A stretch of 64,000 bases of DNA from Armatimonadota bacterium (lineage in GTDB: Bacteria > Armatimonadota > Fimbriimonadia > Fimbriimonadales > Fimbriimonadaceae): positions 1-64,000 of the forward strand of contig JAFDWQ010000004.1 of assembly GCA_018268395.1 (NCBI GenBank). The letters are read 5' to 3'. This document shows positions 1 to 64,000 of this stretch, in pieces. The notes below the pieces were generated by a model. It was not told the DNA's origin and made no database searches. It was given only the letters and a program-made list of their open reading frames with translations. The first letter of the stretch is position 1, and every line of letters begins with the position of its first letter. The position numbers and the translations under genes were made by a program.

Positions 1-15
1 TTTCAAACTGACCCA

Positions 16-495
16 CTACCGAGCCGTCCATCGAAACGCCAGTTTTCCCCCGGCTTCAGGTCTGGAACCGACGACGATCGTCCCATCGGCGCTGACAGCG
101 CTAGCGCTCGACTCTTGCTCTGGAGGGAGGGTCCCCAAATCCTGCATGCCAAGGTCCGTCCAATGGAAGGCTCTGTTTCCAGAATGCGTTCCGCTGACTC
201 CGACCACGACTCTTCCCAGAGCGTCTACCCCGAAAGCCGAAGAGAACGTCCCTCCAGGCAATGTTCCGATATCCTGGAGCTGCCCTGCCGTCCACAGAAA
301 GGCACGTTCACCTGAAGAAGTATCGAAGTGGCCGGCGACGTACGTACCGTGGTAACTGACCGCCCAAGGCTCGAGCCAGTCGCCTCCTTCCATCACACCC
401 AGGTTGATGAGTTCGAGCCGAGCATGGGAGTGAACGGCAATAGCCGAAGCCAGAAGCGCGGTCAATCCGCGGACGACGATGGTGGTCATGTTCAT
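16..495 (-). CDS. Secreted HAF-repeat protein, BlaI-operator controlled
   Basis: Exported protein of 159 residues. The first 25 residues form a signal peptide (TALLASAIAVHSHA). The remainder holds repeats of the HAF type: SSGERAFLWTAG, LQDIGTLPGG, NRAFHWTDLGMQDLGTLP, ASAVSADGTIVVGS. These repeats build propeller-like folds of unknown ligand. It is short for the family and stops right after AFRWTAR, in the middle of a repeat, so it may be C-terminally truncated. It lies 85 bases downstream of the BlaR1-like gene and has its own promoter (-35 TTGCAT, 17-base spacer, -10 TACAAT) carrying two copies of the palindrome found at the repressor promoter. It is therefore probably the regulated output of the system. 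Its molecular function is unknown. Confidence 0.75.
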   Translation of the reverse strand: MNMTTIVVRGLTALLASAIAVHSHARLELINLGVMEGGDWLEPWAVSYHGTYVAGHFDTSSGERAFLWTAGQLQDIGTLPGGTFSSAFGVDALGRVVVGVSGTHSGNRAFHWTDLGMQDLGTLPPEQESSASAVSADGTIVVGSRPEAGGKLAFRWTAR

Positions 496-508
496 AATCT
501 ACACATCC

Positions 509-556
509 GATGACAGTTGTCGTCATTATTGTAGCGACAGTTGTCATCAAATGCAA
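509..556 (-). promoter_or_regulatory. HAF gene promoter with two BlaI-type operators
   Basis: Reading the minus strand, TTGCAT (556-551) and TACAAT (533-528) are separated by exactly 17 bases. A GACAnnTGTC palindrome lies inside the spacer (533-548, core GACAGTTGTC) and a second lies just downstream of the -10 box (509-524). Either site would block polymerase when bound. The same palindrome occurs at the repressor promoter near 3,000. Classic BlaI/MecI operators have the related form TACAnnTGTA, which supports the assignment. Confidence 0.7.
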
Positions 557-580
557 GAGGCATGGACGAACCAGCGAAAT

Positions 581-2605
581 TTACTTGGAGGCGAGGAGCG
601 TGAGAACGGCAGGAACGGTCCGTCCTGCAGTCGTGATGCAGGCTGCGACGCTTCCGTCCTCTCCTAACCCGAAACGTACGTCCGTCCAGTCCGGATCCAC
701 TGGCAGACCACCCACGACGCCAGAGTGGGGCCCTATCAGTTGGTCCAAGTCGTGGACCGCCATGTCCGGCGTCCACAGGACCGTAGTGCTCTGACCCGTC
801 CGCCTGTCGAATGCGATCCCTAAAATCCAACCCGCTGAATTGATCCGGCGGGCGACTCCTTCGGGATATGCTCTTGGGAGCGGGAGTTCAAGTATGCCGG
901 TTGCCTTCGTCCAACAGAACGGCTTACGGCCATTGATCGTGCCTGACGACCCCACGGCGCTCGAACTGTCGTTGACCCCAAAAGCGAGGGTCTGATCGGA
1001 TCGCGCCAAAAAGCCAATGTCGTGGCACGTTTCATCAGGGCTGATCAGGAACGACCGTCTCTCTGCCTGTGGAAACTGGAACATTCCCTGAGGCGAGCCG
1101 ATGGCGATGGCCTCGCCCTTGGAGTTCACTCCATGGGCTTCAGACGAATAGTCGCAGTAAACAGGCAGTTTGAGGTTGGTCGGATTCTGCCCTGGTCTCT
1201 TGATCCACGCCCGCTGAACATCGGACGTCCCGACGAACGTGCCGAGGTCGTTCGTCCCTCGGCACCATCCGCCTTGCCCGATCGGATGAGGGACTTTCTG
1301 GACTTCGGTACGCCCCGGTAGCCAGGCCGCCCCATGAGCGCCCCCAAAGTAGGAGTAGGTCGCCATCCCGCAAACCGTGCCGGCCTTCGAAACGAAGAAC
1401 CCGCACGAATCGGGAGTTTCGGAATCCCCTTCTAGCCACTGGTAGTTCCCTGATGTATCGATCCGAGCGGCGCGCCTGATCGTCCGGGGTTTCTCAAAGT
1501 TCACGACTACTTCGCCGGGCGGTCCGAACCCTGCCGCATAGCCTGACGTGAAGCCGACGGGAACTGGCAACACCCTGACCGAATACGTAAGTTCGTAAGC
1601 CCGCACGGGCGCATCGGTCCCCAATCTCGGCGGTGCGGTCAGCACCAATTTGACCGGTACCAGTAGGGATAGAGACAAGACCGTCGCGACGATGTTAGAA
1701 AAGCGCCCGACCGACGGGGCGGACGCTGCGAACAGTGCACGGATTCGAGTCTCGATCTCTCGTTTGGAAGCGGCCGTCCCATAAGCGACGAGTCCTCGCG
1801 GATCAGGAAGGCCGTCCTTCGAGGCGATCCGCAGTAGGAGCCGCGCATATCGTTCGCGTACTTCTGCCTTCTTAGACACGACGGCTTCGTCGCAGGACTG
1901 TTCGGTCAAGACCATGTGGTGCCTCACGGCCCACCAGACCAACGGGTTCCAAGGGATCAGGAACAGGACGGAGAATGGAAGGCAGGCCCATGCCGAGTCC
2001 TTGACCCGGTAGTGGTGGAGTTCGTGCGCGATGACGAGTTCGACGTCGCCATCCTCCAGCTTCGCGATCAAAGGCTCAGGCATAACGACGGCTTGTTTCC
2101 GGAACCCTACGATAACTGGACCAAGCGCGGTCACCGACTTTCGCAACATGGGCACGGTCCAGGCCCCGACCCTCTCGGCCGCCAGGTGATACCTCGTCAA
2201 CAGTTCGCCGTCGAGGTTCGGCGTGGACGTCATTGCGATCCGGCGGACCTGTGCCAGATGTCGGAGCAATTTGAAGACCACCGTTCCGGCCAAGAGCGAA
2301 ACGGCGAAGAGCCATCCCATGACGAGCCACCTCGGCCACGCTCCCACGTCAAACGTTCCGATCCCGAACGATCCCGGTCGCAGAGGCAAGAAGACGACAT
2401 GCTCGAAGAAAGGCTTAGGAAAACCAAGCAGAAGCAAGAGACACTTAACGAGCGCGATCCTGACGCACCAAAGCTTGGTGCGGGCTGTCGTCCCGGGCAG
2501 CAGACTGCAAATCAAGAGAGCCACGGCTAACGGGAGGGTCGCACCTAGTCCGGCCCAAAACAGCCGATCGACGACTGTTCGGGCAGACTCCCAAACTAGG
2601 GTCAT
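581..2605 (-). CDS. BlaR1-type M56 sensor protease with HAF-like sensor domain
   Basis: Membrane-bound zinc protease of the BlaR1/MecR1 (M56) family, 674 residues. Membrane helices occur at about residues 20-38, 46-62 and 95-115. The zinc motif HELHH is at 194-198 and the downstream acidic ligand is in EQSCDEAVV near 229. A last helix at about 303-325 is followed by roughly 340 exported residues. In BlaR1 that exported part is a penicillin-binding fold; here it has no SxxK-type landmarks and instead shows HAF-like segments (GTNDLGTFVGTS, AHGVNSKGEAIAIGS, AFGVNDSSSAVGSSG, RKPFCWTKATG). It overlaps the repressor gene by 4 bases (ATGA). By analogy, ligand sensing outside would activate the protease to remove the repressor. 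The ligand is not known; beta-lactam sensing is not supported. Confidence 0.85.
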   Translation of the reverse strand: MTLVWESARTVVDRLFWAGLGATLPLAVALLICSLLPGTTARTKLWCVRIALVKCLLLLLGFPKPFFEHVVFLPLRPGSFGIGTFDVGAWPRWLVMGWLFAVSLLAGTVVFKLLRHLAQVRRIAMTSTPNLDGELLTRYHLAAERVGAWTVPMLRKSVTALGPVIVGFRKQAVVMPEPLIAKLEDGDVELVIAHELHHYRVKDSAWACLPFSVLFLIPWNPLVWWAVRHHMVLTEQSCDEAVVSKKAEVRERYARLLLRIASKDGLPDPRGLVAYGTAASKREIETRIRALFAASAPSVGRFSNIVATVLSLSLLVPVKLVLTAPPRLGTDAPVRAYELTYSVRVLPVPVGFTSGYAAGFGPPGEVVVNFEKPRTIRRAARIDTSGNYQWLEGDSETPDSCGFFVSKAGTVCGMATYSYFGGAHGAAWLPGRTEVQKVPHPIGQGGWCRGTNDLGTFVGTSDVQRAWIKRPGQNPTNLKLPVYCDYSSEAHGVNSKGEAIAIGSPQGMFQFPQAERRSFLISPDETCHDIGFLARSDQTLAFGVNDSSSAVGSSGTINGRKPFCWTKATGILELPLPRAYPEGVARRINSAGWILGIAFDRRTGQSTTVLWTPDMAVHDLDQLIGPHSGVVGGLPVDPDWTDVRFGLGEDGSVAACITTAGRTVPAVLTLLASK

Positions 2606-2985
2606 GGATCCTTGTCCGCAAGGCGTCGAACCAGGGCTTCGAGTTCGGTCACATCCTCTTTGGAGAGGCTTCCGGTCTGCTCGATGTAATGGAGGAACGG
2701 TGTGATGGAACCTCCAAGGTGCGTCTCGACAAAACTGCCCACCAGGCTTCCCTCGACGTCGTCGGGGGAGCTCACGACCGAGTAACGAAAGATTTTTTCA
2801 ACGTCCTCCCGTGCCAGAAACCCCTTCCTCCGAAGGCGCTCCATCATCTGCAGAACGGTTCCCCGCGCGTACCCGAGACCGACTCCGTACCCCGCGTGAA
2901 CATCACCGACGGACATGGGTCCGTTCGTAGCGATGTACCGCAGGAGTTCTAACTCTCGAGCACCGATCTTGACGTTGATCTTCAA
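2602..2985 (-). CDS. BlaI/MecI-family transcriptional repressor
   Basis: Small winged-helix repressor of the BlaI/MecI/CopY family. Typical features are ELELLRYIATNGPMSVGDVH (first helices), ARGTVLQMMERLRRKGFLARE (recognition helix and wing) and a C-terminal dimerisation helix with the usual SKEDVTELEALVRRL ending. The reading frame is open back to a GTG at 3006, but that GTG lies inside the operator and its next codons are a perfect TATAAT (3000-2995). I therefore place the start at TTG 2985, nine bases after the -10 box, giving about 127 residues. The stop overlaps the start of the M56 protease gene, so the two are translationally coupled. It is expected to repress its own operon and the HAF gene. 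Confidence 0.85.
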   Translation of the reverse strand: MKINVKIGARELELLRYIATNGPMSVGDVHAGYGVGLGYARGTVLQMMERLRRKGFLAREDVEKIFRYSVVSSPDDVEGSLVGSFVETHLGGSITPFLHYIEQTGSLSKEDVTELEALVRRLADKDP

Positions 2986-2994
2986 GTTCAGCGA

Positions 2995-3014
2995 ATTATA
3001 CGACACTTGTCATC
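2995..3014 (-). promoter_or_regulatory. Repressor operon promoter and BlaI-type operator
   Basis: On the minus strand a GACAAGTGTCG palindrome (core within 3002-3011, extended 2999-3014) runs directly into TATAAT (3000-2995). The half-sites match those upstream of the HAF gene (GAYGACAnnTGTCRTC overall). This indicates autoregulation of the repressor-protease operon. Confidence 0.7.
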
Positions 3015-3037
3015 GAATCGTGACCGGTCTCGGTTTG

Positions 3038-4345
3038 GTGCTGCGATTTGACCGACGATTCGATGATTGCCGGCCGTTATGCTCGACGAGTTACACGTCC
3101 GACTCATGGACGTACGACCACGCGGGGAACCGATCGAACAGCGGCTATTCGTACGACGGCTTGAACAAGATGACCGCCTCGGCCGGTAGCCACTCGTACG
3201 ACAACGACCTCCTCGGTCGGCGCACGTTCCGAGACTGGGGGAGCCAGACGACCGCCGTCAAGTACACTTGGGACGTCCTCGACCGCATGACCGCCCTGCA
3301 ACAAAAGACCAAGGGAGCCACTTACCGCTACCGCGCCGACGGGATGCGGGCGCAGAAGGTGCAAGGGATCCACCTCCAGGTCAGGCTGGACGACCAACAA
3401 CAGGTCTCTGGCTACGACGACGCATGGGACTCGAACAAGCCGACGACCAGGTACTTCTACGACGGCCAGATGCCCGTCTCCGAGATTCACATGGAGCCGG
3501 TCGGGAACTCTACGAGCTTCGAGTACACGTCCTACGTCCCGGGCCCCAGAGGACTCGAAAGCACGACGGTCGGGACGATTTCGTTCACCACGACCTATCC
3601 GCTCTACGACTGCCACGGCAACAACGTCGCGAACCTCAAGAAGGGCTCTTCTGTCGACACTTGGGACTCGAACCTGAACGAGCGCTCTTACGACGCCTGG
3701 GGGACCGTCACCGGCTCCAGCCCAGCGCCCTATCAGCGCTACTGCGCGAGCCTCGGTCACAGGCAGGACGACGAGTCTGCTTCGGGATCCAGTTCGGGCG
3801 ACGGGCTGGTCTATATGCGGGCCAGGTACTACGAGCCTGCGACGGGCAGGTTCGTGAGTGAGGATCCTGCGTTCGACGGATTGAATTGGTACCTTTATGC
3901 TGGCAATGACCCAACAAACTGTAGCGACCCTACAGGAACAAGAAGGACAGTTCAAATCGGGCCCTTCACCTTCAATCTCGACGGTTCTGGCAGCGGCAAC
4001 CACGGCTGGGACTTAGAGATTCTTGATCCGCAAGGTAACAAGATCTTTCATCGATGGGGGGATGGCTTGGAGAAGGACGGATGCATGCTGAAGATTTCTG
4101 AAAGAGTCGTCGAAGCAATTCGACAAGTATTATCTAGTGGGAATCAGTCGAAGATCGCCTTTCTAAGGGGACTCATGGATAAGGGTGGATTTGGTATGTG
4201 GCGAGCCCTTCGAAACGCGTTCAGAGATATCCTCGGCATGGTGTTCCTTTCCTACGCGTACACAAGCGTCGATGCCTACGCCCAGCAGGAACCCGAGGAT
4301 TTCGCTGACACGATCCGTACAATCGGTTCTTGGGGACGAAGGTGA
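3038..4345 (+). CDS. 5'-truncated RHS protein with variable C-terminal tail
   Basis: The frame shows YD/RHS repeats (TYDHAGNRSNSGYSYDGLNK, YRADGMRAQKV) and then the RHS-associated core near 3,790-3,940 (GLVYMRARYYEPATGRFVSEDP, LNWYLYAGNDPTNCSDPTG). A full RHS protein has well over 1,000 residues; only about 430 remain and there is no convincing start, so this is a decapitated 3' cassette. The GTG at 3038 is merely the nearest upstream in-frame start codon. About 125 residues after DPTG are unlike the core and AT-richer than the surroundings, as expected for a swapped polymorphic effector tip. I do not recognise that domain. Its stop overlaps the next gene (GTGA at 4342-4345), the arrangement typical of toxin and immunity pairs. 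Confidence 0.75.
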   Translation: MLRFDRRFDDCRPLCSTSYTSDSWTYDHAGNRSNSGYSYDGLNKMTASAGSHSYDNDLLGRRTFRDWGSQTTAVKYTWDVLDRMTALQQKTKGATYRYRADGMRAQKVQGIHLQVRLDDQQQVSGYDDAWDSNKPTTRYFYDGQMPVSEIHMEPVGNSTSFEYTSYVPGPRGLESTTVGTISFTTTYPLYDCHGNNVANLKKGSSVDTWDSNLNERSYDAWGTVTGSSPAPYQRYCASLGHRQDDESASGSSSGDGLVYMRARYYEPATGRFVSEDPAFDGLNWYLYAGNDPTNCSDPTGTRRTVQIGPFTFNLDGSGSGNHGWDLEILDPQGNKIFHRWGDGLEKDGCMLKISERVVEAIRQVLSSGNQSKIAFLRGLMDKGGFGMWRALRNAFRDILGMVFLSYAYTSVDAYAQQEPEDFADTIRTIGSWGRR

Positions 4346-5226
4346 AAGACGCACTAACACTGTTCTACGGAACAAGGTCAAAGACGTTCATTCCTGGGGG
4401 CCAGACTCTGGTCGAGAGTGAAGAGTTGGGTCGCGCTTCGGCATCGCCTAGGACGAAGAGCAATAGACAGACAGGGCTGAGTGTAGCCGTTGAGTCATTC
4501 TTTATGGACACCTTTCCGGTTACTCGCCGCGAGTTTCTTCATGTAGTTCTCGATTGTCGACTCGCCAGCCAATCTGCCGCTCACCAAATTGATATGGACT
4601 TTTGGGCTCACTTTGATCGCGAACACAAATATGATGACCAAGCACCCATAGTTGCGGTCTCATTCGAGGAAGCTTCTTGGTTTGCGTGGATCTTCGGAGG
4701 TCGCCTTCCGACATTGGCTGAGTGGAATCGGGCTGCGCGTGGAGACGCAAATAATAGCTATCCTTGGGGTCTACAGTTTGACCCGACATTGTGCAATTTT
4801 AGCGACTCGCCTTTTAGTACGGGCCCCGATATTATTGACCATTTGACTAACGTCGATGAATATCCTGGAGGTGCCTCGCAGTTTGGAGTTATGGACTGTC
4901 TTGGGAACTGCCGTGAGTGGACTATGACGCCAGCCGTACCCATTGACTTCATCAATGCATCAAAGATTGAAGATCGTCGGATAGCTGCAAGTTTGTGGAC
5001 AGCCAACATTTCAGAGGTTTACGTCAAGAATGTGGGATTGAATAGTCATGACCGACGCATTGGCTCTACCGTAACCGCGAAGCGATTCAATCGGCATACA
5101 CCGTTCTTACCATCCACTTTCGCCGGTGCCACTGCAAGAGATTTCAGGAACGGATTTCGAGTTGCTTACGACGCGAGCCGCTTAGACGAGGATTCCGTGA
5201 ACTTGATGCAGCAAGTCTGGAAGTGA
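4342..5226 (+). CDS. Formylglycine-generating-enzyme-like (SUMF1 fold) protein
   Basis: 294 residues with the FGE-sulfatase/SUMF1 pattern: FIPGG near the N-terminus, FFMDTFPVTRREF, APIVAVSFEEASWFAWIFGG, GRLPTLAEWNRAARG, NNSYPWG, DEYPGGASQFGVMDCLGNCREWT and a final RNGFRVAY. The canonical cysteine-bearing RGGSW segment of true FGE is not seen, so sulfatase-activating chemistry is doubtful; many bacterial members act as binding or lectin-like domains. The GTG start at 4342 overlaps the RHS stop, so it is co-translated with the RHS tail. This suggests it is a partner or an immunity factor, although the fold is unusual for immunity. Base composition is lower in GC than the chromosome, like the RHS tip, pointing to joint acquisition. 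Confidence 0.75.
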   Translation: MKDALTLFYGTRSKTFIPGGQTLVESEELGRASASPRTKSNRQTGLSVAVESFFMDTFPVTRREFLHVVLDCRLASQSAAHQIDMDFWAHFDREHKYDDQAPIVAVSFEEASWFAWIFGGRLPTLAEWNRAARGDANNSYPWGLQFDPTLCNFSDSPFSTGPDIIDHLTNVDEYPGGASQFGVMDCLGNCREWTMTPAVPIDFINASKIEDRRIAASLWTANISEVYVKNVGLNSHDRRIGSTVTAKRFNRHTPFLPSTFAGATARDFRNGFRVAYDASRLDEDSVNLMQQVWK

Positions 5227-5254
5227 CCAACGCCCTTCGGGCCCGCATTTTTCT

Positions 5255-5750
5255 TCCGGGCGGGTGGCCCGACCATGGGTGACGTTCCGGGGTGCCTGCT
5301 TGTCGCGAGTCCTTTCGTGGGCCATCGTTTCGAATCGGCTGGGTGGCCTGACCATGGGTGACCTCCACCTGGTTGGCACGATGACGGGCCCGACGTGCAG
5401 AACAGCCTGCCGCAAGCGCCCTGGCGAGGGCCCTTCGTCGTGTCCGGGGCGGACCCTCACCCGTCGTCAGCACTAGGCCCGGTCGACCTCGAACTCCACC
5501 TGACCCTTCCGGGGGCAGGACTAAGAGTGGCCTCTCGCGACGGCGGCCATGTCAACGGCAATGGCTCGTGCGCGTTTGCCCTGGTTCCGCAAGGAACACT
5601 CTGAAAAGGACGGCCGCTGCACCAAGCGAAGTAGTACCACGCCGATGGCCGCAAGGATCTTTCACGCTGGTCGGGCGAGGAAGGCACGATCCTTCGGAAC
5701 CGGGCTGCAAACGGGCACGTACCATCCCCTTCACCCATTGGAGGTCAAGC
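5255..5750 (+). repeat. Composite intergenic repeat, copy 1
   Basis: Non-coding stretch built of modules that recur, inverted, at 10,030-10,440. Shared blocks include TGGCACGATGACGGGC (5374-5389), GCCCTTCGTCGTG (5430-5442) and GGGCTGCAAACGGGCACG (5702-5719). A module with GGTGGCCYGACCATGGGT occurs twice as a direct repeat 79 bases apart (from about 5262 and 5341). The stretch from 5227 to 5914 holds no gene that I can support. Confidence 0.7.
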
Positions 5751-5914
5751 TTGAACCGACCTGCGCCATATCGAAGCGCTAGCGCGCCGGGACGTCACGC
5801 GCATCGAAGCTTTAGTCCCCCCCCCGTTTGGGCAGGAACGCCATCTCTCGGAGTGACAAGCCTAAACGACAGTACCTTTCGAAATCATTAGGCTACCGAG
5901 CGTTTTTGGGTTCA

Positions 5915-6490
5915 ATGGACTCGATGGGTCGGAGAAGTGGATCGAACCGTAGACAGGGCGGGGGGCGCCTCGCGACGGACGTGGCCCTGCGGCTCGACGT
6001 GAACGAACTGTGGCGTTCCGGCTGCTTCCGGAATCCGGCCGCGGGCACCGTGCACTGGCACGAAGGGCAGCCCCGGGAGGCGTCCCTAAGCTTCTTTGGC
6101 GATAGGGAGCGGATCGTGCTTCTGTCCGGTCTGCGTCTGTCCGATGATGGCGTCCCGGAGGCCAGATATGAGATCGAGATCGCATGGACGGCCTGCCACT
6201 TCGGCGGCCTCCGCCCTTGGTTCGTCTGCCCGGCCTGCGACGGCCGCTGCGGCGTGCTCTACGGCCTTGGTACCTTCAAATGCCGCAGGTGCCACGGGCT
6301 CGTTTATGAATCCCAGTCCGAAACGCCCTTCTTCCGGACCTTGCGCAAGAGGCAGAAGCTAGCCGCCAAGCTGGAGAAGGGCGGAGGGTCGCTGCGAAAG
6401 GGCACCAGGGCCGCGCTCGCCTCGCGGATCGACGGGCTGGACGCGGAGATCATCGCTTCGGCCGCGGTTGCGCTCGGCTGGCCGGACTAG
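5915..6490 (+). CDS. Zinc-ribbon protein of unknown function
   Basis: About 191 residues from ATG 5915; upstream in-frame codons exist but look non-coding. The centre reads FGGLRPWFVCPACDGRCGVLYGL followed by FKCRRCHGLVYESQ, giving two CxxC knuckles and the conserved GGxRPWFxCP and LVYxSQ frame of an uncharacterised family often met near mobile DNA. The C-terminus is basic and helical (LRKRQKLAAKLEKGGGSL). It sits between a repeat block and the 3' end of the integrase gene, convergent with it. Nucleic-acid binding is plausible from the zinc ribbon but is only an inference. Confidence 0.6.
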   Translation: MDSMGRRSGSNRRQGGGRLATDVALRLDVNELWRSGCFRNPAAGTVHWHEGQPREASLSFFGDRERIVLLSGLRLSDDGVPEARYEIEIAWTACHFGGLRPWFVCPACDGRCGVLYGLGTFKCRRCHGLVYESQSETPFFRTLRKRQKLAAKLEKGGGSLRKGTRAALASRIDGLDAEIIASAAVALGWPD

Positions 6491-6629
6491 CGCCGCGCAT
6501 TGCGCGGGCCCAGACGGGTCGAGGAGGGATCCTGTGCTTACGCCTCCCGCTGGGGGGCTCCCCTCGGGGGCCGACCATCCAGGCGGCGCCGCGGAACCTT
6601 GCCGTCGACAGGGGCCTGCAGTGCGCGAG

Positions 6630-7829
6630 TCACTGCTCCGCTTGCGCCTTCCTGAACACGGCGTCGAGCTTCTCCGCCGCCTTGCGCTGCGCCACAGGCA
6701 CCATGTGCGCGTAAGTCCCGGTCGTCAGCGCGATCGATGAATGACCGAGCTGGTCCTTGACGAGGGCGAGCGGCACGCCCTCCGCGACCATGTGCGTCGC
6801 CGCCGTGTGACGGAGCTTGTGGAACGAGACCTCAGGGATCCCCGCCTTGCGGCACAGCGCCTTCAGGTGGTTATGAACGTACTTGGGATCGAGCGGCCGG
6901 CCCTCGGAGTTCAAGAACACGAGCCCGAGAGGGTTCTGGAACGAGTCGCCCAGTTCGGCCTGTAGCCTTGCTTGCCTGAACTTCTCTGCCTCGATTCCCT
7001 CGAGCGCATAGCCGAGCAAAGGGAGGCTCCTTCGGCTTGAGGCGGACTTCACGGACTTGTGAACCAGCTTGCCTTCTACACGCTGGAGCTGTACCCCTAC
7101 ACGCAATGTGGCTTGTTTTGGATTGACAGTATCGACGTCCTGCCACCGAAGACCCGTGGCCTCGCCAATCCGCATTCCGGTTCCGAGCGCGACCAGAAGA
7201 AGGTTCTCGATCGGATGCCCTTTGGCGGCCTCGGCCAGCTTAAGGGCCTGATCCGGATGGAGGTAGACCGGATCGCTCTTCTTCACCTTTGGAGGCACGG
7301 TCTTGACGACGACGTTCTCCGCGACGAGGCCCCACTTCCAGGCTTGGTTCATCGCGGCGCGGAACACCCTGCGGATCCCCGCGACGGAGGCAGGCGAGAG
7401 GGTCACGGTCTTGTCTCCGACCTTACGGGGCTTCCCCTTTTCGTTGAGGAAAAGTTGGATCTGTTCGGCGGTCAGCTTGCGCAAGTCGATGCGGCCGAGC
7501 GCCGGCTTGATGTGCCGATCGACCATCATCACGTAGTAGTCCACGGTCTTGGGCTCCTTGTGGCCACGGACCGTTCCATCGAGCCAACGGTCGAGGAACT
7601 GGCCCAAGGTCGTGCGCTCCGTCGGGACGGTCTTCCCTGTCGTGACGGCCGCCATGGTCTTGTTGAGTTCCTTGACCGCCTCGGCCTGCGACTTGGCGTA
7701 CACGGTCTTGTACTTTGGACGGCCGGTCGTCCCGTCGTATCCGAGGAGCACTTGGGCGACCCATCGCCCGTCCTTCCGTTTGAACACGGAACCGCTGTTC
7801 CCCGCCCTCTTCGATCCGTTCCTTGCCAT
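6630..7829 (-). CDS. Phage-type tyrosine recombinase (integrase)
   Basis: 399 residues. An N-terminal AP2-like arm-binding region (GSVFKRKDGRWVAQVLLGYDG) is followed by a SAM-like core-binding domain (TLGQFLDRWLDG, DYYVMMVDRHIKPALG) and the catalytic domain. Catalytic residues are visible: Arg in GTGMRIGEATGLRW, Lys near KSASSRRSLPL, HxxR in SFHKLRHTAATHM, His in QLGHSSI and the Tyr nucleophile in GTYAHM. The gene looks intact. It reads away from a tRNA-Lys 3' fragment only 160 bases upstream, the usual arrangement of an integrase at the end of a genomic island. Repeated TTGACAGTT motifs lie in its promoter region. Confidence 0.93.
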   Translation of the reverse strand: MARNGSKRAGNSGSVFKRKDGRWVAQVLLGYDGTTGRPKYKTVYAKSQAEAVKELNKTMAAVTTGKTVPTERTTLGQFLDRWLDGTVRGHKEPKTVDYYVMMVDRHIKPALGRIDLRKLTAEQIQLFLNEKGKPRKVGDKTVTLSPASVAGIRRVFRAAMNQAWKWGLVAENVVVKTVPPKVKKSDPVYLHPDQALKLAEAAKGHPIENLLLVALGTGMRIGEATGLRWQDVDTVNPKQATLRVGVQLQRVEGKLVHKSVKSASSRRSLPLLGYALEGIEAEKFRQARLQAELGDSFQNPLGLVFLNSEGRPLDPKYVHNHLKALCRKAGIPEVSFHKLRHTAATHMVAEGVPLALVKDQLGHSSIALTTGTYAHMVPVAQRKAAEKLDAVFRKAQAEQ

Positions 7830-7837
7830 GGTGCCTC

Positions 7838-7895
7838 TTTGACAGTTTGACTGCCTTGTTTTGACAGTTTAGATGACAGTGACGCCAACTGTCAA
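7838..7895. promoter_or_regulatory. TTGACAGTT iterons upstream of the integrase
   Basis: TTGACAGTT occurs at about 7840-7848 and 7861-7869 in one orientation, exactly 21 bases (two helical turns) apart, and inverted as AACTGTCAA at 7887-7895. The set spans the presumed integrase promoter; TTGACA at 7895-7890 on the minus strand could itself be a -35 box. Likely arm-type sites for the integrase or sites for an excisionase or repressor. Confidence 0.5.
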
Positions 7896-7990
7896 GGGCG
7901 GACATCGGTGGACTTTACGGGGCAGATTGAACCTATTTTTGGCTACAAACGCGGACTTCTCTGCACACGCCTGCACACCCTGCCCTCGAA

Positions 7991-8035
7991 CTCTTAATCA
8001 GCGGGTCGAAGGTTCGAGCCCTTCACGGTCCACCA
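7991..8035 (+). repeat. tRNA-Lys(CTT) 3' fragment, attachment-site scar
   Basis: The segment contains an anticodon loop CTCTTAA, a T-arm GAAGG-TTCGAGC-CCTTC, the acceptor 3' strand ACGGTCC, discriminator A and CCA. The 5' half is absent: no GGACCGT acceptor strand, no D-arm, and the bases before the loop do not pair with those after it. This is what an integrated element leaves at its distal end after inserting in the 3' half of a tRNA gene. Because the fragment's 3' end points right, the element should lie to the left, with the intact tRNA beyond it. Confidence 0.75.
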
Positions 8036-8056
8036 TTCGATCGGAATTCAATTCCG

Positions 8057-8202
8057 TCATCTCGAGCGACGGCGAGCGATTCTCCCCGGGTGTGGGAAGC
8101 GGCTTCGTCAAACCTCTTCGCTCGCTTGAGCAGGACGACATGATTCGGCCCGCAGGCGGTCGGTCTTCTGATCCGTCATCCGAGCGAAGTCGAGGGATCT
8201 AA
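8057..8202. repeat. REP-like GTCATCnnGAGCGA repeats
   Basis: GTCATCTCGAGCGACGGCGA (from about 8057) and GTCATCCGAGCGAAGTCGAG followed by GGATCT (about 8177-8202) are variants of a short motif. Similar GTCATCCTGAGCG...GGATCT repeats are scattered in intergenic DNA of many bacteria. The gap 8036-8347 contains these, a CCTTCGGACTTGCCTGTCGC module near 8224 that recurs near 10,168, and no gene that I can support. Confidence 0.5.
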
Positions 8203-8347
8203 AGCCTTTTACAAAGTCGGGCCGTCCTTCGGACTTGCCTGTCGCGCCCAGGCGGCAGTCGTCTCTAGTCAGGACGTCCGACAAGCTGGCCACTCGAATT
8301 CCGAAACTATTGGTTCGGTCAATGGTCGTCTAGACACCCGCCGATGA

Positions 8348-9337
8348 TCAGCGGCCCGATCCTCGGGTCACAGTCGCTTGGACAATCGAACCATGGCCCA
8401 CGTTGTCGCCCATCCATTGGACCATGATCATGACCGTCGGTTCAGGTGATCTGACCGTTGCGGAATCCAGAAACCTTGATGCGGCATCCTGGCTAGCGAA
8501 GCCTAGCGCCTTCCAGTTGCGCGTCATGTCTGCCTTAAGCGACTCCGGCAACCCTAGACCCGGCTGTCCTTCCGTCGGCGCACCCTTGGATCCAAAAGCC
8601 GCCTTCATGGCCTTCTGCTTTTCCGCGTACTCCTTGGCCTGCTGACCGATCCGTTGTTCCATCAGGTTCATCAACTTCGACACTGCAGCCGTACGACGGG
8701 TCGAGACCAGGGTCCAGCCGTCAGAGTGACGTATGGAGAGGGAGTCGATTTGGTGCCACTTCACACGGCGTTTCGGCAAGTCGTCCCTGATGAACTTGTC
8801 AACTTCATCTTTGCCATATTTCTGCAGCTTGCCCGCGTCCCGTTCACCCGATGGCTGACCTCCTCCAAAACTGACGGTGCGACCGTCGAGTGTGGCGTCG
8901 ACCTTCCACCTCACGCCCAGACTGATCGGTGACTTGTCGTCAAAGACTGCAGGCCCGGCACTGTCGGCGACTCCTTGGGCGAGTAGGATCTCACGCACCG
9001 CCTTTCTGTCGGACTCGGGCAAATCGCCGAGGACGAACGTGCGCCTACCGTCACGCAACAGTCCGGTGAGGACGTCGAACCCGTGCAGGCAGACTGACAT
9101 TTGGCGCACGTTGTAAAGGTCGGCGTCGAAGAGGAGAACGTCGTCCCCGTCGCGGACGACCTCGATATTCGCCTTCGCCGCCTCTTCATCCAACTTGGCC
9201 GGATCGACGGTCAGTAGGGCGACCTGTCCTTTCGTCGGCTCTTCGTGCGTCGCAAGAGTCCGAAGCTCCTTGGATTGCCCGTGCGCTCCGATTGAGGAGA
9301 TGAAGAGAATCGTCGCCAAAACAGGTCGCGAGATCAT
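8348..9337 (-). CDS. Secreted protein of unknown function
   Basis: 329 residues with a clear signal peptide (PVLATILFISSIGAHGQS). The mature part is hydrophilic and contains no motif I recognise. Notable stretches are EVVRDGDDVLLFDADLYNV, LHGFDVLTGLLRDGRRTFVLGDLPE, a WKVDATLDGRTVSFGGG strand pair and a helical segment QRIGQQAKEYAEKQKAMKAA. Codon usage looks like the host. It stands alone on the minus strand just outside the presumed integration scar, flanked by repeat-bearing intergenic DNA on both sides. Confidence 0.6.
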   Translation of the reverse strand: MISRPVLATILFISSIGAHGQSKELRTLATHEEPTKGQVALLTVDPAKLDEEAAKANIEVVRDGDDVLLFDADLYNVRQMSVCLHGFDVLTGLLRDGRRTFVLGDLPESDRKAVREILLAQGVADSAGPAVFDDKSPISLGVRWKVDATLDGRTVSFGGGQPSGERDAGKLQKYGKDEVDKFIRDDLPKRRVKWHQIDSLSIRHSDGWTLVSTRRTAAVSKLMNLMEQRIGQQAKEYAEKQKAMKAAFGSKGAPTEGQPGLGLPESLKADMTRNWKALGFASQDAASRFLDSATVRSPEPTVMIMVQWMGDNVGHGSIVQATVTRGSGR

Positions 9338-9465
9338 CTCACCGACTCCATGGTTTCATCCACTGTGCTCGACCTCCTCTTCCAGAGTCCAAAGGAGCCT
9401 CTAAGCCGATGACCATCGTCATAGGCGTCAATCTACCCGTGACGCCAGGTCTGCCCTCCGAACCG

Positions 9466-9514
9466 ACATCCAGGTTCATGCACCCTCCAGGCGGCCAGAC
9501 CGGTACACCCGTCC
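9466..9514 (+). repeat. 49-base dispersed repeat, copy 1
   Basis: A block around CACCCTCCAGGCGGCCAGAC matches 11,224-11,272 in the same orientation with a handful of mismatches. Both copies begin CATCCAGGTTCA or CATCCAAGTTCA. The surrounding gap 9338-9552 shows no coding signal. Confidence 0.6.
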
Positions 9515-9552
9515 TTCTATCGTTAAGCTCTCACTTAGGTCGGACGATTCAA

Positions 9553-9888
9553 TCAGGTGCCCGCGCGTATCTCTTCAAGTGGAACCACTCCACGCGCCCG
9601 CGTATAGACGGTCGTCTCTGGAGTCCTTGCATTGTCGAGGTTCGGCAGAATATTGACGTTGTACCATTGCCAGACATTGCCGTAGACCCCTGGAAAGTGC
9701 CGTTCGAGCCACTCTTCGAACTGCCGGAAGTCCTCGGCACCTTCCAGAAACGCCACCTGCGTCCCATCGGTAAAGGTCAGGGCGTACACCAATTGCTCCA
9801 TCACGAACGAGTCGTTGATGAAAAACTGTATGGTGTCTATCCTCGCGGCTTCTAGCCGACCGACAAGAGACTCGCCGTGCCCGGGCAC
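9553..9888 (-). CDS. Small protein overlapping an orphan effector tail
   Basis: About 111 residues from GTG 9888, whose first base is the last base of the preceding TAG stop (TAGTG). The sequence is acidic and looks like a folded cytosolic protein: LEAARIDTIQFFINDSF, LVYALTFTDGTQVAFLEGAEDFRQFEEWLERHFPG, NVWQWYNVNILPNLDNA. I do not recognise the family. The stop-start overlap with a short glycine-rich C-terminal fragment mirrors the RHS tail and FGE-like pair at 4342, so an immunity-type role is a reasonable guess. An upstream extension of the frame to 10,002 is arginine-rich and non-protein-like, so I rejected it. Confidence 0.5.
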   Translation of the reverse strand: MPGHGESLVGRLEAARIDTIQFFINDSFVMEQLVYALTFTDGTQVAFLEGAEDFRQFEEWLERHFPGVYGNVWQWYNVNILPNLDNARTPETTVYTRARGVVPLEEIRAGT

Positions 9889-10019
9889 TAGGGGGATCCT
9901 CCGGAGACACGAGCGTCGTACGCGGCCTCGGCCGCCATGCTGCCCACTATGCCGCCGACGGCCGCACAGAAGAGTCCTCCAGCGATGGCTCCGCAGGCCC
10001 AAGAGTAGAACCCAACAGC
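9888..10019 (-). pseudogene. Orphan C-terminal tail with glycine-zipper segment
   Basis: About 43 codons, AVGFYSWACGAIAGGLFCAA, VGGIVGSMAAEAAY and DARVSGGSP, then TAG. The hydrophobic glycine-zipper pattern is common in the pre-toxin or membrane-active region at the end of RHS and other polymorphic effectors. Upstream the frame runs straight into the composite repeat, so the rest of the gene is missing. Its stop overlaps the GTG of the next gene. Identification as an RHS remnant is inference from context, not from a conserved motif. Confidence 0.4.
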
Positions 10020-10029
10020 GCGACGGGTG

Positions 10030-10440
10030 GCCGGGCTAAGGGGATGGTCCGTGCCCGTTTGCAGCCCGGATCCGAAGGAACTTGCCTTCGTCGCCTGACC
10101 TGAGCGGAAGGTTTTCGCGGCCACGGGCATGGTTCTACCCTGAGAGGGCCCTGCTCGAAGCAGCTTTGTCCTTCGGACCTGCCTGTCGCGGCCGATCGAA
10201 ACGAATACCCGTGTCAGAGCGTGCGACGAGCAGGCCACCCCGGATGCCCAGCGCCTCGTCCTGCCACCCGTCGTCGTGCGAAGAATTGAGAGTCCGTGCC
10301 GGTCACGACGAAGGGCTCGCCAGCGGCGGCTGTCGAGAGCCGGTCCGGAGAGGCGAGCCCGTCATCGTGCCACCCGTCGAAAGGCCACCCATCGTCGGGC
10401 CACCCAGCCGTCAAACGGTCTCGACCTGGGGTCGCAGGCG
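10030..10440 (-). repeat. Composite intergenic repeat, copy 2 (inverted)
   Basis: Inverted relative to copy 1 at 5,255-5,750, with the same module order when read on the minus strand: CGTGCCCGTTTGCAGCCC (10050-10067), CACGACGAAGGGC (10304-10316), GCCCGTCATCGTGCCA (10357-10372), then two GGCCACCCA-type modules near 10,383-10,412. It also holds a CCTTCGGACCTGCCTGTCGC module near 10,168 shared with 8,224. No gene is supported between 10,020 and 10,560. Confidence 0.7.
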
Positions 10441-10560
10441 TCTGCAATCGTCGCAGGAGCCGACGACGGCGGATGCCCCCCTAAGTGGCGACTATACAGG
10501 CGGGCCATCTCCTTTGGCCTGGCCACCTGGTTGACGGAACAGTCATAGGGAACCTACCCC

Positions 10561-11082
10561 TCAGGGCTTCGCAAACAAGTGTCCGATGGGCGTTTCCGGC
10601 CATTTCGGCCCGATTCCGTCAACCCAGTCAGCGTAGTAACGAGTGAATTCTGCGCGCGCCGTGACGGTACCTTGGACTGCCTTGCGGATCGTCGGCACGT
10701 CAGGATAAGTTCGATAGAACTCCTCCACGGCCGGCCATACGGTCTGGCGAATGTACGCGTCCAGTTCTACGTCTTCCAGGGGTGAGCCCATGGCCACGTA
10801 CTTCGCATATTCATGGCGGTCGGGCACCCAGTCGTCCGCTCGGCAGTGAAGGCTCCACTGCCCCCAACCTGCTTGCGAGACCGGGGCCCCGAACTCCTCG
10901 TCCATCACACCGATCTCAAGATAGAACGTGCCCGACTGCGGTCCAACGTCAATAGCTGCTAGCTCAAGATGGTCAACCGCCCTTCGACGCCACACCTTAT
11001 CGACGACAATGAAACCGTGCCGTCTTAAGAGGGTCGCCAGTATCCTTCGGATTGGAGACTGGCGCCTTCCTTTAGAGTTCAT
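10561..11082 (-). CDS. DUF4304-like protein
   Basis: 173 residues from ATG 11082. The N-terminal half resembles DUF4304: IRRILATLLRRHGFIVVDKVWRRRA, an ELAAIDVGPQSGTFYLEIGV strand pair, then DDWVPDRHEYAKY. The C-terminal part is helical (DVELDAYIRQTVWPAVEEFYRTYPDV). The function of the family is unknown. The start is chosen because a perfect TATAAT lies nine bases upstream on the same strand and the 20 codons further up overlap it. It stands alone between repeat blocks in the accessory zone. Confidence 0.5.
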   Translation of the reverse strand: MNSKGRRQSPIRRILATLLRRHGFIVVDKVWRRRAVDHLELAAIDVGPQSGTFYLEIGVMDEEFGAPVSQAGWGQWSLHCRADDWVPDRHEYAKYVAMGSPLEDVELDAYIRQTVWPAVEEFYRTYPDVPTIRKAVQGTVTARAEFTRYYADWVDGIGPKWPETPIGHLFAKP

Positions 11083-11091
11083 TCCGACCTG

Positions 11092-11097
11092 ATTATA
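11092..11097 (-). promoter_or_regulatory. -10 box TATAAT of the DUF4304-like gene
   Basis: TATAAT on the minus strand, nine bases before ATG 11082; the spacer CAGGTCGGA could serve as a weak ribosome-binding site or the mRNA may be nearly leaderless. The gap 11,083-11,378 otherwise holds only the dispersed repeat. Confidence 0.45.
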
Positions 11098-11223
11098 AAC
11101 TACCTTCCTAGGAAGCGGACGTAGTGGATGAAACCAGTCCACATATCACCTGTTTCCAGCTTTTCCGGGGCGACGTACCGTCGCAATTGGCAGCTGGTGG
11201 CCCGGTTTGCCGATCCAATCCGG

Positions 11224-11272
11224 CATCCAAGTTCACGGACCCTCCAGGCGACCAGACCGGGACACGCCCACC
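11224..11272 (+). repeat. 49-base dispersed repeat, copy 2
   Basis: Direct copy of 9,466-9,514; the shared core ACCCTCCAGGCG lies at 11239-11250, followed by CCAGACCGG in both copies. Confidence 0.6.
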
Positions 11273-11378
11273 CGCCGTAATGAACAAGCTCACGAAGAAG
11301 GTCTCTGCAGTGGTCGAGCGGGCAGCCCTACCTAAAGGTTTGACTCTCCACATGATCTGTCGATGAAGAAGCCTTTGA

Positions 11379-11777
11379 TCAAGGCACGACATGCCACTCG
11401 ATGAGGACATCGTCCACACCTTCGGAAGCTTCAGGATTCTTAAAGCGAGCGAGGCTAGAAACATCTCCTGAATATCCCTGCAATGTGATTTGGGCTCTTC
11501 GGTCAGCTGTCCACTCGAACGCCCAATCGTGCTTGCGAGAGGTTCCGCTCGTTTCAAAGGAACCGACGATGACGCGGTCCTTTCCGTGTTCCACGACGAC
11601 CCGCCACGTGGCACCCACCAAAGGCTCACTCGGTCTATGGGTCTCTAGGAGAAGTCGAAAATCCTTCCGGGGAGACTCCCTCGAGATTTCGACCGTGTAC
11701 GCGACCGTTTCACGATTTCCGCATCCGTTCGCAAGTAAACCCAGTCCAAGGAGACAAGCGGTCCTGGATACGTCCAC
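11379..11777 (-). CDS. Small lipoprotein of unknown function
   Basis: 132 residues with a lipoprotein signal (LLGLGLLANGCGN; Cys near residue 19). The mature domain is rich in beta strands: TVAYTVEISRE, LVGATWRVVVEHGKDRVIVGSFE, WAFEWTADRRAQITLQGYSG and DVLIEWHVV at the end, suggesting a small beta sandwich. No family recognised. It is monocistronic; the 163 bases upstream, up to the divergent DNRLRE gene, show no obvious operator. Confidence 0.6.
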   Translation of the reverse strand: MDVSRTACLLGLGLLANGCGNRETVAYTVEISRESPRKDFRLLLETHRPSEPLVGATWRVVVEHGKDRVIVGSFETSGTSRKHDWAFEWTADRRAQITLQGYSGDVSSLARFKNPEASEGVDDVLIEWHVVP

Positions 11778-11946
11778 TCAAACAGCTTGGCACATGGGGC
11801 TTGATCGTGGACCGAGCGGCTTTCGGCCTTGATGGGTCTTGCTGTTTCGGGCCTGACCCGTCGACCGTCCCCGCGCCATGCGTCCCCCAAAATGACCCCG
11901 GACTGGGTGCCCAAGCCGGGACTCGCGTAACTGCAAACTTGTGTGG

Positions 11947-12654
11947 ATGAAGCACGCCGCGATCGCGCTCGCCGTCCTCCTGACCGCCACGGCCCACGCT
12001 CAAAGCTACACGACCGGCCCGAGCGACGACATCTGGGCGTACGGCCATGCGCTCGACGGGGGCACCGACCCCTTGCTCCGCGTATGGGGCGACGGGGTGA
12101 CGAGTTACAAGTCCGAATGGCCGGCAGGGGACGAATGGAGCTACGGCTACCTGCGGTTCCCGCTCGCCGGGATCGCGCCGGGACGCTACAAGATCGTTTC
12201 GGCCAAGCTGTCCGTCACCCACCGCGTGACGTCGAGCGGCACCTTCACGCGGCAGGCGGGCGAAACGAACCCGCTCGAGGCACGCGCCCTTCCCGCCGTC
12301 TTCACGGAAGCGACTTGGGACTTCTCCGACCCTGCCAACCCCGTCCCTTCGGGCGTGCTCTACGGCAACGGGTCGATGGTGAACTACAGCGGCACGACCT
12401 CGTTCGTGATCCCGGTCGACCTCAAAGGCGCCGCGTTCGAAACCGATTTCAATGCCGCCGTCAACGGCACGACGAAGAGCATCGCCGTCGCCTTGACGAG
12501 CAAGATGCCCGTTTCAGGCATGGAGGGCGCGCTTCCCTACCGGATCTTCTCGCGGGAAAACTCGCCCTCCCTGCGTCCGAAGCTCGAGATCGTCTTCAAA
12601 CGCTTCCCCTCGTGGACGGGCCCGTTCGGGCAGGTCTTTACGAACGGCGGTTAG
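11947..12654 (+). CDS. Secreted DNRLRE-type beta-sandwich protein
   Basis: About 235 residues. Signal peptide KHAAIALAVLLTATAHAQS; ATG 11947 is preferred over GTG 11941, which only adds two residues. The mature protein resembles DNRLRE or CBM6-like jelly-roll domains found in secreted and surface proteins: EWSYGYLRFPLAGIAPGRYK, IVSAKLSVTHRV, EATWDFSDPANPVPSGVLYG, and a final SRENSPSLRPKLEIVF (the SREN..RP.L motif is characteristic). A C-terminal export tag is not visible. It precedes the ECF42 sigma gene by 45 bases on the same strand but is functionally unrelated on its face. Confidence 0.7.
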   Translation: MKHAAIALAVLLTATAHAQSYTTGPSDDIWAYGHALDGGTDPLLRVWGDGVTSYKSEWPAGDEWSYGYLRFPLAGIAPGRYKIVSAKLSVTHRVTSSGTFTRQAGETNPLEARALPAVFTEATWDFSDPANPVPSGVLYGNGSMVNYSGTTSFVIPVDLKGAAFETDFNAAVNGTTKSIAVALTSKMPVSGMEGALPYRIFSRENSPSLRPKLEIVFKRFPSWTGPFGQVFTNGG

Positions 12655-12699
12655 CCCCGGCCCCTGGACCGCCGGGGCCGAACAGGCCCACAATCGTGC

Positions 12700-13941
12700 A
12701 TGAACTCCCGGGACGAGGAGACGCGAATCCGGATCGAAGAGGTCTTCCGGCTTGAATCGCGACGCGCGTTCGCCGTCCTCGTCCGGCATTTCGGCGACTT
12801 CGATCTGGCCGAGGACGCGCTTCAGGACGCCTTTCGCGCCGCGTTGGAGTCTTGGCCGCAGACCGGGCTCCCGGACCGGCCCTTGGCGTGGCTCGTCTCG
12901 ACGGCACGGCACAAAGCGCTCGACGTCCTGCGGCGACGAGCGAGGACCGACGCCCTCACTCCCGCCGACGAAGCCCTTCTCGCGAACGACCCGACCTCGG
13001 ACACGCCAGATCTCGGTACCGTCGGCGACGAGGTCTTGAGGCTCGTCTTCACGTGTTGCCATCCGGCCCTTGGCACGGAGGCCCAGATCGCGTTGACGCT
13101 GCGCGAGGTCTGTGAGTTGACGACCGAGGAGATCGCGAAGGCGTTCCTCGTTCCCGCCCCGACCCTTGCCCAACGCATCGTGCGGGCGAAAGCGAAGATC
13201 CGCGACTCGAAGATCCCGTTCGAGGTCCCCGATCCGGTCGACCTTCCCGGACGCTTGGACGCCGTCCTCCGGACGGTCTACCTCGTGTTCAACGAAGGCT
13301 ATTCGGCGAGTTCTGGCGACGACCTGATCCGGCACGACCTTGTCGATGAAGCGGTCCGGCTCGGGCGGCTCTTGGCCGACTTGTTGCCGGAGCCTGAGGT
13401 CCTTGGGCTCCTCGCGTTGATGCTCTCGGCCCGGGCCAGGCGCGCCGCGCGGCTTTCGCCTGACGGAGACATCGTGCTTCTTGAAGACCAGGACCGTTCG
13501 CTCTGGGACACGGCTGCTATCACTGAAGCTTCGAACCTTGTCCAAGAAGCGATCCGGACCCAAGGTTATGCCGCGTACACTGTTCAAGCCGCGATCTCGG
13601 TCGTCCATAGCGAGGCGCCGACATATGGGGACACGGACTGGAACGAAATCGTGGGACTCTACGACGTGCTGCTGCACATGGAGCCTTCTCCGATCGTGGA
13701 ACTCAACCGCGCCGTCGCGGTCGCCATGCGGACGGGCCCAGAGGCCTCGTTGGGCACGGTCGAACGCTTGATCGAGTCGGGCGGGCTCGCCGAGTACCAC
13801 TTTGCGCACGCCTTCGCGGCCGACCTCTATGCGAGATCAGGGCAACGGGAGAAGGCTGCGGCGGCGTTCCACAGGGCCATCGGTCTGGCACCGCTCGAGG
13901 CGGAACGACGGCTCTTGCAGCGGAAACTCGACGCCCTTTGA
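12700..13941 (+). CDS. ECF42-type RNA polymerase sigma factor
   Basis: 413 residues. Region 2 is AVLVRHFGDFDLAEDALQDA followed by PLAWLVSTARHKALDVLRR. Region 4 is LTLREVCELTTEEIAKAFLV and APTLAQRIVRAKAKIRD. A long C-terminal domain (DUF6596: TVYLVFNEGYSASSG, LLALMLSARARRAARL, then TPR-like helices to residue 413) marks ECF42 sigma factors, which lack a classical anti-sigma factor and are thought to be controlled by this extension. ECF42 genes are typically linked to DGPF/YCII proteins, exactly as here (gene at 14512). It probably directs transcription of its own small operon in response to an unknown signal. Confidence 0.93.
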   Translation: MNSRDEETRIRIEEVFRLESRRAFAVLVRHFGDFDLAEDALQDAFRAALESWPQTGLPDRPLAWLVSTARHKALDVLRRRARTDALTPADEALLANDPTSDTPDLGTVGDEVLRLVFTCCHPALGTEAQIALTLREVCELTTEEIAKAFLVPAPTLAQRIVRAKAKIRDSKIPFEVPDPVDLPGRLDAVLRTVYLVFNEGYSASSGDDLIRHDLVDEAVRLGRLLADLLPEPEVLGLLALMLSARARRAARLSPDGDIVLLEDQDRSLWDTAAITEASNLVQEAIRTQGYAAYTVQAAISVVHSEAPTYGDTDWNEIVGLYDVLLHMEPSPIVELNRAVAVAMRTGPEASLGTVERLIESGGLAEYHFAHAFAADLYARSGQREKAAAAFHRAIGLAPLEAERRLLQRKLDAL

Positions 13942-14071
13942 ACCCGGGGCGGCGAGTTTTGAAAAAATTCGAAAGGACGTGTCGATTTGCCTGTCGGTCG
14001 AACGACCACGGTGTACAGGGCAGGAAACGGCAAGAGCCGGACCGCGCTGAAGCACGAAGAAGGAATCCACA

Positions 14072-14515
14072 ATGAACGCAGAGGCAACCATGACCACCGA
14101 GAAGATCACTGTCGCCACGACCATCGCCGCTCCGATCGCCGACGTTTGGCACGCTTACAACTCGCCCGAGGACATCGTCCGATGGAACACACCGAGCGAC
14201 GATTGGCACACGACCAAAGCGACAGTCGACCTGCGCGAAGGCGGAGAATTCTGTTCCCGCATGGAAGCGAAGGACGGCAGCATGGGCTTCGACTTCGCCG
14301 GCACGTACACCAAGATCGTGGACAACGAGCGGATCGAGTACGCCTTCGGCGAGCGGGCCGCGCTGGTCGAGTTCCTCCCTGGCGCCGATGCCGTCACCGT
14401 GCGCGTCACGTTCGACCCTGAAGATCAGAATTCGATCGAAATGCAGAGAGGCGGTTGGCAAGCCATCCTCGACAGCTTCGGTCGCTTCGTCGAAGCGCGG
14501 GTTCAGGGAGCATGA
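14072..14515 (+). CDS. SRPBCC (AHSA1-type) domain protein
   Basis: 147 residues with the START-like fold of the AHSA1 family: ITVATTIAAPIADVWHAYNS, WNTPSDDWHTTKATVDLREG, GEFCSRMEAKDGSMGFDFAG and the closing helix GGWQAILDSFGRFVEA. These proteins bind small hydrophobic ligands in a deep cavity. A ribosome-binding site AGAAGGA precedes the ATG. The stop overlaps the ATG of the DGPF gene (ATGA). Together with the ECF42 sigma factor it forms a three-gene unit of known type. Confidence 0.88.
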   Translation: MNAEATMTTEKITVATTIAAPIADVWHAYNSPEDIVRWNTPSDDWHTTKATVDLREGGEFCSRMEAKDGSMGFDFAGTYTKIVDNERIEYAFGERAALVEFLPGADAVTVRVTFDPEDQNSIEMQRGGWQAILDSFGRFVEARVQGA

Positions 14516-14844
14516 AGTACCTGTGCCTCGTCTACCTGGACGAGGAACATTGGAGCGCTTGCCCCGACGACGTGTGTTCTGCCTACGGGCAGAGCCTCGC
14601 CGAGCGTGGCGTCCTCAAGGCGGCCGAGCCTCTGCACCCGGTGGAGGCCGCGACGACCGTCCGGATGCGGAACGGCCGGTTGACGGTGACCGACGGCCCC
14701 TTCGCGGAGACGAAGGAGATGCTCGCCGGATTCTATCTCGTGGACGCCAAGGACCTGAACGAAGCGATCCGGATCGCGGGCGACATCCCGCCCGCCAAGT
14801 ACGGTTCGATCGAGGTCCGACCCGTCCGCGACCTGAAGACCTGA
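14512..14844 (+). CDS. YCII/DGPF domain protein
   Basis: 110 residues: MKYLCLVYLDEEHW at the start and the signature TVTDGPFAETKEMLAGFYLV in the middle. YCII-related proteins are small ferredoxin-like folds, dimeric, of uncertain catalytic role; DGPF members are recurrent companions of ECF42 sigma factors. Its ATG at 14512 overlaps the preceding stop. A strong hairpin about 50 bases downstream separates it from the convergent stress gene. Confidence 0.9.
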   Translation: MKYLCLVYLDEEHWSACPDDVCSAYGQSLAERGVLKAAEPLHPVEAATTVRMRNGRLTVTDGPFAETKEMLAGFYLVDAKDLNEAIRIAGDIPPAKYGSIEVRPVRDLKT

Positions 14845-14896
14845 ACCGGACAGGGCCGCAATACGGCTCATGGCCGGTCTCCTTTTACAAGGGAAT

Positions 14897-14923
14897 GCGG
14901 CCCTGCGCGAGTCGCAGGGCCGC
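14897..14923. terminator. Perfect 11-bp hairpin between convergent genes
   Basis: GCGGCCCTGCG, loop CGAGT, CGCAGGGCCGC. The stem is perfect and GC-rich and lies between the 3' ends of the YCII gene (+) and the glycine-zipper gene (-). There is no clear T-run on either side, so termination is likely but may not be classically intrinsic. Confidence 0.6.
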
Positions 14924-14945
14924 AATCTTCCGCCTCGGCCGTGTC

Positions 14946-15551
14946 TCAGCCGGTGCGAAGTTCCGACGCCGGGACGGGCGGCGGGACGGTCGCGGGTGCG
15001 CCGGCTTCCACGATGTCATGGCCCGTGTACTTGGCCAAAATCGTACGGATCTTCTCGAGCGGGACGTCGTGGCTCGGGCCAGAGACGCTGACAAGGGCCC
15101 CGCCACCGGAGACGTGGTCGGAGAAGCGTCGAGCGGTCTGCTCGTCGACTCCCTGGTCCTTCAAGTAACCGACCGCCGCCCCTGCGACGGCGCCTGCCGC
15201 TGTCGCGGCGACCGCTCCGCCGAGCGCCATCGATAGGGCGCCTCCGCCGATAACGATCCCGGCGCCGGGGATCGTCACCGAGGCCAAGGCGGCCAGGGCG
15301 CCGACACCGAGACCGATACCGGCGCCTTTCGCGCCGCCTTCGACGGCATCTTGAGCGGTCGTCACGGTGATTCCGTCCTTGGCCTGTCGCTGGAGGTCGT
15401 CCGCGGCACCGCCCGGGTGCTCCCAATCGACAGGCATGTCTTTGACGAAAACGCTGACGTCGCCGGGATCGACACCGTGGTCGATCAGGGCTCCGACCGC
15501 GCGCGCCCCCGTTTCAGGAGCGTCGAACGTCGCGTGAAGTGTGGTTCTCAT
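14946..15551 (-). CDS. General-stress-like protein with glycine-zipper membrane core
   Basis: 201 residues. The N-terminus resembles the flavin-free heat-induced stress domain seen in GSP17M-like proteins (TLHATFDAPETGARAVGALIDHGVDPGDVSV). The centre is a long Gly/Ala hydrophobic hairpin (GAGIGLGVGALAALASVTIP through GAVAGAAVGYL) that can insert in a membrane, followed by VDEQTARRFSDHVSGGGALVSV. It lies 17 bases downstream of the BON gene and is probably co-transcribed with it. A role in envelope or osmotic stress is inferred from the family and from the neighbours. Confidence 0.7.
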   Translation of the reverse strand: MRTTLHATFDAPETGARAVGALIDHGVDPGDVSVFVKDMPVDWEHPGGAADDLQRQAKDGITVTTAQDAVEGGAKGAGIGLGVGALAALASVTIPGAGIVIGGGALSMALGGAVAATAAGAVAGAAVGYLKDQGVDEQTARRFSDHVSGGGALVSVSGPSHDVPLEKIRTILAKYTGHDIVEAGAPATVPPPVPASELRTG

Positions 15552-15568
15552 GATCGTTGTCCCGGCCG

Positions 15569-15970
15569 TCAGGAGGGCCGGACCTCCAGTCGGTTGTCGA
15601 CCTTCTGCTTTCCTCCCTTCTCCTTGACGGCCCGCTCGGCGATGTCACCGGCGAGGCTCTTCAATTCGGCCGACTTGACGTGGCCAGAGAGGGTCACGGC
15701 CTCATCGCTCGAATCGACGTCGATCTGGTTGGCGGGGTCGTTAAGGGACGGGTCGGCGACGATGGCGGACTTGATCATCGGGGTCAAGTTGACGGCGGCG
15801 CCCATGTCCTTGCCGGCCTCGTCAGCCTTCGAGCGGGCTTCGTCGGCGGCTTGTTCGGCGTTCTTGCCGTTGATCTGGGCGTCCTTCTTCATGCCTTCCG
15901 CCGTATTGTCGCAACCCGTCAAGGTTCCGATGGCGAGGGCCCCGGCCAGGGCGATAAGGTGGCGTGTCAT
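15569..15970 (-). CDS. BON-domain lipoprotein
   Basis: 133 residues. Lipoprotein signal LAGALAIGTLTGCDN with the modified Cys near residue 20. A polar helical linker rich in Ala, Glu and Lys follows, then one BON domain (PMIKSAIVADPSLN, IDVDSSDEAVTLSGHVKSAE, LAGDIAERAVK, KQKVDNRLEV). BON proteins bind phospholipid and support envelope integrity under osmotic stress (OsmY type). It is the first gene of a two-gene unit with the glycine-zipper protein. A 7-4-7 direct-repeat box for an OmpR-class regulator lies 86 bases upstream. Confidence 0.88.
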   Translation of the reverse strand: MTRHLIALAGALAIGTLTGCDNTAEGMKKDAQINGKNAEQAADEARSKADEAGKDMGAAVNLTPMIKSAIVADPSLNDPANQIDVDSSDEAVTLSGHVKSAELKSLAGDIAERAVKEKGGKQKVDNRLEVRPS

Positions 15971-16055
15971 AGTCGGTCCTCCTATTGCCCCGCGAGGGGG
16001 CTGCCCCCACTGACGCCCGTCGTGATGAGAGGGCGGTCAAGCGCTAGGCCCCCTC

Positions 16056-16073
16056 CGTAAGAATGCCGTAAGA
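16056..16073. promoter_or_regulatory. OmpR/PhoB-type direct-repeat box 1
   Basis: CGTAAGA-ATGC-CGTAAGA: two identical heptamers with a 4-base spacer, an 11-base period. This is the geometry of PhoB/KdpE/OmpR-class operators. It sits between the divergent BON operon (-) and the response regulator gene (+), and matches box 2 upstream of the hybrid kinase. Confidence 0.6.
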
Positions 16074-16160
16074 CCAATCTGGACAGAGGTATCCTCAAAG
16101 GGAGCCAAAAGGGGCGCTGACACGGAGCGGCGATACCGGACTGACCGTATAAGGAAGAGA

Positions 16161-16859
16161 ATGTCGAACCCCGTACCTGTGACCGTCTTGGCCATCGAGG
16201 ACGATCTCGCGATCCGACGCCTGCTCAAGGTGTCGTTCGAGAACACCGAGTTCCGACTCCTCGAGGCCGAGAACGCGGCCGACGGGATCGACCTGATCGC
16301 CAAGCGCCGTCCGGACATCGTGCTCCTGGACATCGGCCTTCCGGACTCGGACGGTATGGACGTCATCAAGACCGTCCGAAGCTGGTCGGGAGTCCCGATC
16401 CTCATCGTCAGCGGCGAGGGCGACGAGGACCGTAAAGTCAAGGCCCTCGAAAGCGGGGCCGACGACTATGTCACGAAGCCGTTCGGCGTGTCCGAGCTGT
16501 TCGCGCGCATGAAGGTCGCCCTCCGGCACCAAATGCAGGCCGGGAACGCGGTGCAGGAGCCCGTCTTCGCGTCCGGCGACCTCACGATCGACCGGGCCGC
16601 CCGCGAAGTGACGGTTCGAGGGGAGCGGATCCACTTGACGCCGATCGAGTTCAAGCTCCTCCTGACGCTCGCCAAATACGCAGGAAAAGTCGTGACCCAC
16701 CGCCAGTTATTGGCGGAGGTTTGGGGCGAGGAGTACACCGAGGAGTCGCAGTACCTCCGCGTCTATATGGGTTATCTCCGCAAGAAGATCGAGGCCGACC
16801 CCGAGCGGCCCGTCCTGCTCCTCAACGAACCCCGGATCGGCTACCGTCTCGTCGTCTGA
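16161..16859 (+). CDS. OmpR-family response regulator (KdpE-like)
   Basis: 232 residues. Receiver domain with acidic pair EDD (residues 12-14), phospho-acceptor Asp in VLLDIGLPDSDGMD (about residue 56), Ser in ILIVSG and Lys in DYVTKPF. It is followed by an OmpR-type winged helix (RIHLTPIEFKLLLTLAKYAGKV, VTHRQLLAEVWG, YLRVYMGYLRKKIE, RIGYRLVV). The overall pattern is closest to KdpE, but no kdpFABC or KdpD is in the window. A good ribosome-binding site (AAGGAAGAG) precedes ATG 16161. The upstream direct repeat suggests autoregulation, and the same repeat at the hybrid kinase suggests its partner. Confidence 0.9.
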   Translation: MSNPVPVTVLAIEDDLAIRRLLKVSFENTEFRLLEAENAADGIDLIAKRRPDIVLLDIGLPDSDGMDVIKTVRSWSGVPILIVSGEGDEDRKVKALESGADDYVTKPFGVSELFARMKVALRHQMQAGNAVQEPVFASGDLTIDRAAREVTVRGERIHLTPIEFKLLLTLAKYAGKVVTHRQLLAEVWGEEYTEESQYLRVYMGYLRKKIEADPERPVLLLNEPRIGYRLVV

Positions 16860-16861
16860 AC

Positions 16862-16915
16862 GGCCGTTTCTACAAAACTCTTACCGGCCTCCCTCCTGTT
16901 TCGAACGGCCTTTTT
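16862..16915 (+). terminator. Probable terminator after the response regulator
   Basis: GGCCGTT (from 16862) can pair with AACGGCC (ending 16910) and is followed by TTTTT (16911-16915). The loop is long (about 35 bases), so confidence is moderate. Confidence 0.5.
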
Positions 16916-16984
16916 ACGCTTCGGATCGGACAATGACTGCGTACCTGTCGGGTCATTGGCACCGACGGTACAGGAGCCGAGAAG

Positions 16985-17554
16985 ATGGAAGTTATCGAAA
17001 AAAGAGCCACCTTCGAACGATTCATGGATTCGGTCAAGGGCCGCGCCCTCGCCTATGCACTGCATCTGGCCCGTAACAAGGAGGACGCCGAGGACCTGGT
17101 CCAGGAAGCTTCGATGAGGGCGTACCGCGCCTTTGACCCTGACAGCCACGTGGCCGTCCCCGACGCTTGGATGAAACAGATCGTCCGCCGCTGCTTCCTC
17201 GACATGAAGCGCCGCCGCCGCCGCCGACCGACCACGACGTCGCTCGAAGCCATCCAGGACGACAACCCCTATTTCGACGCCGCCGACCCGAAGGAGCAGA
17301 CCGACCTCTTGGCGATCAACGACGCCTTTAGCCCCCAGGTCCGCAAGGCCCTTCAGACGTTGACCGAAGAACAGCGCGCGATCGTCATCGCCGCGTTGAC
17401 GGAAGGCGAGACCCATGCGGCCTTGAGCGAACGGTTCGGGTGCGGGGTCACGACCTTTCGGACCCGGCTCCACCGGGCCCATCGATGCCTCAAGCGCCAC
17501 TTGATGACGGTCGACCCGTCGTTCCGACGTCCGGCCGAAAGCTCGTTCGCTTGA
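16985..17554 (+). CDS. ECF-family RNA polymerase sigma factor
   Basis: 189 residues. Region 2 is [30 protein letters not shown] and [20 protein letters not shown]; region 4 is [20 protein letters not shown] and [20 protein letters not shown]. No anti-sigma gene adjoins it. The ATG at 16985 has ACAGGAG upstream. It lies between the response regulator and small envelope proteins, so it may be part of the same stress circuit. A weak half-match to the regulator box (TTCTACA-AAAC-TCTTACC) lies about 100 bases upstream. The subgroup could not be assigned. Confidence 0.88.
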
Positions 17555-17572
17555 CGGGCCCACGGACGGGCT

Positions 17573-17605
17573 CCGCCCTTCCTTGGAACATTGGGGAAAG
17601 GGCGG
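17573..17605 (+). terminator. Hairpin after the ECF sigma gene
   Basis: CCGCCCTT (17573-17580) pairs with AAGGGCGG (17598-17605) around a 17-base loop; flanking bases extend the stem partly. No T-run follows. It lies 19 bases beyond the stop codon. Confidence 0.45.
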
Positions 17606-17742
17606 TCGGCCCTCCTTGGCCCGACCCTAGAGGACGCGACCCGTCGCCGGATCCTCTTGGGATCCATGGCCACTCGACGCTCTCCGCGGGACGACCGCGG
17701 CCCGACCCGCCGACCGAAGTCGGCAGAACAGGACAAGAAACC

Positions 17743-17907
17743 ATGCTCTACTGGACCGCCGTGTTCTTCATCATCGCGCTCGTCGCCGCCTTCTTTGGCT
17801 TCGGCGGCATCGCTGGCGCCTCGGCCGGAATCGCGCAGATCCTCTTCATCGCGTTCCTGGTCCTAGCCGTCGTCTCCCTCCTTTTGCGGGGCCGAGTGAA
17901 CACCTGA
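17743..17907 (+). CDS. DUF1328 small membrane protein
   Basis: 54 residues, two membrane helices: [20 protein letters not shown] with [15 protein letters not shown], then [13 protein letters not shown]. This exactly fits the DUF1328 (YtjA) family, small inner-membrane proteins often in stress regulons. The frame is open far upstream, but only the part from ATG 17743 is protein-like. It is surrounded by other putative stress genes. Confidence 0.88.
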
Positions 17908-17935
17908 CCCCCTTCGCTCCGTCAAAAGTGCTGTC

Positions 17936-18241
17936 ATGTGCAATGTGTCTTCTGTCGCGAACATCTCTTCGACCGCCGCCAACCCGGATCTTCGGGCGGC
18001 CGAACAGACGCTCGGACGACTGAACGACCGCTTCACCGCGCTGGCCCGTCAGAACGCCTCGGTCTCCGGTTGGTGGGACGACGGGAAGCGCGACTTTCAA
18101 ACCGACGTTATGCGCGCCTATCAGTGGATCGACCGCTGCAAGGCGTCCTCCGGGCAAGACGCGGCCGATATCAGGGCCGGTGTCATCGCTCTCGTCCGAG
18201 AGCTCGAGCGGAACTTCTCCGCGATCGACGTCAAGGCCTGA
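17936..18241 (+). CDS. Small conserved-looking hypothetical protein
   Basis: 101 residues, soluble and mostly helical: NPDLRAAEQTLGRLNDRFTA, SGWWDDGKRDFQTDVMRAYQ and AGVIALVRELERNFSAID. No motif recognised. It starts 28 bases after the DUF1328 gene on the same strand and ends 4 bases before the convergent kinase gene, so it probably shares the DUF1328 transcript. Confidence 0.6.
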   Translation: MCNVSSVANISSTAANPDLRAAEQTLGRLNDRFTALARQNASVSGWWDDGKRDFQTDVMRAYQWIDRCKASSGQDAADIRAGVIALVRELERNFSAIDVKA

Positions 18242-18245
18242 TCTC

Positions 18246-20159
18246 TCAGTCCGCCCGCCACTTTCGAGACGCCAGCAACTCGGCGATGGCGTCGATCAGT
18301 TCGTCCGCGTCGACCGGCTTGGACAGGTGGGTGTCATAGCCGGCCTCCTTCGACATCGCCCGGTCCTTCTCCCGTGCAAAGGCGGTCAACGCGATGGCGG
18401 GCACGGTCTTCTGAGGTTCCGAGTCCATGGCCCGGATGCGGGCGATCATCTGTAGGCCGTCCATATCGGGCATCCCGATGTCGCTCAGGAGCACGTCGGG
18501 CGCCCCTTGTCCGAGTAGCTCGATCGCTTCTTGCGCCGACGCGGCCGAGCGGACCGTTGCGCCGCACTCCATCAGCACGATGCCCAAGAGGCCCCTTGTC
18601 GATTCGTCGTCGTCGACGACCAGAATCTCGGCCCCTGACAGGTCGGGCCTCGCCCGGTCGCTCCGGCCCATTCCCGTGTCCGCATGCCGGTAGTACGCCG
18701 CCACGGGCAGCCGGACCGTCATGGTCGTCCCCTTTCCGGCACCGTCGCTCATGGCCTCGACGGTCCCACCGTGAAGTTCGGTCAGTTGCTTGACGATCGA
18801 GAGGCCAAGGCCGAGCCCGCCGTGCTTCCGCGTCGTCGAGGAATCGGCCTGGCGGAAACGGTCAAAGATCACATGGAGCATCTTGGGATCGATGCCTTCC
18901 CCGTCGTCCGTGACCCGCACGACGGCCATCGAGCCTTCCACGTCCAATTGGACCTCGATATGACCGTTACGCGGAGTGAACTTGACGGAATTCGAAACGA
19001 GGTTCATGACGATCTGGGTCAGACGCGACGGGTCTCCACGGCTGAACACTTCGCCCGCTTCGGTCCGCAATTCGATCGAAATGCTCTTGTTGTCGGCGGC
19101 GAGCTTGGCCGACCGGACGGCTTCGGCGACGATCTCTCCGAGGTCGACGATCTGGAGGTCGAGACGCAGTTTTCCTGATTGAATGCGGCTCATATCGAGG
19201 AGGTCGTCGATCAGCTGGGCTTGGAGCCGGGTGCTGCGTTCGATCGCACCGAGGCCCTCGACCGTCGTCGAATCGAGCCCCTGCCGCTTGCGGAGGAGTT
19301 CCGACCATCCTAGGATCGTCGTCAAGGGTGAGCGGAGTTCGTGGGACAACGTCGCGACGAACTCGTCTTTGATCCGGCTGGCGGCTTCTGCTTCGCTTCG
19401 GGCCCGCCTTTCGTTGGCCAGGATCCTCTCGCGGTCGAGTTCGAGCTGTTTGCGCGTCGTGACGTCCTGCACATAGACGAACATGCCGTCCGCGTTAGGA
19501 AACGCTCGCAAATGGAACCAACGGCTGCCTCCCGGTTCTGGAACGTCGATCGCTAGACTGTCGCCGTTCCTCTTGGCCGTCTCGAACATCGAGCGGTAGA
19601 AGGGGCTGCGTGCTCCGGACGTCAGTTCCCAGATCGGAGCGCCGACTTCCGCATTGTCCCGTCCGACGATCTCGCGGAACGCACGGTTCGTGTGGACGAT
19701 GTGCCACTGATTGTCGACGGCGAAGAACCCGTCGGACACCCCGTCGAGGATGGCGTCTAACTGCTGTCGCGTCGTATCGCGTTCCCGTTCGGCCTTGCGA
19801 TACCGGACCGCCGCGATCCGCATAAGGTCGCAGACCACGCAGAGAAAGAGCCACGTCACGCAGATCGACACGACCTGCAACCAAGTGTCGAAGGGGTCGA
19901 CGGACCGCGATGGGCCGATCCAGAGAAAGCCGATCCAAAGTGCGATCGCTGACGCGAGCAAGCCCGGGACGAGTCCCCCGACGAAGGCGGCCAGCGCGAT
20001 CGGGACGGTGAAAAAGATGAAGCGGGCGTTTCCACCGAGGACAGGACTGAGCTGCACCCTGACCAATCCGGCGAGCAAAGTCGCGAAGACCGCAAGCGCG
20101 TAATGGAGCCATTTCGGGCCCGACCAGATCCTGTACAAAAGGTCGTTCAATCCCTCCAC
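18246..20159 (-). CDS. Hybrid sensor histidine kinase
   Basis: 637 residues. The N-terminus has about four membrane helices of the DUF4118/KdpD-like type (residues 15-125). A PAS domain follows (QLDAILDGVSDGFFAVDNQW), then HisKA with the phospho-His in FVATLSHELRSPLT, HATPase with N-box QIVMNLVSNSVKF, DDGEGI and GGLGLGLSIV, and a C-terminal receiver (ILVVDDDESTRGLL, Asp in VLLSDIGMPDMDGL, Lys in THLSKPVD). The start is GTG 20159, but a TAACAG box overlapping it and a TTG four codons later make a leaderless start at 20150 possible. A 7-4-7 repeat lies 16 bases upstream, identical in type to the one at the response regulator. Probable partner: the regulator at 16161. Confidence 0.92.
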   Translation of the reverse strand: MEGLNDLLYRIWSGPKWLHYALAVFATLLAGLVRVQLSPVLGGNARFIFFTVPIALAAFVGGLVPGLLASAIALWIGFLWIGPSRSVDPFDTWLQVVSICVTWLFLCVVCDLMRIAAVRYRKAERERDTTRQQLDAILDGVSDGFFAVDNQWHIVHTNRAFREIVGRDNAEVGAPIWELTSGARSPFYRSMFETAKRNGDSLAIDVPEPGGSRWFHLRAFPNADGMFVYVQDVTTRKQLELDRERILANERRARSEAEAASRIKDEFVATLSHELRSPLTTILGWSELLRKRQGLDSTTVEGLGAIERSTRLQAQLIDDLLDMSRIQSGKLRLDLQIVDLGEIVAEAVRSAKLAADNKSISIELRTEAGEVFSRGDPSRLTQIVMNLVSNSVKFTPRNGHIEVQLDVEGSMAVVRVTDDGEGIDPKMLHVIFDRFRQADSSTTRKHGGLGLGLSIVKQLTELHGGTVEAMSDGAGKGTTMTVRLPVAAYYRHADTGMGRSDRARPDLSGAEILVVDDDESTRGLLGIVLMECGATVRSAASAQEAIELLGQGAPDVLLSDIGMPDMDGLQMIARIRAMDSEPQKTVPAIALTAFAREKDRAMSKEAGYDTHLSKPVDADELIDAIAELLASRKWRAD

Positions 20160-20174
20160 TGTTACCCCGCTGAT

Positions 20175-20192
20175 CGTAAGAATGAAGTAAGA
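20175..20192. promoter_or_regulatory. OmpR/PhoB-type direct-repeat box 2
   Basis: CGTAAGA-ATGA-AGTAAGA, matching box 1 at 16,056. Read toward the kinase (minus strand) the box ends ten bases before TAACAG, the spacing used when an OmpR-class activator replaces the -35 element. It could also act on the small gene at 20304. Confidence 0.55.
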
Positions 20193-20303
20193 GCGCCCTC
20201 ACGCACGGGCACGCCCATGGATTTTTCACATTCCTTACCGAAATCGGGCGGCTCCTTGCGTCCTGCACGGCGTCCAGAGGCGCCTGGAAGACCGGGTGCA
20301 ACC

Positions 20304-20618
20304 ATGAACGCTAAAACGTTGATCGGACCAATCGCCAACAGGGCCCTCGTCCTCGCCGACGCCTTCGACACAGGCAAGGACGCCTTCGACAAAAGGGCTC
20401 GAACGGACAACCGCCACCTGAGGACCTGGCGGTCCAGCGCGATCAAGTGCGCTGGCTCTTCGGTCCTGACCGCCGTGTTCGGTGGACTCGCGATGATGGC
20501 CCTGGCGCGTCTGATCGACGCGTCCAAGAAACATCAAGAATGGAAAAAGGAAGACCGGAAGCTGGACGCTGACCTCGAATCGACGTTCGAGGCGAGCGAT
20601 CCGGTCGCCAAGTACTAG
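20304..20618 (+). CDS. Small membrane protein of unknown function
   Basis: 104 residues from ATG 20304. One hydrophobic segment (KCAGSSVLTAVFGGLAMMALA) lies between a basic N-terminal half and a charged C-terminal tail (KKHQEWKKEDRKLDADLEST). No family recognised. It diverges from the kinase gene, with the regulator box between them, so it may belong to the same regulon. The stop overlaps the end of the convergent moaE-fusion gene by 4 bases. Confidence 0.55.
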   Translation: MNAKTLIGPIANRALVLADAFDTGKDAFDKRARTDNRHLRTWRSSAIKCAGSSVLTAVFGGLAMMALARLIDASKKHQEWKKEDRKLDADLESTFEASDPVAKY

Positions 20619-21958
20619 TCGCCGTCCTTGGGGCCGTAACGGACGACGCCTCCCCCTAAGGAGTAGACGTCCGTACGGCCGAAGGCGCGCAAGTGGTCCG
20701 TCAGGTGTCCGGTCCTTCTGCCGGAACGGCACACGAGGACGACCGGCTCGGGCCCTTCGACCGAAGAAGGGTCGAAGATGCTGAGGGGGACGAAACTCCA
20801 CGAGTGTTCCCATCCTGATAGCGGCCTTGGAGACTCTTCGGGTTCTCTCACGTCGATCAACCGGAGGGGCCCTAGGGCCAGGCGGGCCGCCTCCAAGGAG
20901 TCCACTTCCCAGGACGGTTCGGACGTCAAGCTTGGCTCTGGACCTGCGCCGCACGCTGGACAACGAGGATTCACGCGTCGGCGCACGGTTAACGATTCAC
21001 CGGTCGTCCTGTCCACGACCCGGCACGATCCGGCCCAAAGTGGCGTGCCAGCGAGACTGCGGACAGCCTCCCGGACCGACCAGACCTGGTTTTCCAAGTC
21101 TGCCGGCCCGACCGGGTCCGAGCCGCTTTCGTGTTGGAACGGCCACAGGCATTCGAGACAAGGGCCGTCCGGCGAAACCGTCATCGTCTGACTCTCCCCC
21201 GCGACCGTGCGACCAAGGACGACGGGCACGCCCGTCTTCCTGGCCACTCTTTGGAGCACCAACGACGTCCCAAAGTCGCCGGACGCGTCCACGACGACGT
21301 CGCAACCTTCGATGGCGACCGACGCCGTCATGGCGTCGATCGGACCGTCGATCGTCTCCGTCCGAAGGCCCGGAAAGGCTTTCCTCAACATTGCGGCGGC
21401 TTGATCGAGAGCGCCGCCCCGGACGAGGACGTCTGGGTCATGACGGCCCAGGCGCAACGAGCCGACGCCGCATTCGACCAAGTCCAGAACGACCTCGGGG
21501 CACGTCCATGGACCGATGAGAAGGGCGCGACGGACCGGCGTGTCCCGGGCTGGTCCAACGGGATCGGTCCCGATCCAACCGGAGTCACCGTCAGCGTAAT
21601 GCTCTTTCTTCCAAACCGGTACGCGCCGTTTGATTTCGGAAATGATCCATTCGCACGCGGCGAACGCCTCGGCGCGATGGGGTGCGGCGACGTCGATGCG
21701 GACAGCCGTCTCACCGATCTCCAAGAGCCCGACGCGATGGACCGCCTTGGCGTCCGTCAGTCCGAAACGTTCGATGGCCTCTCCAAGGACTTTGGCCCCT
21801 TCCGCTTCGGCGAGTCCCTGATGGGCTTCATATCCGAGACGGAGGACTTCGCGGCCCTCGTGCTCGTTGCGGACTGTCCCGATGAACGTGACATAGCCTC
21901 CCGCGCCGGGGTGGACGTCCGCTCCTTGATCGATCGGATCCGTGACGATATGGAACAA
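20615..21958 (-). CDS. moaE: MoaE - E1-like - rhodanese triple fusion
   Basis: 447 residues. Residues 1-135 are MoaE, the large subunit of molybdopterin synthase, with GYVTFIGTVRNEHEG and the active-site lysines in RVPVWKKEHYADGD. Residues 140-340 resemble MoeB/ThiF E1 enzymes: GCDVVVDASGDF, VSPDGPCLECLWP and PRCPACG, giving two CxxC zinc pairs. However, the ATP-binding loop GxGGLG is replaced by LIGPWTCPEVVL, so adenylation is doubtful. The last 90 residues are a rhodanese (RLIDVREPEES, catalytic loop VLVCRSGRRTGH), a likely sulfur donor. It ends the Moco operon, starting 2 bases after moaD. The fusion joins thiolation and synthase functions in one chain. Confidence 0.88.
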   Translation of the reverse strand: MFHIVTDPIDQGADVHPGAGGYVTFIGTVRNEHEGREVLRLGYEAHQGLAEAEGAKVLGEAIERFGLTDAKAVHRVGLLEIGETAVRIDVAAPHRAEAFAACEWIISEIKRRVPVWKKEHYADGDSGWIGTDPVGPARDTPVRRALLIGPWTCPEVVLDLVECGVGSLRLGRHDPDVLVRGGALDQAAAMLRKAFPGLRTETIDGPIDAMTASVAIEGCDVVVDASGDFGTSLVLQRVARKTGVPVVLGRTVAGESQTMTVSPDGPCLECLWPFQHESGSDPVGPADLENQVWSVREAVRSLAGTPLWAGSCRVVDRTTGESLTVRRRVNPRCPACGAGPEPSLTSEPSWEVDSLEAARLALGPLRLIDVREPEESPRPLSGWEHSWSFVPLSIFDPSSVEGPEPVVLVCRSGRRTGHLTDHLRAFGRTDVYSLGGGVVRYGPKDGD

Positions 21959-21959
21959 A

Positions 21960-22202
21960 TCAGCCTCCCGCCACAGGCGGAACGAACACGACCTCGTCTC
22001 CGTCGGTCAGGGGACGGTCCGGGTCCACGAATGTTCCGTTCACCGCATATCGGACGACGCCGACGGGTAGTCGGAACCCGTGTCGGTCGGCAAGGTCGCT
22101 GTAGAGCGCCCGGAGCGTGGCCGAATCCGTCGCCACGTTTTCGGAATCAAGGCCGCGCTGCTCGCGTAGGACGGCGAAGTATCGGACGACGACGTTCACC
22201 AT
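21960..22202 (-). CDS. moaD: Molybdopterin synthase small subunit MoaD
   Basis: 80 residues with a ubiquitin-like fold ending in the required C-terminal diglycine (VFVPPVAGG). MoaD carries the thiocarboxylate sulfur used by MoaE to form the dithiolene of molybdopterin. ATG 22202 is preferred; it overlaps the moeA stop by seven bases (ATGGTGA). A GTG at 22214 is an alternative that adds four residues. It is followed after one base by the MoaE fusion, as expected for the synthase pair. Confidence 0.9.
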   Translation of the reverse strand: MVNVVVRYFAVLREQRGLDSENVATDSATLRALYSDLADRHGFRLPVGVVRYAVNGTFVDPDRPLTDGDEVVFVPPVAGG

Positions 22203-23383
22203 CCCGGTCTCCACGGTAAGAGGAGGGCCGACGCCCGATCGCCCTTCCCGAGGCAGCTCTTGGGCGGCACTTCAAGAAGGGCTCCACATCCGACGAGCCC
22301 CGCAAGTGCGTGCGAACCCAGGGTCGGTGACGGGTCGACGGTCAGCCTCCCCGAAGCGTCGGACAAGACCACACTCGGAACGAATTCGGTCCTGTCTCCA
22401 TGGTTGACAGCGTCGTTCGCCATGACGGCCGTCGTACGGGCGAGCGGACGGATCAAGGCGGGCCAGACGAAGAGCGCGAACGTCACCAGGGCCGACATCG
22501 GGTTTCCGGGCAGGCAGTAGGCCCGCTTCCCTCCCTCTCCGACGGCGTAGCTGAAGGGCTTGCCCGGTTTGATCGCGACGCGCTCGACTTCCCACTGGAA
22601 GCCTAATTCGGTCAGAGCGTCCCGGACATGATCGAAGAGTCCGACCGACAGGCCGCCGCAAGTGAGGACGATGTCATGGTGCTCGTACAGCCGTGAAAGG
22701 GCACGGACGACGGCCGACCGGTCGTCTCCGACGAGTTCGAGGGTCGTCGAGACCCCGGCGCACCGCAACGACGCTTGGAGCGCGAACGTGTTCGACTCGT
22801 AGACTTGACCGTCACGAGCTTCGCCACCAGGACTGAGGAGTTCGTCTCCGGTCGCCAGGACGGCTACCGACGGTAATCCCAGGACGTCGGCTTCCTGGTA
22901 TCCCATACCCGCGAGCGACGACACGACGGGCGGCGTGACCACCGTTCCTCGTTCCAGGACCAAGTCTCCCGCTCTGAACTCTTTGCCTTTGGCCCGGATG
23001 TTCTTGCCAGGATGCAACGCGGTCTGAAGGACAATGTCGCCCTCGTCCGCGATCACGTCTTCTTGCATGACGACGGCGGCTGCCCCCTCTGGTACCGGTG
23101 CGCCCGTCATGGTCCGTAAGGCCGTACCGGGTGTCAACGATGAGGCAGGAACGTCGCCTGCTGCGATCGTCCCGACGACCCTGAGCCGGGCTTTGGAATC
23201 CAGGTCGGTCGCCGCAATGGCATATCCGTCAACGGCCGAATTCGTAAAGAATGGCAGATCAAACTTAGACTTAACATCCGATGCGAGCGTCCTTCCGATC
23301 AAGCGGTCGAGGAAGACGGTCTCTGGTGGAAGCTCGGGCCGGGTCGCCATGATCCGGTCCAGCGCCTCGAGATAGGACAGCAT
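22196..23383 (-). CDS. moeA: Molybdopterin molybdenumtransferase MoeA
   Basis: 395 residues from ATG 23383, which overlaps the previous stop (TGATG). Diagnostic segments: FDLPFFTNSAVDGYAIAA, TGAPVPEGAAAVVMQED, GMGYQEADVLGLPSVAVLAT, DIVLTCGGLSVGLFD and AYCLPGNPMSALVTF. MoeA inserts molybdate into adenylylated molybdopterin made by the MogA domain encoded just upstream. Length and motifs are normal. A longer upstream frame is arginine-rich and antisense-like and was not used. Confidence 0.93.
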   Translation of the reverse strand: MLSYLEALDRIMATRPELPPETVFLDRLIGRTLASDVKSKFDLPFFTNSAVDGYAIAATDLDSKARLRVVGTIAAGDVPASSLTPGTALRTMTGAPVPEGAAAVVMQEDVIADEGDIVLQTALHPGKNIRAKGKEFRAGDLVLERGTVVTPPVVSSLAGMGYQEADVLGLPSVAVLATGDELLSPGGEARDGQVYESNTFALQASLRCAGVSTTLELVGDDRSAVVRALSRLYEHHDIVLTCGGLSVGLFDHVRDALTELGFQWEVERVAIKPGKPFSYAVGEGGKRAYCLPGNPMSALVTFALFVWPALIRPLARTTAVMANDAVNHGDRTEFVPSVVLSDASGRLTVDPSPTLGSHALAGLVGCGALLEVPPKSCLGKGDRASALLLPWRPGW

Positions 23384-24282
23384 CAGTGGCCCTCGCCGGC
23401 CAGAATGCCGGCGGCGTGCAGCAAGTACGGGAACAGAGCGTCGACCGCGTCTCGGGCCGCGTTCACGGAGCCGGGAACGCAGACGACGACCGTCCGCCCG
23501 ACGACCCCTGCACACGACCGGGACAGCATGGCGAACGGCATCCGCGCCTGACTGTACGACCGTAGAGCCTCCTCGACGCCGGGAAGCCGCCGGTCGAACA
23601 GCCCGTCGACAGCTTCGGGCGTCGTGTCCCGCGGACCGACGCCGGTGCCGCCGGACGTGAAAACGACGTCAAGGCCGGTCTGGCACCACCTTTCGACGGT
23701 CGAACGGACGAGTCCGGGCTCGTCGGGGACGACTCCGAACTCGACGACGTCGCCTCCGGCTTCCGTCAGCTTGTCGCGCAAGGTGGCCCCTGAGCGGTCT
23801 TCCATGCTTCCGCCGGAGACACGGTCCGAAACCACAAGTACGCCCGCCTTCCACCCTGGTTCGGGCTGAAAGCCCGACTTGCCGCCCTTCTTGTCGAGAA
23901 GGACGACCGACACGACCTCCATCTCGTCGTCGATCATCTTCAGGACGTCGTACAGGTTCAGTGCGGCGACCATGGCGCCCGCCATGGCTTCGATCTCGAC
24001 CCCGGTCTTGTAGACCGTCGTCACCGAGACGTCGGCGGTGATCTCGGTATCGGTCATGGCGAATTCGACACCGACCCAATCGATCGGGACCGTATGGCAG
24101 TACGGGACCAGGCGCGGCGTGTCCTTGACCGCTTGCATCGCCGCGATGCGGGCGACAGGTCGAGGGTCACCTTTGGGGACGGTGCCGTCCAGGATCGCCC
24201 GGATGCTCGATGGAGACGCCTTGAGGACGGCCCTCGCCGTGGCCGTGCGGAGCGTATGGATTTTTGCGGAGACGTCCCTCAT
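23383..24282 (-). CDS. moaC: Bifunctional MoaC - MogA/MoaB fusion
   Basis: 299 residues from ATG 24282, overlapping the moaA stop (ATGA). Residues 1-150 are cyclic pyranopterin monophosphate synthase MoaC: KGDPRPVARIAAMQAVKDTP, LVPYCHTVP, YKTGVEIEAMAGAMVAALNL, YDVLKMIDDEM and KKGGKSGF. The rest is a MogA/MoaB molybdopterin adenylyltransferase: AGVLVVSDRVSGGSMEDRSG, VVFTSGGTGVGPRDTTPEAV and VVCVPGSVNAARDAV. It thus supplies both the second step of pterin synthesis and the adenylation step before MoeA. MoaC-MogA fusions are known elsewhere. Both domains look intact. Confidence 0.93.
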   Translation of the reverse strand: MRDVSAKIHTLRTATARAVLKASPSSIRAILDGTVPKGDPRPVARIAAMQAVKDTPRLVPYCHTVPIDWVGVEFAMTDTEITADVSVTTVYKTGVEIEAMAGAMVAALNLYDVLKMIDDEMEVVSVVLLDKKGGKSGFQPEPGWKAGVLVVSDRVSGGSMEDRSGATLRDKLTEAGGDVVEFGVVPDEPGLVRSTVERWCQTGLDVVFTSGGTGVGPRDTTPEAVDGLFDRRLPGVEEALRSYSQARMPFAMLSRSCAGVVGRTVVVCVPGSVNAARDAVDALFPYLLHAAGILAGEGH

Positions 24283-25283
24283 CCGCCGATCTGCACCATC
24301 GCCTTGTCGTCGAGTCCGACCAGCCGCTCCATCGGCGGGTGTCCGGCCCACTTCGTCGCCAAGGCCGCGTGGACGGTCAAGGCGAGGTCGTCGTCCGAGG
24401 CCCCTGCCCGCATCATGTCTCGAAGACTCGGACCGGCCTTTAAGAACAGGCATGTCTTGACCTGTCCTTCGGCCGTCAACCTGATCCGGTTGCATCCTCC
24501 GCAAAAATCGTCGGTGACCGAGGTGACGAACCCGACCGTCGCATGGGTCCCTTCCACCGTGAACTCCTTGGCAACGGCCGACGGCCCGACGGTGAGCGGC
24601 TTCAGGACGAACCGGCCCTGGATCCTTTCGAGCATTTCCTTGTACGTCAAGACCCCTCCTTTCTTCCACTCGTTACCTAGGAACGGCATGAATTCGATGA
24701 ACCGGACGTGGACGTCGCTTTCGATCCCCCACGCGACAAAATCGGCGAGTTCGTCATCGTTCACGCCCTTCATGGCGACGACGTTGACCTTGAGCGGTTC
24801 GAACCCGGAGGAACGGGCGGCCCGTACACCCTGGAGGACGCGGTCGAGATCACCTCCGAGGGTGATCTCTGAGAACTTGTCGGGCTGCAGGGAATCCATG
24901 CTGACGTTCAGTCCGTCCAGCCCAGCCGAGCGGTAAGCCGAGGCCTTTTGGGCCAGGCTCGTCCCGTTCGTCGTCATGAGAAGGGTCTTGATTCCGGGAA
25001 CGGCGCTCAGTGAGGCGATCAGTCCCTCCAGACCCTTGCGGACGGTGGGTTCTCCACCCGTCAATCGCACCTTGTCGACACCGATCCTTGCGAAGACGCC
25101 GACGAGGCGGACGATCTCTTCCAGGGTCAAAATCTCGTCCCTTGGTTTCCAGACCACACCTTCCGCAGGCATGCAGTACCGGCACCGGAAGTTACAGCGG
25201 TCGGTAAGGGAGACGCGCAGGTACGTGTGTCGACGGCCGAAGCGGTCGACGAGCGGCTCCCACGGGCCAACGGATGCGCCCAT
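24279..25283 (-). CDS. moaA: GTP 3',8-cyclase MoaA (radical SAM)
   Basis: 334 residues. The radical-SAM cluster motif is in LTDRCNFRCRYCMPAEG, the second cluster ligands are in DDFCGGCNRIRLTAEGQVKT with a further Cys in CLF, and the C-terminus ends in the conserved Gly-Gly (MVQIGG) needed for activity. It performs the first step of molybdenum-cofactor synthesis. It is the first gene of the operon moaA-moaC/mogA-moeA-moaD-moaE fusion, all overlapping or nearly so. A TATCCT box six bases before the ATG suggests a leaderless transcript. No Moco riboswitch structure was recognised upstream. Confidence 0.95.
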   Translation of the reverse strand: MGASVGPWEPLVDRFGRRHTYLRVSLTDRCNFRCRYCMPAEGVVWKPRDEILTLEEIVRLVGVFARIGVDKVRLTGGEPTVRKGLEGLIASLSAVPGIKTLLMTTNGTSLAQKASAYRSAGLDGLNVSMDSLQPDKFSEITLGGDLDRVLQGVRAARSSGFEPLKVNVVAMKGVNDDELADFVAWGIESDVHVRFIEFMPFLGNEWKKGGVLTYKEMLERIQGRFVLKPLTVGPSAVAKEFTVEGTHATVGFVTSVTDDFCGGCNRIRLTAEGQVKTCLFLKAGPSLRDMMRAGASDDDLALTVHAALATKWAGHPPMERLVGLDDKAMVQIGG

Positions 25284-25289
25284 GGTTGC

Positions 25290-25295
25290 AGGATA
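25290..25295 (-). promoter_or_regulatory. -10 box of the moa operon, leaderless start
   Basis: TATCCT on the minus strand, six bases before ATG 25283. Transcription would begin at or next to the start codon. Confidence 0.4.
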
Positions 25296-25349
25296 TCAAA
25301 TGTCGCCGCTCGACCGTCGGCGCGTCGGGACGTGAGGCTAACATGAGGC

Positions 25350-26177
25350 ATGCCCCCTAGCGTCGAAGGCCACTACGCGCGTCCCGGGCTGTACGAAGGG
25401 GTGTTGCAGGCGCTTAAGGGCACGGGCAAGACAATGGGGACGCTCTCGACCGAAGACACCGCCGCCTTCGACGAATACCACGTCGGGGGTCGAAGGGCGA
25501 CGGCGAAACTGATCGCTTTATCCGGTTTTGCACCCGGAAGCACCGTCCTTGACGTAGGGTGCGGTCTCGGTGGCCCGGCCCGGCACCTCGCCGAGACCGC
25601 CGGTTGCCGGGTCGTCGGCCTTGACCTGACGTCCGACTTCTGCCGGGCCGCCCGGTTGGTCTCCTCATGGACCGGACTTGGACCGTCGACCTCGTTCGTC
25701 AGGGGGGACGCGCACCGCTTACCGTTCGCGACGTCTTGCTTCGACGGCTTGTGGTCGGAACACGTCACGATGAACGTACCGGACAGGTCGGCGATGGCCA
25801 TGGAAGCGGCACGGGTCCTGAGGGCCGGAGCGACGCTATCGTTCTACGAAGTGTTCCGTTCAAGCCCGGGGCCTATCGACTTCCCTGTGCCTTGGGCCAC
25901 GTCGCCGGACCAGAACGAGACGGGTCGGCTACCGGACTTTCTCCACGATCTAGAGCGGGCAGGATTCGAGGTCACGGACGTCCTAGACGAGACGCCCGAT
26001 GCCGCTGCGTTCCTGGAGCGGGCCCGAGCACGCCAGACGTCGTCAGGGCCGTCAAGACCATCGGTCACCCTTGTCATGGGTGACGAAACGGAGGTCCGGC
26101 TTGAAAACGTCGCGGCTGCCGTCAGATCCGGCGCGATCGGGTTCTGGATGGGCCGGGCGGTCAAGCAAGGTCGGTAA
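25350..26177 (+). CDS. SAM-dependent class I methyltransferase
   Basis: 275 residues. Motif I is VLDVGCGLGGPARHLA, followed by the acidic post-I VVGLDLTSDF and FVRGDAHRLPFATSCFDGLW SEHV, the pattern of UbiE/sarcosine-type methyltransferases. The substrate is unknown. It lies between moaA and mobA, transcribed the other way, and its 3' end overlaps the 3' end of mobA by 17 bases, so a cofactor-related role is not implied. TAACAT lies five bases before the ATG. Confidence 0.82.
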   Translation: MPPSVEGHYARPGLYEGVLQALKGTGKTMGTLSTEDTAAFDEYHVGGRRATAKLIALSGFAPGSTVLDVGCGLGGPARHLAETAGCRVVGLDLTSDFCRAARLVSSWTGLGPSTSFVRGDAHRLPFATSCFDGLWSEHVTMNVPDRSAMAMEAARVLRAGATLSFYEVFRSSPGPIDFPVPWATSPDQNETGRLPDFLHDLERAGFEVTDVLDETPDAAAFLERARARQTSSGPSRPSVTLVMGDETEVRLENVAAAVRSGAIGFWMGRAVKQGR

Positions 26178-26736
26178 CGGCTCTGGCCCACGCATCGGTC
26201 GTGTCGGCGCTCAGGAAGTCCCGAGGGTCCAGATCGGCCATCCGGAGGTCGTCCTCGGTCAACACTTCCGCCCAGAGCGTGTCGATCCAGGACAGCACCC
26301 GACGTTGGCCTTCGGCCCGGACCGTAGCGATCATGGCGAACGCGTTCGTCCGATAGAGGGCGCACAGCGGCTGCATGTTCCCCTCGATGAACGGTACGAC
26401 GGCCATGATCGAATCGTGGTGCTCGATCCTGTCCGCCAGTAGCGGGAGGATCGTCGCATCGAAGCGGGGCATGTCGCAAGAGCACACGAACACCGCGTCT
26501 TCACGGGGATGGAACGAGGCGAGCGCGGCTAACGGGCCTTGGAAAGGCTCCGCGTCCTGGAGTTTGAGGCAGCCCGGGACGTCGTGCGAACCCAAAACGG
26601 TGACCCGGGTCACATACGGGTTCAAAAGTCGGGCCGTCCGGTGGGCTGCAGGTTCTCCCCTGACGTCCATCCCGGCCTTGTCCGCACCCATCCGGCTGCT
26701 GCGGCCGCCCGTCATCAGCGCGGCTTCGATCTTCAT
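26161..26736 (-). CDS. mobA: Molybdenum cofactor guanylyltransferase MobA
   Basis: 191 residues. The nucleotidyltransferase signature is AALMTGGRSSRMGADKAGMD, followed by FQGPLAALASF, VFVCSCDMPRFDATILPLL and QPLCALYR. MobA attaches GMP to molybdopterin to make the bis-MGD cofactor of DMSO-reductase-family enzymes. Cys replaces the more usual Ala or Gly in the SCDMP segment, which is conservative. It is convergent with the methyltransferase, outside the main moa operon but on the same strand. No molybdoenzyme is encoded in the window. Confidence 0.88.
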   Translation of the reverse strand: MKIEAALMTGGRSSRMGADKAGMDVRGEPAAHRTARLLNPYVTRVTVLGSHDVPGCLKLQDAEPFQGPLAALASFHPREDAVFVCSCDMPRFDATILPLLADRIEHHDSIMAVVPFIEGNMQPLCALYRTNAFAMIATVRAEGQRRVLSWIDTLWAEVLTEDDLRMADLDPRDFLSADTTDAWARAVTDLA

Positions 26737-26778
26737 GCCTGTCTCCGGCCCGTCTGTCGGTTCCAGAGAGCGATATCC

Positions 26779-26784
26779 TATTAT
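26779..26784 (+). promoter_or_regulatory. -10 box TATTAT, leaderless start
   Basis: TATTAT lies eight bases before ATG 26793 with no ribosome-binding site in between. Confidence 0.4.
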
Positions 26785-26792
26785 CCAACGCC

Positions 26793-27113
26793 ATGTCCCG
26801 ACTGCCGCAACGATATTTGCAGTTTTTCCAGGACTTTCCTGCCGTCGGTTCCGCCTACAAAGATCTAGGCGACGCCGTCGCTACGGCGGGCCCCTTGGAC
26901 AAGAAGACGGCCGAACTGGTGAAGATCGGCGTCGCCCTTGGCGCCCGGATGGAAGGGGCCGTCCACAGCCACGTCCGGAAGGCGCTAGAAGCCGGTGCCA
27001 CGGCCGAAGAGATCCGGCACGCCGTCCTTCAGGCGACGACCACGATCGGTTTCCCGAACATGATGGCGGGATTGAGCTGGGTCGACGAGACGATCGCGAA
27101 AGCCCAAAGCTGA
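26793..27113 (+). CDS. Carboxymuconolactone decarboxylase/AhpD-like protein
   Basis: 106 residues, all-helical CMD fold: LDKKTAELVKIGVALGARME, GAVHSHVRKALEAGATAEEI and RHAVLQATTTIGFPNMMAGL. Redox-active members have ExxxCxxH with a CxxC; here the position reads EGAVHSHV, so both cysteines are absent and AhpD-type peroxidase activity is not expected. The conserved His and the substrate-pocket Glu are kept. It stands alone, facing fliD at its 3' end. Confidence 0.82.
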   Translation: MSRLPQRYLQFFQDFPAVGSAYKDLGDAVATAGPLDKKTAELVKIGVALGARMEGAVHSHVRKALEAGATAEEIRHAVLQATTTIGFPNMMAGLSWVDETIAKAQS

Positions 27114-27120
27114 CGGTGTG

Positions 27121-29337
27121 TCAGGAGTTCATCGCGGCGAGCTGGGCCTGTTGGCGTTGGAGCGTCGCGATCGCGGTCTCCATGGCCAGGAATTTCTGCT
27201 TCAACCGCTGCTCCCTTACGTCCAGCGTCGCTTGATAGCTGGCGATGCGGTCGTCGAGGTCGTCGATCTGCGACTGGATGGTCTTCGTCGTCGCCGTCAG
27301 CATGCCGTTGGCCGGGTCGTTGACCGTGCCGACGGCCTCCATCATGTAAGAGGAGAGTCCGCGGGAATAATCGACGGTCCCGATGATGCCGAGCGTCGTG
27401 CCCGTGTACTTGACCTGCAGGTCGGCCGAGGTCGCGTTCGTCTCCTTTCCGATCAAGTACTGGCCCGTGCCGACGGCCGCTTCATCGTTGATCTTGCCCT
27501 CGATGTCGAATCCCTCTTGACGGACGCCGCCCTCTGTCCCGATCCCTGTCGTGTCCGCGGCCGCGTCCAGATTGCTGGCCACGGTGAAGTCTGTCGCCGA
27601 GCCGTAGCGCAAGGCGGTCAGCACGAGCTTTCCGTTCCCGTCGACCGTAGCCTTCATGACGTTGCTCAGGGACGCGTTCGAATTGATCTGCGAAGCGACG
27701 TCGGCGAGACTGGCGCCGGTCGCCACATCGATCTCGACCTGGGCCGAAAACGCTTTGCCGGCGAACGTGAGTTTTTCGCCGCCACGGTTGGCCTGTGTCC
27801 CCGCGACGGACGCCGTGGTCGTCGAGAGCGTCGCCAAGCGCGTGACCTCCACTTTGAAGCCCGCCGCGCCCGGATCTTTCGTCCGATAGCTGCTCGAAAC
27901 GAACGCCAATTGGGCCGTGTCCGTGGATCCCGACGAGACCATCAGCTTCGTGACCCCTTCGGGGTCGGACGAGAGGACGGTGTCGAAACGGCTCTCGTCG
28001 AACGTGAGCTTGCCGTCCGTGTCCAGACCGAAGCCGAGGTCGGCCAAGCTCTGCACGTCGCCGGACCCGATGACCTTGAAAACAGAATCCTGAACGGCCG
28101 AGACGGACCGGGTGGCGATCAGATCGCCGAAGAGCGGTCCTGACGAGTACGTGTCGGAGTCGAACGAACTGTACGTCTTGACGAAGTCGACGAGGCCGTT
28201 GAACGCCTCTTGGTACGACTTCATCAAGCTCTTGACTTTTGACGGGTCGCGCCCGACGACGATGTCGGTCTCGGCGTCCCCGTCCTTAAGCAGCGTGAAC
28301 GTAAGGCCGGCAACGACGTCGGAAACCGTGTTCGACGAACTTGTTTTGGCGATCCCGTCGATCTCATAAGCGGCGTCCTGGGCCGCGGTCACCGGGCTGG
28401 AATAGGTGGACTGGAAGACGCCCAGCGCCGCCAAGATACCGTCCGGGTCGGTCGGCATCGCGGACAAGGTGCCTTTCACTTCGAGCTGTTTGACGGTCTT
28501 ACCGTCGACCGTCGTCGAGACCACGGTCGCGGTGACGTTGGCATTGGCCGCGTTGATCTTGGACGCGATCGTCGAAAGGCTGTCGGACGCGAAGTCGACC
28601 GATACGGACTGACCGTTGATCGAAAAGCTACCGGCCCTGCTCGATCCGGTCAAAGAAGCTACGGTCGAGGTGTCGGACGAAAAGCGATACGTCCGGAACC
28701 CACCGGTCACGGCTTCGCGATAGGCCTTGTTCGTGCCCGTCAGTCCGAGCGAGGACAAGACGGTGCCGGAGACGTCCGCCGCCTGGATCGTATTCACCGT
28801 CCCGGTCTTGTCCGAGGTCAGCGAGAGATAGGACGATCCGGAACCTCCGATGACGGACGCCGTGACGCCCGAGCCTAGCCCGTTGATCTTGCCGGCGATC
28901 GTACTCAAAGTGTCGTCGGTGGCGATCGTGACGACCTTGCCGTTCACGACGATGTCGCCGGACAGGTTGAGCGCCGTATCGGACGCGGACTGTGGCCCGG
29001 AAATGACCTTGTGCGCCTTCGCTAGTTGGTTGACGACCAAATGGTAAGCCCCTTGCGCGGCCCCGCTTCCAATGCTGACGGAGGCCACCGACGAATCGCT
29101 GACCGAGGCGGTCAGCGGGCTCATCGACGCGGCGTTGTTCATCGCCGAGGCGGCGGCACTGATCGCGGCGATCTTCGAGCCCAACTGTCCGTACAGGTCC
29201 AGTTTGCCCGTGAACGAAGCCTGTTGGGACTGCATCCGCTGGATCGGGATGGACTCGATCTGCATCAACTGGCTGATGATCGTGGCCGAGTCGATGCCCG
29301 ACCCGATCCCGGTGAACGAGATTCCGCTAACACTCAT
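27121..29337 (-). CDS. fliD: Flagellar filament cap protein FliD
   Basis: 738 residues. The N-terminus is classic FliD (GISFTGIGSGIDSATIISQL, then coiled heptads MQIESIPIQRMQ). The middle has repeated beta-rich D2/D3 segments, and the C-terminus is a long helix (QIDDLDDRIASYQATLDVRE QRLKQKFLAMETAIATLQRQ) as in other caps. FliD caps the growing flagellum and folds flagellin; length is at the upper end for the family. It lies 80 bases downstream of the HDOD gene of the chemotaxis operon, with AAAAGGA before its ATG. No other flagellar structural gene is in the window. Confidence 0.93.
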   Translation of the reverse strand: MSVSGISFTGIGSGIDSATIISQLMQIESIPIQRMQSQQASFTGKLDLYGQLGSKIAAISAAASAMNNAASMSPLTASVSDSSVASVSIGSGAAQGAYHLVVNQLAKAHKVISGPQSASDTALNLSGDIVVNGKVVTIATDDTLSTIAGKINGLGSGVTASVIGGSGSSYLSLTSDKTGTVNTIQAADVSGTVLSSLGLTGTNKAYREAVTGGFRTYRFSSDTSTVASLTGSSRAGSFSINGQSVSVDFASDSLSTIASKINAANANVTATVVSTTVDGKTVKQLEVKGTLSAMPTDPDGILAALGVFQSTYSSPVTAAQDAAYEIDGIAKTSSSNTVSDVVAGLTFTLLKDGDAETDIVVGRDPSKVKSLMKSYQEAFNGLVDFVKTYSSFDSDTYSSGPLFGDLIATRSVSAVQDSVFKVIGSGDVQSLADLGFGLDTDGKLTFDESRFDTVLSSDPEGVTKLMVSSGSTDTAQLAFVSSSYRTKDPGAAGFKVEVTRLATLSTTTASVAGTQANRGGEKLTFAGKAFSAQVEIDVATGASLADVASQINSNASLSNVMKATVDGNGKLVLTALRYGSATDFTVASNLDAAADTTGIGTEGGVRQEGFDIEGKINDEAAVGTGQYLIGKETNATSADLQVKYTGTTLGIIGTVDYSRGLSSYMMEAVGTVNDPANGMLTATTKTIQSQIDDLDDRIASYQATLDVREQRLKQKFLAMETAIATLQRQQAQLAAMNS

Positions 29338-29417
29338 GCCAATGTCCTTTTCAGTGCCTTCTGTTCAAGGTTCGGTCGTCCGACACCGGTCCGTCCCGGT
29401 TATCGGACGGGTTCGGC

Positions 29418-30290
29418 TCACAAGATTCCGAGAAGTTCCTTCGCCTTCGTCACGTAGCCGACGATCTCGCCGCGGAGCTCGTCGAGCTGCTCGGGCGTCG
29501 CGTCGAGCCAAGCCATGGCGGCCGGGGACCATTCTCCGTGGGCCGGGCAGTTGGCGTCGCTTTCGGCCGTCAACCGGTCCGCGATGTGGACGGCGTACAC
29601 TTTGGCCTTCGCTTCGTCATCGGTCACGGAGTCCGGAGTCTCGTGCCAACGGATCAGGTCGGACAGCACCATCGGGAAGTTCCACTTCTCGGAAAGGACT
29701 CCTCCGAGCTCGGCGTGGGTCGTCCCGAGGATCCGCTCTTCGGTCTCGATGAGCGGCTCGTTCAGACGGGCGGACTCCGTCATGACCTGCTGGTACGGTT
29801 GGTTGAACAAGGTGAAGAGGAAGAGCCGTCCGACGTCGTGGAGCAGACCGCCGATGAAGGCGAGGTCCACGTCTCGGCCTGTCAGGCCTTTACGCTTGGC
29901 CAAGACCTGGGCACAGGTCCCGGCCGCGAACGACTGTTCCCAGAACGACTTCTGGACGTCGAGGACGCGCGGGTTCGGCGAACTCAGGGCGTTGAGGACG
30001 CCGACGCTGAGGACGAGGTTCCGGACCTGGTGCATGCCCAGGATCGCGATCGCCTGACCGATGCCGCTGACCTGCCTCGGAAGGCCGAAGTAGGCCGAGT
30101 TGACGACCTTGAGCAGCTTCGTCGTGATGGCCGCGTCGGTCGAGAGCAAGCCTTCGACCTCGGTCGTGGTCACGGTCTCTTTGTCCGTCGCCTGAAGGAC
30201 TTGGACGATGACGGTCGGCAACGCCGGAAGGTCGACCATCGCCTTCTCGATATAGCGCTGTAACAGAAAGTTCTCAGATCTCAGTGCCAT
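29418..30290 (-). CDS. HDOD-domain signalling protein
   Basis: 290 residues from ATG 30290, which lies inside the last codons of cheA (10-base overlap). HDOD features: MVDLPALPTVIVQVLQA, TTKLLKVVNSAYFGLPRQVS, AIAILGMHQVRNLVLSVGVL and LAFIGGLLHDVGRLFLF. HDOD domains are degenerate HD phosphohydrolase folds that bind partners rather than nucleotides; the HD pair survives here only as LLHDVG. Its place after cheW-cheA argues for a role in chemotaxis output or motility control. A second HDOD gene lies between pilB and pilT. Confidence 0.88.
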   Translation of the reverse strand: MALRSENFLLQRYIEKAMVDLPALPTVIVQVLQATDKETVTTTEVEGLLSTDAAITTKLLKVVNSAYFGLPRQVSGIGQAIAILGMHQVRNLVLSVGVLNALSSPNPRVLDVQKSFWEQSFAAGTCAQVLAKRKGLTGRDVDLAFIGGLLHDVGRLFLFTLFNQPYQQVMTESARLNEPLIETEERILGTTHAELGGVLSEKWNFPMVLSDLIRWHETPDSVTDDEAKAKVYAVHIADRLTAESDANCPAHGEWSPAAMAWLDATPEQLDELRGEIVGYVTKAKELLGIL

Positions 30291-32314
30291 GCAGGTTCCA
30301 TCCGTTCTTTGGGGACGAGTCCGTTCACGTCCAGAATCAGAGCGACGCTTCCGTCGCCCAAAATCGTCGCTCCGCTGATCCCAGGCACGTCGCCGCAAAA
30401 GCGGCTCAGCGACTTGATCACGACTTCTTGGTCTCCTATGAGTTCTTCCACGACGAGCCCGAGCCTCTTTTCAGCGAGGCTGACGATCACGACGTGAAGG
30501 GACTGACCGTCTTTCGGGCCACGGCCTTTCTTCGAGGCTAAGGCGCGGTCGAGACGGACCAAGGGCATCGTCGATCCGCGGATCACGATGGCTTCGTCCT
30601 TGGAGACTTTCTTGACTTCTTTGGGCTCGAGGCGCATGGTCTCGACCACCGATCCGAGCGGTAGGACGTAGACGACTCCGCCGTCCCCGACCAACAAGCC
30701 GCGGATGATGGCGAGCGTCAACGGCAGCCTTAGGCTGAACTTCGTGCCCTTGCCCGGCACCGTGTCCAATTCGATGACCCCGCCCAACCTTTGGACGTTG
30801 GACCGGACGATGTCCATACCGACACCGCGCCCACTGACTTCGCTGACTTCTTGGGCGGTACTGACGCCGCTTGCAAAAATGAACTGGAGGCAGTCGCGGT
30901 CGCTCAGTCTCGAGGCGGCGTCGACCGTGGTCAGGCCGTTCTCGACCGCTTTGGCGCGGACCCGCTCCAGGTCGATGCCTTTACCGTCGTCCTCGATCTC
31001 GATGACGATGTGGTTTTCCTGGTGCCGGGCGCTCACGGTGACGACGCCTGTCGCGGACTTGCCTGCCGCGACGCGTTCGTCCGGCATTTCGAGCCCATGG
31101 TCGATGCTGTTCCGAATGATGTGGAGCAGCGGGTCTCCGATGGCTTCGATGACGCTCCGGTCGAGTTCGGTGTCGCCGCCGACGAGGTCGAGACGGACGT
31201 CTTTCCCGAGCTTCTTGGCCAGGTCGCGGACGACCCTGGGGAACCGGTTGAAGACCGTTTCGATCGGAAGCATCCGGGTCTTCATGATCTGGTCTTGAAG
31301 ATCGCCGGTGATGCGTGCGATGTGGCTGACGGCCTCGACCAACGCTTCCACGTTCTCGTTCTGGCCGTTGTTCTGGAGTTCGCGGGCGACTTGGGCGATG
31401 CGCGTCCGGTCGATGACGAGCTCGCCGACAAGGTTCATGAGGGCGTCCAGCCGGGACACGTCGACGCGGACGGTCTGACCGGCCTCGCCTTTTTTGCCCG
31501 GGACGGGCGCCGCCGCCGTCGGGGACTCCACGGACTCGACCGCGACTTCGGCCGGCGTCTGAACGACCGCCGCGGCCTGTTCGGGCCTGGCCCACGGACC
31601 GACGGAGACCGAATCGATCTCCGAGATCTCGGCGAACTTGCCCGAGAGTTCGTCGACGTCGCCGTGGAACTGGAACACTAGTTCGAAATCGAGTTCGAAG
31701 TCCTCTTCCTCGAGCTTCTCGTGGTTGGGGACGGTGACCAAGACCTCGCCTTGTTCTTGGACCAAGTTGACGGCCATGAACGCGCGGACGTACTTCATCA
31801 CGCATTCGGGCTTCAGTCGGAACCGGGCATGGTGGACGGCCTGTTGTTTGGCGGCTTCTTCGATCGACTCGTAGTCGGCCTCGGGGACGCCGCTCGCGTT
31901 CGCGGACGGCGGGGACTGGCCGGACGTGCCAGGGGCGAACCCTTGGAGCGTCGCGACGAGAGTGCTACAGTCGCACTCGTCACCGTTACCGGCAGCGATG
32001 TTCTCGAGAATGGTCCTCAGCGCGTCCTGACATTCGAGCAGGGCGTCGGCGATCGCCCGGTCGACGGACAGCTCCTTGTTGCGGAGCTTGTCGAGCAGGT
32101 TCTCCATCTCATGGGTCAGTTCCGCCAATCGGGAGAAGCCCATGGCGCGGCTGCTGCCCTTCAAGGTGTGCGCGGCGCGGAAGATGGCTTGAAGCCTCGT
32201 CTCGGTCGGATCGGCCTCGAGTTTCAGGGTCTCCTGTTCGAGGACCTCGAGCTGTTCCTCGGCCTCTTGCAGGAAGAGCCCGAGATACTGGGACATGTCG
32301 AGTTCGGCGCTCAT
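30281..32314 (-). CDS. cheA: Chemotaxis histidine kinase CheA
   Basis: 677 residues. Order of domains: HPt with phospho-His in IFRAAHTLKGSSRAMGFSRL (about residue 48), a P2-like linker domain (about 160-240), dimerisation domain (about 290-340, SRLDALMNLVGELVIDRTRI), HATPase (HIIRNSIDHGLE, IEDDGKGIDLER, SGRGVGMDIVRSNV) and a C-terminal CheW-like domain ending RMEPAWH. All catalytic elements are present. It is preceded by cheW with five bases between, and followed by an overlapping HDOD gene. No receptor (MCP), CheY, CheB or CheR gene is in the window. Confidence 0.96.
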   Translation of the reverse strand: MSAELDMSQYLGLFLQEAEEQLEVLEQETLKLEADPTETRLQAIFRAAHTLKGSSRAMGFSRLAELTHEMENLLDKLRNKELSVDRAIADALLECQDALRTILENIAAGNGDECDCSTLVATLQGFAPGTSGQSPPSANASGVPEADYESIEEAAKQQAVHHARFRLKPECVMKYVRAFMAVNLVQEQGEVLVTVPNHEKLEEEDFELDFELVFQFHGDVDELSGKFAEISEIDSVSVGPWARPEQAAAVVQTPAEVAVESVESPTAAAPVPGKKGEAGQTVRVDVSRLDALMNLVGELVIDRTRIAQVARELQNNGQNENVEALVEAVSHIARITGDLQDQIMKTRMLPIETVFNRFPRVVRDLAKKLGKDVRLDLVGGDTELDRSVIEAIGDPLLHIIRNSIDHGLEMPDERVAAGKSATGVVTVSARHQENHIVIEIEDDGKGIDLERVRAKAVENGLTTVDAASRLSDRDCLQFIFASGVSTAQEVSEVSGRGVGMDIVRSNVQRLGGVIELDTVPGKGTKFSLRLPLTLAIIRGLLVGDGGVVYVLPLGSVVETMRLEPKEVKKVSKDEAIVIRGSTMPLVRLDRALASKKGRGPKDGQSLHVVIVSLAEKRLGLVVEELIGDQEVVIKSLSRFCGDVPGISGATILGDGSVALILDVNGLVPKERMEPAWH

Positions 32315-32319
32315 CGTTT

Positions 32320-32775
32320 TCAGGCTGCGAGGGTCTCGTCCAGATCGAGGAGCATGATGAGTTCGCCCTCCCTTTTGGCGACGCCGAGGATGAACTCAGT
32401 GCGCGAGTCTTGGGCAAGGGTGGGCGCGTCGTCGATCGTCGACCTGTCCAGGCTGACGACTTCGGTCACGGCGTCGACGACGATGCCGACGTTGCCGTGC
32501 GAAGAATCGACGACGATGATGCGCGTGCTTTCGGCCTGGGCCGTGTCCGGTAGGTTCATCCGGACCCGGATGTCGACGACCGGGATGGTCTTGCCCCGAA
32601 GGTTCACGAGGCCCAAGATGTGCGGCTCGGTCCTCGGGACCGGCGTGATGTCGCGCATCCGGATGATCTCGTTCACCCGGAAAATGTCGATGCCGTAGTA
32701 TTCGTCCCCCAGACGGAACACGACGGTCTGTAGTTCTCGTTGCGCCTCTTGATCGGCGGCTCGCAGCTCTTCCAT
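32320..32775 (-). CDS. cheW: Chemotaxis coupling protein CheW
   Basis: 151 residues from ATG 32775 (GAGAGGG upstream). CheW SH3-like fold: LQTVVFRLGDEYYGIDIFRV, VNEIIRMRDITPVP, ILGLVNLRGKTIPVVDIRVR and ELIMLLDLDETL. It couples receptors to CheA, encoded directly downstream. It is the first gene of the cheW-cheA-HDOD unit, divergent from the secreted Ig-like gene. Confidence 0.94.
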   Translation of the reverse strand: MEELRAADQEAQRELQTVVFRLGDEYYGIDIFRVNEIIRMRDITPVPRTEPHILGLVNLRGKTIPVVDIRVRMNLPDTAQAESTRIIVVDSSHGNVGIVVDAVTEVVSLDRSTIDDAPTLAQDSRTEFILGVAKREGELIMLLDLDETLAA

Positions 32776-32890
32776 CGAAAACCCTCTCTGTCCATGATCG
32801 GTCGGAAAGGCCGCGAACCTCACGTACGGGCCGGACTTGCCGTCAGGCCGTTTCCGGCCGGTACGAACCCTTCTCCTGCCCCGAACAGTC

Positions 32891-32896
32891 TATAAT
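32891..32896 (+). promoter_or_regulatory. -10 box TATAAT, leaderless start
   Basis: A perfect TATAAT ends six bases before ATG 32903. No ribosome-binding site fits between them, so the mRNA probably begins at the start codon. Confidence 0.55.
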
Positions 32897-32902
32897 GCTG
32901 GT

Positions 32903-33919
32903 ATGGCACGCTGGAGCCGAATTTTTCTCGCACTTTCCCTGTTTGCCGCATCCGTAGCCGCTTCGGCTCAGCGGACGATCACGGTGACATCTCCCGTCAA
33001 GAACGACTACCTGGGTAAGACGAACTCCCTGAAGTTCGCGATCACGGGCGCCCAGTTCAAGGTCACGTTGAAGGTCAAGGCGACCCTCGAAGCCGACCCG
33101 ACCCAGACCTTTACGGTCGAGAAGGACTTTACGCCCGCGGCCGACAACAAGATCACGGACAGCGTCGCCTTGAACTTCGGCGACTTCACGGACCCCTCGG
33201 GGACGAACAAGTGGTCGATCAAAGTCACGCCGACCGAAAAGGACGGCGGCGGGAACGATCTGAGCGGCCAGTACAACACGGTGCCGCCCATCCAGGTCTT
33301 CGTGGACATCGTCGCACCGAAGTTCCTCAACGTCAACCCCATCAACAACCAGTACGTGAAGGGCAAAATCACGATCTCGGCGGGGATCCAAGAGACGCTG
33401 GTCGACCAGTGGAAGGTCCAGATGAACTCGGGCGACTTCGCGAACAACAGCGGTTCGACGAAGAACGTGAACGTGCAGTACGACACGAACCTGATCCAAA
33501 AAGACGGTCAGCAAACGATCGACATCAAGGTCGACGACAGGGCGAAGAACTCGGCGACCAAGCAGGTCAAGGTGACGCTCGACCGTAAGGCTCCGAGCGG
33601 CGAGGTCGTCACGCCCCGCCCGAACACGAGCCTGCCGCCGAACACGGACATCAGCGTGGTCTTGAACGTGCGCGACCAGTTCGCCGATTCGGTCTCCGTC
33701 AGCGGCGTCGACGTGAAGTACGTGACCCTTTCGAACCAGTTCCTGGGTCGTGTTTCGCGGAAATCGACCAACAACAGCGGTACGACCCTTGTTTGGACGG
33801 GTCGGATCCGATGGACGAGCTGGCTGCCCAAGGAATTCAAGATCGTCGTGACCTTGATCGACAAGGCGGGCAATCCCGGCCAGAAGCAAGAAGTCCGTGT
33901 CAAGATCGGGAATCGTTGA
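32903..33919 (+). CDS. Secreted protein with Ig-like domains
   Basis: 338 residues. Signal peptide RIFLALSLFAASVAASAQ. The mature protein is beta-rich, with about three Ig-like sandwiches: TITVTSPVKNDYLGKTNSLK, then VDIVAPKFLNVNPINNQYVK and TLDRKAPSGEVVTPRPNTSL, each opening with a proline-rich turn as in bacterial Ig repeats (KAGNPGQKQEVRVKI at the end). No catalytic motif. It heads a same-strand run with a PorV-like barrel and a caspase-fold protein. A surface or periplasmic scaffold role is inferred. Confidence 0.72.
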   Translation: MARWSRIFLALSLFAASVAASAQRTITVTSPVKNDYLGKTNSLKFAITGAQFKVTLKVKATLEADPTQTFTVEKDFTPAADNKITDSVALNFGDFTDPSGTNKWSIKVTPTEKDGGGNDLSGQYNTVPPIQVFVDIVAPKFLNVNPINNQYVKGKITISAGIQETLVDQWKVQMNSGDFANNSGSTKNVNVQYDTNLIQKDGQQTIDIKVDDRAKNSATKQVKVTLDRKAPSGEVVTPRPNTSLPPNTDISVVLNVRDQFADSVSVSGVDVKYVTLSNQFLGRVSRKSTNNSGTTLVWTGRIRWTSWLPKEFKIVVTLIDKAGNPGQKQEVRVKIGNR

Positions 33920-33975
33920 CGGGGTTTCGGGCCGTCGTCTATCATCAAGAGTAGGCAGAACCTGAAAGGAGAATA

Positions 33976-35112
33976 TTGGAGTTGACTGCAAGGAAGCGAT
34001 CGTTCGTCGTCGTCGGGGCCGCACTGGCTTCGTCGTGCGCCTCCGCACAAGTGCCCGACCTGCTGAACGCCCTCGATGCGGGCGGTCGGGCGATGGGCGT
34101 GGGCGGTGCGACCCAGGCAACGGACAGCAACACCCTGTCGGGCTACTACAACCCGGCGGGCCTTGCCTTCATCACGGCTCCAACCATCGCGGCCGCTGTC
34201 CGCAACCTGCCCGAGTCCGATAACCGGATTTCGGGCAATTTCAACAATCCTGACTATTCGACGAGCCGGGGCATGGGCGCCCGCCGCCTGACCCACGTCG
34301 GTGCGGCCTTTCCGGTCAAGAACGGCGTCGTCGGCTTGTCGTACACGGTCGGAGGCTCGTTCAAGGACTTCCGCCTGGGCGACAACCTCGCTGACGGGGC
34401 CTTGACGGTCCGCAACTACCAAGAAGTCCTTCAGGCCCAGACGGACTTCTTCTCGCTCTCGTTCGGCGCCCGCAGGCAAGACCTCAACTGGGGCGTGGGG
34501 CTCGTGGTCGCGAACCAGTACATTTCGGACCAGGGCCGGTACGACCAGTTCGACGGTAACAACAACGTCGGATCGGTGACGATTTCGAACAGCGGGAACA
34601 CGACCGGTATCGGCGCGATCGCCGGCGTCCAGTTCTCTCCGGGTCACGACGGTAAGAGCCAGGTCGGCATCAGCGTCCGCACGCCGATCCGCTTGAGCAA
34701 GAACACCCAGACCGACCCGTACTTGAACAAGCTGCCGGGGCGGGCTTCCATCGGGGTCGCGACGCGGACGGACCCGATGCGCGGCGGTAAGGACTTCCTC
34801 GTCTACGGTGCCCAACTCGACTGGTTCTTCGGTGCGGACAAGAACGGCACGCTCCAGCGCAAGGACGTCCTCTCGGGCGGTGCAGGGGTCGAATACAACC
34901 TTCATCGTTACAACGCCCGGATCCCGCTACGCCTCGGATATTCCTTCGTGCCGAAGGGAGGCGACGCCTTCATCGCACGGAACACCTTCACGTTCGGCAT
35001 CGGGTATCGTCCGGAAAGCAGCAACCTGGCCGTCGACCTGAACTTCGGCCTGCCCTCTGGAGGAGGCGCGTACGACATGGGCTTGTCGGTCACGTACAGG
35101 GTTGGTAAGTGA
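33976..35112 (+). CDS. Outer-membrane beta-barrel, PorV/FadL-like
   Basis: 378 residues. TTG start at 33976 with AAAGGAG five bases upstream, then a signal region (VVVGAALASSCASAQ). The mature N-terminus LNALDAGGRAMGVGGATQAT and SGYYNPAGLAF is the hallmark of the PorV/PorQ and OmpP1/FadL-like group. Alternating amphipathic strands follow, and the last residues LPSGGGAYDMGLSVTYRVGK form a typical barrel end. PorV-type barrels serve as outer-membrane adaptors in type IX secretion, but no other T9SS gene is seen, so that role is speculation. The GTG of the next gene's frame overlaps its stop. Confidence 0.78.
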   Translation: MELTARKRSFVVVGAALASSCASAQVPDLLNALDAGGRAMGVGGATQATDSNTLSGYYNPAGLAFITAPTIAAAVRNLPESDNRISGNFNNPDYSTSRGMGARRLTHVGAAFPVKNGVVGLSYTVGGSFKDFRLGDNLADGALTVRNYQEVLQAQTDFFSLSFGARRQDLNWGVGLVVANQYISDQGRYDQFDGNNNVGSVTISNSGNTTGIGAIAGVQFSPGHDGKSQVGISVRTPIRLSKNTQTDPYLNKLPGRASIGVATRTDPMRGGKDFLVYGAQLDWFFGADKNGTLQRKDVLSGGAGVEYNLHRYNARIPLRLGYSFVPKGGDAFIARNTFTFGIGYRPESSNLAVDLNFGLPSGGGAYDMGLSVTYRVGK

Positions 35113-35123
35113 AGGGATCAAGG

Positions 35124-36488
35124 ATGAGACTGAACCGGATTGCCTTGCTGGTCGCAGTGTGCGCTTGTGCGCCGCTCGCGTTTTCCCAGGCGTGGAAAGA
35201 CGCGTACGACAAAGGTCTGGCGGCCGCCAAGGCCGGAGACTGGGAAACCGCACGGGCCTCGTTCAAGGCGGCCGTCGCGGCCCGGCCGGAAGACCAGTCC
35301 GCAGCGACGATCCTCCCCGGTCCGGTGACGGAGCCGAACCGCTGGCGCGGAGGAGCTCCCTATTCCCCCAATTTCGGGGCGGCCTATGCGACCGTCAAAG
35401 CGGCCGTCGCCCTCAAAGAAGCCGATCGGGCTCCCCTCCTGCAGGAAGCCCAGTCGGGCTTTGAGACCTTGGTCGAGAAGGGTCAAGTGTCGCCCGCGAC
35501 CGTGTACTGGCTCGGTCAGGTCTACACCCTCTTGAAACTTTCCGACAAGCAGAACGCCCTCGACGCGAAAGTCCAAGGCAACGCGATGTCGTGGTCGGTG
35601 GACGCCGAGATCATGACTCCGGAAGACGCGGGCATGGTCGGTTCGCTCTCTCCCATGAACCCCGACAAACGGGGCGGGACCCAGATCAGCAAGGGGTCGG
35701 GGCCGAAAGTGACCGTCTTCAGCAAGCCGACGGACAAGACCGGAACGGTCAGTATCCCGACCACGTCCTTGACGGGCAAAGTCCCGGTCTTGAGTACGAA
35801 GTTCGCCCTCCTTATCGGCAACACCCAGACGCAGATGTCGTCGGGCTCCGTCCCGTTCGCGGCTTCGGACGCACTGGCTGTCCGTGACGGTCTTACGAAC
35901 AACGCCGGCTACGACGAGAAGAACGTCGACATGGTCTCGGAAGGCACCGCGTCCCAAATGCTCGCGGCGGCCAAGGCCCTTGCCGACCGGATCCCGAACG
36001 ACGCCACCGTCATGATCTATTTCAGCGGGATCGGCGTGAACGTCGATGGAAAAGACTATTTCGCCGGGATCGACGCGGCGATGTCGACCGACACGAACAA
36101 AATGGTGTCCCAAGACGACCTGCTCCAACCCTTCCGGTCGAAAGGGGCCCGCGTGTTCCTGTTCTGCCAAGCGAACCGTCCGATCGAAAGCGGCCGGTTC
36201 TTCGGCATGGACTCTGGCTTGACGGGCATGCTCGCACGGACGCAAGCCACCAGTCCCGGAGGCAACGTGCTTTCGACCACGATCGATGGCAAATCGATCG
36301 GCCTCTACACGAAGGCGTTCGTCGACACGCTCGCCGAATTCAGGTCTAACAAGATTCCCGTCACCGAGTTTTCTTGGAGCGTTTTCCAGGCGATGCAGGG
36401 CGGATTCGGAGCCGCAGGCGGAACAGGCACAGGCCAAGTCCCGTCGATTCCGGCCGTCCAGTACATGCCTTTGAACGCTTCTTTTTGA
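35124..36488 (+). CDS. Exported TPR plus caspase-fold protein lacking catalytic His
   Basis: About 454 residues. Signal peptide RIALLVAVCACAPLAFSQ. A TPR-like helical part follows (YDKGLAAAKAGDWETARASF KAAVAARPE). From about residue 230 comes a caspase-like (C14) fold: TKFALLIGNTQTQ, AASDALAVRDGLTNNAGYDE, ATVMIYFSGIG and KGARVFLFCQANRP. In active members the first motif is YFSGHG; here the His is Ile, and the DAC motif reads LFC. It is therefore probably a pseudoprotease that binds rather than cleaves. ATG 35124 is chosen (GAAGGG upstream); GTG 35109 overlaps the barrel stop and is possible. It is coupled to the PorV-like gene. Confidence 0.75.
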   Translation: MRLNRIALLVAVCACAPLAFSQAWKDAYDKGLAAAKAGDWETARASFKAAVAARPEDQSAATILPGPVTEPNRWRGGAPYSPNFGAAYATVKAAVALKEADRAPLLQEAQSGFETLVEKGQVSPATVYWLGQVYTLLKLSDKQNALDAKVQGNAMSWSVDAEIMTPEDAGMVGSLSPMNPDKRGGTQISKGSGPKVTVFSKPTDKTGTVSIPTTSLTGKVPVLSTKFALLIGNTQTQMSSGSVPFAASDALAVRDGLTNNAGYDEKNVDMVSEGTASQMLAAAKALADRIPNDATVMIYFSGIGVNVDGKDYFAGIDAAMSTDTNKMVSQDDLLQPFRSKGARVFLFCQANRPIESGRFFGMDSGLTGMLARTQATSPGGNVLSTTIDGKSIGLYTKAFVDTLAEFRSNKIPVTEFSWSVFQAMQGGFGAAGGTGTGQVPSIPAVQYMPLNASF

Positions 36489-36510
36489 TTCCGTCGTCAT
36501 AGGAAAGGAA

Positions 36511-37389
36511 ATGGAGTCCAAGCGGACGCGCCCCGATGCGCCGCCGCTCGATCCTCGGGCGGTCGCCATCATGAAGAAGATGGCCGGCGACTTCGCCGAT
36601 CGTTATGCCGAGGAGTTCCTTCTGGGCCATGTCCGGAAGTCCCTCGGAAGTGCGGCCGGAGACAAGAAGGCGACCGCCGACTGCCTTGAATCGCCTTACG
36701 AATCGCTGCTGGTCTTTTATTCGCACTACGCGTTCGCAAGGAGGGGGAAAGACCGGGACGACTTGTCCAAACTCGCTTCCGACGCCTTGCGCCGATTGGC
36801 CGCGTCGACCCCCTTCGAGGAAGTACTCGGTCAAGCGGACGGAACGGCGCTCTGGAGCGCGTTCGAGCAGGTCTGCGCCGACGCTCACAAGAAGAGCGGC
36901 GAGCAACAGAACCGCGGCCCGATCCAGGGCATGTTGGAACTGGCCCAAGAGATCCATCGACAGGATCCGGAGCTGTCGCTCGCGACCTGGATCGTGGACG
37001 GAGTCGAGGACGACGGTCGTCTCGAAGACCGGCACATGAGGATCGTCGACATCCGAGGCGTGGGGCCGAAGAGCGCGTCGACGTTCGTCCGCGACATGGT
37101 CTGGCTGTACGACGTCGAGGACGACATCGAGCCTGCGGACCGTATCTTCGTCCAGCCCGTCGACCGATGGCTCCGCCTGATGGTGAAGTTCGTCGTACCA
37201 GAGCCGGGCCTAGACGATCCCGCCGATTGGATCGTCGCGGGCAAGGTCTCCAAGTACACGCGCCGGGCCGGCGTCAGCGGGATCGGCTTCAACATGGGGA
37301 CGACCTATTTCGGTCAGAAGATCGTTCAAAACCCGGCCAAGTTCGAAGGAGAGCTCCGCGAACTCCTCAAGGCGTCCGGCGAGGCCTAG
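36511..37389 (+). CDS. Helix-hairpin-helix protein, HhH-GPD-like
   Basis: 292 residues, soluble and helical, with AGGAAAGG before the ATG. The central segment IVDIRGVGPKSASTFVRDMV is a textbook helix-hairpin-helix, followed at about 30 residues by ADRIFVQPVDRWLRLMVKFV, reminiscent of the catalytic Asp region of HhH-GPD DNA glycosylases. No iron-sulfur cysteines are present. The N-terminal 150 residues match nothing I know. DNA binding or base-excision activity is a hypothesis. It follows the caspase-fold gene by 22 bases, and its end overlaps convergent coaX by 4 bases. Confidence 0.55.
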   Translation: MESKRTRPDAPPLDPRAVAIMKKMAGDFADRYAEEFLLGHVRKSLGSAAGDKKATADCLESPYESLLVFYSHYAFARRGKDRDDLSKLASDALRRLAASTPFEEVLGQADGTALWSAFEQVCADAHKKSGEQQNRGPIQGMLELAQEIHRQDPELSLATWIVDGVEDDGRLEDRHMRIVDIRGVGPKSASTFVRDMVWLYDVEDDIEPADRIFVQPVDRWLRLMVKFVVPEPGLDDPADWIVAGKVSKYTRRAGVSGIGFNMGTTYFGQKIVQNPAKFEGELRELLKASGEA

Positions 37390-38147
37390 CGGGACGCGAG
37401 CCGGGCGTAAGCCGTGCGAAGGCCGTCGATCGTCAGGTTCGGATACACCGACCCGATCTCCTCGCTCAAGCCCAAGAACGCGTCCGACAGGCCTCCGGTC
37501 GCGACAGCGCGCGCGTCCCCTGTCTCGAGCCGGATCTTACGGACGACGTTGTCGACGGCGCCGGCATAACCGTACATCGTCCCTGACCGTAAAGCGTCCA
37601 CCGTGTCCGTCCCGACCGCGACACGCGGGGCGTCCAACGAAACGGAAGGCAACTTCGCCGCACGTGACGCCAGCGCTTCGAGCGAGACCGAAACGCCGGG
37701 CATGATGGCTCCGCCGGCGTAGCGGCCCTGGGCGTCCACGACGTCGAAGGTCGTGGCCGTCCCGAAGTCCACCACGATCACGGGCGTCCCGATCTGTTCG
37801 ATCGCAGCCAGGGCGTTCGCGATGCGGTCAGCGCCGACGGCGTCGGCAGGGCGGTAGAGGACGTCGAGACCGACGTCGGCGCCGTTCTTCAGGAAGAGTG
37901 GCGTGCTCTGCAACCATTCTTCGCCGAAGCGTCGCCAATCGGCGTTGACGGACGGCACGACCGATCCGACGATGACGCCGTCGGCCTGGAACGGCAGGCC
38001 CTTGAGCGCACAGAGTTGGGCAAGGCTGGCCGCTGTCTGGTCCTCTGTGTCGCCCGATCGCGTCGAGAACCGCCAGACAGCTCTCCATTCGCCGTCCCAA
38101 AGTCCGACGACGGTCTGTGTGTTCCCGACGTCAATCGCCCAAAGCAT
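37386..38147 (-). CDS. coaX: Type III pantothenate kinase CoaX
   Basis: 253 residues, ASKHA fold. Motifs: MLWAIDVGNTQTVVGLWDG (phosphate 1), ADAVGADRIANALAAIEQ, VIVVDFGTATTFDVVDAQG (phosphate 2 with the monovalent-cation site) and AIMPGVSVSLEAL. It phosphorylates pantothenate in the first step of coenzyme A synthesis and is the only CoaA-type enzyme seen here. It overlaps the end of glmM by 17 bases and closes the order grpE-glmM-coaX. Confidence 0.95.
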   Translation of the reverse strand: MLWAIDVGNTQTVVGLWDGEWRAVWRFSTRSGDTEDQTAASLAQLCALKGLPFQADGVIVGSVVPSVNADWRRFGEEWLQSTPLFLKNGADVGLDVLYRPADAVGADRIANALAAIEQIGTPVIVVDFGTATTFDVVDAQGRYAGGAIMPGVSVSLEALASRAAKLPSVSLDAPRVAVGTDTVDALRSGTMYGYAGAVDNVVRKIRLETGDARAVATGGLSDAFLGLSEEIGSVYPNLTIDGLRTAYARLASR

Positions 38148-39513
38148 GCGTGAGGTCCACCCGGCTGTAGATTTCTCCGCCCATGTCCGAGACCATCGCT
38201 CCGACGACCTTTTCAGCGACGGCGTCCCGCAGGTCTCGATCGTCGGCTTCGACCATCACCCGGATCATCGGTTGCGTTCCGCTTGGCCGAACGTTGAGGC
38301 GTCCACGCCCCTCAAGGGCGCTCTTCGCTTCGTCCAAGGCGGCCGAGACGGCCGGGCGGGCGTCCCAGCCGTCGCTCGCGGCGACGGAGACGTTGACGAG
38401 AACTTGGGGCCACGATTCGTAGTCGCCGAAGAAGTCGGAGGCGCGCCGTCCTTCGCGTTGAAGGACGCGGCAGACTTGAAGGGCGGTGACCAGACCGTCG
38501 CCCGTCGGAAGAAGGTCGGGGAAGATGATGTGGCCGCTCTGCTCTCCGCCGATCTTGCCTCCCTTGGCGCGGAGTACGGCGCTGACATATTTGTCTCCGA
38601 CGTCGGCGCGCTCGAGCACGATGCCTTCGCTCTGCATGTGGCGTTCGAAGCCGCCGTTCGTCATGACCGTCCCGACGACGAGCGATGGATCGAGCTCGCC
38701 GTGGTGTCGCCAGTGGGCGCACCAAATGGCCATCGTCCTGTCGCCGTTGATCAAGCGGCCCTGATCGTCAGAAAAGACCGCTCGGTCGGCGTCTCCATCG
38801 AAAGCGACACCGATGTCACAGCCCGTTTCCTGGGTCAACCTTTGGACGGTCTCGGGTTTGGTCGCGCCACCTTCGGCGTTGATGTTCATCCCGTCGGGCC
38901 GTACTCCGACGGCAGTGACCGACGCACCTAGCTGCTTGAACACCTTAGGCGCCAGTTCGTAAGCCGCACCGTGCCCGCAGTCCATGGCGATTGAAAGTCC
39001 CTCAAGGCCTTCCGGCACCTGCGACGCCAGCCATTCCACGTATGCGCTCTTCAATCCGGACTCTGGTTCGAGCGTACCGACGGCGGCGCCCGTCGGCGGT
39101 TCTGCAACGACCAAGTCAAGGTTGTCTTCGATCCAGCGTTCGACGTCTTCGTCGACCTTGCGGCCCTCATGGCCGATGAGCTTGATGCCGTTGTCCGGAG
39201 CCGGATTGTGACTGGCCGAAATGACCGCGCCGAGGCCGAACTCGCCAAGCATCGCGGTACAGCAGACGCATCCGGTAGGGACGACGCCCATCGTGACGAC
39301 GTCGACTCCGACCGAGCAAAAGCCGCTCGACAAGGCCGCGCCCAGCATGGGGCCGCTCCGTCGCGTGTCGCGGCCCAAAACGACCCGCTGTGGCAGGTCT
39401 TGGCCCCGGAGCCAGGTCCCCGCCGCCCTTCCGATCCGGAACGCCAGTTCCGGCCCGACCTTGACGTTCGCCGTCCCACGAACGCCGTCCGTCCCGAACA
39501 GTCTCTTGCTCAC
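38131..39513 (-). CDS. glmM: Phosphoglucosamine mutase GlmM
   Basis: 460 residues. FGTDGVRG at the start, the phosphoserine loop AVISASHNPAPDNGIKLIG, the metal loop VAFDGDADRAVF, sugar-binding GEQSGHI and the phosphate-binding RPSGTQPMIRV near the end. It converts glucosamine-6-phosphate to glucosamine-1-phosphate for peptidoglycan and LPS. Overlaps grpE by 4 bases (ATGA). All active-site loops are intact. Confidence 0.95.
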   Translation of the reverse strand: MSKRLFGTDGVRGTANVKVGPELAFRIGRAAGTWLRGQDLPQRVVLGRDTRRSGPMLGAALSSGFCSVGVDVVTMGVVPTGCVCCTAMLGEFGLGAVISASHNPAPDNGIKLIGHEGRKVDEDVERWIEDNLDLVVAEPPTGAAVGTLEPESGLKSAYVEWLASQVPEGLEGLSIAMDCGHGAAYELAPKVFKQLGASVTAVGVRPDGMNINAEGGATKPETVQRLTQETGCDIGVAFDGDADRAVFSDDQGRLINGDRTMAIWCAHWRHHGELDPSLVVGTVMTNGGFERHMQSEGIVLERADVGDKYVSAVLRAKGGKIGGEQSGHIIFPDLLPTGDGLVTALQVCRVLQREGRRASDFFGDYESWPQVLVNVSVAASDGWDARPAVSAALDEAKSALEGRGRLNVRPSGTQPMIRVMVEADDRDLRDAVAEKVVGAMVSDMGGEIYSRVDLTHALGD

Positions 39514-40058
39514 GGTTTCTTAGCCACCCTCACTTTGGCGGGTCGGACGACCCTTCCGTGGAGAGTGTAGCCTGCCTCGATCTCGTCCGTCACCGTGTCT
39601 TCCGGGTGCTCGTCGGTCGGTTGGGTGAGGAGAGCTTCATGGAACTCGGGATCGTACGGGATGCCGACGGAGGGGATCCGCTTGACCGCTCCGGACTCGA
39701 GGACTTGACGCAGCATGCGGTCGACGGCCTTGACGCCGTCCAGGAGCGCTTCGTAGCTAGAGCCCTTTTCGGCTGCCGCCAAAGACCTCTCGAAACTGTC
39801 CAGTACGGGTAAGAGCCGCTCGACGAGCGGTTGGGCCGCGAACTTCCTGTCTTCCTCGGCTTGCTGACGAAGGCGCCTTTGCACGTTTTGGGCTTCCGCC
39901 ATGGCGCGGAGAAGCTGATCCTTGAGCCGGTCCCGTTCCGCGGCCAAGTCGGCAAGGGCTTGGTCTCGAGGATCGATGGAGGACGCGTCGGCGGCCGCCT
40001 TCTCAGAAGTCTCGGAAGAGGGTTCAGCCTGGGTTTCAGGCACAGTCGTTCCGTCCAT
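39510..40058 (-). CDS. grpE: Nucleotide exchange factor GrpE
   Basis: 182 residues. An acidic disordered N-terminus, a long coiled coil (AAERDRLKDQLLRAMAEAQN VQRRLRQQAEED), then the beta domain (AVKRIPSVGIPYDPEFHEAL and GYTLHGRVVRPAKVRVAK). GrpE exchanges ADP on DnaK. It is separated from dnaK/dnaJ here and placed before glmM, an unusual partner. No CIRCE-like inverted repeat was noticed upstream. Confidence 0.93.
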   Translation of the reverse strand: MDGTTVPETQAEPSSETSEKAAADASSIDPRDQALADLAAERDRLKDQLLRAMAEAQNVQRRLRQQAEEDRKFAAQPLVERLLPVLDSFERSLAAAEKGSSYEALLDGVKAVDRMLRQVLESGAVKRIPSVGIPYDPEFHEALLTQPTDEHPEDTVTDEIEAGYTLHGRVVRPAKVRVAKKP

Positions 40059-40123
40059 AAGTCACGTGGGGTCGTTCCCTATTCTACAACGCCGACCCAC
40101 AAGCGGCCGGCTCCTGGGGCCCA

Positions 40124-41476
40124 CTACTTGTCGTACTTGCCTTTGCTCGACCGGGGCACGACCCGGGCAGGCGTCCCTTCGAGCGGGAACTCCTTTCGCA
40201 GGACGTTTTCGATGTACCGGACGTAAGAAAAGTGGACGAGTTCGGCGTCGTTGCAGAACAGGACGAACGTCGGGGGCTTTGTCTGAGGCTGTGTGCAGTA
40301 ATAGACTTTGAGAGGTCGGCCTTTGCGAGTGAGAGGCTTGTCGAACACGGCGTCTTGGACGACACGGTTGAGGTGGCCCGTCGACACACGGAAGCACCAG
40401 TGTTCGACGGCCCTGTTGACCGCTTTCATGACGCCCTCCATACCTGCCGATTCCTTGGCGGACGCGAACATCACGATGGCGTATCCGACCTCTGGGACTT
40501 CGTCCTGGAGGACCCGTTTGAAGTCCTTCTTGACAGGCGTGTTCCGGCCCAAATCGCCGTGCGGGGGTTCCACAAGGTCCCACTTGTTGACGACGATGAC
40601 GAGCGGTTTGCCCAGGTCGTGACTGGTCTTGGCGACCCGTTTGTCCCCGTCGGTCAGCCCTTCGTGCCCGTCGACGATAAGGACGGCGCAATCGGCGCGT
40701 TGGATCGCGGTCTCGGCCCGGTGGACCATGTAGTACTCGACGGATCCTTGGATCTTGCCTCGGCGACGGATGCCTGCCGTGTCGATCAGCCGCACTTTTT
40801 GACCCTTCCAGTCGATGACCGTGTCGACGGCGTCACGGGTCGTCCCGGGGATGTCGCTGACGATCACCCGTTGCTCTCCGGTCAAGGCGTTGACCATGGA
40901 GGACTTCCCTACGTTCGGCCTGCCGATGATCGCGAGTTTGAGTTCGTCGATCGGAAGGTCTTCGACGCCGCTCTTCGGGAAACCCTCGGAAATGCGGTCG
41001 AGGAGGTCGTTCACGCCCTTTCCATGGACTCCGCTCACGGCGAAGACCTCGTCGAAACCCAGCGCGTAGAACTCGTTGGCCCCTGTGGCGCGGTCGGGAT
41101 TGTCGGCCTTGGTCGCGACGACGTAGACGGGCTGCCGTACCCCTCGAAGACGGGAGGCGAGGTCGAAGTCCGACGGGTTGAGCCCCTCGTCCGCGTCGAC
41201 CATGAAGAGGATCACGTCGGCCTCGGCGAGCGCGACCTCGGCTTGGACCCGGATCTGCTCGATGAGCGGATCGTCGTCCCCGAAAAGGATGCCGCCCGTA
41301 TCGACGAGCTTCATCCTTCGGCCGTTGTGGTCGAATTCGGCGTACAGCCGGTCGCGGGTCACACCGGGTTGGTCCTCGACGACGGCGATGCGCTTCCCGG
41401 CGATCCGGTTGAACAGCGTGCTCTTCCCTACGTTCGGCCTTCCGACGATGACGATGGTGGGAGTCCTGAAGGCCAT
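40124..41476 (-). CDS. der: Ribosome assembly GTPase Der
   Basis: 450 residues from ATG 41476. Two tandem GTPase domains: VGRPNVGKSTLFNRI, DTGG and TKAD in the first; IGRPNVGKSSMVNAL, DTAG and NKWD in the second. The KH-like C-terminal domain is NRVVQDAVFDKPLTRKGRPL and KVYYCTQPQTKPPTFVLFCN. Der acts in late 50S assembly. Standard length. A frame extension to 41533 is arginine-rich and rejected. Confidence 0.96.
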   Translation of the reverse strand: MAFRTPTIVIVGRPNVGKSTLFNRIAGKRIAVVEDQPGVTRDRLYAEFDHNGRRMKLVDTGGILFGDDDPLIEQIRVQAEVALAEADVILFMVDADEGLNPSDFDLASRLRGVRQPVYVVATKADNPDRATGANEFYALGFDEVFAVSGVHGKGVNDLLDRISEGFPKSGVEDLPIDELKLAIIGRPNVGKSSMVNALTGEQRVIVSDIPGTTRDAVDTVIDWKGQKVRLIDTAGIRRRGKIQGSVEYYMVHRAETAIQRADCAVLIVDGHEGLTDGDKRVAKTSHDLGKPLVIVVNKWDLVEPPHGDLGRNTPVKKDFKRVLQDEVPEVGYAIVMFASAKESAGMEGVMKAVNRAVEHWCFRVSTGHLNRVVQDAVFDKPLTRKGRPLKVYYCTQPQTKPPTFVLFCNDAELVHFSYVRYIENVLRKEFPLEGTPARVVPRSSKGKYDK

Positions 41477-41546
41477 GGGGCCCAGGGTACCTAGGAGAGC
41501 CCGCCCACCCCTGCGAGAGGACACATCCCTCACCTTTCCGTGGGTG

Positions 41547-41552
41547 TAAATT
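41547..41552 (+). promoter_or_regulatory. -10 box TAAATT, leaderless start
   Basis: TAAATT lies eight bases before ATG 41561; the intervening GTCGGTTC has no ribosome-binding site. Confidence 0.4.
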
Positions 41553-41560
41553 GTCGGTTC

Positions 41561-42106
41561 ATGCGCGGACTGCTCCTTGTGACGACCTTACTTCCCGTCT
41601 GCGCTTGGAGCCAATCGTCCGATGCTCCCGCTTGGAACTTTCGCATCGGGCCTTCGTTCGGTCAGACGACGATCGGCTCCGAAGACACGCGCCGGGGGAC
41701 CGTCTGGTCGCTCGGGTTCTCGAGGCCGGAGAAGCGGCTGGCCTTTCGAGGCACGTCGGCCGACCTCTTGATCGAGGGCTACTATTTCTTCAACCGGGGC
41801 GGCGGGTTCGAGGACATTCCGGTCAACACCATGCACTCGTACGGCGCCATGGCGACGGCCCAATACCGGGTCAAGGAAGTCCGGGGCACGACAGTCCACT
41901 TCGACCTCTCCTGGGGCCTCGTCTACAACAGCATCACGACGCGCGACCTGGATTCCAGGCTCAATTCGACTCCGGCCATCGGGATCGGGGTCCGTCGAGG
42001 GCGAGCCGACTTCACCGTCCGCTTTTTCCACATGTCGAACGGCGGGACGAGCGGCAACAACCAGGGCTCGAACAACATCCAGTACCTCTTTTCCTGGCGG
42101 ATCTGA
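41561..42106 (+). CDS. PagL-like lipid A deacylase (acyloxyacyl hydrolase)
   Basis: 181 residues with a signal peptide (GLLLVTTLLPVCAWSQ). A small barrel: repeated amphipathic strands (LLIEGYYFFNRGGGFED, AMATAQYRVKEVRG, FDLSWGLVYNS). The C-terminal segment FTVRFFHMSNGGTSGNNQGS followed by NNIQYLFSWRI contains the HxSN element that carries the catalytic His-Ser of PagL outer-membrane 3-O-deacylases. Outer-membrane location and lipid A trimming are inferred from this match. It ends 21 bases before tgt. Confidence 0.65.
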   Translation: MRGLLLVTTLLPVCAWSQSSDAPAWNFRIGPSFGQTTIGSEDTRRGTVWSLGFSRPEKRLAFRGTSADLLIEGYYFFNRGGGFEDIPVNTMHSYGAMATAQYRVKEVRGTTVHFDLSWGLVYNSITTRDLDSRLNSTPAIGIGVRRGRADFTVRFFHMSNGGTSGNNQGSNNIQYLFSWRI

Positions 42107-42127
42107 CCGCCGACCGGCCCTCTTCTC

Positions 42128-43225
42128 ATGTCGATCGCGTTCGAAGTCATCGCCCGGTGCCCGCACACCCGTGCGCGCCGGGGCCGGTTGCACACGCCGC
42201 ACGGCACCGTCGAAACCCCTTGTTTCATGCCCGTCGGCACGCAGGCGACGGTCAAAGGTGTCGGTTCGGAAGACCTTGAAGCATTGGGCTTCGGCCTGGT
42301 CTTGAGCAATACGTACCACCTGTCCTTGAGGCCTGGACCGGACTTGATCGAGAAGCTCGGCGGACTCCACGGATTGATGAGCTGGAAGGGGGCGATCCTG
42401 ACGGACTCAGGAGGTTTCCAGGTGATGTCGTTGTCCCACCGACGGAAGCTGACCGACGAGGGGGTCCGGTTCCAGTCGCACATCGACGGTTCGGAACTGT
42501 TCCTGACGCCCGAAACGTGCATCGAGACACAGGCTAGGTTCGGCGTCGACGTGAGCATGATGCTCGACGAGTGCCCGCCCTATCCGTGCACGCGTCAGGA
42601 GGCGGAGGCGGCGATGCGCCGGACCCACCTTTGGGCGCCTCGCAACCTGGACGCCCGGTCGGAAGGGCAGGCCGTCTTCGGGATCGTTCAAGGCGGGGTC
42701 CACGCCGACCTCCGTGTGGAGTCGGCAAAGAATCTGACCGCCTTGCCCTTCGACGGATACGCGATCGGTGGCGTCAGCGTCGGCGAGCCGACCGAGATGC
42801 AGCGGCCCGTCGTCTCGATGACCGCGCCGCTCTTGCCCGAGGACAAACCGCGGTACTTGATGGGTGTCGGTCATCCGCAGGACATCCTGCATGCCGTCGC
42901 TGCGGGCGTGGACATGTTCGACTGCGTCCTCCCGACCCGCATGGCGCGGCACCACACGCTGTACACGCTTCAAGGCCGCGCCAACGTCCGCAACGCAAAG
43001 TGGGCCGACCATAACGGCCCCTTTGATCCGGAATCGGTCTTCCCGCCGACAGAACGCTATTCGGCGGCGTACCTCCGGCACCTGTTCGTCGCAGGAGAAG
43101 CGCTCGGCGCCCGTTTGGCCACGCTGCACAACCTGGCCTTCTATGCCCGGCTCATGGGAGAGGTCCGCGAGGCGGTGGCCACGGGAGGTTGGGAGTCCCT
43201 GAGTGCGCGTTACGCGCGTGCCTAA
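42128..43225 (+). CDS. tgt: tRNA-guanine transglycosylase lacking zinc cysteines
   Basis: 365 residues. Base-exchange enzyme that inserts preQ1 at position 34 of queuosine tRNAs. TPCFMPVGTQATVKG, catalytic ILTDSGGFQVMSL, YAIGGVSVGEP, MGVGHPQDILHAVAAGVDMF and the nucleophile Asp in DCVLPTRMARHH are all present. The structural zinc site, normally CxCxxC followed by His, is altered: where DPECDCYTC is expected, the chain reads DPESVFPPT, so all three cysteines are gone, while YLRHLF and the ligand-region His in LHNLAFY remain. The DNA reads cleanly through this site, with no frameshift. Whether it is still a normal queuosine enzyme is open, but the catalytic core is intact. Confidence 0.92.
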   Translation: MSIAFEVIARCPHTRARRGRLHTPHGTVETPCFMPVGTQATVKGVGSEDLEALGFGLVLSNTYHLSLRPGPDLIEKLGGLHGLMSWKGAILTDSGGFQVMSLSHRRKLTDEGVRFQSHIDGSELFLTPETCIETQARFGVDVSMMLDECPPYPCTRQEAEAAMRRTHLWAPRNLDARSEGQAVFGIVQGGVHADLRVESAKNLTALPFDGYAIGGVSVGEPTEMQRPVVSMTAPLLPEDKPRYLMGVGHPQDILHAVAAGVDMFDCVLPTRMARHHTLYTLQGRANVRNAKWADHNGPFDPESVFPPTERYSAAYLRHLFVAGEALGARLATLHNLAFYARLMGEVREAVATGGWESLSARYARA

Positions 43226-43518
43226 GGGACCATGAAGCGATCGGTGGCGACCCGGTCGTCGACGAACGAGACGCCTTCCGCTTCGAGCTTCCGCCGCTGG
43301 TCGAGGGCGAAAGTCGGGCCCCGGCCGCCGATCAGCAGGTCGCCTTTCTTACCGACGACGCGCCACCAAGGGACGTCGGGCGGACAGTTCGTCATCCACT
43401 TGCCGACCAAGACGCCGCTGACGGGACGGGACAAGGCCCTGCCGACGTCGCCATAAGCCGCGACGGATCCCGGCGGGATCGTCGCGACGATCTGCCAGAG
43501 TTCGTCAAGGACGCTCAA
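43222..43518 (-). CDS. Alkyltransferase-like protein (ATL)
   Basis: 98 residues of the MGMT DNA-binding domain: [19 protein letters not shown] (winged helix with the Arg-finger region), [20 protein letters not shown]. Active O6-alkylguanine transferases have PCHRV; here the reactive Cys is Trp (PWWRV), which defines ATL proteins that bind alkylated guanine and hand it to nucleotide excision repair. Its ATG overlaps the pseudopilin stop by 4 bases (43515-43518), a coincidental operon with an unrelated gene. Confidence 0.88.
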
Positions 43519-44195
43519 TTGAGTTCCGTTTCCCAGGCTTGGCGAAGACGGTCAAAGGTGACGGACTTGACGTGAAGGTCTCCGAACAGGGTCACGTACC
43601 GGAAGCCTCGCAGCTTGCCCGGATAGAAGATGTCGTTCTGCGTCACCCGTCCGCCGTCGCCGTGCCAATGTCCGGCCGCGTCGAACAAGACGTTGATGTC
43701 GGCCGGCAGGTTGAACCCTGTGCCCGAAAAGAGCCGGAAAGCGATCTCTGTCCGGAAGAAATAGCTTGATCCGTACGTCCCGTAAAGGGTCGGTACAGTC
43801 TTGAACTCGATGTTCGGTTGGTCGTCGATCACGTCCGTCCCGTCGTCGGACGGGCAACGGAAGAGTTCCTTGCTCTTGATGTAAGGCTGGAGGGCCTCGG
43901 AAAGGAGCGGCATGTTCGGGATTTGGGCTTGGAACTCCGGTTCATGGGCCCAGATCTCCGGCCGGTATTTGTCCACTGCGTCGACGGCGTACGGGAAGAC
44001 GTCGTCGTGGTCGGACATGTAAAGTCCGATCCCCGCCCCGATCTGCTTGAGGTTGCTCACGCAGTTGGCCTGCTTCGCCGTGGCCTTTGCCCTTGCGAAG
44101 ACCGGGAAGATCAAGGCGGCCAAGATCGCGATGATCGCGATCACGACCAGCAACTCGATCAACGTAAAGGCTCTCCGACCGTTCACTTTCCCCAT
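43515..44195 (-). CDS. DUF1559-type pseudopilin-like protein
   Basis: 226 residues from ATG 44195. Type III signal [20 protein letters not shown] with the +5 Glu and a prepilin-peptidase site after the first residues, then [13 protein letters not shown] and [19 protein letters not shown], the form abundant in Armatimonadota and Planctomycetota. The C-terminal globular part has [10 protein letters not shown] and a closing [12 protein letters not shown]. These proteins are exported pilin-like subunits of unknown assembly. It diverges from the LCP gene; a second, signal-less relative is at 45327. Confidence 0.9.
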
Positions 44196-44309
44196 GATAC
44201 GCTGGACGCGGCCGGTTCGTTCCTGGGCTCTTCTGGACGTCAAGGGCCGAACGGCCCGTAAAACCCTGGGCCAGAACGCAGGGGGACCGGTCGTGGTTAA
44301 GGTACTTTG

Positions 44310-44315
44310 TAGGAT
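44310..44315 (+). promoter_or_regulatory. -10 box TAGGAT, leaderless start
   Basis: TAGGAT lies seven bases before ATG 44323 with no ribosome-binding site between. Confidence 0.4.
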
Positions 44316-44322
44316 CGTTTTC

Positions 44323-45330
44323 ATGGCCGTCGACGAACAAAAGCCTTTGTGGAAGAGGCTGATAGCAAGGGTTCTTTGGGTGTCCTTCGCATTCGTCTGC
44401 CTCGCAGGAGGCACGGTCGTCGGCTTGGTGAACCAGAGCAAGGTCGGAAAGGAGTTGGTCGAGCAGACGGCCAAGAACGTCCCGCCGCAAGAGGTCTTCA
44501 AGCGGGATTCGGTGACCCTGCTCGTCCTCGGATGCGACGAAGACCGGTATTACGCAGGCGTGGCCGGCCGCAGAGACACGCCGGGCGGCATCACGCGGCA
44601 CGCTTCGCGCAGCGACATGATGCTCGTCACGAAGCTGGACTTTGCGAACAAGCGGATCACAGGTCTCTCCATCCCTCGCGACATGTTGTGGCAGCTTCCT
44701 GGTTATCGGAAGCAGAAGATCAACGGTTTTCACGCGATCGGCTACACGAAAGGCGGCCCCGAAATGGGCAAGGACTACGCCAAGAAGGCGACCGAAGGCG
44801 TTGTCGGACTCAAAATCGACCGCGTCGTCGTGCTGGACTTCCGAGCGTTCGCCAAGATGGTCGACCTTTTGGGCGGGGTCGAAGTGTACGTCCCGAAGAA
44901 CATGGATTACGACGACTTCGCGGGCGGCCTCCACATCCATTTGAAGCAGGGACGCCAGATTTTGAGCGGAGAGGACGCCATCGGGTTCGTCCGGTTCCGT
45001 CACTCCGACAGTGACTTCCAGCGTCAGGCCCGCCAGAAAGACCTGATGATGGCGATGAAGGACCGGGCCTTGGCGAAATGGCAGGTCGCCCCTCAGATCA
45101 TGGACGAGAGCTACGAACTCCTGGGTCGGTCGCTGCTCCCCCGAGAGATCGCGTCCCTCGCCCTTTTTGCTAGGAAAGTGGGGGCGGACAACGTCAAAAT
45201 GGACATGGTCCCCGTCATCGAACGGAGGGGGAGAAGCGCGCTGGAACTGGACGAAGACAAGTTGGACGAAAAGCTCGAAGAGCTGCACATGACGCCGGAT
45301 CCGGCGGACCGGGTCACCGCCGTCCGATGA
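44323..45330 (+). CDS. LytR-CpsA-Psr (LCP) family phosphotransferase
   Basis: 335 residues. One N-terminal membrane helix ([20 protein letters not shown]), then the LCP domain: [58 protein letters not shown], and [20 protein letters not shown]. The Asp and Arg residues that bind the polyprenyl pyrophosphate (SD, PRD, R..R) are present. LCP enzymes attach glycopolymers to the cell wall. Its stop overlaps the next gene (ATGA). ATG 44323 is supported by the -10 box just upstream; the longer frame antisense to the pseudopilin is not protein-like. Confidence 0.9.
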
Positions 45331-46154
45331 TCTTCCTGGCGACGCAGTCCGCCGAAGAAGACCGGGAAGAACGGCGCCTACGGGGCCGCTACACGTCGAA
45401 GAAAGACCTGTTCTGGATCCTTGTCGTCGTGACCGTCACGGTCGTCGTCGCAGCCTCGATGATCAAAGCCCAGGGTCCGAACCGCGACAAGACCATTTGC
45501 AGGCGCAACCTGAAGCACATCGCCGACGCCCTGCTAAGCTACTCCGTTCAGGAGAGCGACGTGTTGCCGCCCGCCTACTACATGGACAGCGACGGCGGCC
45601 CTGTGATCCAGGCGGAAACCGGCGCGCCCGTCACGTGGATGTCCTTGATCGAGCCGCACTTGAACAGCCGGGCGGACTTCGTCTGCCCGAGCGCCAAGCC
45701 CGAAGAACGGTCTCCCAACTTTTCGTTCCAAAAAGGGGTCGGCACCTTCCCTGGCACCTACGGGATGTACCGTGGCCTTTCGTGCGTCCCGATCAATCGG
45801 ATCCCGAACAGCGGGTCCAGCGTGCTCGTCGCGGAGACGGCCGAAAGCGGCGCGAACGGGAGCTACGATCCGGAACCGTTCGCAAAGGACCGCCCCGACG
45901 GATTCCTGATCGGCTGGGACAACGGCAATCTCGACTTCGACTTGTCTACGAAGTCCGTGACGCGGCTGGCGTTCGGGAACTCGGCCTCGGGCTATCGCGA
46001 GGGCTCGTCGACGACCCGTCACCCCGAAGAGATCTTCGGGATCACGGTCGAAAAGGGGCTGGTGTCGTTGACTCCGGCCGGGGCGGCCGTCCAACAAGAC
46101 GCGCCCCGGCTGAAGGGCCGGTGGTGGGCCGACCCGAACCTCTACAAACCTTGA
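45327..46154 (+). CDS. DUF1559-related membrane protein without prepilin signal
   Basis: 275 residues. A charged N-terminus (EEDREERRLRGRYTSKKD) precedes one membrane helix (LFWILVVVTVTVVVAASMI), then NRDKTICRRNLKHIADALLS YS, the counterpart of the pseudopilin NLKQIG segment, and later DFVCPSAKPEE and TRHPEEIFG as in DUF1559-type globular domains. There is no GFTLIE-type processing site, so it is a membrane-anchored relative rather than a pilin. Overlaps the LCP gene by 4 bases, so the two are co-translated. Confidence 0.65.
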   Translation: MIFLATQSAEEDREERRLRGRYTSKKDLFWILVVVTVTVVVAASMIKAQGPNRDKTICRRNLKHIADALLSYSVQESDVLPPAYYMDSDGGPVIQAETGAPVTWMSLIEPHLNSRADFVCPSAKPEERSPNFSFQKGVGTFPGTYGMYRGLSCVPINRIPNSGSSVLVAETAESGANGSYDPEPFAKDRPDGFLIGWDNGNLDFDLSTKSVTRLAFGNSASGYREGSSTTRHPEEIFGITVEKGLVSLTPAGAAVQQDAPRLKGRWWADPNLYKP

Positions 46155-46158
46155 CGGG

Positions 46159-47676
46159 TCAAGCGAACTTCTTAAAGTTCTCGTCGAACATCGCCTTCAA
46201 CTGGTTCGCCTTGGCGTCGTAAGCGTCCTTGTCCGCCCAAGTAGACCTTGGATCGAGGACTTCGGACGGCACTCCGGGGCACGACCCAGGGATCTCGAGG
46301 CCGAAGACGGGCTCGGTCTTCCAATCAAGGAGCCGGCCCTGGAAGGCGGCTTCGATCATGGCCCGCGTATAGGCCAGCTTCATCCTGTTGCCGACCCCGT
46401 AAGGGCCGCCGGTCCATCCCGTGTTGACGAGCCAGACGTGACTGCCATGGCGCTCGATCTTTTCGCCGAGGAGCTTGGCATAAGCGCTCGGATGGAGCGG
46501 AAGGAACGGCGCGCCGAAGCAGGTGCTGAACGTGGTCTGTGGCTCCGTCACGCCGGCTTCGGTCCCGGCGACCTTGGCCGTGTAGCCGTTCAGGAAGTGG
46601 TACATGGCCTGTTCCTTCGTCAGGCGGCTGATGGGCGGCAAGACGCCGTATGCGTCGCAGGTCAGGAAGCAGATGTTCTGCGGGTGCCCGCCGACGCTCG
46701 GAATCACAGCACCCTCGATGTAGTCGACCGGATAGGCGCAACGCGTGTTCTCGGTCAGGCTCGTGTCGTCGTAATCGGGCGTTCGCGCCGCGTCGAGCAC
46801 CACGTTCTCCAAAACGCTCCCATACCGGATGGCGTCCCAGATCTGCGGCTCGCCTTCCCGGGTCAGCTTGATGCACTTAGCGTAGCAGCCGCCTTCGACG
46901 TTGAACACGCCCGAGTCGGTCCAGCCGTGCTCGTCGTCGCCGATCAGACGGCGGTTCGGATCGGCCGAAAGCGTCGTCTTGCCCGTACCGCTCAGTCCGA
47001 AGAACAGGGCGGTGTCCCCGTCCGTGCCGATGTTGGCGCTGCAGTGCATGCTCATGACGCCCTTGAGCGGCAGGAGGTAGTTCATGATCGTGAACACGCT
47101 CTTCTTCATTTCGCCCGCGTACTGCGTGCCGAAGATCAAGACGGTCTTGTCGGTGAAGCTCAAGGCGATGACGGCGTCCCGGCCGTCCCGCTCCCACGTT
47201 TCCCGGCACAAGTCGACGACCGTCCATTCCGGCTGGAACGCCTGGAGTTCGGCTTCGGTCGGCCGGATCAGAAGCGAGCGGACGAACAGCGCATGGTAGG
47301 CGTTCTCGACGATAAACCGGACGGAGATGCGATGGGCCGGGTCGGCACCGCCGAACGTATCGACGACGTAGAGCCTCTTCGACGGGAGCGCCTTGGCCGC
47401 TTTGTCGGCCAGCATCGCAAACGTCTCCGCCGACATCGCGGCATTGTTGTCCCACCAGACCTTGTCCTCGGTTTCGGCGTCACGGACGGTATGTTTGTCC
47501 TTCGGCGTCCGGCCTGTGTACTTGCCGGTATGCGCGACGAGGGCACCGTTCGAGGCGAGGACCCCCTCGCCGTTGCGGACCGCGTGCTCGATCAATTCGG
47601 GCACGGAGAGGTTCCTATAGACCTCCTTTGCGGACGACGGGTCGATGTTGACGAATTCGGCGCTTGCGGTACTCAT
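46159..47676 (-). CDS. pckA: ATP-dependent phosphoenolpyruvate carboxykinase
   Basis: 505 residues from ATG 47676 (GAGGATT upstream). Motifs: [14 protein letters not shown] (substrate Arg), [10 protein letters not shown] (metal His), P-loop [34 protein letters not shown] and the ATP-binding region [13 protein letters not shown]. It converts oxaloacetate to PEP at the start of gluconeogenesis. All key residues appear in place; standard length is about 525-540, so it is slightly compact. Confidence 0.96.
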
Positions 47677-47782
47677 CGTTGAATCCTCAGGCGATTCGGG
47701 ATGGTCCAGTTTACCGATCACTTATCCGTCGCTGTGGGTCAGTCTTCGAGTCCGGCCGACCATCCGGTAACCTTACGGTGCC

Positions 47783-48073
47783 ATGAAGTTAAGCTACGTC
47801 AAACTGACCGAACAGGAGCTCCACGCGGCTCTTGAAACGCTCCCTTCATGGACGGTCTCCGACGGTCGGCTCCAGCGCGAGTTCACGTTCTCCAACTACA
47901 AAGAGGGCGTCGTCTTCGCGTCGGCCGTCGGTTGGGAGGCGGACCGTCTGAACCACCACCCGGACATGACGGTCTCCTATGGAAAGGTCACCGTCTCGAC
48001 CGTCACCCACGACTCGGACGGTCTCACGCCTTACGACGTCGAACTCGCCCGGTTGGTCGACAGTCTCGTGTGA
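47783..48073 (+). CDS. phhB: Pterin-4a-carbinolamine dehydratase
   Basis: 96 residues: LPSWTVSDGRLQREFTFSNY KEG, EADRLNHHPDMTVSYGKV and TVSTVTHDSDGLTPYDVELA. The NHHPD His-His-Pro-Asp active site is intact. It dehydrates 4a-hydroxy-tetrahydrobiopterin; without a phenylalanine hydroxylase nearby the physiological pterin is unclear. TAACCT lies nine bases before the ATG. The stop overlaps the GTG of the next gene. Confidence 0.92.
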   Translation: MKLSYVKLTEQELHAALETLPSWTVSDGRLQREFTFSNYKEGVVFASAVGWEADRLNHHPDMTVSYGKVTVSTVTHDSDGLTPYDVELARLVDSLV

Positions 48074-48966
48074 ACGCCGAGACCGTCCCCTTCCCGGAGG
48101 TCCGACCGGACCAGGCGCGAGCGTTTTCGCACAAGCACGGTCTCGTCGGAGAGTGGCACAGGATCGCGTCCCGGGGCATCGTCCACTCGGTCTATAGGGT
48201 CGGAGACGCTGTCGTCAAGATCCCCCGAGACCACCCGGAATGGGTCTGCGACACGTTGACGGAGGCCGTCGCGGTTCCCGCCGTCGTCGCCGCCGGAGTG
48301 CCGACGCCGAAACTGATCGCGTTCGACGCGTCGCGGGAAGACTTCCCTGTCCCGGTCTTGATCCTCGAGCTCGCCCACGGGTCGCCTGTCGACCCGTCCG
48401 ACCCCGTGCGTCCTGACGTCGACCTCCTCGGACAGCGGTTAGCCCAGGTCCATACGCTCGTTCGGCACGTCCCCGATCCGAACGGCTGGCTTGACGGACC
48501 AGGGGACGAGCATTTCGAAGACCGGTTCGAACAAGCGGTCAGTCTCTTGCTCCTCACCCCGTCTGAACGCGCATTCCTGGACTCGGTACGTCCACATATT
48601 GCGGCACCGTCACAGGCGTGCTCCGAAGTGTTCCTTCACAACGACGTCCATGAGAACAACCTTCTCTGGACGGCGCACGGATCGCTGACGTTGATCGACT
48701 GGGGCGATGCGGCGTGGGGCGACCCTGCCTCCGAGTTTACGCGCATACCGACTGAATGGCTGGAAGAGACCGTCGCGTCCTATGAGCGCCTGGTTTCGAC
48801 CGATGTCGCGTTCCGTCGAAGGGTCGTCCGCTGTCAGTTGGACAACATCTTGTCGAACATCGTCCGGGGCAGTCGTTGGGCCGCGGAATCCCAGGTGAGG
48901 TTGCATCGCCTGTCGGAGGTGTGCGGCGACTTCTTAGGTGCCCCTGTCTCCAGGATCACGGCATAA
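48070..48966 (+). CDS. APH-family (aminoglycoside phosphotransferase-like) kinase
   Basis: 298 residues from GTG 48070, which overlaps the phhB stop (GTGTGA). Protein-kinase-like small-molecule kinase: nucleotide loop and Lys in GDAVVKIPRD, hinge VLILELAHGSPVD, catalytic loop VFLHNDVHENNLLW (HxDxxxxN) and metal-binding Asp in LTLIDWGDAAWGDPASEF. The substrate is unknown; such genes are not necessarily resistance determinants. Ends nine bases before aroC. Confidence 0.8.
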   Translation: MNAETVPFPEVRPDQARAFSHKHGLVGEWHRIASRGIVHSVYRVGDAVVKIPRDHPEWVCDTLTEAVAVPAVVAAGVPTPKLIAFDASREDFPVPVLILELAHGSPVDPSDPVRPDVDLLGQRLAQVHTLVRHVPDPNGWLDGPGDEHFEDRFEQAVSLLLLTPSERAFLDSVRPHIAAPSQACSEVFLHNDVHENNLLWTAHGSLTLIDWGDAAWGDPASEFTRIPTEWLEETVASYERLVSTDVAFRRRVVRCQLDNILSNIVRGSRWAAESQVRLHRLSEVCGDFLGAPVSRITA

Positions 48967-48975
48967 TCCATCCGG

Positions 48976-50061
48976 ATGGGAAACACGTTCGGCCGACTGT
49001 TCCGCGTCACGACGTTCGGGGAAAGCCACGGGCCCGCCGTCGGATGCGTCCTCGACGGGTGCCCCTCCCGGCTGTCGGTCACGGTCGACGACGTCCAACG
49101 CGACCTGGACCGGAGACGCCCTGGCCAGTCGAAACTGACGACCCAACGGAAAGAAGGCGACCGGGTCGAAATCTTGAGCGGGCTGTGCGACGGACAGACG
49201 TTAGGAACGCCGATCGCCATGCTCGTCCGGAACGAAGACGCCCGTTCGCGCGACTATGACGAACTGTCTGAAAAGTACAGACCTAGCCATGCAGATTATA
49301 CATATCAACAGAAGTACGGAATCCGCGCGTGGCAAGGCGGCGGCCGGTCCTCGGCGCGGGAGACCGTCGGAAGGGTCGCTGCCGGCACGTTTGCGAAGAA
49401 GCTCCTCGTCCACTTGAACGAGGTCGAAGTCGTGGCGTGGGTCGATCGCGTTGCCGACATCGGCTCCGAGGTCGACTCCGGAACGGTCTCCGTGACGGAC
49501 GTCGACGCCGTCCCTGTCCGCTGTCCGGACAAAGTTGCGGCCGAAAAGATGACGGAGAGGATCGAGTCCGTTCGGAAGGAAGGCGATTCGGTCGGTGGCG
49601 TCGTGGCCTGCGTCGTGCGCAACGTCCCGACAGGCTGGGGCGTTCCGGTCTTCGACAGGCTCGAAGCCGATCTGGCGAAAGCGCTCCTGTCCCTTCCGGC
49701 GAGCAAGGGATTCGAAATCGGTTCGGGCTTCGCAGGCACGGCCCTTCGCGGCTCCGAACATAACGATGCGTTCAGAGCGGACGATGCCGGCCGAGTGTCG
49801 ACTCCGACGAACCGGAGCGGCGGCGTGCAAGGGGGGATCAGCAACGGCATGCCAATCCTCTTGCGGGTCGCGTTCAAGCCCGTCGCGACGATCATGCGCG
49901 AGCAGGACACGGTGACTGTGGCTCACGAGAACACGACGATCACGGGCCGGGGCCGACACGACGCCTGCGTCCTTCCACGGGCCGTACCGATGGTCGAAGC
50001 GATGGTCGCGCTGGTTTTGGCGGACCACGCCCTGCTTCATCGGTCAAGCCGGCTCGACTAG
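48976..50061 (+). CDS. aroC: Chorismate synthase AroC
   Basis: 361 residues. [38 protein letters not shown], the signature [17 protein letters not shown] and [19 protein letters not shown] at the end. It is the FMN-dependent final enzyme of the shikimate pathway. Length and motifs are standard. It follows the kinase-like gene by nine bases; CATAAT eight bases upstream could be its own -10 box. Confidence 0.97.
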
Positions 50062-50165
50062 GGCCGGCAATCTTGCCTGTAACTGAGGCAAGTCACCGTT
50101 CCTTGGGCTCCTTTTTCGTAAACTGGAGCCAGGGCGCGCTAGACGCCCGTTAAGGATCGATTCAG

Positions 50166-52007
50166 ATGAAAAGCATTCACCTCCTGGCAGCCCTGGCCCT
50201 TGTGGTTCCGGCCGTCGCTCAGACCCAGAAGATCCGGCACTTACCGGACGAACCGCTCGAACAAGGGGACATGCCGCCCGCGCCGAAGGTCTTGCAGTTC
50301 ACGTCTCCACAGATGGTCGCCGTCCAAGGCGGCTTTACTTCGGTCCAGATCAATGTCGACGGGAACGGGAACAACGTTCTGGGGGACGCTGCGAACGAAC
50401 CGTCGATGACGATGCATCCGAGCGACCGGAACAAAATGGCGGTCGGCTGGCGGCAGTTCAACAGCATCTCGAGCAACTTCAGGCAGGGCGGTAACGGGTA
50501 CACGGTCGACGGGGGCGCGCACTGGACGGTGAACCCGCTCCTCGAGAACAACGTCTTCCGGAGCGATCCCGTCCTGGTCACGACGGCGGAAGGTGTCTTC
50601 CACTACAACAGCCTCCTGGAGACCTTCTTCACGACCGAGTTCCGGTCCAACGACTTTGGCGACAATTGGACGAAGCTGGGTCCCGCCACGGGCGGCGACA
50701 AGCAGTGGTTGACGATCGACCAGACCAACAGCACCGGGAAGGGGTTCGTCTACCAGTATTGGAGCACGGCCGGAAACAACTATGGCGGTCGGCAGTTCAG
50801 CCGGAGCACGGACGGAGGAACGACGTGGATGAACCCGATCAACATCCCGAACCAGCCGATTTGGGGGACGTTGGACGTGGCGCCGAACGGAGACCTCTAT
50901 CTGTGCGGCGTCGACCAGGGGACGCCCTCGTTCTGGTTCGTCCGGTCGCAGAACGCGAAGAACGGATCGGCGACCCCGACGTTCAACCTGACCAAAAACG
51001 TCAGCCTCGGCGGCGACATGATCTTCGGCTCGGTCGTCAATCCGGGCGGCCTATCGGGACAGTGCTGGATCGCCGTGGACCGGAGCGGCGGGGCGACGAA
51101 CGGCTTCATCTACATGCTGTGCTCGGTGGTCCGAAACGGCTCGAACCCGTGCGACGTGATGTTCATCCGGAGCACCGACGGTGGCAACACTTGGAGCACG
51201 CCGAAGAGGATCAACGACGATCCCCAGAACCAATCTCGGCACCATTGGTTCGGCACTCTGTCCGTCGCACCGAACGGCCGGATCGACGTGTGCTGGCTCG
51301 ACTCGCGCAACGATCCCACGAACGCCACGTCCCAACTCTACTATTGTTCGTCGACGGACGGCGGAACGACGTTCGCTCCCAACGTCCAGGTGTCCCCTGC
51401 CTTCAACTCCACGATCGGTTGGCCTCAACAGGACAAGATCGGGGACTACATGGCGATGACGTCGGACCTGGGCGGGGCGAACATCGTCTATCCGGCGACC
51501 TTCAACGGCGAGCAGGACATCTACTTCGTGCGCATTCCGAACGGGCCGCAAGAGGTCCAGCCCAACGCGTTCACGTATGTTCGGGGGACGAAGGTTTCCG
51601 GCCAACTGAGCGACCTGTTCACGGTCGATGCGAACTACTTGGTCGGCCGGACGTTCGTCACGGCGAACGCGACCGAAGCCCCAGTCCAACTCGCGGTCAC
51701 GGCTCTGTCGCCGAACCAGGCTCCGAGCGACCTGAGCGTCAAAGTGGTCGCAAAGGCGAACAGCGGAAACGTCCAGCAGGAAGTCACGCTGTTCAACTTC
51801 CAGACCCAGGCCTATGAATCCCTTGATACGCGGAACCTCGACACCGGTGACGTCACCGTGTCGGTCGGCACGTCTGGCGACCGATCGCGGTACGTCGATC
51901 CATCAACGGGGACGATGCGGGTCAAGTTGAACTACAAAGCGGTCGGCCCGCTTCCTTCGGCCCTGACCGTATCGGACAATCAGGTTCTTTGGACCGTGAC
52001 CCCGTAG
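50166..52007 (+). CDS. Secreted sialidase-like BNR propeller protein
   Basis: 613 residues. Signal peptide LLAALALVVPAVAQ. A six-bladed propeller with Asp-box (BNR) repeats: RSTDGGTTWMNP, RSTDGGNTWSTP and SSTDGGTTF, plus NEPSMTMHPSDRNKMAVGWR, typical of exo-alpha-sialidase-like secreted proteins. The Arg triad and Tyr-Glu pair of a true sialidase were not identified. A separate beta-sandwich with TPR-free sequence follows from about residue 440. Function beyond carbohydrate or protein binding is unknown. It is monocistronic with AAGGA before the ATG. Confidence 0.78.
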   Translation: MKSIHLLAALALVVPAVAQTQKIRHLPDEPLEQGDMPPAPKVLQFTSPQMVAVQGGFTSVQINVDGNGNNVLGDAANEPSMTMHPSDRNKMAVGWRQFNSISSNFRQGGNGYTVDGGAHWTVNPLLENNVFRSDPVLVTTAEGVFHYNSLLETFFTTEFRSNDFGDNWTKLGPATGGDKQWLTIDQTNSTGKGFVYQYWSTAGNNYGGRQFSRSTDGGTTWMNPINIPNQPIWGTLDVAPNGDLYLCGVDQGTPSFWFVRSQNAKNGSATPTFNLTKNVSLGGDMIFGSVVNPGGLSGQCWIAVDRSGGATNGFIYMLCSVVRNGSNPCDVMFIRSTDGGNTWSTPKRINDDPQNQSRHHWFGTLSVAPNGRIDVCWLDSRNDPTNATSQLYYCSSTDGGTTFAPNVQVSPAFNSTIGWPQQDKIGDYMAMTSDLGGANIVYPATFNGEQDIYFVRIPNGPQEVQPNAFTYVRGTKVSGQLSDLFTVDANYLVGRTFVTANATEAPVQLAVTALSPNQAPSDLSVKVVAKANSGNVQQEVTLFNFQTQAYESLDTRNLDTGDVTVSVGTSGDRSRYVDPSTGTMRVKLNYKAVGPLPSALTVSDNQVLWTVTP

Positions 52008-52045
52008 GGGAACGTGGCCGCCCGTCGGAAACCCCGGCGGGCGGC

Positions 52046-52657
52046 TCAAGCCCCGAGGCCGAGCGCGACGATCGCGCAATAGGCGCCGAGGACGCCTTCG
52101 ACGAGCGAGGCGTCCAGATCGGACACTCGAAGGGTGGTGCCTGCGGCGACATTGGTCTCTTCGCCAAGGGCAGACTCCGAACCCCACGATAGGGTTCCCG
52201 CTTTCGCGACAAGACGTCCGCCGCGCGGGAACAGCTCACGGCCGACAATATGGGCGGCGCCGAGGAACGCCCGCTGATCGGTGGACGCTTCTGCGACGTG
52301 CAAGAGGGACCGGAGCCGCTCCGAAGCGGCCGAGGCTTTCGATGCGGCCCGGGACAGGCGGGTCGCCTCGTCCTCCAAGTTCCGGATCCCAGATTCCGCG
52401 GAACGGTAGGTGCGAGGGTCGCGTGCCCGGTACAGCACGGCGTCGCTCGTCCTTCCTTCTTCACGGAGCAGGGGGCCCGCCTCGGCGGGGTCGAACCGCT
52501 CGCCGAGTAGCTTTTCCGGATCGCCACCGACAAGGGCCAGGGCCGTCCGGTCAAAAAGGATCGCCTCACCCCGTTGGTTCAGGATGAAGCGACCCTTCGT
52601 GTCTTGGTCCAGGAACGCTTCTGGCGACGATTCCGGCCCGAGCAGCGTCCCGTCCAA
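52046..52657 (-). CDS. PAS-like cytosolic protein
   Basis: 203 residues, TTG start two bases after the lipoprotein stop. The first half looks like a PAS fold (GRFILNQRGEAILFDRTALA LVGG, LLGERFDPAEAG). A helical linker follows (ESGIRNLEDEATRLSRAASK ASAASERL), then a GAF-like or small alpha-beta domain (AHIVGRELFPRGGRLVAKAG TLSWG, LDASLVEGVLGAYCAIVALG). No output domain. It is the last gene of a three-gene unit with the XRE-TPR regulator and a lipoprotein, so a sensory accessory role is possible. Confidence 0.55.
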   Translation of the reverse strand: MDGTLLGPESSPEAFLDQDTKGRFILNQRGEAILFDRTALALVGGDPEKLLGERFDPAEAGPLLREEGRTSDAVLYRARDPRTYRSAESGIRNLEDEATRLSRAASKASAASERLRSLLHVAEASTDQRAFLGAAHIVGRELFPRGGRLVAKAGTLSWGSESALGEETNVAAGTTLRVSDLDASLVEGVLGAYCAIVALGLGA

Positions 52658-52659
52658 CT

Positions 52660-53271
52660 CTAGGGCTCCACGAAGACGTGGAACGACTTTTTGACGTCCT
52701 TGACTTGGACGACGATGTCGCCAGATCCGGTCCTCGTCGGTGTCAGTTTGTCGTCCGTGCTCAACCTTCCGAACCCGCCGCTCAAGTAGACCGTGGGTCG
52801 AAGGTTGCGGGTGTTCGGGCCAAGGATCTTGATGTTCAAATCGTATTGCTGGCCGATTTTGAAGACTTGTCCGTCCCTGATGCTCGAGATGAACAAGACG
52901 TCCCGGCTCGATACGGAGACGGGCAAGGGCCGGATGTTGAACTGGTAGTTCTGTTCCGAACCGGCGTCGAATTCGATCGTCGTTTTCGAGTAACCCTTAC
53001 CGCTCGGGTAGACGGTCACTTTGGTCTTGCCTTCAGGCATGGGCGAGGAGAAAACGGTCTGGTCGTTGGTGACGATCTCGGACTTGTGCCCGTCGGAATA
53101 TTCGACAAGGACGTTGCTCTCGCCACCGTCAAGGCCTTGGGCCTTTCCGATCGGGATGTTGCCTTCGCCTTTAGGCAGGTGTTGGAATTCGGCGACTTGT
53201 GATCCGCCGCAGCCCGCAAGTGCGGCGACCGCGACGAGGAATGTCAGATTGAGTGCTTGGAAACGAGTCAT
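52660..53271 (-). CDS. Lipoprotein with beta-sandwich repeats
   Basis: 203 residues. Lipobox FLVAVAALAGCGGS. The mature part has two beta domains, the first with a PEGA-like look (VTVYPSGKGYSKTTIEFDAG SEQNYQFNI) and the second IPT/TIG-like (LFISSIRDGQVFKIGQQYDL, VYLSGGFGRLSTDD, DIVVQVKDVKKSFHVFV). Its ATG overlaps the stop of the XRE-TPR gene (ATGA), so regulator and lipoprotein are co-translated. Location is the periplasmic face of a membrane. No enzymatic motif. Confidence 0.65.
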   Translation of the reverse strand: MTRFQALNLTFLVAVAALAGCGGSQVAEFQHLPKGEGNIPIGKAQGLDGGESNVLVEYSDGHKSEIVTNDQTVFSSPMPEGKTKVTVYPSGKGYSKTTIEFDAGSEQNYQFNIRPLPVSVSSRDVLFISSIRDGQVFKIGQQYDLNIKILGPNTRNLRPTVYLSGGFGRLSTDDKLTPTRTGSGDIVVQVKDVKKSFHVFVEP

Positions 53272-54887
53272 TTTTCCCTCCGAGGGGACGTTTTTGCAGA
53301 ATCTCCGCCAAGGTCGGACACCAGGAACCGTTTCCAGTCCTTGTCATCGGCATGTGCCGACGAAGTCCGACTCCCTGTCGGTTGACCATAGGTCGAAATA
53401 GTGCTTGAAAGTGCGGTCAGGGGGTCTCCGGAGAGGCCCGAAAGATAGGACATGAGCCGTTCCGCGTCGGGCGAGAGCCCTTCACGGTCCGACATGGACA
53501 GAGCGGCTTGGAAGGCTTGGTCGGCCTCCTCACGACGGTCTGTAACGAGAGAAAGTCTACCAAGGGCTTCCAGGTAGAGCACGTGCGGCCGACCCGATCC
53601 GAGGACTTCGACCCAGGATTCGACGTTTGCGAGTGCGGTCCGGGAGTCCGAAGTCCGTCCGAGAGCCGTCAGCGCCATCGACTCGAAGACGCCTCCGGTC
53701 AATTGTGCGGCCACATAGCGATGGGCGGAACCGTGGGAGCGCGCGAGCATTCCCCATTCCAGTGCCGCGGCAAAGTCGCCCCGCTTCAGGGCGAACTCGG
53801 CTTCCAGGAGCAACCCGAAGGACTCGCTCCTGCGGTACTGGCCCCGAACAGCCCGAGAATACGCGTCGGCGAGCAGTCCCCGAGCGCGATCGTCGTCGCC
53901 GAAGGCAGCCAGCAGCCCCGCGCGGGCCAACTCTGTCAGCGTCGAGCGGGCCTCGTCTTGCAGCGTGAAGGTGACGTCTTTGGCGCGCAGGACCATCAAC
54001 GTGGCCTGATCGAGCTTGCCCAGACAGGTCAGCGCGATCGCGCACTGGACCATCATTTCGGCAGCCTGGTCGGGGAGGCCGGCGGAGAACGCCGCGTCGA
54101 GCGCGGACTCGCTTTGGGACAGGCCCGTCTTCCAGCGTCCCCGGGCGCACACGATGCTCGCGTAGTTGGCCCGGACGTAGGCCATGGCGGGTTCGCTCAG
54201 CCGCGGATCGTCGAGGAGGCCGTTCAACCGGTCTTGCGCGGCGTCGAAGTCCCCGATGCGTTCGGAGAGGGCGGCGAGCGAAATGTCGCCCTTCCACTTC
54301 TGATCTTCGGGCAGGGCCTCTCGGCTCGTCTCGAAGCACTCCTTCGCCTTGTCCAAGTGGCCGACGCTGATGTAGCAGAAGCCGAGCGTCTGGGCGCAGG
54401 CGCCGACCTTGTCCAAGGCTCCAATGGCTTTGAACGACTCGCTCGCGGTCTCCAGGTGCCGTGCTGCGGACAAGTAGTCGCCCGTAAGGGCCAACGCGTT
54501 ACCCGCCTTCCGGAGCAGTTCGGCGCGGATCGCGGGCGCCTCGCCCGACTGCCCGGTACCGATCGCGTCCAAGGCGGCTTCCGACGCCCTGGCCGGACTC
54601 GCTGGCGACATGAACGCGTCGACGAGCCTCATCGAATGGTAGGCGTTCGACGTTCCGTCCAAGTCCTCCAGGTTCTGAGGATCGAAATACGAGAGCGGCT
54701 TGCCCGTGATCTCGGCCGCTTGTTTCAATCGGTCGTCGGACATCTTCAGGGCGCCGGACGCGTACGCATAGATCGTCGGTCGGCTCACGTTCATGCGTTC
54801 GCCCAGTTCCCGAAGAGTCAACCCCGCTTCGCCAGCCGCCTTTCTCAGCCTGCGCCCGACTTCGGACACGCTCGTGCCGTCTTGCAT
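53268..54887 (-). CDS. XRE-family regulator with TPR domain
   Basis: 539 residues. Residues 8-65 are a helix-turn-helix (VGRRLRKAAGEAGLTLRELG, ERMNVSRPTIYAYASGALKM). The remaining 450 residues are tandem TPR-like helices (GDYLSAARHLETASESFKAI, GHLDKAKECFETSREALPED and others). This layout is shared by Rgg/PlcR-type peptide-responsive regulators and by SARP-like sensors. Here the TPR may bind a peptide or a protein partner. It heads a three-gene operon with a lipoprotein and a PAS-like protein. The 120-base gap to pstB carries no recognised operator. Confidence 0.75.
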   Translation of the reverse strand: MQDGTSVSEVGRRLRKAAGEAGLTLRELGERMNVSRPTIYAYASGALKMSDDRLKQAAEITGKPLSYFDPQNLEDLDGTSNAYHSMRLVDAFMSPASPARASEAALDAIGTGQSGEAPAIRAELLRKAGNALALTGDYLSAARHLETASESFKAIGALDKVGACAQTLGFCYISVGHLDKAKECFETSREALPEDQKWKGDISLAALSERIGDFDAAQDRLNGLLDDPRLSEPAMAYVRANYASIVCARGRWKTGLSQSESALDAAFSAGLPDQAAEMMVQCAIALTCLGKLDQATLMVLRAKDVTFTLQDEARSTLTELARAGLLAAFGDDDRARGLLADAYSRAVRGQYRRSESFGLLLEAEFALKRGDFAAALEWGMLARSHGSAHRYVAAQLTGGVFESMALTALGRTSDSRTALANVESWVEVLGSGRPHVLYLEALGRLSLVTDRREEADQAFQAALSMSDREGLSPDAERLMSYLSGLSGDPLTALSSTISTYGQPTGSRTSSAHADDKDWKRFLVSDLGGDSAKTSPRREK

Positions 54888-55007
54888 CCTGTTCTAAGCC
54901 GTAATGGTACGCGATTCGCGTCGTCGTGCTGTCCCGATGGAAGCAGAATATGGGAAATTCTTGCCGGTTGTCTCGCCGGCGCTCACAATTTCCAGTAATT
55001 ATACTGG

Positions 55008-55802
55008 CTATCCGAACCGTCCCGAGATGTAGTCCTCGGTCAGTTTGTTCTGAGGGTTCAAGAAGAGGTCGACGGTCGGACGGTGCTCGATCAGTTCACC
55101 TTTCATAAAGAACGCCGTATTGTCGCTCGACCGCTGGGCCTGCTGCATGTTGTGGGTGACGATGACGATCGTGTACTGCTGTTTCAGCTCGGTCATCAGG
55201 TCCTCGATGCGCTGCGTCGCGACGGGGTCGAGCGCCGAACACGGCTCGTCCATCAGGATGATCTCCGGGTTCACGGCAATGGTCCGCGCGATGCAGAGCC
55301 GCTGTTGCTGACCGCCGGAGAGGTTGAGTCCGCTCTTGTGAAGCTTGCCGTCCTTCACCTCGTCCCAGAGGTAGGCCCGGACGAGCGCGCGTTCGACGAT
55401 GTCGTTAAGCTCCGATTTCTTCTTGACACCGTGGATCCGTGGGCCGAAAGCGATGTTGTCGTAGACCGACATCGGAAACGGATTGGGTTTCTGGAAGACC
55501 ATGCCGACGACCCTTCTCAGTTCGACCGGGTCGACGTCGGGGGCGTAGATGTCCTTACCGTCGATCAGGATCCGTCCCTCGACCCGAGAGCCGTCGATCA
55601 GGTCGTTCATCCGGTTCAGGCAACGCAACAAGGTCGACTTGCCGCATCCGCTCGGGCCGATCAAGGCCGTCACCTGCTTGGGAGGGACGATGACACGGAC
55701 TTTGGAAAGTGCCTGGAAGGAGCCGTAGAAGAAGTCCACATCGATGACGTCGATGCGGCCCTGTTCGACAGCGGTCTGGGGCGGCTCCATGGCTACCGTC
55801 AT
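55008..55802 (-). CDS. pstB: Phosphate ABC transporter ATPase PstB
   Basis: 264 residues from ATG 55802. Walker [17 protein letters not shown]-loop [20 protein letters not shown], signature [15 protein letters not shown], Walker [17 protein letters not shown] and switch His in [13 protein letters not shown]. The FQKPNPFP and CSALDP forms are specific for PstB. The pstS, pstC, pstA and phoU genes are not adjacent, so it is split from the rest of the transporter. TAGAAT seven bases upstream points to a leaderless transcript and fixes the start. Confidence 0.95.
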
Positions 55803-55809
55803 CGTACCG

Positions 55810-55815
55810 ATTCTA
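55810..55815 (-). promoter_or_regulatory. -10 box TAGAAT, leaderless start of pstB
   Basis: TAGAAT on the minus strand followed by CGGTACG and ATG 55802. No ribosome-binding site. Confidence 0.45.
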
Positions 55816-55885
55816 GCCCATCGGCAAGCCGCGCCGGAACCTCCGGTTTGGGCCTGAGCGGAACCGGACGGCCCTTCGGACCGTT

Positions 55886-55891
55886 CAGAAT
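55886..55891 (+). promoter_or_regulatory. -10-like CAGAAT before the esterase
   Basis: CAGAAT lies eight bases before ATG 55900. An identical TCAGAATCG precedes the SurA-like gene at the same distance. Confidence 0.35.
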
Positions 55892-55899
55892 CGTTACAC

Positions 55900-56727
55900 A
55901 TGATCGCGACCCTTCTCAGCCTGATGGCACTCGGCCCCGACGTCAAGATGGGACTCGAATACGGGCAGGCCGACGGCAAGCCCCTGCTCATGGACTTCTA
56001 TATGCCGGACAAGCCCGTCCGGAAGCCGGTCCCCGTCGTCGTCATGATCCATGGCGGGACCTGGATGTCGGGCAGCAGGGGCGACATGACCCCGTTCGCG
56101 ATGGTCTTGGCCGAAAAGGGCGTCGCGGTGGCCAACGTCGACTACCGTCTCGCTCCGAAGTCCAAGTGGCCGGCCATGATCGTCGACTGTCAGAACGCGG
56201 TCCGGTACCTGCACGGCTCTGGATCCGAATTGGGCATCGATCCCGCTCGGATAGGGGCAGCCGGAGCCAGTGCGGGCGCCCACCTGGCGCTTTTGCTCGG
56301 GTTTACGGACGGCTGGGGCCCTGGATCCGGCCCGTCGACTCGCGTCCAGGCTGTCGCGAACTTCTTCGGACCGACCGATCTTTCTAAGGATTTCGATAAA
56401 CAACTTGCTGATTTCGTCGGACTGCAGGTCATGGGCAAGAAGGCGAGCGAGGCTCCTGAAGACGTCAAGTCGTTCAGCCCGGTCAACCATGTCGACCAGA
56501 AGAGTGCTCCTGTCTACACCGTCCATGGCACCGCCGATCAAGTCGTCCCTGTCGTACAGGCGGACCGATTGGAGACGGCGATGAAAGCGGCGGGCCGTCC
56601 GCACACGAAGGTCATCGTGGAAGGGATGGGGCACGGGGTCGGCGCCAAGGACGAAGCGACGGTCGCGAAGATCAAGGCCGAAGTCGACCGGGCGATGGCC
56701 TGGCTCGTCGCGCGGCTGAAAGCGTGA
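55900..56727 (+). CDS. Alpha/beta-hydrolase (BD-FAE/HSL-type esterase)
   Basis: 275 residues. Oxyanion loop [22 protein letters not shown], nucleophile elbow [16 protein letters not shown], acid near HGTADQVVP and catalytic His in EGMGHGVG. A probable carboxylesterase of the hormone-sensitive-lipase or BD-FAE group. Substrate unknown. The first 12 residues are hydrophobic but too short for a convincing signal peptide. Next gene starts 62 bases later on the same strand with its own promoter-like box. Confidence 0.85.
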
Positions 56728-56776
56728 AAGTCCCGTTCGCCGGTGCGAGCGCGACTCATCGCTAGCTCCGACCCGT

Positions 56777-56782
56777 CAGAAT
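56777..56782 (+). promoter_or_regulatory. -10-like CAGAAT before the SurA-like gene
   Basis: CAGAAT, then seven bases CGACAGC, then ATG 56790. Same box and spacing class as at 55886. Confidence 0.35.
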
Positions 56783-56789
56783 CGACAGC

Positions 56790-57722
56790 ATGAGGCTTCT
56801 CGTCATGGCCACGGCCCTCCTCGCCCCTGCGTGCTTTGCCCAGACGCCCGTCGACAAGACCCTGGTGGTCGTCAACGGCCAACCGATCGAAGGCAGGACG
56901 TATTTCAAGCGTCTCGAGGTCCTGCCCGAAGTCGGCACGATGATCGACAACAAATTCGAGCCCGCCGCTCCGGGATACCTGGCGCTGAGCAAGTTGATCG
57001 ACGAGATCCTGCTGCTCCAGTTGGCGAAGGACAAAGGCGTAGCTCCGACCGATGCGGAGGTGGAAGACCTCTTTAAGAAGCGGAGCGCCCAAAACCCCGA
57101 CCTGATGCCGTCGCTGGAAAAGATCGGGTTCACGTCCGACGACTACAAGTACGACATTCGGCTACAACTCGCCGAATACAAGCTGACCGTCATGGGAATC
57201 AACATCACGGATCAGCAGGTCGAAAAGCATTACAAGGACAATCAGTATATGTACACGCTCCCAAAGCGGTACAAACTGCGCGTCATCGCAGTCAGCTCCG
57301 AGGATGATAAGAAGAAGGTGGACCAAGCGCTCGGATCCGGCACCGCGTTCGGAAAAGTCGCCCACGACTTGAGCATCGACATCAGCCGGGCGAACGACGG
57401 TCAGATGGGCGAAGTGCCGGAGGCTTCCCTGGCCAACGCTTCGGCAGCGGCGATCAAGGCGACCAAGAAGGGGGCGACCACCGACTGGCTGACGAACAAC
57501 AGCCTGTCCGTGAAGTTCTTGGTCGAAGACGTCCTGGAGCAGAAGGTCGTGCCGCTCGACCCGGATTTGAAGGACAAGGTCCGCCGCACGCTGATGCTCG
57601 AACGGGGCCGGATCCGGAACGACGTCGCGTCGATGATGGCGAACATGAGGAAGTCCGCGAGAATCGACTATAAGGGGACGATTTTCGACGAGCAGCTCAA
57701 GGGCCGCTTCGGCAAAGGTTGA
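56790..57722 (+). CDS. SurA/PpiC-like periplasmic folding factor
   Basis: 310 residues. Signal peptide LLVMATALLAPACFAQ. An N-terminal SurA-type helical domain (VVVNGQPIEGRTYFKRLEVL, LSKLIDEILLLQLAKDKGV and PTDAEVEDLFKK) is followed by a shortened region where a parvulin domain would be (YMYTLPKRYKLRVIAVSSED, then GQMGEVPEASLANASAAAIK). The core parvulin His-Cys and HxGG motifs are not evident, so isomerase activity is uncertain; chaperone activity is likely. It precedes the pilB cluster on the same strand. Confidence 0.7.
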   Translation: MRLLVMATALLAPACFAQTPVDKTLVVVNGQPIEGRTYFKRLEVLPEVGTMIDNKFEPAAPGYLALSKLIDEILLLQLAKDKGVAPTDAEVEDLFKKRSAQNPDLMPSLEKIGFTSDDYKYDIRLQLAEYKLTVMGINITDQQVEKHYKDNQYMYTLPKRYKLRVIAVSSEDDKKKVDQALGSGTAFGKVAHDLSIDISRANDGQMGEVPEASLANASAAAIKATKKGATTDWLTNNSLSVKFLVEDVLEQKVVPLDPDLKDKVRRTLMLERGRIRNDVASMMANMRKSARIDYKGTIFDEQLKGRFGKG

Positions 57723-57779
57723 ACGAGCCCGTATTCCGACCGGCCCGCGCCCGTCCCTCCCGTGGAACGATGAAGTGGG

Positions 57780-59474
57780 ATGCTGACGGGCGACATTTTC
57801 GTCGAGGAAGGCTTGGTCACGGCCGACCAGCTTCAATCGGCCGTCACGCGCCAACTTGAACAGGGCGGTGGCGACCCGATCGCCAAGGTGCTTGTCGAGA
57901 TGGGCCTCATCACGGAACGCGACCGTGTCCGGTGTCTGGGCAAGGTCTGGAGCATCCCGTTCTTCGACGTCCGTGATTTCCGCCCCAAAGACGAGATCCT
58001 GGACCTGCTGACGCCGGCTGCGTCCCGCAAGTTCAAATCCCTTCCCCTCGACGCTCAAGGCAACCGGCTCTTGGTCGCCATGGCGAACCCGCTGGACGTG
58101 TTCGTCATCGACGAGCTGCGGACGCTGACGGGCCGAGAGATCGAGCCTCTGATCGCCGTCGAAGAGGACGTCGTGAACGCGATCACCGCCCTTTACGGCG
58201 GCGGCGCGGTCAATGACGAGCTCCTGGGCGTGATGAAGGACTTCGGTCAAGAAGACACGACCGAAGACGACCGCGAGGCCATCGAGGCCAGCGAAGACGC
58301 CCCGATCATCCGGTTGGCCAACCTGATCGTCACGCAAGCGGTCATGGACAAGGCCAGCGACATCCACATCGAACCCCGAAAGGAGGAGATGGTCGTCCGG
58401 TACCGCATCGACGGCGTGATGAACGAGGTGATGCGGCTGCCGAAGAAGGTCATCGCCCCGCTCACCAGCCGCTTCAAGATCGTCTCGAACATGGACATCG
58501 CCGAGAAGCGCGCCCCTCAGGACAACCGCATTTCGGCGACGATCAACAACCGTGAGTTCGACTTCCGGGTTAGCACCCTGCCCGTCGTCAACGGTGAGAA
58601 GATCGTCATGCGCGTCCTCGACAAGGGCGGGATCAGTATCGGACTGGAGAAGCTCGGCTTCCTGTCGGAGAACCTGCGCCTTCTCAAGGACATGGCGGCG
58701 AGGAGCTTTGGCATCGTGCTCGTCACGGGGCCGACCGGCTCGGGTAAGTCCACGACGCTCTACTCGCTCTTGAACGAGACCAACGACGGCGAAAAGAACA
58801 TCATCACGATCGAAGACCCGGTCGAGTACGAGCTTGACGGCATCAACCAGTGCAGCGTCAACGTCCGGGCCGGTATGACGTTTTCTGCGGGCCTTCGCGC
58901 GATGTTGCGCCAGGACCCGGACGTCATCATGGTCGGCGAAATGCGCGACAACGAGACGGCGACCATCGCGATGGAAGCCGCTCTGACCGGGCACCTCGTC
59001 CTCAGCACGCTCCACACCAACGACGCGCCTTCCGCCCCGACACGGTTGATCGACATGGAAGTCGAGCCGTTCCTCATCTCGTCGTCGATCGTCGGCGTCC
59101 TCGCCCAACGGCTCGTCCGTCAGATCTGTCCGAACTGTAAGACGGAGTACGAGGGCCGGGTCGAAGAGCTCGTCCGACTCGGACTTCCGGTACCGGAAGG
59201 ACTGGCCGACACGGACGGAGGGGTCGTGAAACTGGCCAAGGGTCGGGGCTGCGACACGTGTAAGGGGACGGGCTACAAGGGTCGGAGCGGCATTCACGAG
59301 CTCCTCGTGATGAACGACGACATCCGCGACGAGATTTTGAAGCGGAACCCCTCCCACATTATCAGGAACATCGCGGTCGCAGCGGGCATGCGGACCCTAC
59401 AGGTCGACGCCACCGCCAAGATCCTCATGGGACTGACGACCCCGGAAGAGGTCGTCCGGGTGATCTACTCATGA
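57780..59474 (+). CDS. pilB: Type IV pilus assembly ATPase PilB
   Basis: 564 residues. N-terminal T2SSE_N domain (LTGDIFVEEGLVTADQLQSA), then Walker A VTGPTGSGKSTTLYSLL at about 316, Asp box, Walker B VIMVGEMRDNETATIA, His box and the tetracysteine motif ICPNCKTEYE with CDTCKGTGY at about 449-495. It powers pilus extension. The stop overlaps the ATG of an HDOD gene (ATGA), and pilT follows, giving a compact pilus motor operon. The C-terminal RSGIHELLVM element is intact. Confidence 0.95.
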   Translation: MLTGDIFVEEGLVTADQLQSAVTRQLEQGGGDPIAKVLVEMGLITERDRVRCLGKVWSIPFFDVRDFRPKDEILDLLTPAASRKFKSLPLDAQGNRLLVAMANPLDVFVIDELRTLTGREIEPLIAVEEDVVNAITALYGGGAVNDELLGVMKDFGQEDTTEDDREAIEASEDAPIIRLANLIVTQAVMDKASDIHIEPRKEEMVVRYRIDGVMNEVMRLPKKVIAPLTSRFKIVSNMDIAEKRAPQDNRISATINNREFDFRVSTLPVVNGEKIVMRVLDKGGISIGLEKLGFLSENLRLLKDMAARSFGIVLVTGPTGSGKSTTLYSLLNETNDGEKNIITIEDPVEYELDGINQCSVNVRAGMTFSAGLRAMLRQDPDVIMVGEMRDNETATIAMEAALTGHLVLSTLHTNDAPSAPTRLIDMEVEPFLISSSIVGVLAQRLVRQICPNCKTEYEGRVEELVRLGLPVPEGLADTDGGVVKLAKGRGCDTCKGTGYKGRSGIHELLVMNDDIRDEILKRNPSHIIRNIAVAAGMRTLQVDATAKILMGLTTPEEVVRVIYS

Positions 59475-60403
59475 CGCCCGATCCGTCGCCCAACAGCCGC
59501 CTGCCGGACAGGACCCGCCTTGACGTCGTCACGAACGAAGCGGGCGCCCCGGCCATACCGGTCGATCCCGTCGAGAAGATCCTGTCACGGGCGGGCGAGC
59601 TCAGCGTGTTGCCCCAGGTCGTCTGCCAGGTGACCGAGGCGGCGAGCAACAACGAGACGAGCGCCAAGACGCTCGAGTCGACGATCCAGGTCGATCCCGG
59701 CTTCTCGGCGAAACTGATCGCCCAAGCGAACTCGGCCTACTTTTCACTTCCGAACAAGGTCACGTCCATCCGGGAAGCGGTCTTGTTCCTCGGGCTTGAC
59801 GAAATCCGGCGGATCGCGATGACCGTTGGAGTCTTCGACATGTTCGTCGGCAAGACGGACGAAGAGTCCCTCCGGCGGAGGGCTTGGTGGCGGCATTCGC
59901 TCGACACGGCCGTGTTCTGCCGTGCCGCGGCGGAATCGATCCCGATGGTCGGCGAGGCGGAAGCCTATACGTGCGGCCTGCTCCACTGGATCGGTAAGAC
60001 GGTTTTGGACCGCTTCGACCCTGCCCTGTACTCGAAGGTCCAAAAAGTGGTCGACCAAGGCGCACCCGACGTCCTGGCAGAGCGTGCCGTCTTCCAGTGC
60101 GACCATATCGCCGTCGCCCTCGGTGCGGCGACCCGATGGGGGTTCCCCGAACTGCTGGTGGCCGGGCTCGACTATTTCACGCCCGCGCACGACCATAACC
60201 CGCAGAACAGCCTAAGGGCTTGTACGGCCTTGGGAACCCGGATCGTCCGGTTCGTCCGGTCCGGGCACCCTGCCGAAGATATTGGGATGGAATTGATCCC
60301 AGGATGGATATTGGACTCGCTCGGACTTTCCGAGAATATGGTCAAGACGGTCATTTGTACCGGGGCCGCCGCCGTGGACTCCACGCCCGGCCACGCCCTT
60401 TGA
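59471..60403 (+). CDS. HDOD-domain protein between pilB and pilT
   Basis: 310 residues. HDOD fold: LSVLPQVVCQVTEAASNNET, AKLIAQANSAYFSLPNKVTS, IREAVLFLGLDEIRRIAMTV and CGLLHWIGKTVLDRF. The catalytic HD is lost (HW), so it is a non-enzymatic partner-binding domain. ATG overlaps pilB by 4 bases and pilT begins 13 bases later, so the three are made together. It resembles the HDOD protein co-encoded with CheA at 29418, especially in NSAYFxLPxxV. Role: probable regulator of the pilus motors. Confidence 0.88.
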   Translation: MTPDPSPNSRLPDRTRLDVVTNEAGAPAIPVDPVEKILSRAGELSVLPQVVCQVTEAASNNETSAKTLESTIQVDPGFSAKLIAQANSAYFSLPNKVTSIREAVLFLGLDEIRRIAMTVGVFDMFVGKTDEESLRRRAWWRHSLDTAVFCRAAAESIPMVGEAEAYTCGLLHWIGKTVLDRFDPALYSKVQKVVDQGAPDVLAERAVFQCDHIAVALGAATRWGFPELLVAGLDYFTPAHDHNPQNSLRACTALGTRIVRFVRSGHPAEDIGMELIPGWILDSLGLSENMVKTVICTGAAAVDSTPGHAL

Positions 60404-60416
60404 CCAAGGAACGAGC

Positions 60417-61928
60417 ATGTCGAACGATTTCAGTTGGGACAAGGTCCTCGGCGACGGCCAGGACAAGACCGAGTCGCCCGCCGAGCTGGACGAAATCCTG
60501 AGCGCGATCAAGGACGAGCCGGCCGAAGAGCCGCCTGCGGCCCCGACGGTCCCCACATACCCGCACCTGGAAGCCGTTTCCGGCGGGCCTCCCCTCGTCG
60601 AGCCGGAGAAAACCGTCGATCCGTACCTCGTGGCCCCGCTTCCCAAGGACATTATCGAGCCGGTCAAGACGAACCCGGCCTATGACGCCGACTACAAGCC
60701 CGACTATGTCAAGGAGCAAGAGGAGGCGATGGCGAGGAACGAGGTCAAGAGCGCGCCTAAAAGCGTCTCTGAGACCGAGAAGTTCGAAAAGAACACGAAC
60801 TTCTTCGTCGGTGCCAACCTCCAAGCCCCCAAGGCCGTCGAGGCGACCGAAGACGCCCGTCCGATCAAGGACCTACACATCGACGAGGTGTTGCGGGAGG
60901 GCTTGGACCGTAAGGCGAGCGACGTCCACTTTACGGCCGGTCTGCCCCCGATGGCCCGTGTCGACGGCGAACTCGTCCCCTTGAACTTCGAGATCCTTAA
61001 TCCCGAGCACACCAGGCGCCTCGTGACGGACATCATGACCGACGAGCAGATCCAGAAGTTCGAAAGCACGCACGAGCTCGACATGGCGTATACGGCGAAG
61101 GGCATGGCCCGCTTCCGTGTCAACGTCTATGTCCAGCGGCATGCGACCGCGGCCGCGCTCCGAATGATCCCGAACCGGATCCCGTCCTACGAAGACCTCC
61201 GCCTTCCTCCGATCATCCGCGACATCGCGAAGAGGTCGAGCGGTCTCATTTTGGTCACGGGTCCGACCGGCTCCGGTAAGTCGACCACGATCGCGGCGAT
61301 GTTGGACGACATCAATAAGACGCGATCGGCCCACATCCTGACCATCGAGGACCCGATCGAGTACTTGCACAACCACCAGAAGTGCATGGTCAACCAGCGC
61401 GAGATGCACAGCGACACGTACTCGTTCCACAACGCGCTGCGCGCCGTCTTGCGCGAAGACCCGGACATCATCCTCGTCGGTGAGCTCCGCGACCTCGAGA
61501 CGATCGAAGCCGCATTGACGCTGGCTGAAACGGGTCACTTGGTCTTCGGCACGTTGCACACCCGTAACGCGCCCAGCACCATCGACCGTGTGGTCGACGT
61601 CTTCCCTGCCGACCAGCAGGAACAGATCCGCGTCTTGCTCTCGAACACGCTCGAAGGCGTCATTTCGCAGCAACTGCTGCCGAAGCACGGCGGCGGCCGC
61701 GTCGCCGCACTCGAGATCATGATCGGCATCCCTGCGATCAAGAACCTCATCCGCGAGGCCAAGACGCACCAGATGTATTCGGTCATCGAGACGAACAAGC
61801 AGATCGGCATGCAAACGTTGGACAAGCACCTCGCCGACCTCTTCAAGATGGGCTACGTGTCCTATGAGGAATGTGCGATGAGGGCCGTCGACAAAGAGAC
61901 GTTCACTCAGCTCGCCAAAGCCGCCTAA
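60417..61928 (+). CDS. pilT: Pilus retraction ATPase PilT with long N-terminal extension
   Basis: 503 residues; typical PilT has about 345. The first 145 residues are an acidic, proline-rich, probably disordered extension (ELDEILSAIKDEPAEEPPAA, YKPDYVKEQEEAMARNE). The core follows: RKASDVHFTAGLPPMARVDG, Walker A VTGPTGSGKSTTIAAML, Walker B DIILVGELRDLETIEAAL, His box HLVFGTLHTRNAPSTIDRV and the retraction-specific AIKNLIREAKTHQM. The extension may bind the HDOD protein or another partner encoded upstream. Tight spacing to the HDOD gene indicates one operon. Confidence 0.95.
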   Translation: MSNDFSWDKVLGDGQDKTESPAELDEILSAIKDEPAEEPPAAPTVPTYPHLEAVSGGPPLVEPEKTVDPYLVAPLPKDIIEPVKTNPAYDADYKPDYVKEQEEAMARNEVKSAPKSVSETEKFEKNTNFFVGANLQAPKAVEATEDARPIKDLHIDEVLREGLDRKASDVHFTAGLPPMARVDGELVPLNFEILNPEHTRRLVTDIMTDEQIQKFESTHELDMAYTAKGMARFRVNVYVQRHATAAALRMIPNRIPSYEDLRLPPIIRDIAKRSSGLILVTGPTGSGKSTTIAAMLDDINKTRSAHILTIEDPIEYLHNHQKCMVNQREMHSDTYSFHNALRAVLREDPDIILVGELRDLETIEAALTLAETGHLVFGTLHTRNAPSTIDRVVDVFPADQQEQIRVLLSNTLEGVISQQLLPKHGGGRVAALEIMIGIPAIKNLIREAKTHQMYSVIETNKQIGMQTLDKHLADLFKMGYVSYEECAMRAVDKETFTQLAKAA

Positions 61929-61930
61929 AG

Positions 61931-63256
61931 TCAGCGCAGACGCCGGAAGACTTCGTACGGCAGGGTCACCGACGCCAAATAGACCGGGTTCTGACGGTAC
62001 GGCCCTCGAGGGTGGACGCACTCCCAAGGGCCGCCGTGCCCCCTGCCTTGACGATGGTCCTCTCGCCGCATGTGGGCCATGTAATCACCGATGAACCGCC
62101 GGGCGGCGGACCTGTCGGTCTGCGAGAGGGCCGAGGCGAACCATCCAGAGGGAGTGTGCCAATAGGCTCCGTTCTGGTAGCGGTCCAGGGGCACACCAGC
62201 CGTCCTTTCCCAAGCGCTGGTCTCTGAGAAGTCGCGGTCCGTAGGGACATGGCGGACGGCACCTTCGCACGTGACCGTGCCTTCGTGGAAGGCTGCGGCG
62301 AGGACACGGAGGGCCTTCGTGCGGGCCTCGCCCTTGAGGACGCCAAGGTCAAGGGCGAAGGCGGTCGCCCAGACATCGGGTTGACGGCCGACGCCTGTCG
62401 CGGCCAACAGCCAACCGGAAGCTTCTTGGAGCACCGGAGCCAGGTGGACTTTCAGCTCGGCCCTTGCCGCCGACCACCGCACGGCGTCCGCGCCTTGGCC
62501 GGTTTGTTCGGCCAGTTCGGACATTTCACCAAGGGCGCGGTACCGAAGTAAGGAGGGGAACGCCATGCTACCGGTCAGATAGACCGTGTCGCAGAAACCG
62601 AATCCGACCGCCCGCCGCACGGCATCGGTGACGACCAACCCGGTCTTGGGGTCGCACCTGGGCGTCTCCAAGGCCCGTGACAGTCGATCGTAGAGCCTGA
62701 CTCCTTTGATGGTTCGGTCCAGGAACCGCAGGTCTCTCGAGGACCGGGCGGTGCAGGACGCGATATGGACGAACTCATAGTGATCGTCGACGGGTGGAAC
62801 GACCCCGAAGGGCTCCCCGCCTTGGTCTGTACCCGCCGAATAGGTTCCGGGATAGAAGACGGACCCGCCCTCGAAGTTCACGTGATCGGGGACGGCCCAC
62901 GGAGGCACGGTGGCTCCTTCGTGGAGGTTTCGCCGGCGGGTGCCGTTTTGCGATCCGGCGATCTGGACAAGGTGCGCCCGTACCGTGCCAGCAGGGATGA
63001 GGCCGCTTCCCGCCGCCATCGAAAAGTCGCGGATCCAAAGGGACGGATAGTCGCCTCCCGGGGTCACGGCATCGAATCCCATGGCCGACCGGGAGCGGTC
63101 CGTCGTCGCTGACCTGACGGTGTCCAAGGCGAGGCCTTTGAGGAACCGAAGGTCGTCAGGACGTACGATCGGCTCAAGGAGAGGGTTGCGGGGCCAAGCG
63201 GCGACCCCAAGAGCGGCACCTGCGGTTCCGGCCAGGAACCGCCTCCTTGACGTCAT
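61931..63256 (-). CDS. Tat-exported six-hairpin glycosidase-like protein
   Basis: 441 residues. Twin-arginine-type leader TSRRRFLAGTAGAALGVAAW. The mature part is helical with (alpha/alpha)6-barrel features of glycoside-hydrolase clans: YPSLWIRDFSMAAGSGLIPA, EGGSVFYPGTYSAG, DRYQNGAYWHTPSGWFASAL and GPWECVHPRGPYRQNPVYLA. WIRD and NGxYWxxPSGW are reminiscent of GH families acting on alpha-linked sugars, but the exact family could not be assigned. TAAGTT lies six bases before the ATG. Confidence 0.72.
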   Translation of the reverse strand: MTSRRRFLAGTAGAALGVAAWPRNPLLEPIVRPDDLRFLKGLALDTVRSATTDRSRSAMGFDAVTPGGDYPSLWIRDFSMAAGSGLIPAGTVRAHLVQIAGSQNGTRRRNLHEGATVPPWAVPDHVNFEGGSVFYPGTYSAGTDQGGEPFGVVPPVDDHYEFVHIASCTARSSRDLRFLDRTIKGVRLYDRLSRALETPRCDPKTGLVVTDAVRRAVGFGFCDTVYLTGSMAFPSLLRYRALGEMSELAEQTGQGADAVRWSAARAELKVHLAPVLQEASGWLLAATGVGRQPDVWATAFALDLGVLKGEARTKALRVLAAAFHEGTVTCEGAVRHVPTDRDFSETSAWERTAGVPLDRYQNGAYWHTPSGWFASALSQTDRSAARRFIGDYMAHMRREDHRQGRGHGGPWECVHPRGPYRQNPVYLASVTLPYEVFRRLR

Positions 63257-63262
63257 GGGGGC

Positions 63263-63268
63263 AACTTA
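63263..63268 (-). promoter_or_regulatory. -10 box TAAGTT, leaderless start
   Basis: TAAGTT on the minus strand, six bases before ATG 63256. Confidence 0.35.
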
Positions 63269-63327
63269 CCTTGGGGAGGGCCCTCGTACGGCCCGGGCCG
63301 CTGGCCGAGACGTAACGGTCATGGACG

Positions 63328-63333
63328 TAAACT
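63328..63333 (+). promoter_or_regulatory. -10 box TAAACT, leaderless start
   Basis: TAAACT lies seven bases before ATG 63341 with no ribosome-binding site. Confidence 0.4.
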
Positions 63334-63340
63334 CGGCCCG

Positions 63341-64000
63341 ATGAAAGTCGCGGTGATCGGCGCGGGCCGACAGGGGCCGGCGGCGGCGTACGACCTGGCC
63401 GTTCACGGCGATTACGGTCGGATCGTCCTGGCCGACTACGACAAGGACGTCGCCAAGGACGCGGCGGCACGGATCAACGCGGTGCTGGACCGGAAGGCGG
63501 TGGTCGCCGCAGAAGCGGACGCGAGTGACCACGAAGGCATGAAGGAATTCCTGTACGGTTTCGACCTTGCCGTCGCTGCCGCGCCCTACCGCTTGAACCC
63601 GGTCGTCGCCCATGCGGGGATCGACGTGTCGTGCAGCGTGGTCGACATGGGGGTGGACACCGACGACGCCCTCTTGATCCACGAGCGCGACGACGAGGCC
63701 AGGGCCAAGAACGTCCGGATCGTCACCGACTGCGGGATCGCTCCGGGAACGGTCAACGTCATGGCCTCGGCCCTTCTGGGCCGATCGCCCGCCTCGGACA
63801 CGGTCCGCCTGTACTGCGGCGGTCTTCCAGAGTCAGCCACGGCTCCCTTCTGGCACAAGGTGGGGTTCAGCGTCGACAGCCTTCTCGGCGAGTACGTGGA
63901 CGACGTCGACTCGTTGAGGGGCGGCGAGATCGTCCGTTCCCACCCTTTGGAGGACGTCGAGCTCCTGGAGTTTCCCGGATTCGGTCGTCTGGAGGCGGCG
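63341..64000 (+). CDS. Saccharopine-dehydrogenase-like oxidoreductase (partial)
   Basis: Runs off the right edge after 220 codons. N-terminal Rossmann fold MKVAVIGAGRQGPAAAYDLA, then IVLADYDKDVAKDAAARI, DLAVAAAPYRLNPVVAHAGI, SVVDMGVDTDDALL and VTDCGIAPGTVNVMASALLG followed by RLYCGGLPE. This is the pattern of saccharopine dehydrogenase and lysine 6-dehydrogenase relatives (NAD(P)-dependent, C-C=N-forming). The exact substrate needs the missing part. Confidence 0.85.
   Translation, partial: MKVAVIGAGRQGPAAAYDLAVHGDYGRIVLADYDKDVAKDAAARINAVLDRKAVVAAEADASDHEGMKEFLYGFDLAVAAAPYRLNPVVAHAGIDVSCSVVDMGVDTDDALLIHERDDEARAKNVRIVTDCGIAPGTVNVMASALLGRSPASDTVRLYCGGLPESATAPFWHKVGFSVDSLLGEYVDDVDSLRGGEIVRSHPLEDVELLEFPGFGRLEAA

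Follow-up and report, generated by a model that had tools for sequence, protein, structure and literature searches.

A BlaR1-BlaI type module with a predicted HAF beta-propeller sensor in Armatimonadota

The BlaR1-BlaI system is the textbook example of how a signal from outside the cell leads to cleavage of a repressor. To our knowledge, the system is known almost only for beta-lactams. BlaR1 cleaves BlaI directly once its outside sensor is engaged (PMC9834060). The locus described here lies at the start of an Armatimonadota contig (C4), of which the first 64,000 nucleotides were analyzed (the window). It shares with BlaR1-BlaI and MecR1-MecI an M56 protease with an HExxH motif, an exported C-terminal sensor, an overlapping blaI gene, and palindromic operators upstream of the regulator operon as well as of a target gene. 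It differs in its sensor (a predicted seven-bladed propeller rather than the class-D beta-lactamase/PBP fold), in its operator core (GACA-NN-TGTC), and in its target, which is a secreted propeller protein rather than a beta-lactamase or PBP2a. What is new here is, on the best reading, a sensor variant of the BlaR1-BlaI system. The gene order and the domains are read directly from the DNA, with coordinates given as window positions:

581..2605, minus strand: M56 metalloprotease/antirepressor with a C-terminal HAF beta-propeller sensor (predicted), 674 aa, single open frame
1733..2257, minus strand: Peptidase_M56 domain, residues 117-291, with AHELHH and EQSCD motifs (PF05569, E 2.3e-23)
584..1594, minus strand: exported sensor, about residues 338-674, predicted seven-bladed beta-propeller with diverged HAF repeats (AlphaFold2, structure matches, motif scan)
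2602..3006, minus strand: blaI-type repressor (BlaI/MecI winged-helix), 134 aa as called (Penicillinase_R, E 1.4e-17)

The first-pass annotation, made from the letters of the window, called the product of the first gene a BlaR1-type protease. This assignment is confirmed, as the M56 domain lies in one unbroken 674-aa open reading frame at the coordinates originally given. The domain has both the HExxH motif and the downstream E/D site of BlaR1/MecR1-type proteins, and the catalytic His, Glu, His, and Asp columns are invariant in an alignment of nine fusions of M56 and HAF domains. The last hydrophobic segment is at about residue 325. With the NCBIfam model blaR1_generic the protein reaches a score of 69.7, below the cut-off of 400. 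As in BlaR1/MecR1-type systems, a BlaI-family repressor is co-encoded and operators are present at both regulator and target. The blaI gene overlaps the start of the M56 gene by 4 nt, and its own true start is probably further in than the called GTG since the GTG overlaps an operator. A promoter scan of positions 400-3200 found no consensus promoter.

The C-terminal part of the protein had been described as lacking penicillin-binding motifs and carrying HAF-like segments. A motif scan found neither SxxK nor KTG in the sensor (only a lone SGN is present), and no Pfam family was found after about residue 325. The HAF assignment draws its support from homologues. Taken alone, the match of the window sensor to the HAF family model TIGR02913 is marginal (15.1 bits, E 0.017, residues 541-569) and falls below the cut-off of 22.65, but the 674-aa protein aligns over its full length with M56 proteins whose HAF domains are beyond doubt, which strongly supports its own HAF identity. 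The homologous sensors score far above the family cut-off, with 98-192 bits (E 2e-28 to 6.5e-58) in seven of the eight. The repeat of the HAF proteins (TIGR02913; partly Pfam DUF3466) appears in diverged form in the sensor and clearly in the neighboring output protein, whereas elsewhere in the window genome HAF repeats form free exported proteins that are not fused to M56. Literature on HAF proteins is almost absent.

Structure prediction, which had been proposed for the sensor, yields a beta-propeller and not a PBP fold. The AlphaFold2 model, computed from a nine-row alignment (the window sensor and eight homologous sensors), is nearly all beta with a pLDDT of 82.7 and a pTM of 0.85. In our reading, its strand order fits seven four-stranded blades with an N-terminal strand closing the ring. 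Foldseek ranks propellers, or proteins that contain one, at the top. In VIA-align comparisons, the model matches CylK (Z 26.8, 296 aligned, 3.5 Å), virginiamycin B lyase (Z 23.0, 245 aligned, 2.2 Å), and G-beta subunits (Z 20). Identity to the structural matches is low (5-12%), and a PDB sequence search with a HAF sensor returned nothing meaningful. The propellers of virginiamycin B lyase and CylK are the top matches (Z 22-27), but these proteins are enzymes and their identity of 9-11% indicates a shared fold only. The sensor is thus predicted to be a toroid of four-stranded blades. Another membrane signaling enzyme with an extracellular propeller sensor is PknD of Mycobacterium tuberculosis (Foldseek match 1rwi), which pairs a kinase with NHL repeats where the present protein pairs an M56 protease with HAF repeats. 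The SxxK, SxN, and KTG set of a penicillin-binding sensor is incomplete and a propeller is predicted in its place. Because SxxK and KTG are missing and a propeller is predicted, the M56-HAF protein falls outside the BlaR1/MecR1 subfamily of beta-lactam sensors. Nothing in the sequence points to beta-lactams as the ligand.

The M56-HAF fusion is not confined to the window genome. A search for other fusions and their neighbors, suggested by the first-pass annotation, found them in at least 10 other Armatimonadota genomes (G102, G009, G010, G016, G017, G021, G022, and G024, plus the named records L103 and L108, the last of which is frame-shifted within the M56 part). Matches in a whole-protein search of 291 Armatimonadota genomes span both parts of the protein, the best being G102 (residues 28-627). 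Further fusions were found by reading those loci and by an alignment-based scan of named genomes. The latter returned eight matches covering the whole protein, all from Armatimonadota, while the remaining rows hit the M56 part only (L151 slightly past it). A contig scan with the single protein as query found no relatives, and the fusion alignment was needed. In nearly all of the loci, blaI is upstream of or adjacent to the M56-HAF gene. Two candidates, G126:C8 and G128:C20, were rejected as they are HAF proteins without M56. Paper searches of the open-licence literature found no description of M56-propeller fusions, an absence that is not proof. A recurring branch of BlaR1-type receptors with a propeller sensor in Armatimonadota is the firm result of this analysis.

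Operators shared by the HAF gene and the blaI-M56 operon had also been reported, and they are real, with three exact sites:

3001..3015, plus strand: operator 1, CGACACTTGTCATCG, before the blaI-M56 operon and beside a TATAAT-like box; exact match to CGACANYTGTCATCR
535..549, plus strand: operator 2, CGACAGTTGTCATCA, before the HAF gene; exact site
508..522, minus strand: operator 3, CGACAACTGTCATCG, before the HAF gene and paired with operator 2; exact site

These are the only exact CGACANYTGTCATCR sites in the 3.7 Mb genome; since the pattern was derived from the three sites, the count shows exclusivity and not independent rediscovery. Two one-mismatch matches occur elsewhere in the genome, compared to one for the reversed control. 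Independent support comes from paired GACANNTGTC sites, which are present in 20 of the 291 Armatimonadota genomes and have an M56-like gene (HExxH, long open reading frame) nearby in 14 of the 17 further loci that were read. The GACANNTGTC sites are candidate BlaI operators. Many Armatimonadota M56-blaI loci (L201-L216) share paired GACANNTGTC operators, and a gene for a small exported protein lies between the operators and blaI in L211, L214, and L215. An extra operator-like site at G010:C529 has no clear target.

The closest relative (G102/L070) has blaI, an M56-HAF gene, and the same double operator before a gene for a secreted PD40 propeller (PD40 repeats, E 4.8e-60). This protein and the HAF output have homologous C-terminal domains (profile E 2.8e-21 with a profile built without the matched sequence; best of 500 shuffles 0.037). 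The more distant M56-HAF lineages have the operator GACTACNNNNGTAGTC before blaI, in most of them at a -35-like TTGACT. In L101 and L102, DUF4349 genes carry or share GACTACNNNNGTAGTC operators, and a VIT-domain gene in L108 has an operator-like site; some of the copies at these DUF4349 and VIT genes have one mismatch. In most M56-HAF loci outside G102, L101, L102, and L108, no targets beyond the operon itself were found. Across these lineages the HAF sensor persists while the putative target changes.

The neighboring gene itself had been taken as encoding a complete secreted protein of 159 residues with HAF repeats. The repeats are present, as the 5' part scores 75.4 bits against TIGR02913, above the family cut-off. 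The protein is not complete, and is rejected as such, because, at the edge of the contig, an insertion sequence interrupts the gene:

16..495, minus strand: 5' part of the secreted HAF-repeat protein, signal peptide and about three blades (TIGR02913, E 2.4e-21)
1..20, no strand assigned: insertion sequence terminus, TTTCAAACTGACCCACTACC; recurs at other contig ends
21..28, no strand assigned: 8-bp target-site duplication, GAGCCGTC; repeated on the C8 side of the insertion
L076:4917-5921, minus strand: 3' part of the HAF gene at the end of contig C8, same strand as the 5' part

Contig C4 begins with bases 1-20 of the window, and these 20 bases are found again at each end of C8 and where C11 and C5 begin. 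The inserted element supplies the last residues and the stop codon of the 159-aa open reading frame, and the remainder of the gene lies at the C8 end. The duplication GAGCCGTC flanks the element on both sides, and without the element the site gives one continuous frame of 495 aa, identifying the 159-aa frame as a 5' fragment. The restored protein has a signal peptide, seven HAF repeats, and a C-terminal domain. Since the gene is disrupted, function of the output in the window strain is doubtful. The element is present again at the starts of C11 and C8, where a separate 8-bp stretch (TGATAGTC) is duplicated. The assembly is broken by an insertion sequence that occurs in several copies and duplicates 8 bp of its target. 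The structure of the output was predicted from its window part; the fragment is modeled as about three propeller blades (pLDDT 81.2) with weak TolB matches. About ten HAF genes are present in the genome, six of the loci scoring above the family cut-off, and the HAF family is expanded.

We propose, with a probability of about 0.72, that the locus is a BlaR1-BlaI type module in which a seven-bladed HAF beta-propeller replaces the penicillin sensor and which controls its own operon and a secreted propeller protein. The signaling steps are proposed by analogy with BlaR1. Without signal, BlaI would sit on the GACANNTGTC operators before its own operon and the neighboring HAF gene. The propeller would bind an extracytoplasmic ligand, which may be a molecule or protein of the cell surface or the environment, and in its bound state would switch on the cytoplasmic M56 zinc protease. 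The active protease would cleave BlaI, allowing expression of the operon and of the secreted propeller protein with its C-terminal beta-rich domain. The output is probably controlled by the M56-BlaI pair. If the HAF gene were instead a chance neighbor and not a target, the system would regulate only itself. The genome holds roughly ten HAF genes, and in most distant M56-HAF loci the blaI operator is the sole operator found, but the 85 bp in front of the HAF gene contain two exact operators, and in G102 a pair of operators is retained upstream of a gene whose product has the same C-terminal domain. We consider such a coincidence very improbable.

The first-pass annotation had further suggested that sensor and output recognize the same ligand or each other. 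In such a feedback design, the receptor would measure its own secreted product, with free HAF or PD40 propellers competing for the ligand or binding the sensor, and the level of output would feed back on BlaI cleavage. Both proteins are HAF-type, both read as seven repeats when intact, and the predicted folds do not differ, the sensor being modeled as a propeller and the output fragment as propeller blades. The output gene is under the same operators as the sensor operon, and the G102 output is again a secreted propeller. However, the sensor does not resemble its neighbor in particular. Of all HAF or related sequences to which the sensor gives any match, 21 in total, the output ranks 18th (25.4 bits, E 0.17; 28.5 bits over 61 residues when the 159-aa part alone is compared). 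The top rank goes to the G102 sensor (56.6 bits), followed by other M56-HAF sensors and unlinked HAF paralogues at about 35-50 bits (the unlinked paralogues at 37-40). A tree of HAF domains, dominated by long branches, rejects neither sensor and output as sisters (p 0.127) nor all M56 sensors as one group (p 0.058). In addition, the G102 output is PD40-type and not HAF, and the operators of distant M56-HAF operons are at DUF4349 or VIT genes. By sequence comparison, sensor and output are relatives but not a recognizable pair; they likely share a fold family and, judged by the operators, a regulon. The proposed mutual or common recognition has no specific support and is unlikely. Alternatively, the propeller may, like some BlaR1 relatives, respond to peptidoglycan or to damage of the envelope, with cell-surface or wall proteins as outputs. 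A peptidoglycan fragment is described as an input of Bacillus licheniformis BlaR1-BlaI (PMC3305447), and the targets found look exported. The sensor, however, has no wall-binding domain, and envelope stress is a special case of the proposed module in which the ligand is guessed. We regard it as a tentative possibility.

For the proposed module with an exchanged sensor, the common scaffold of sensor and output most likely means that propellers serve here as a generic binding scaffold and that neither protein copies or monitors the other. A branch that combines a propeller sensor with operators of its own and secreted targets would make the protease-repressor core a general signaling chassis, and it gives a concrete set of receptors for a ligand search.

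The window genome encodes a second M56 protein (L075:4089-7013, plus strand; G000:C1), in which a long low-complexity C-terminal part replaces the HAF domain. Beside the blaI gene, an open reading frame at 2915-4345 (plus strand) encodes YD/RHS-like repeats and a core-like end without a Pfam match at 0.001; its called start is doubtful and overlaps the region upstream of blaI. It is followed by a gene for a formylglycine-generating-enzyme-like protein (4330-5226, plus strand) and a tyrosine recombinase gene (6630-7829, minus strand), the latter suggesting a nearby mobile element.
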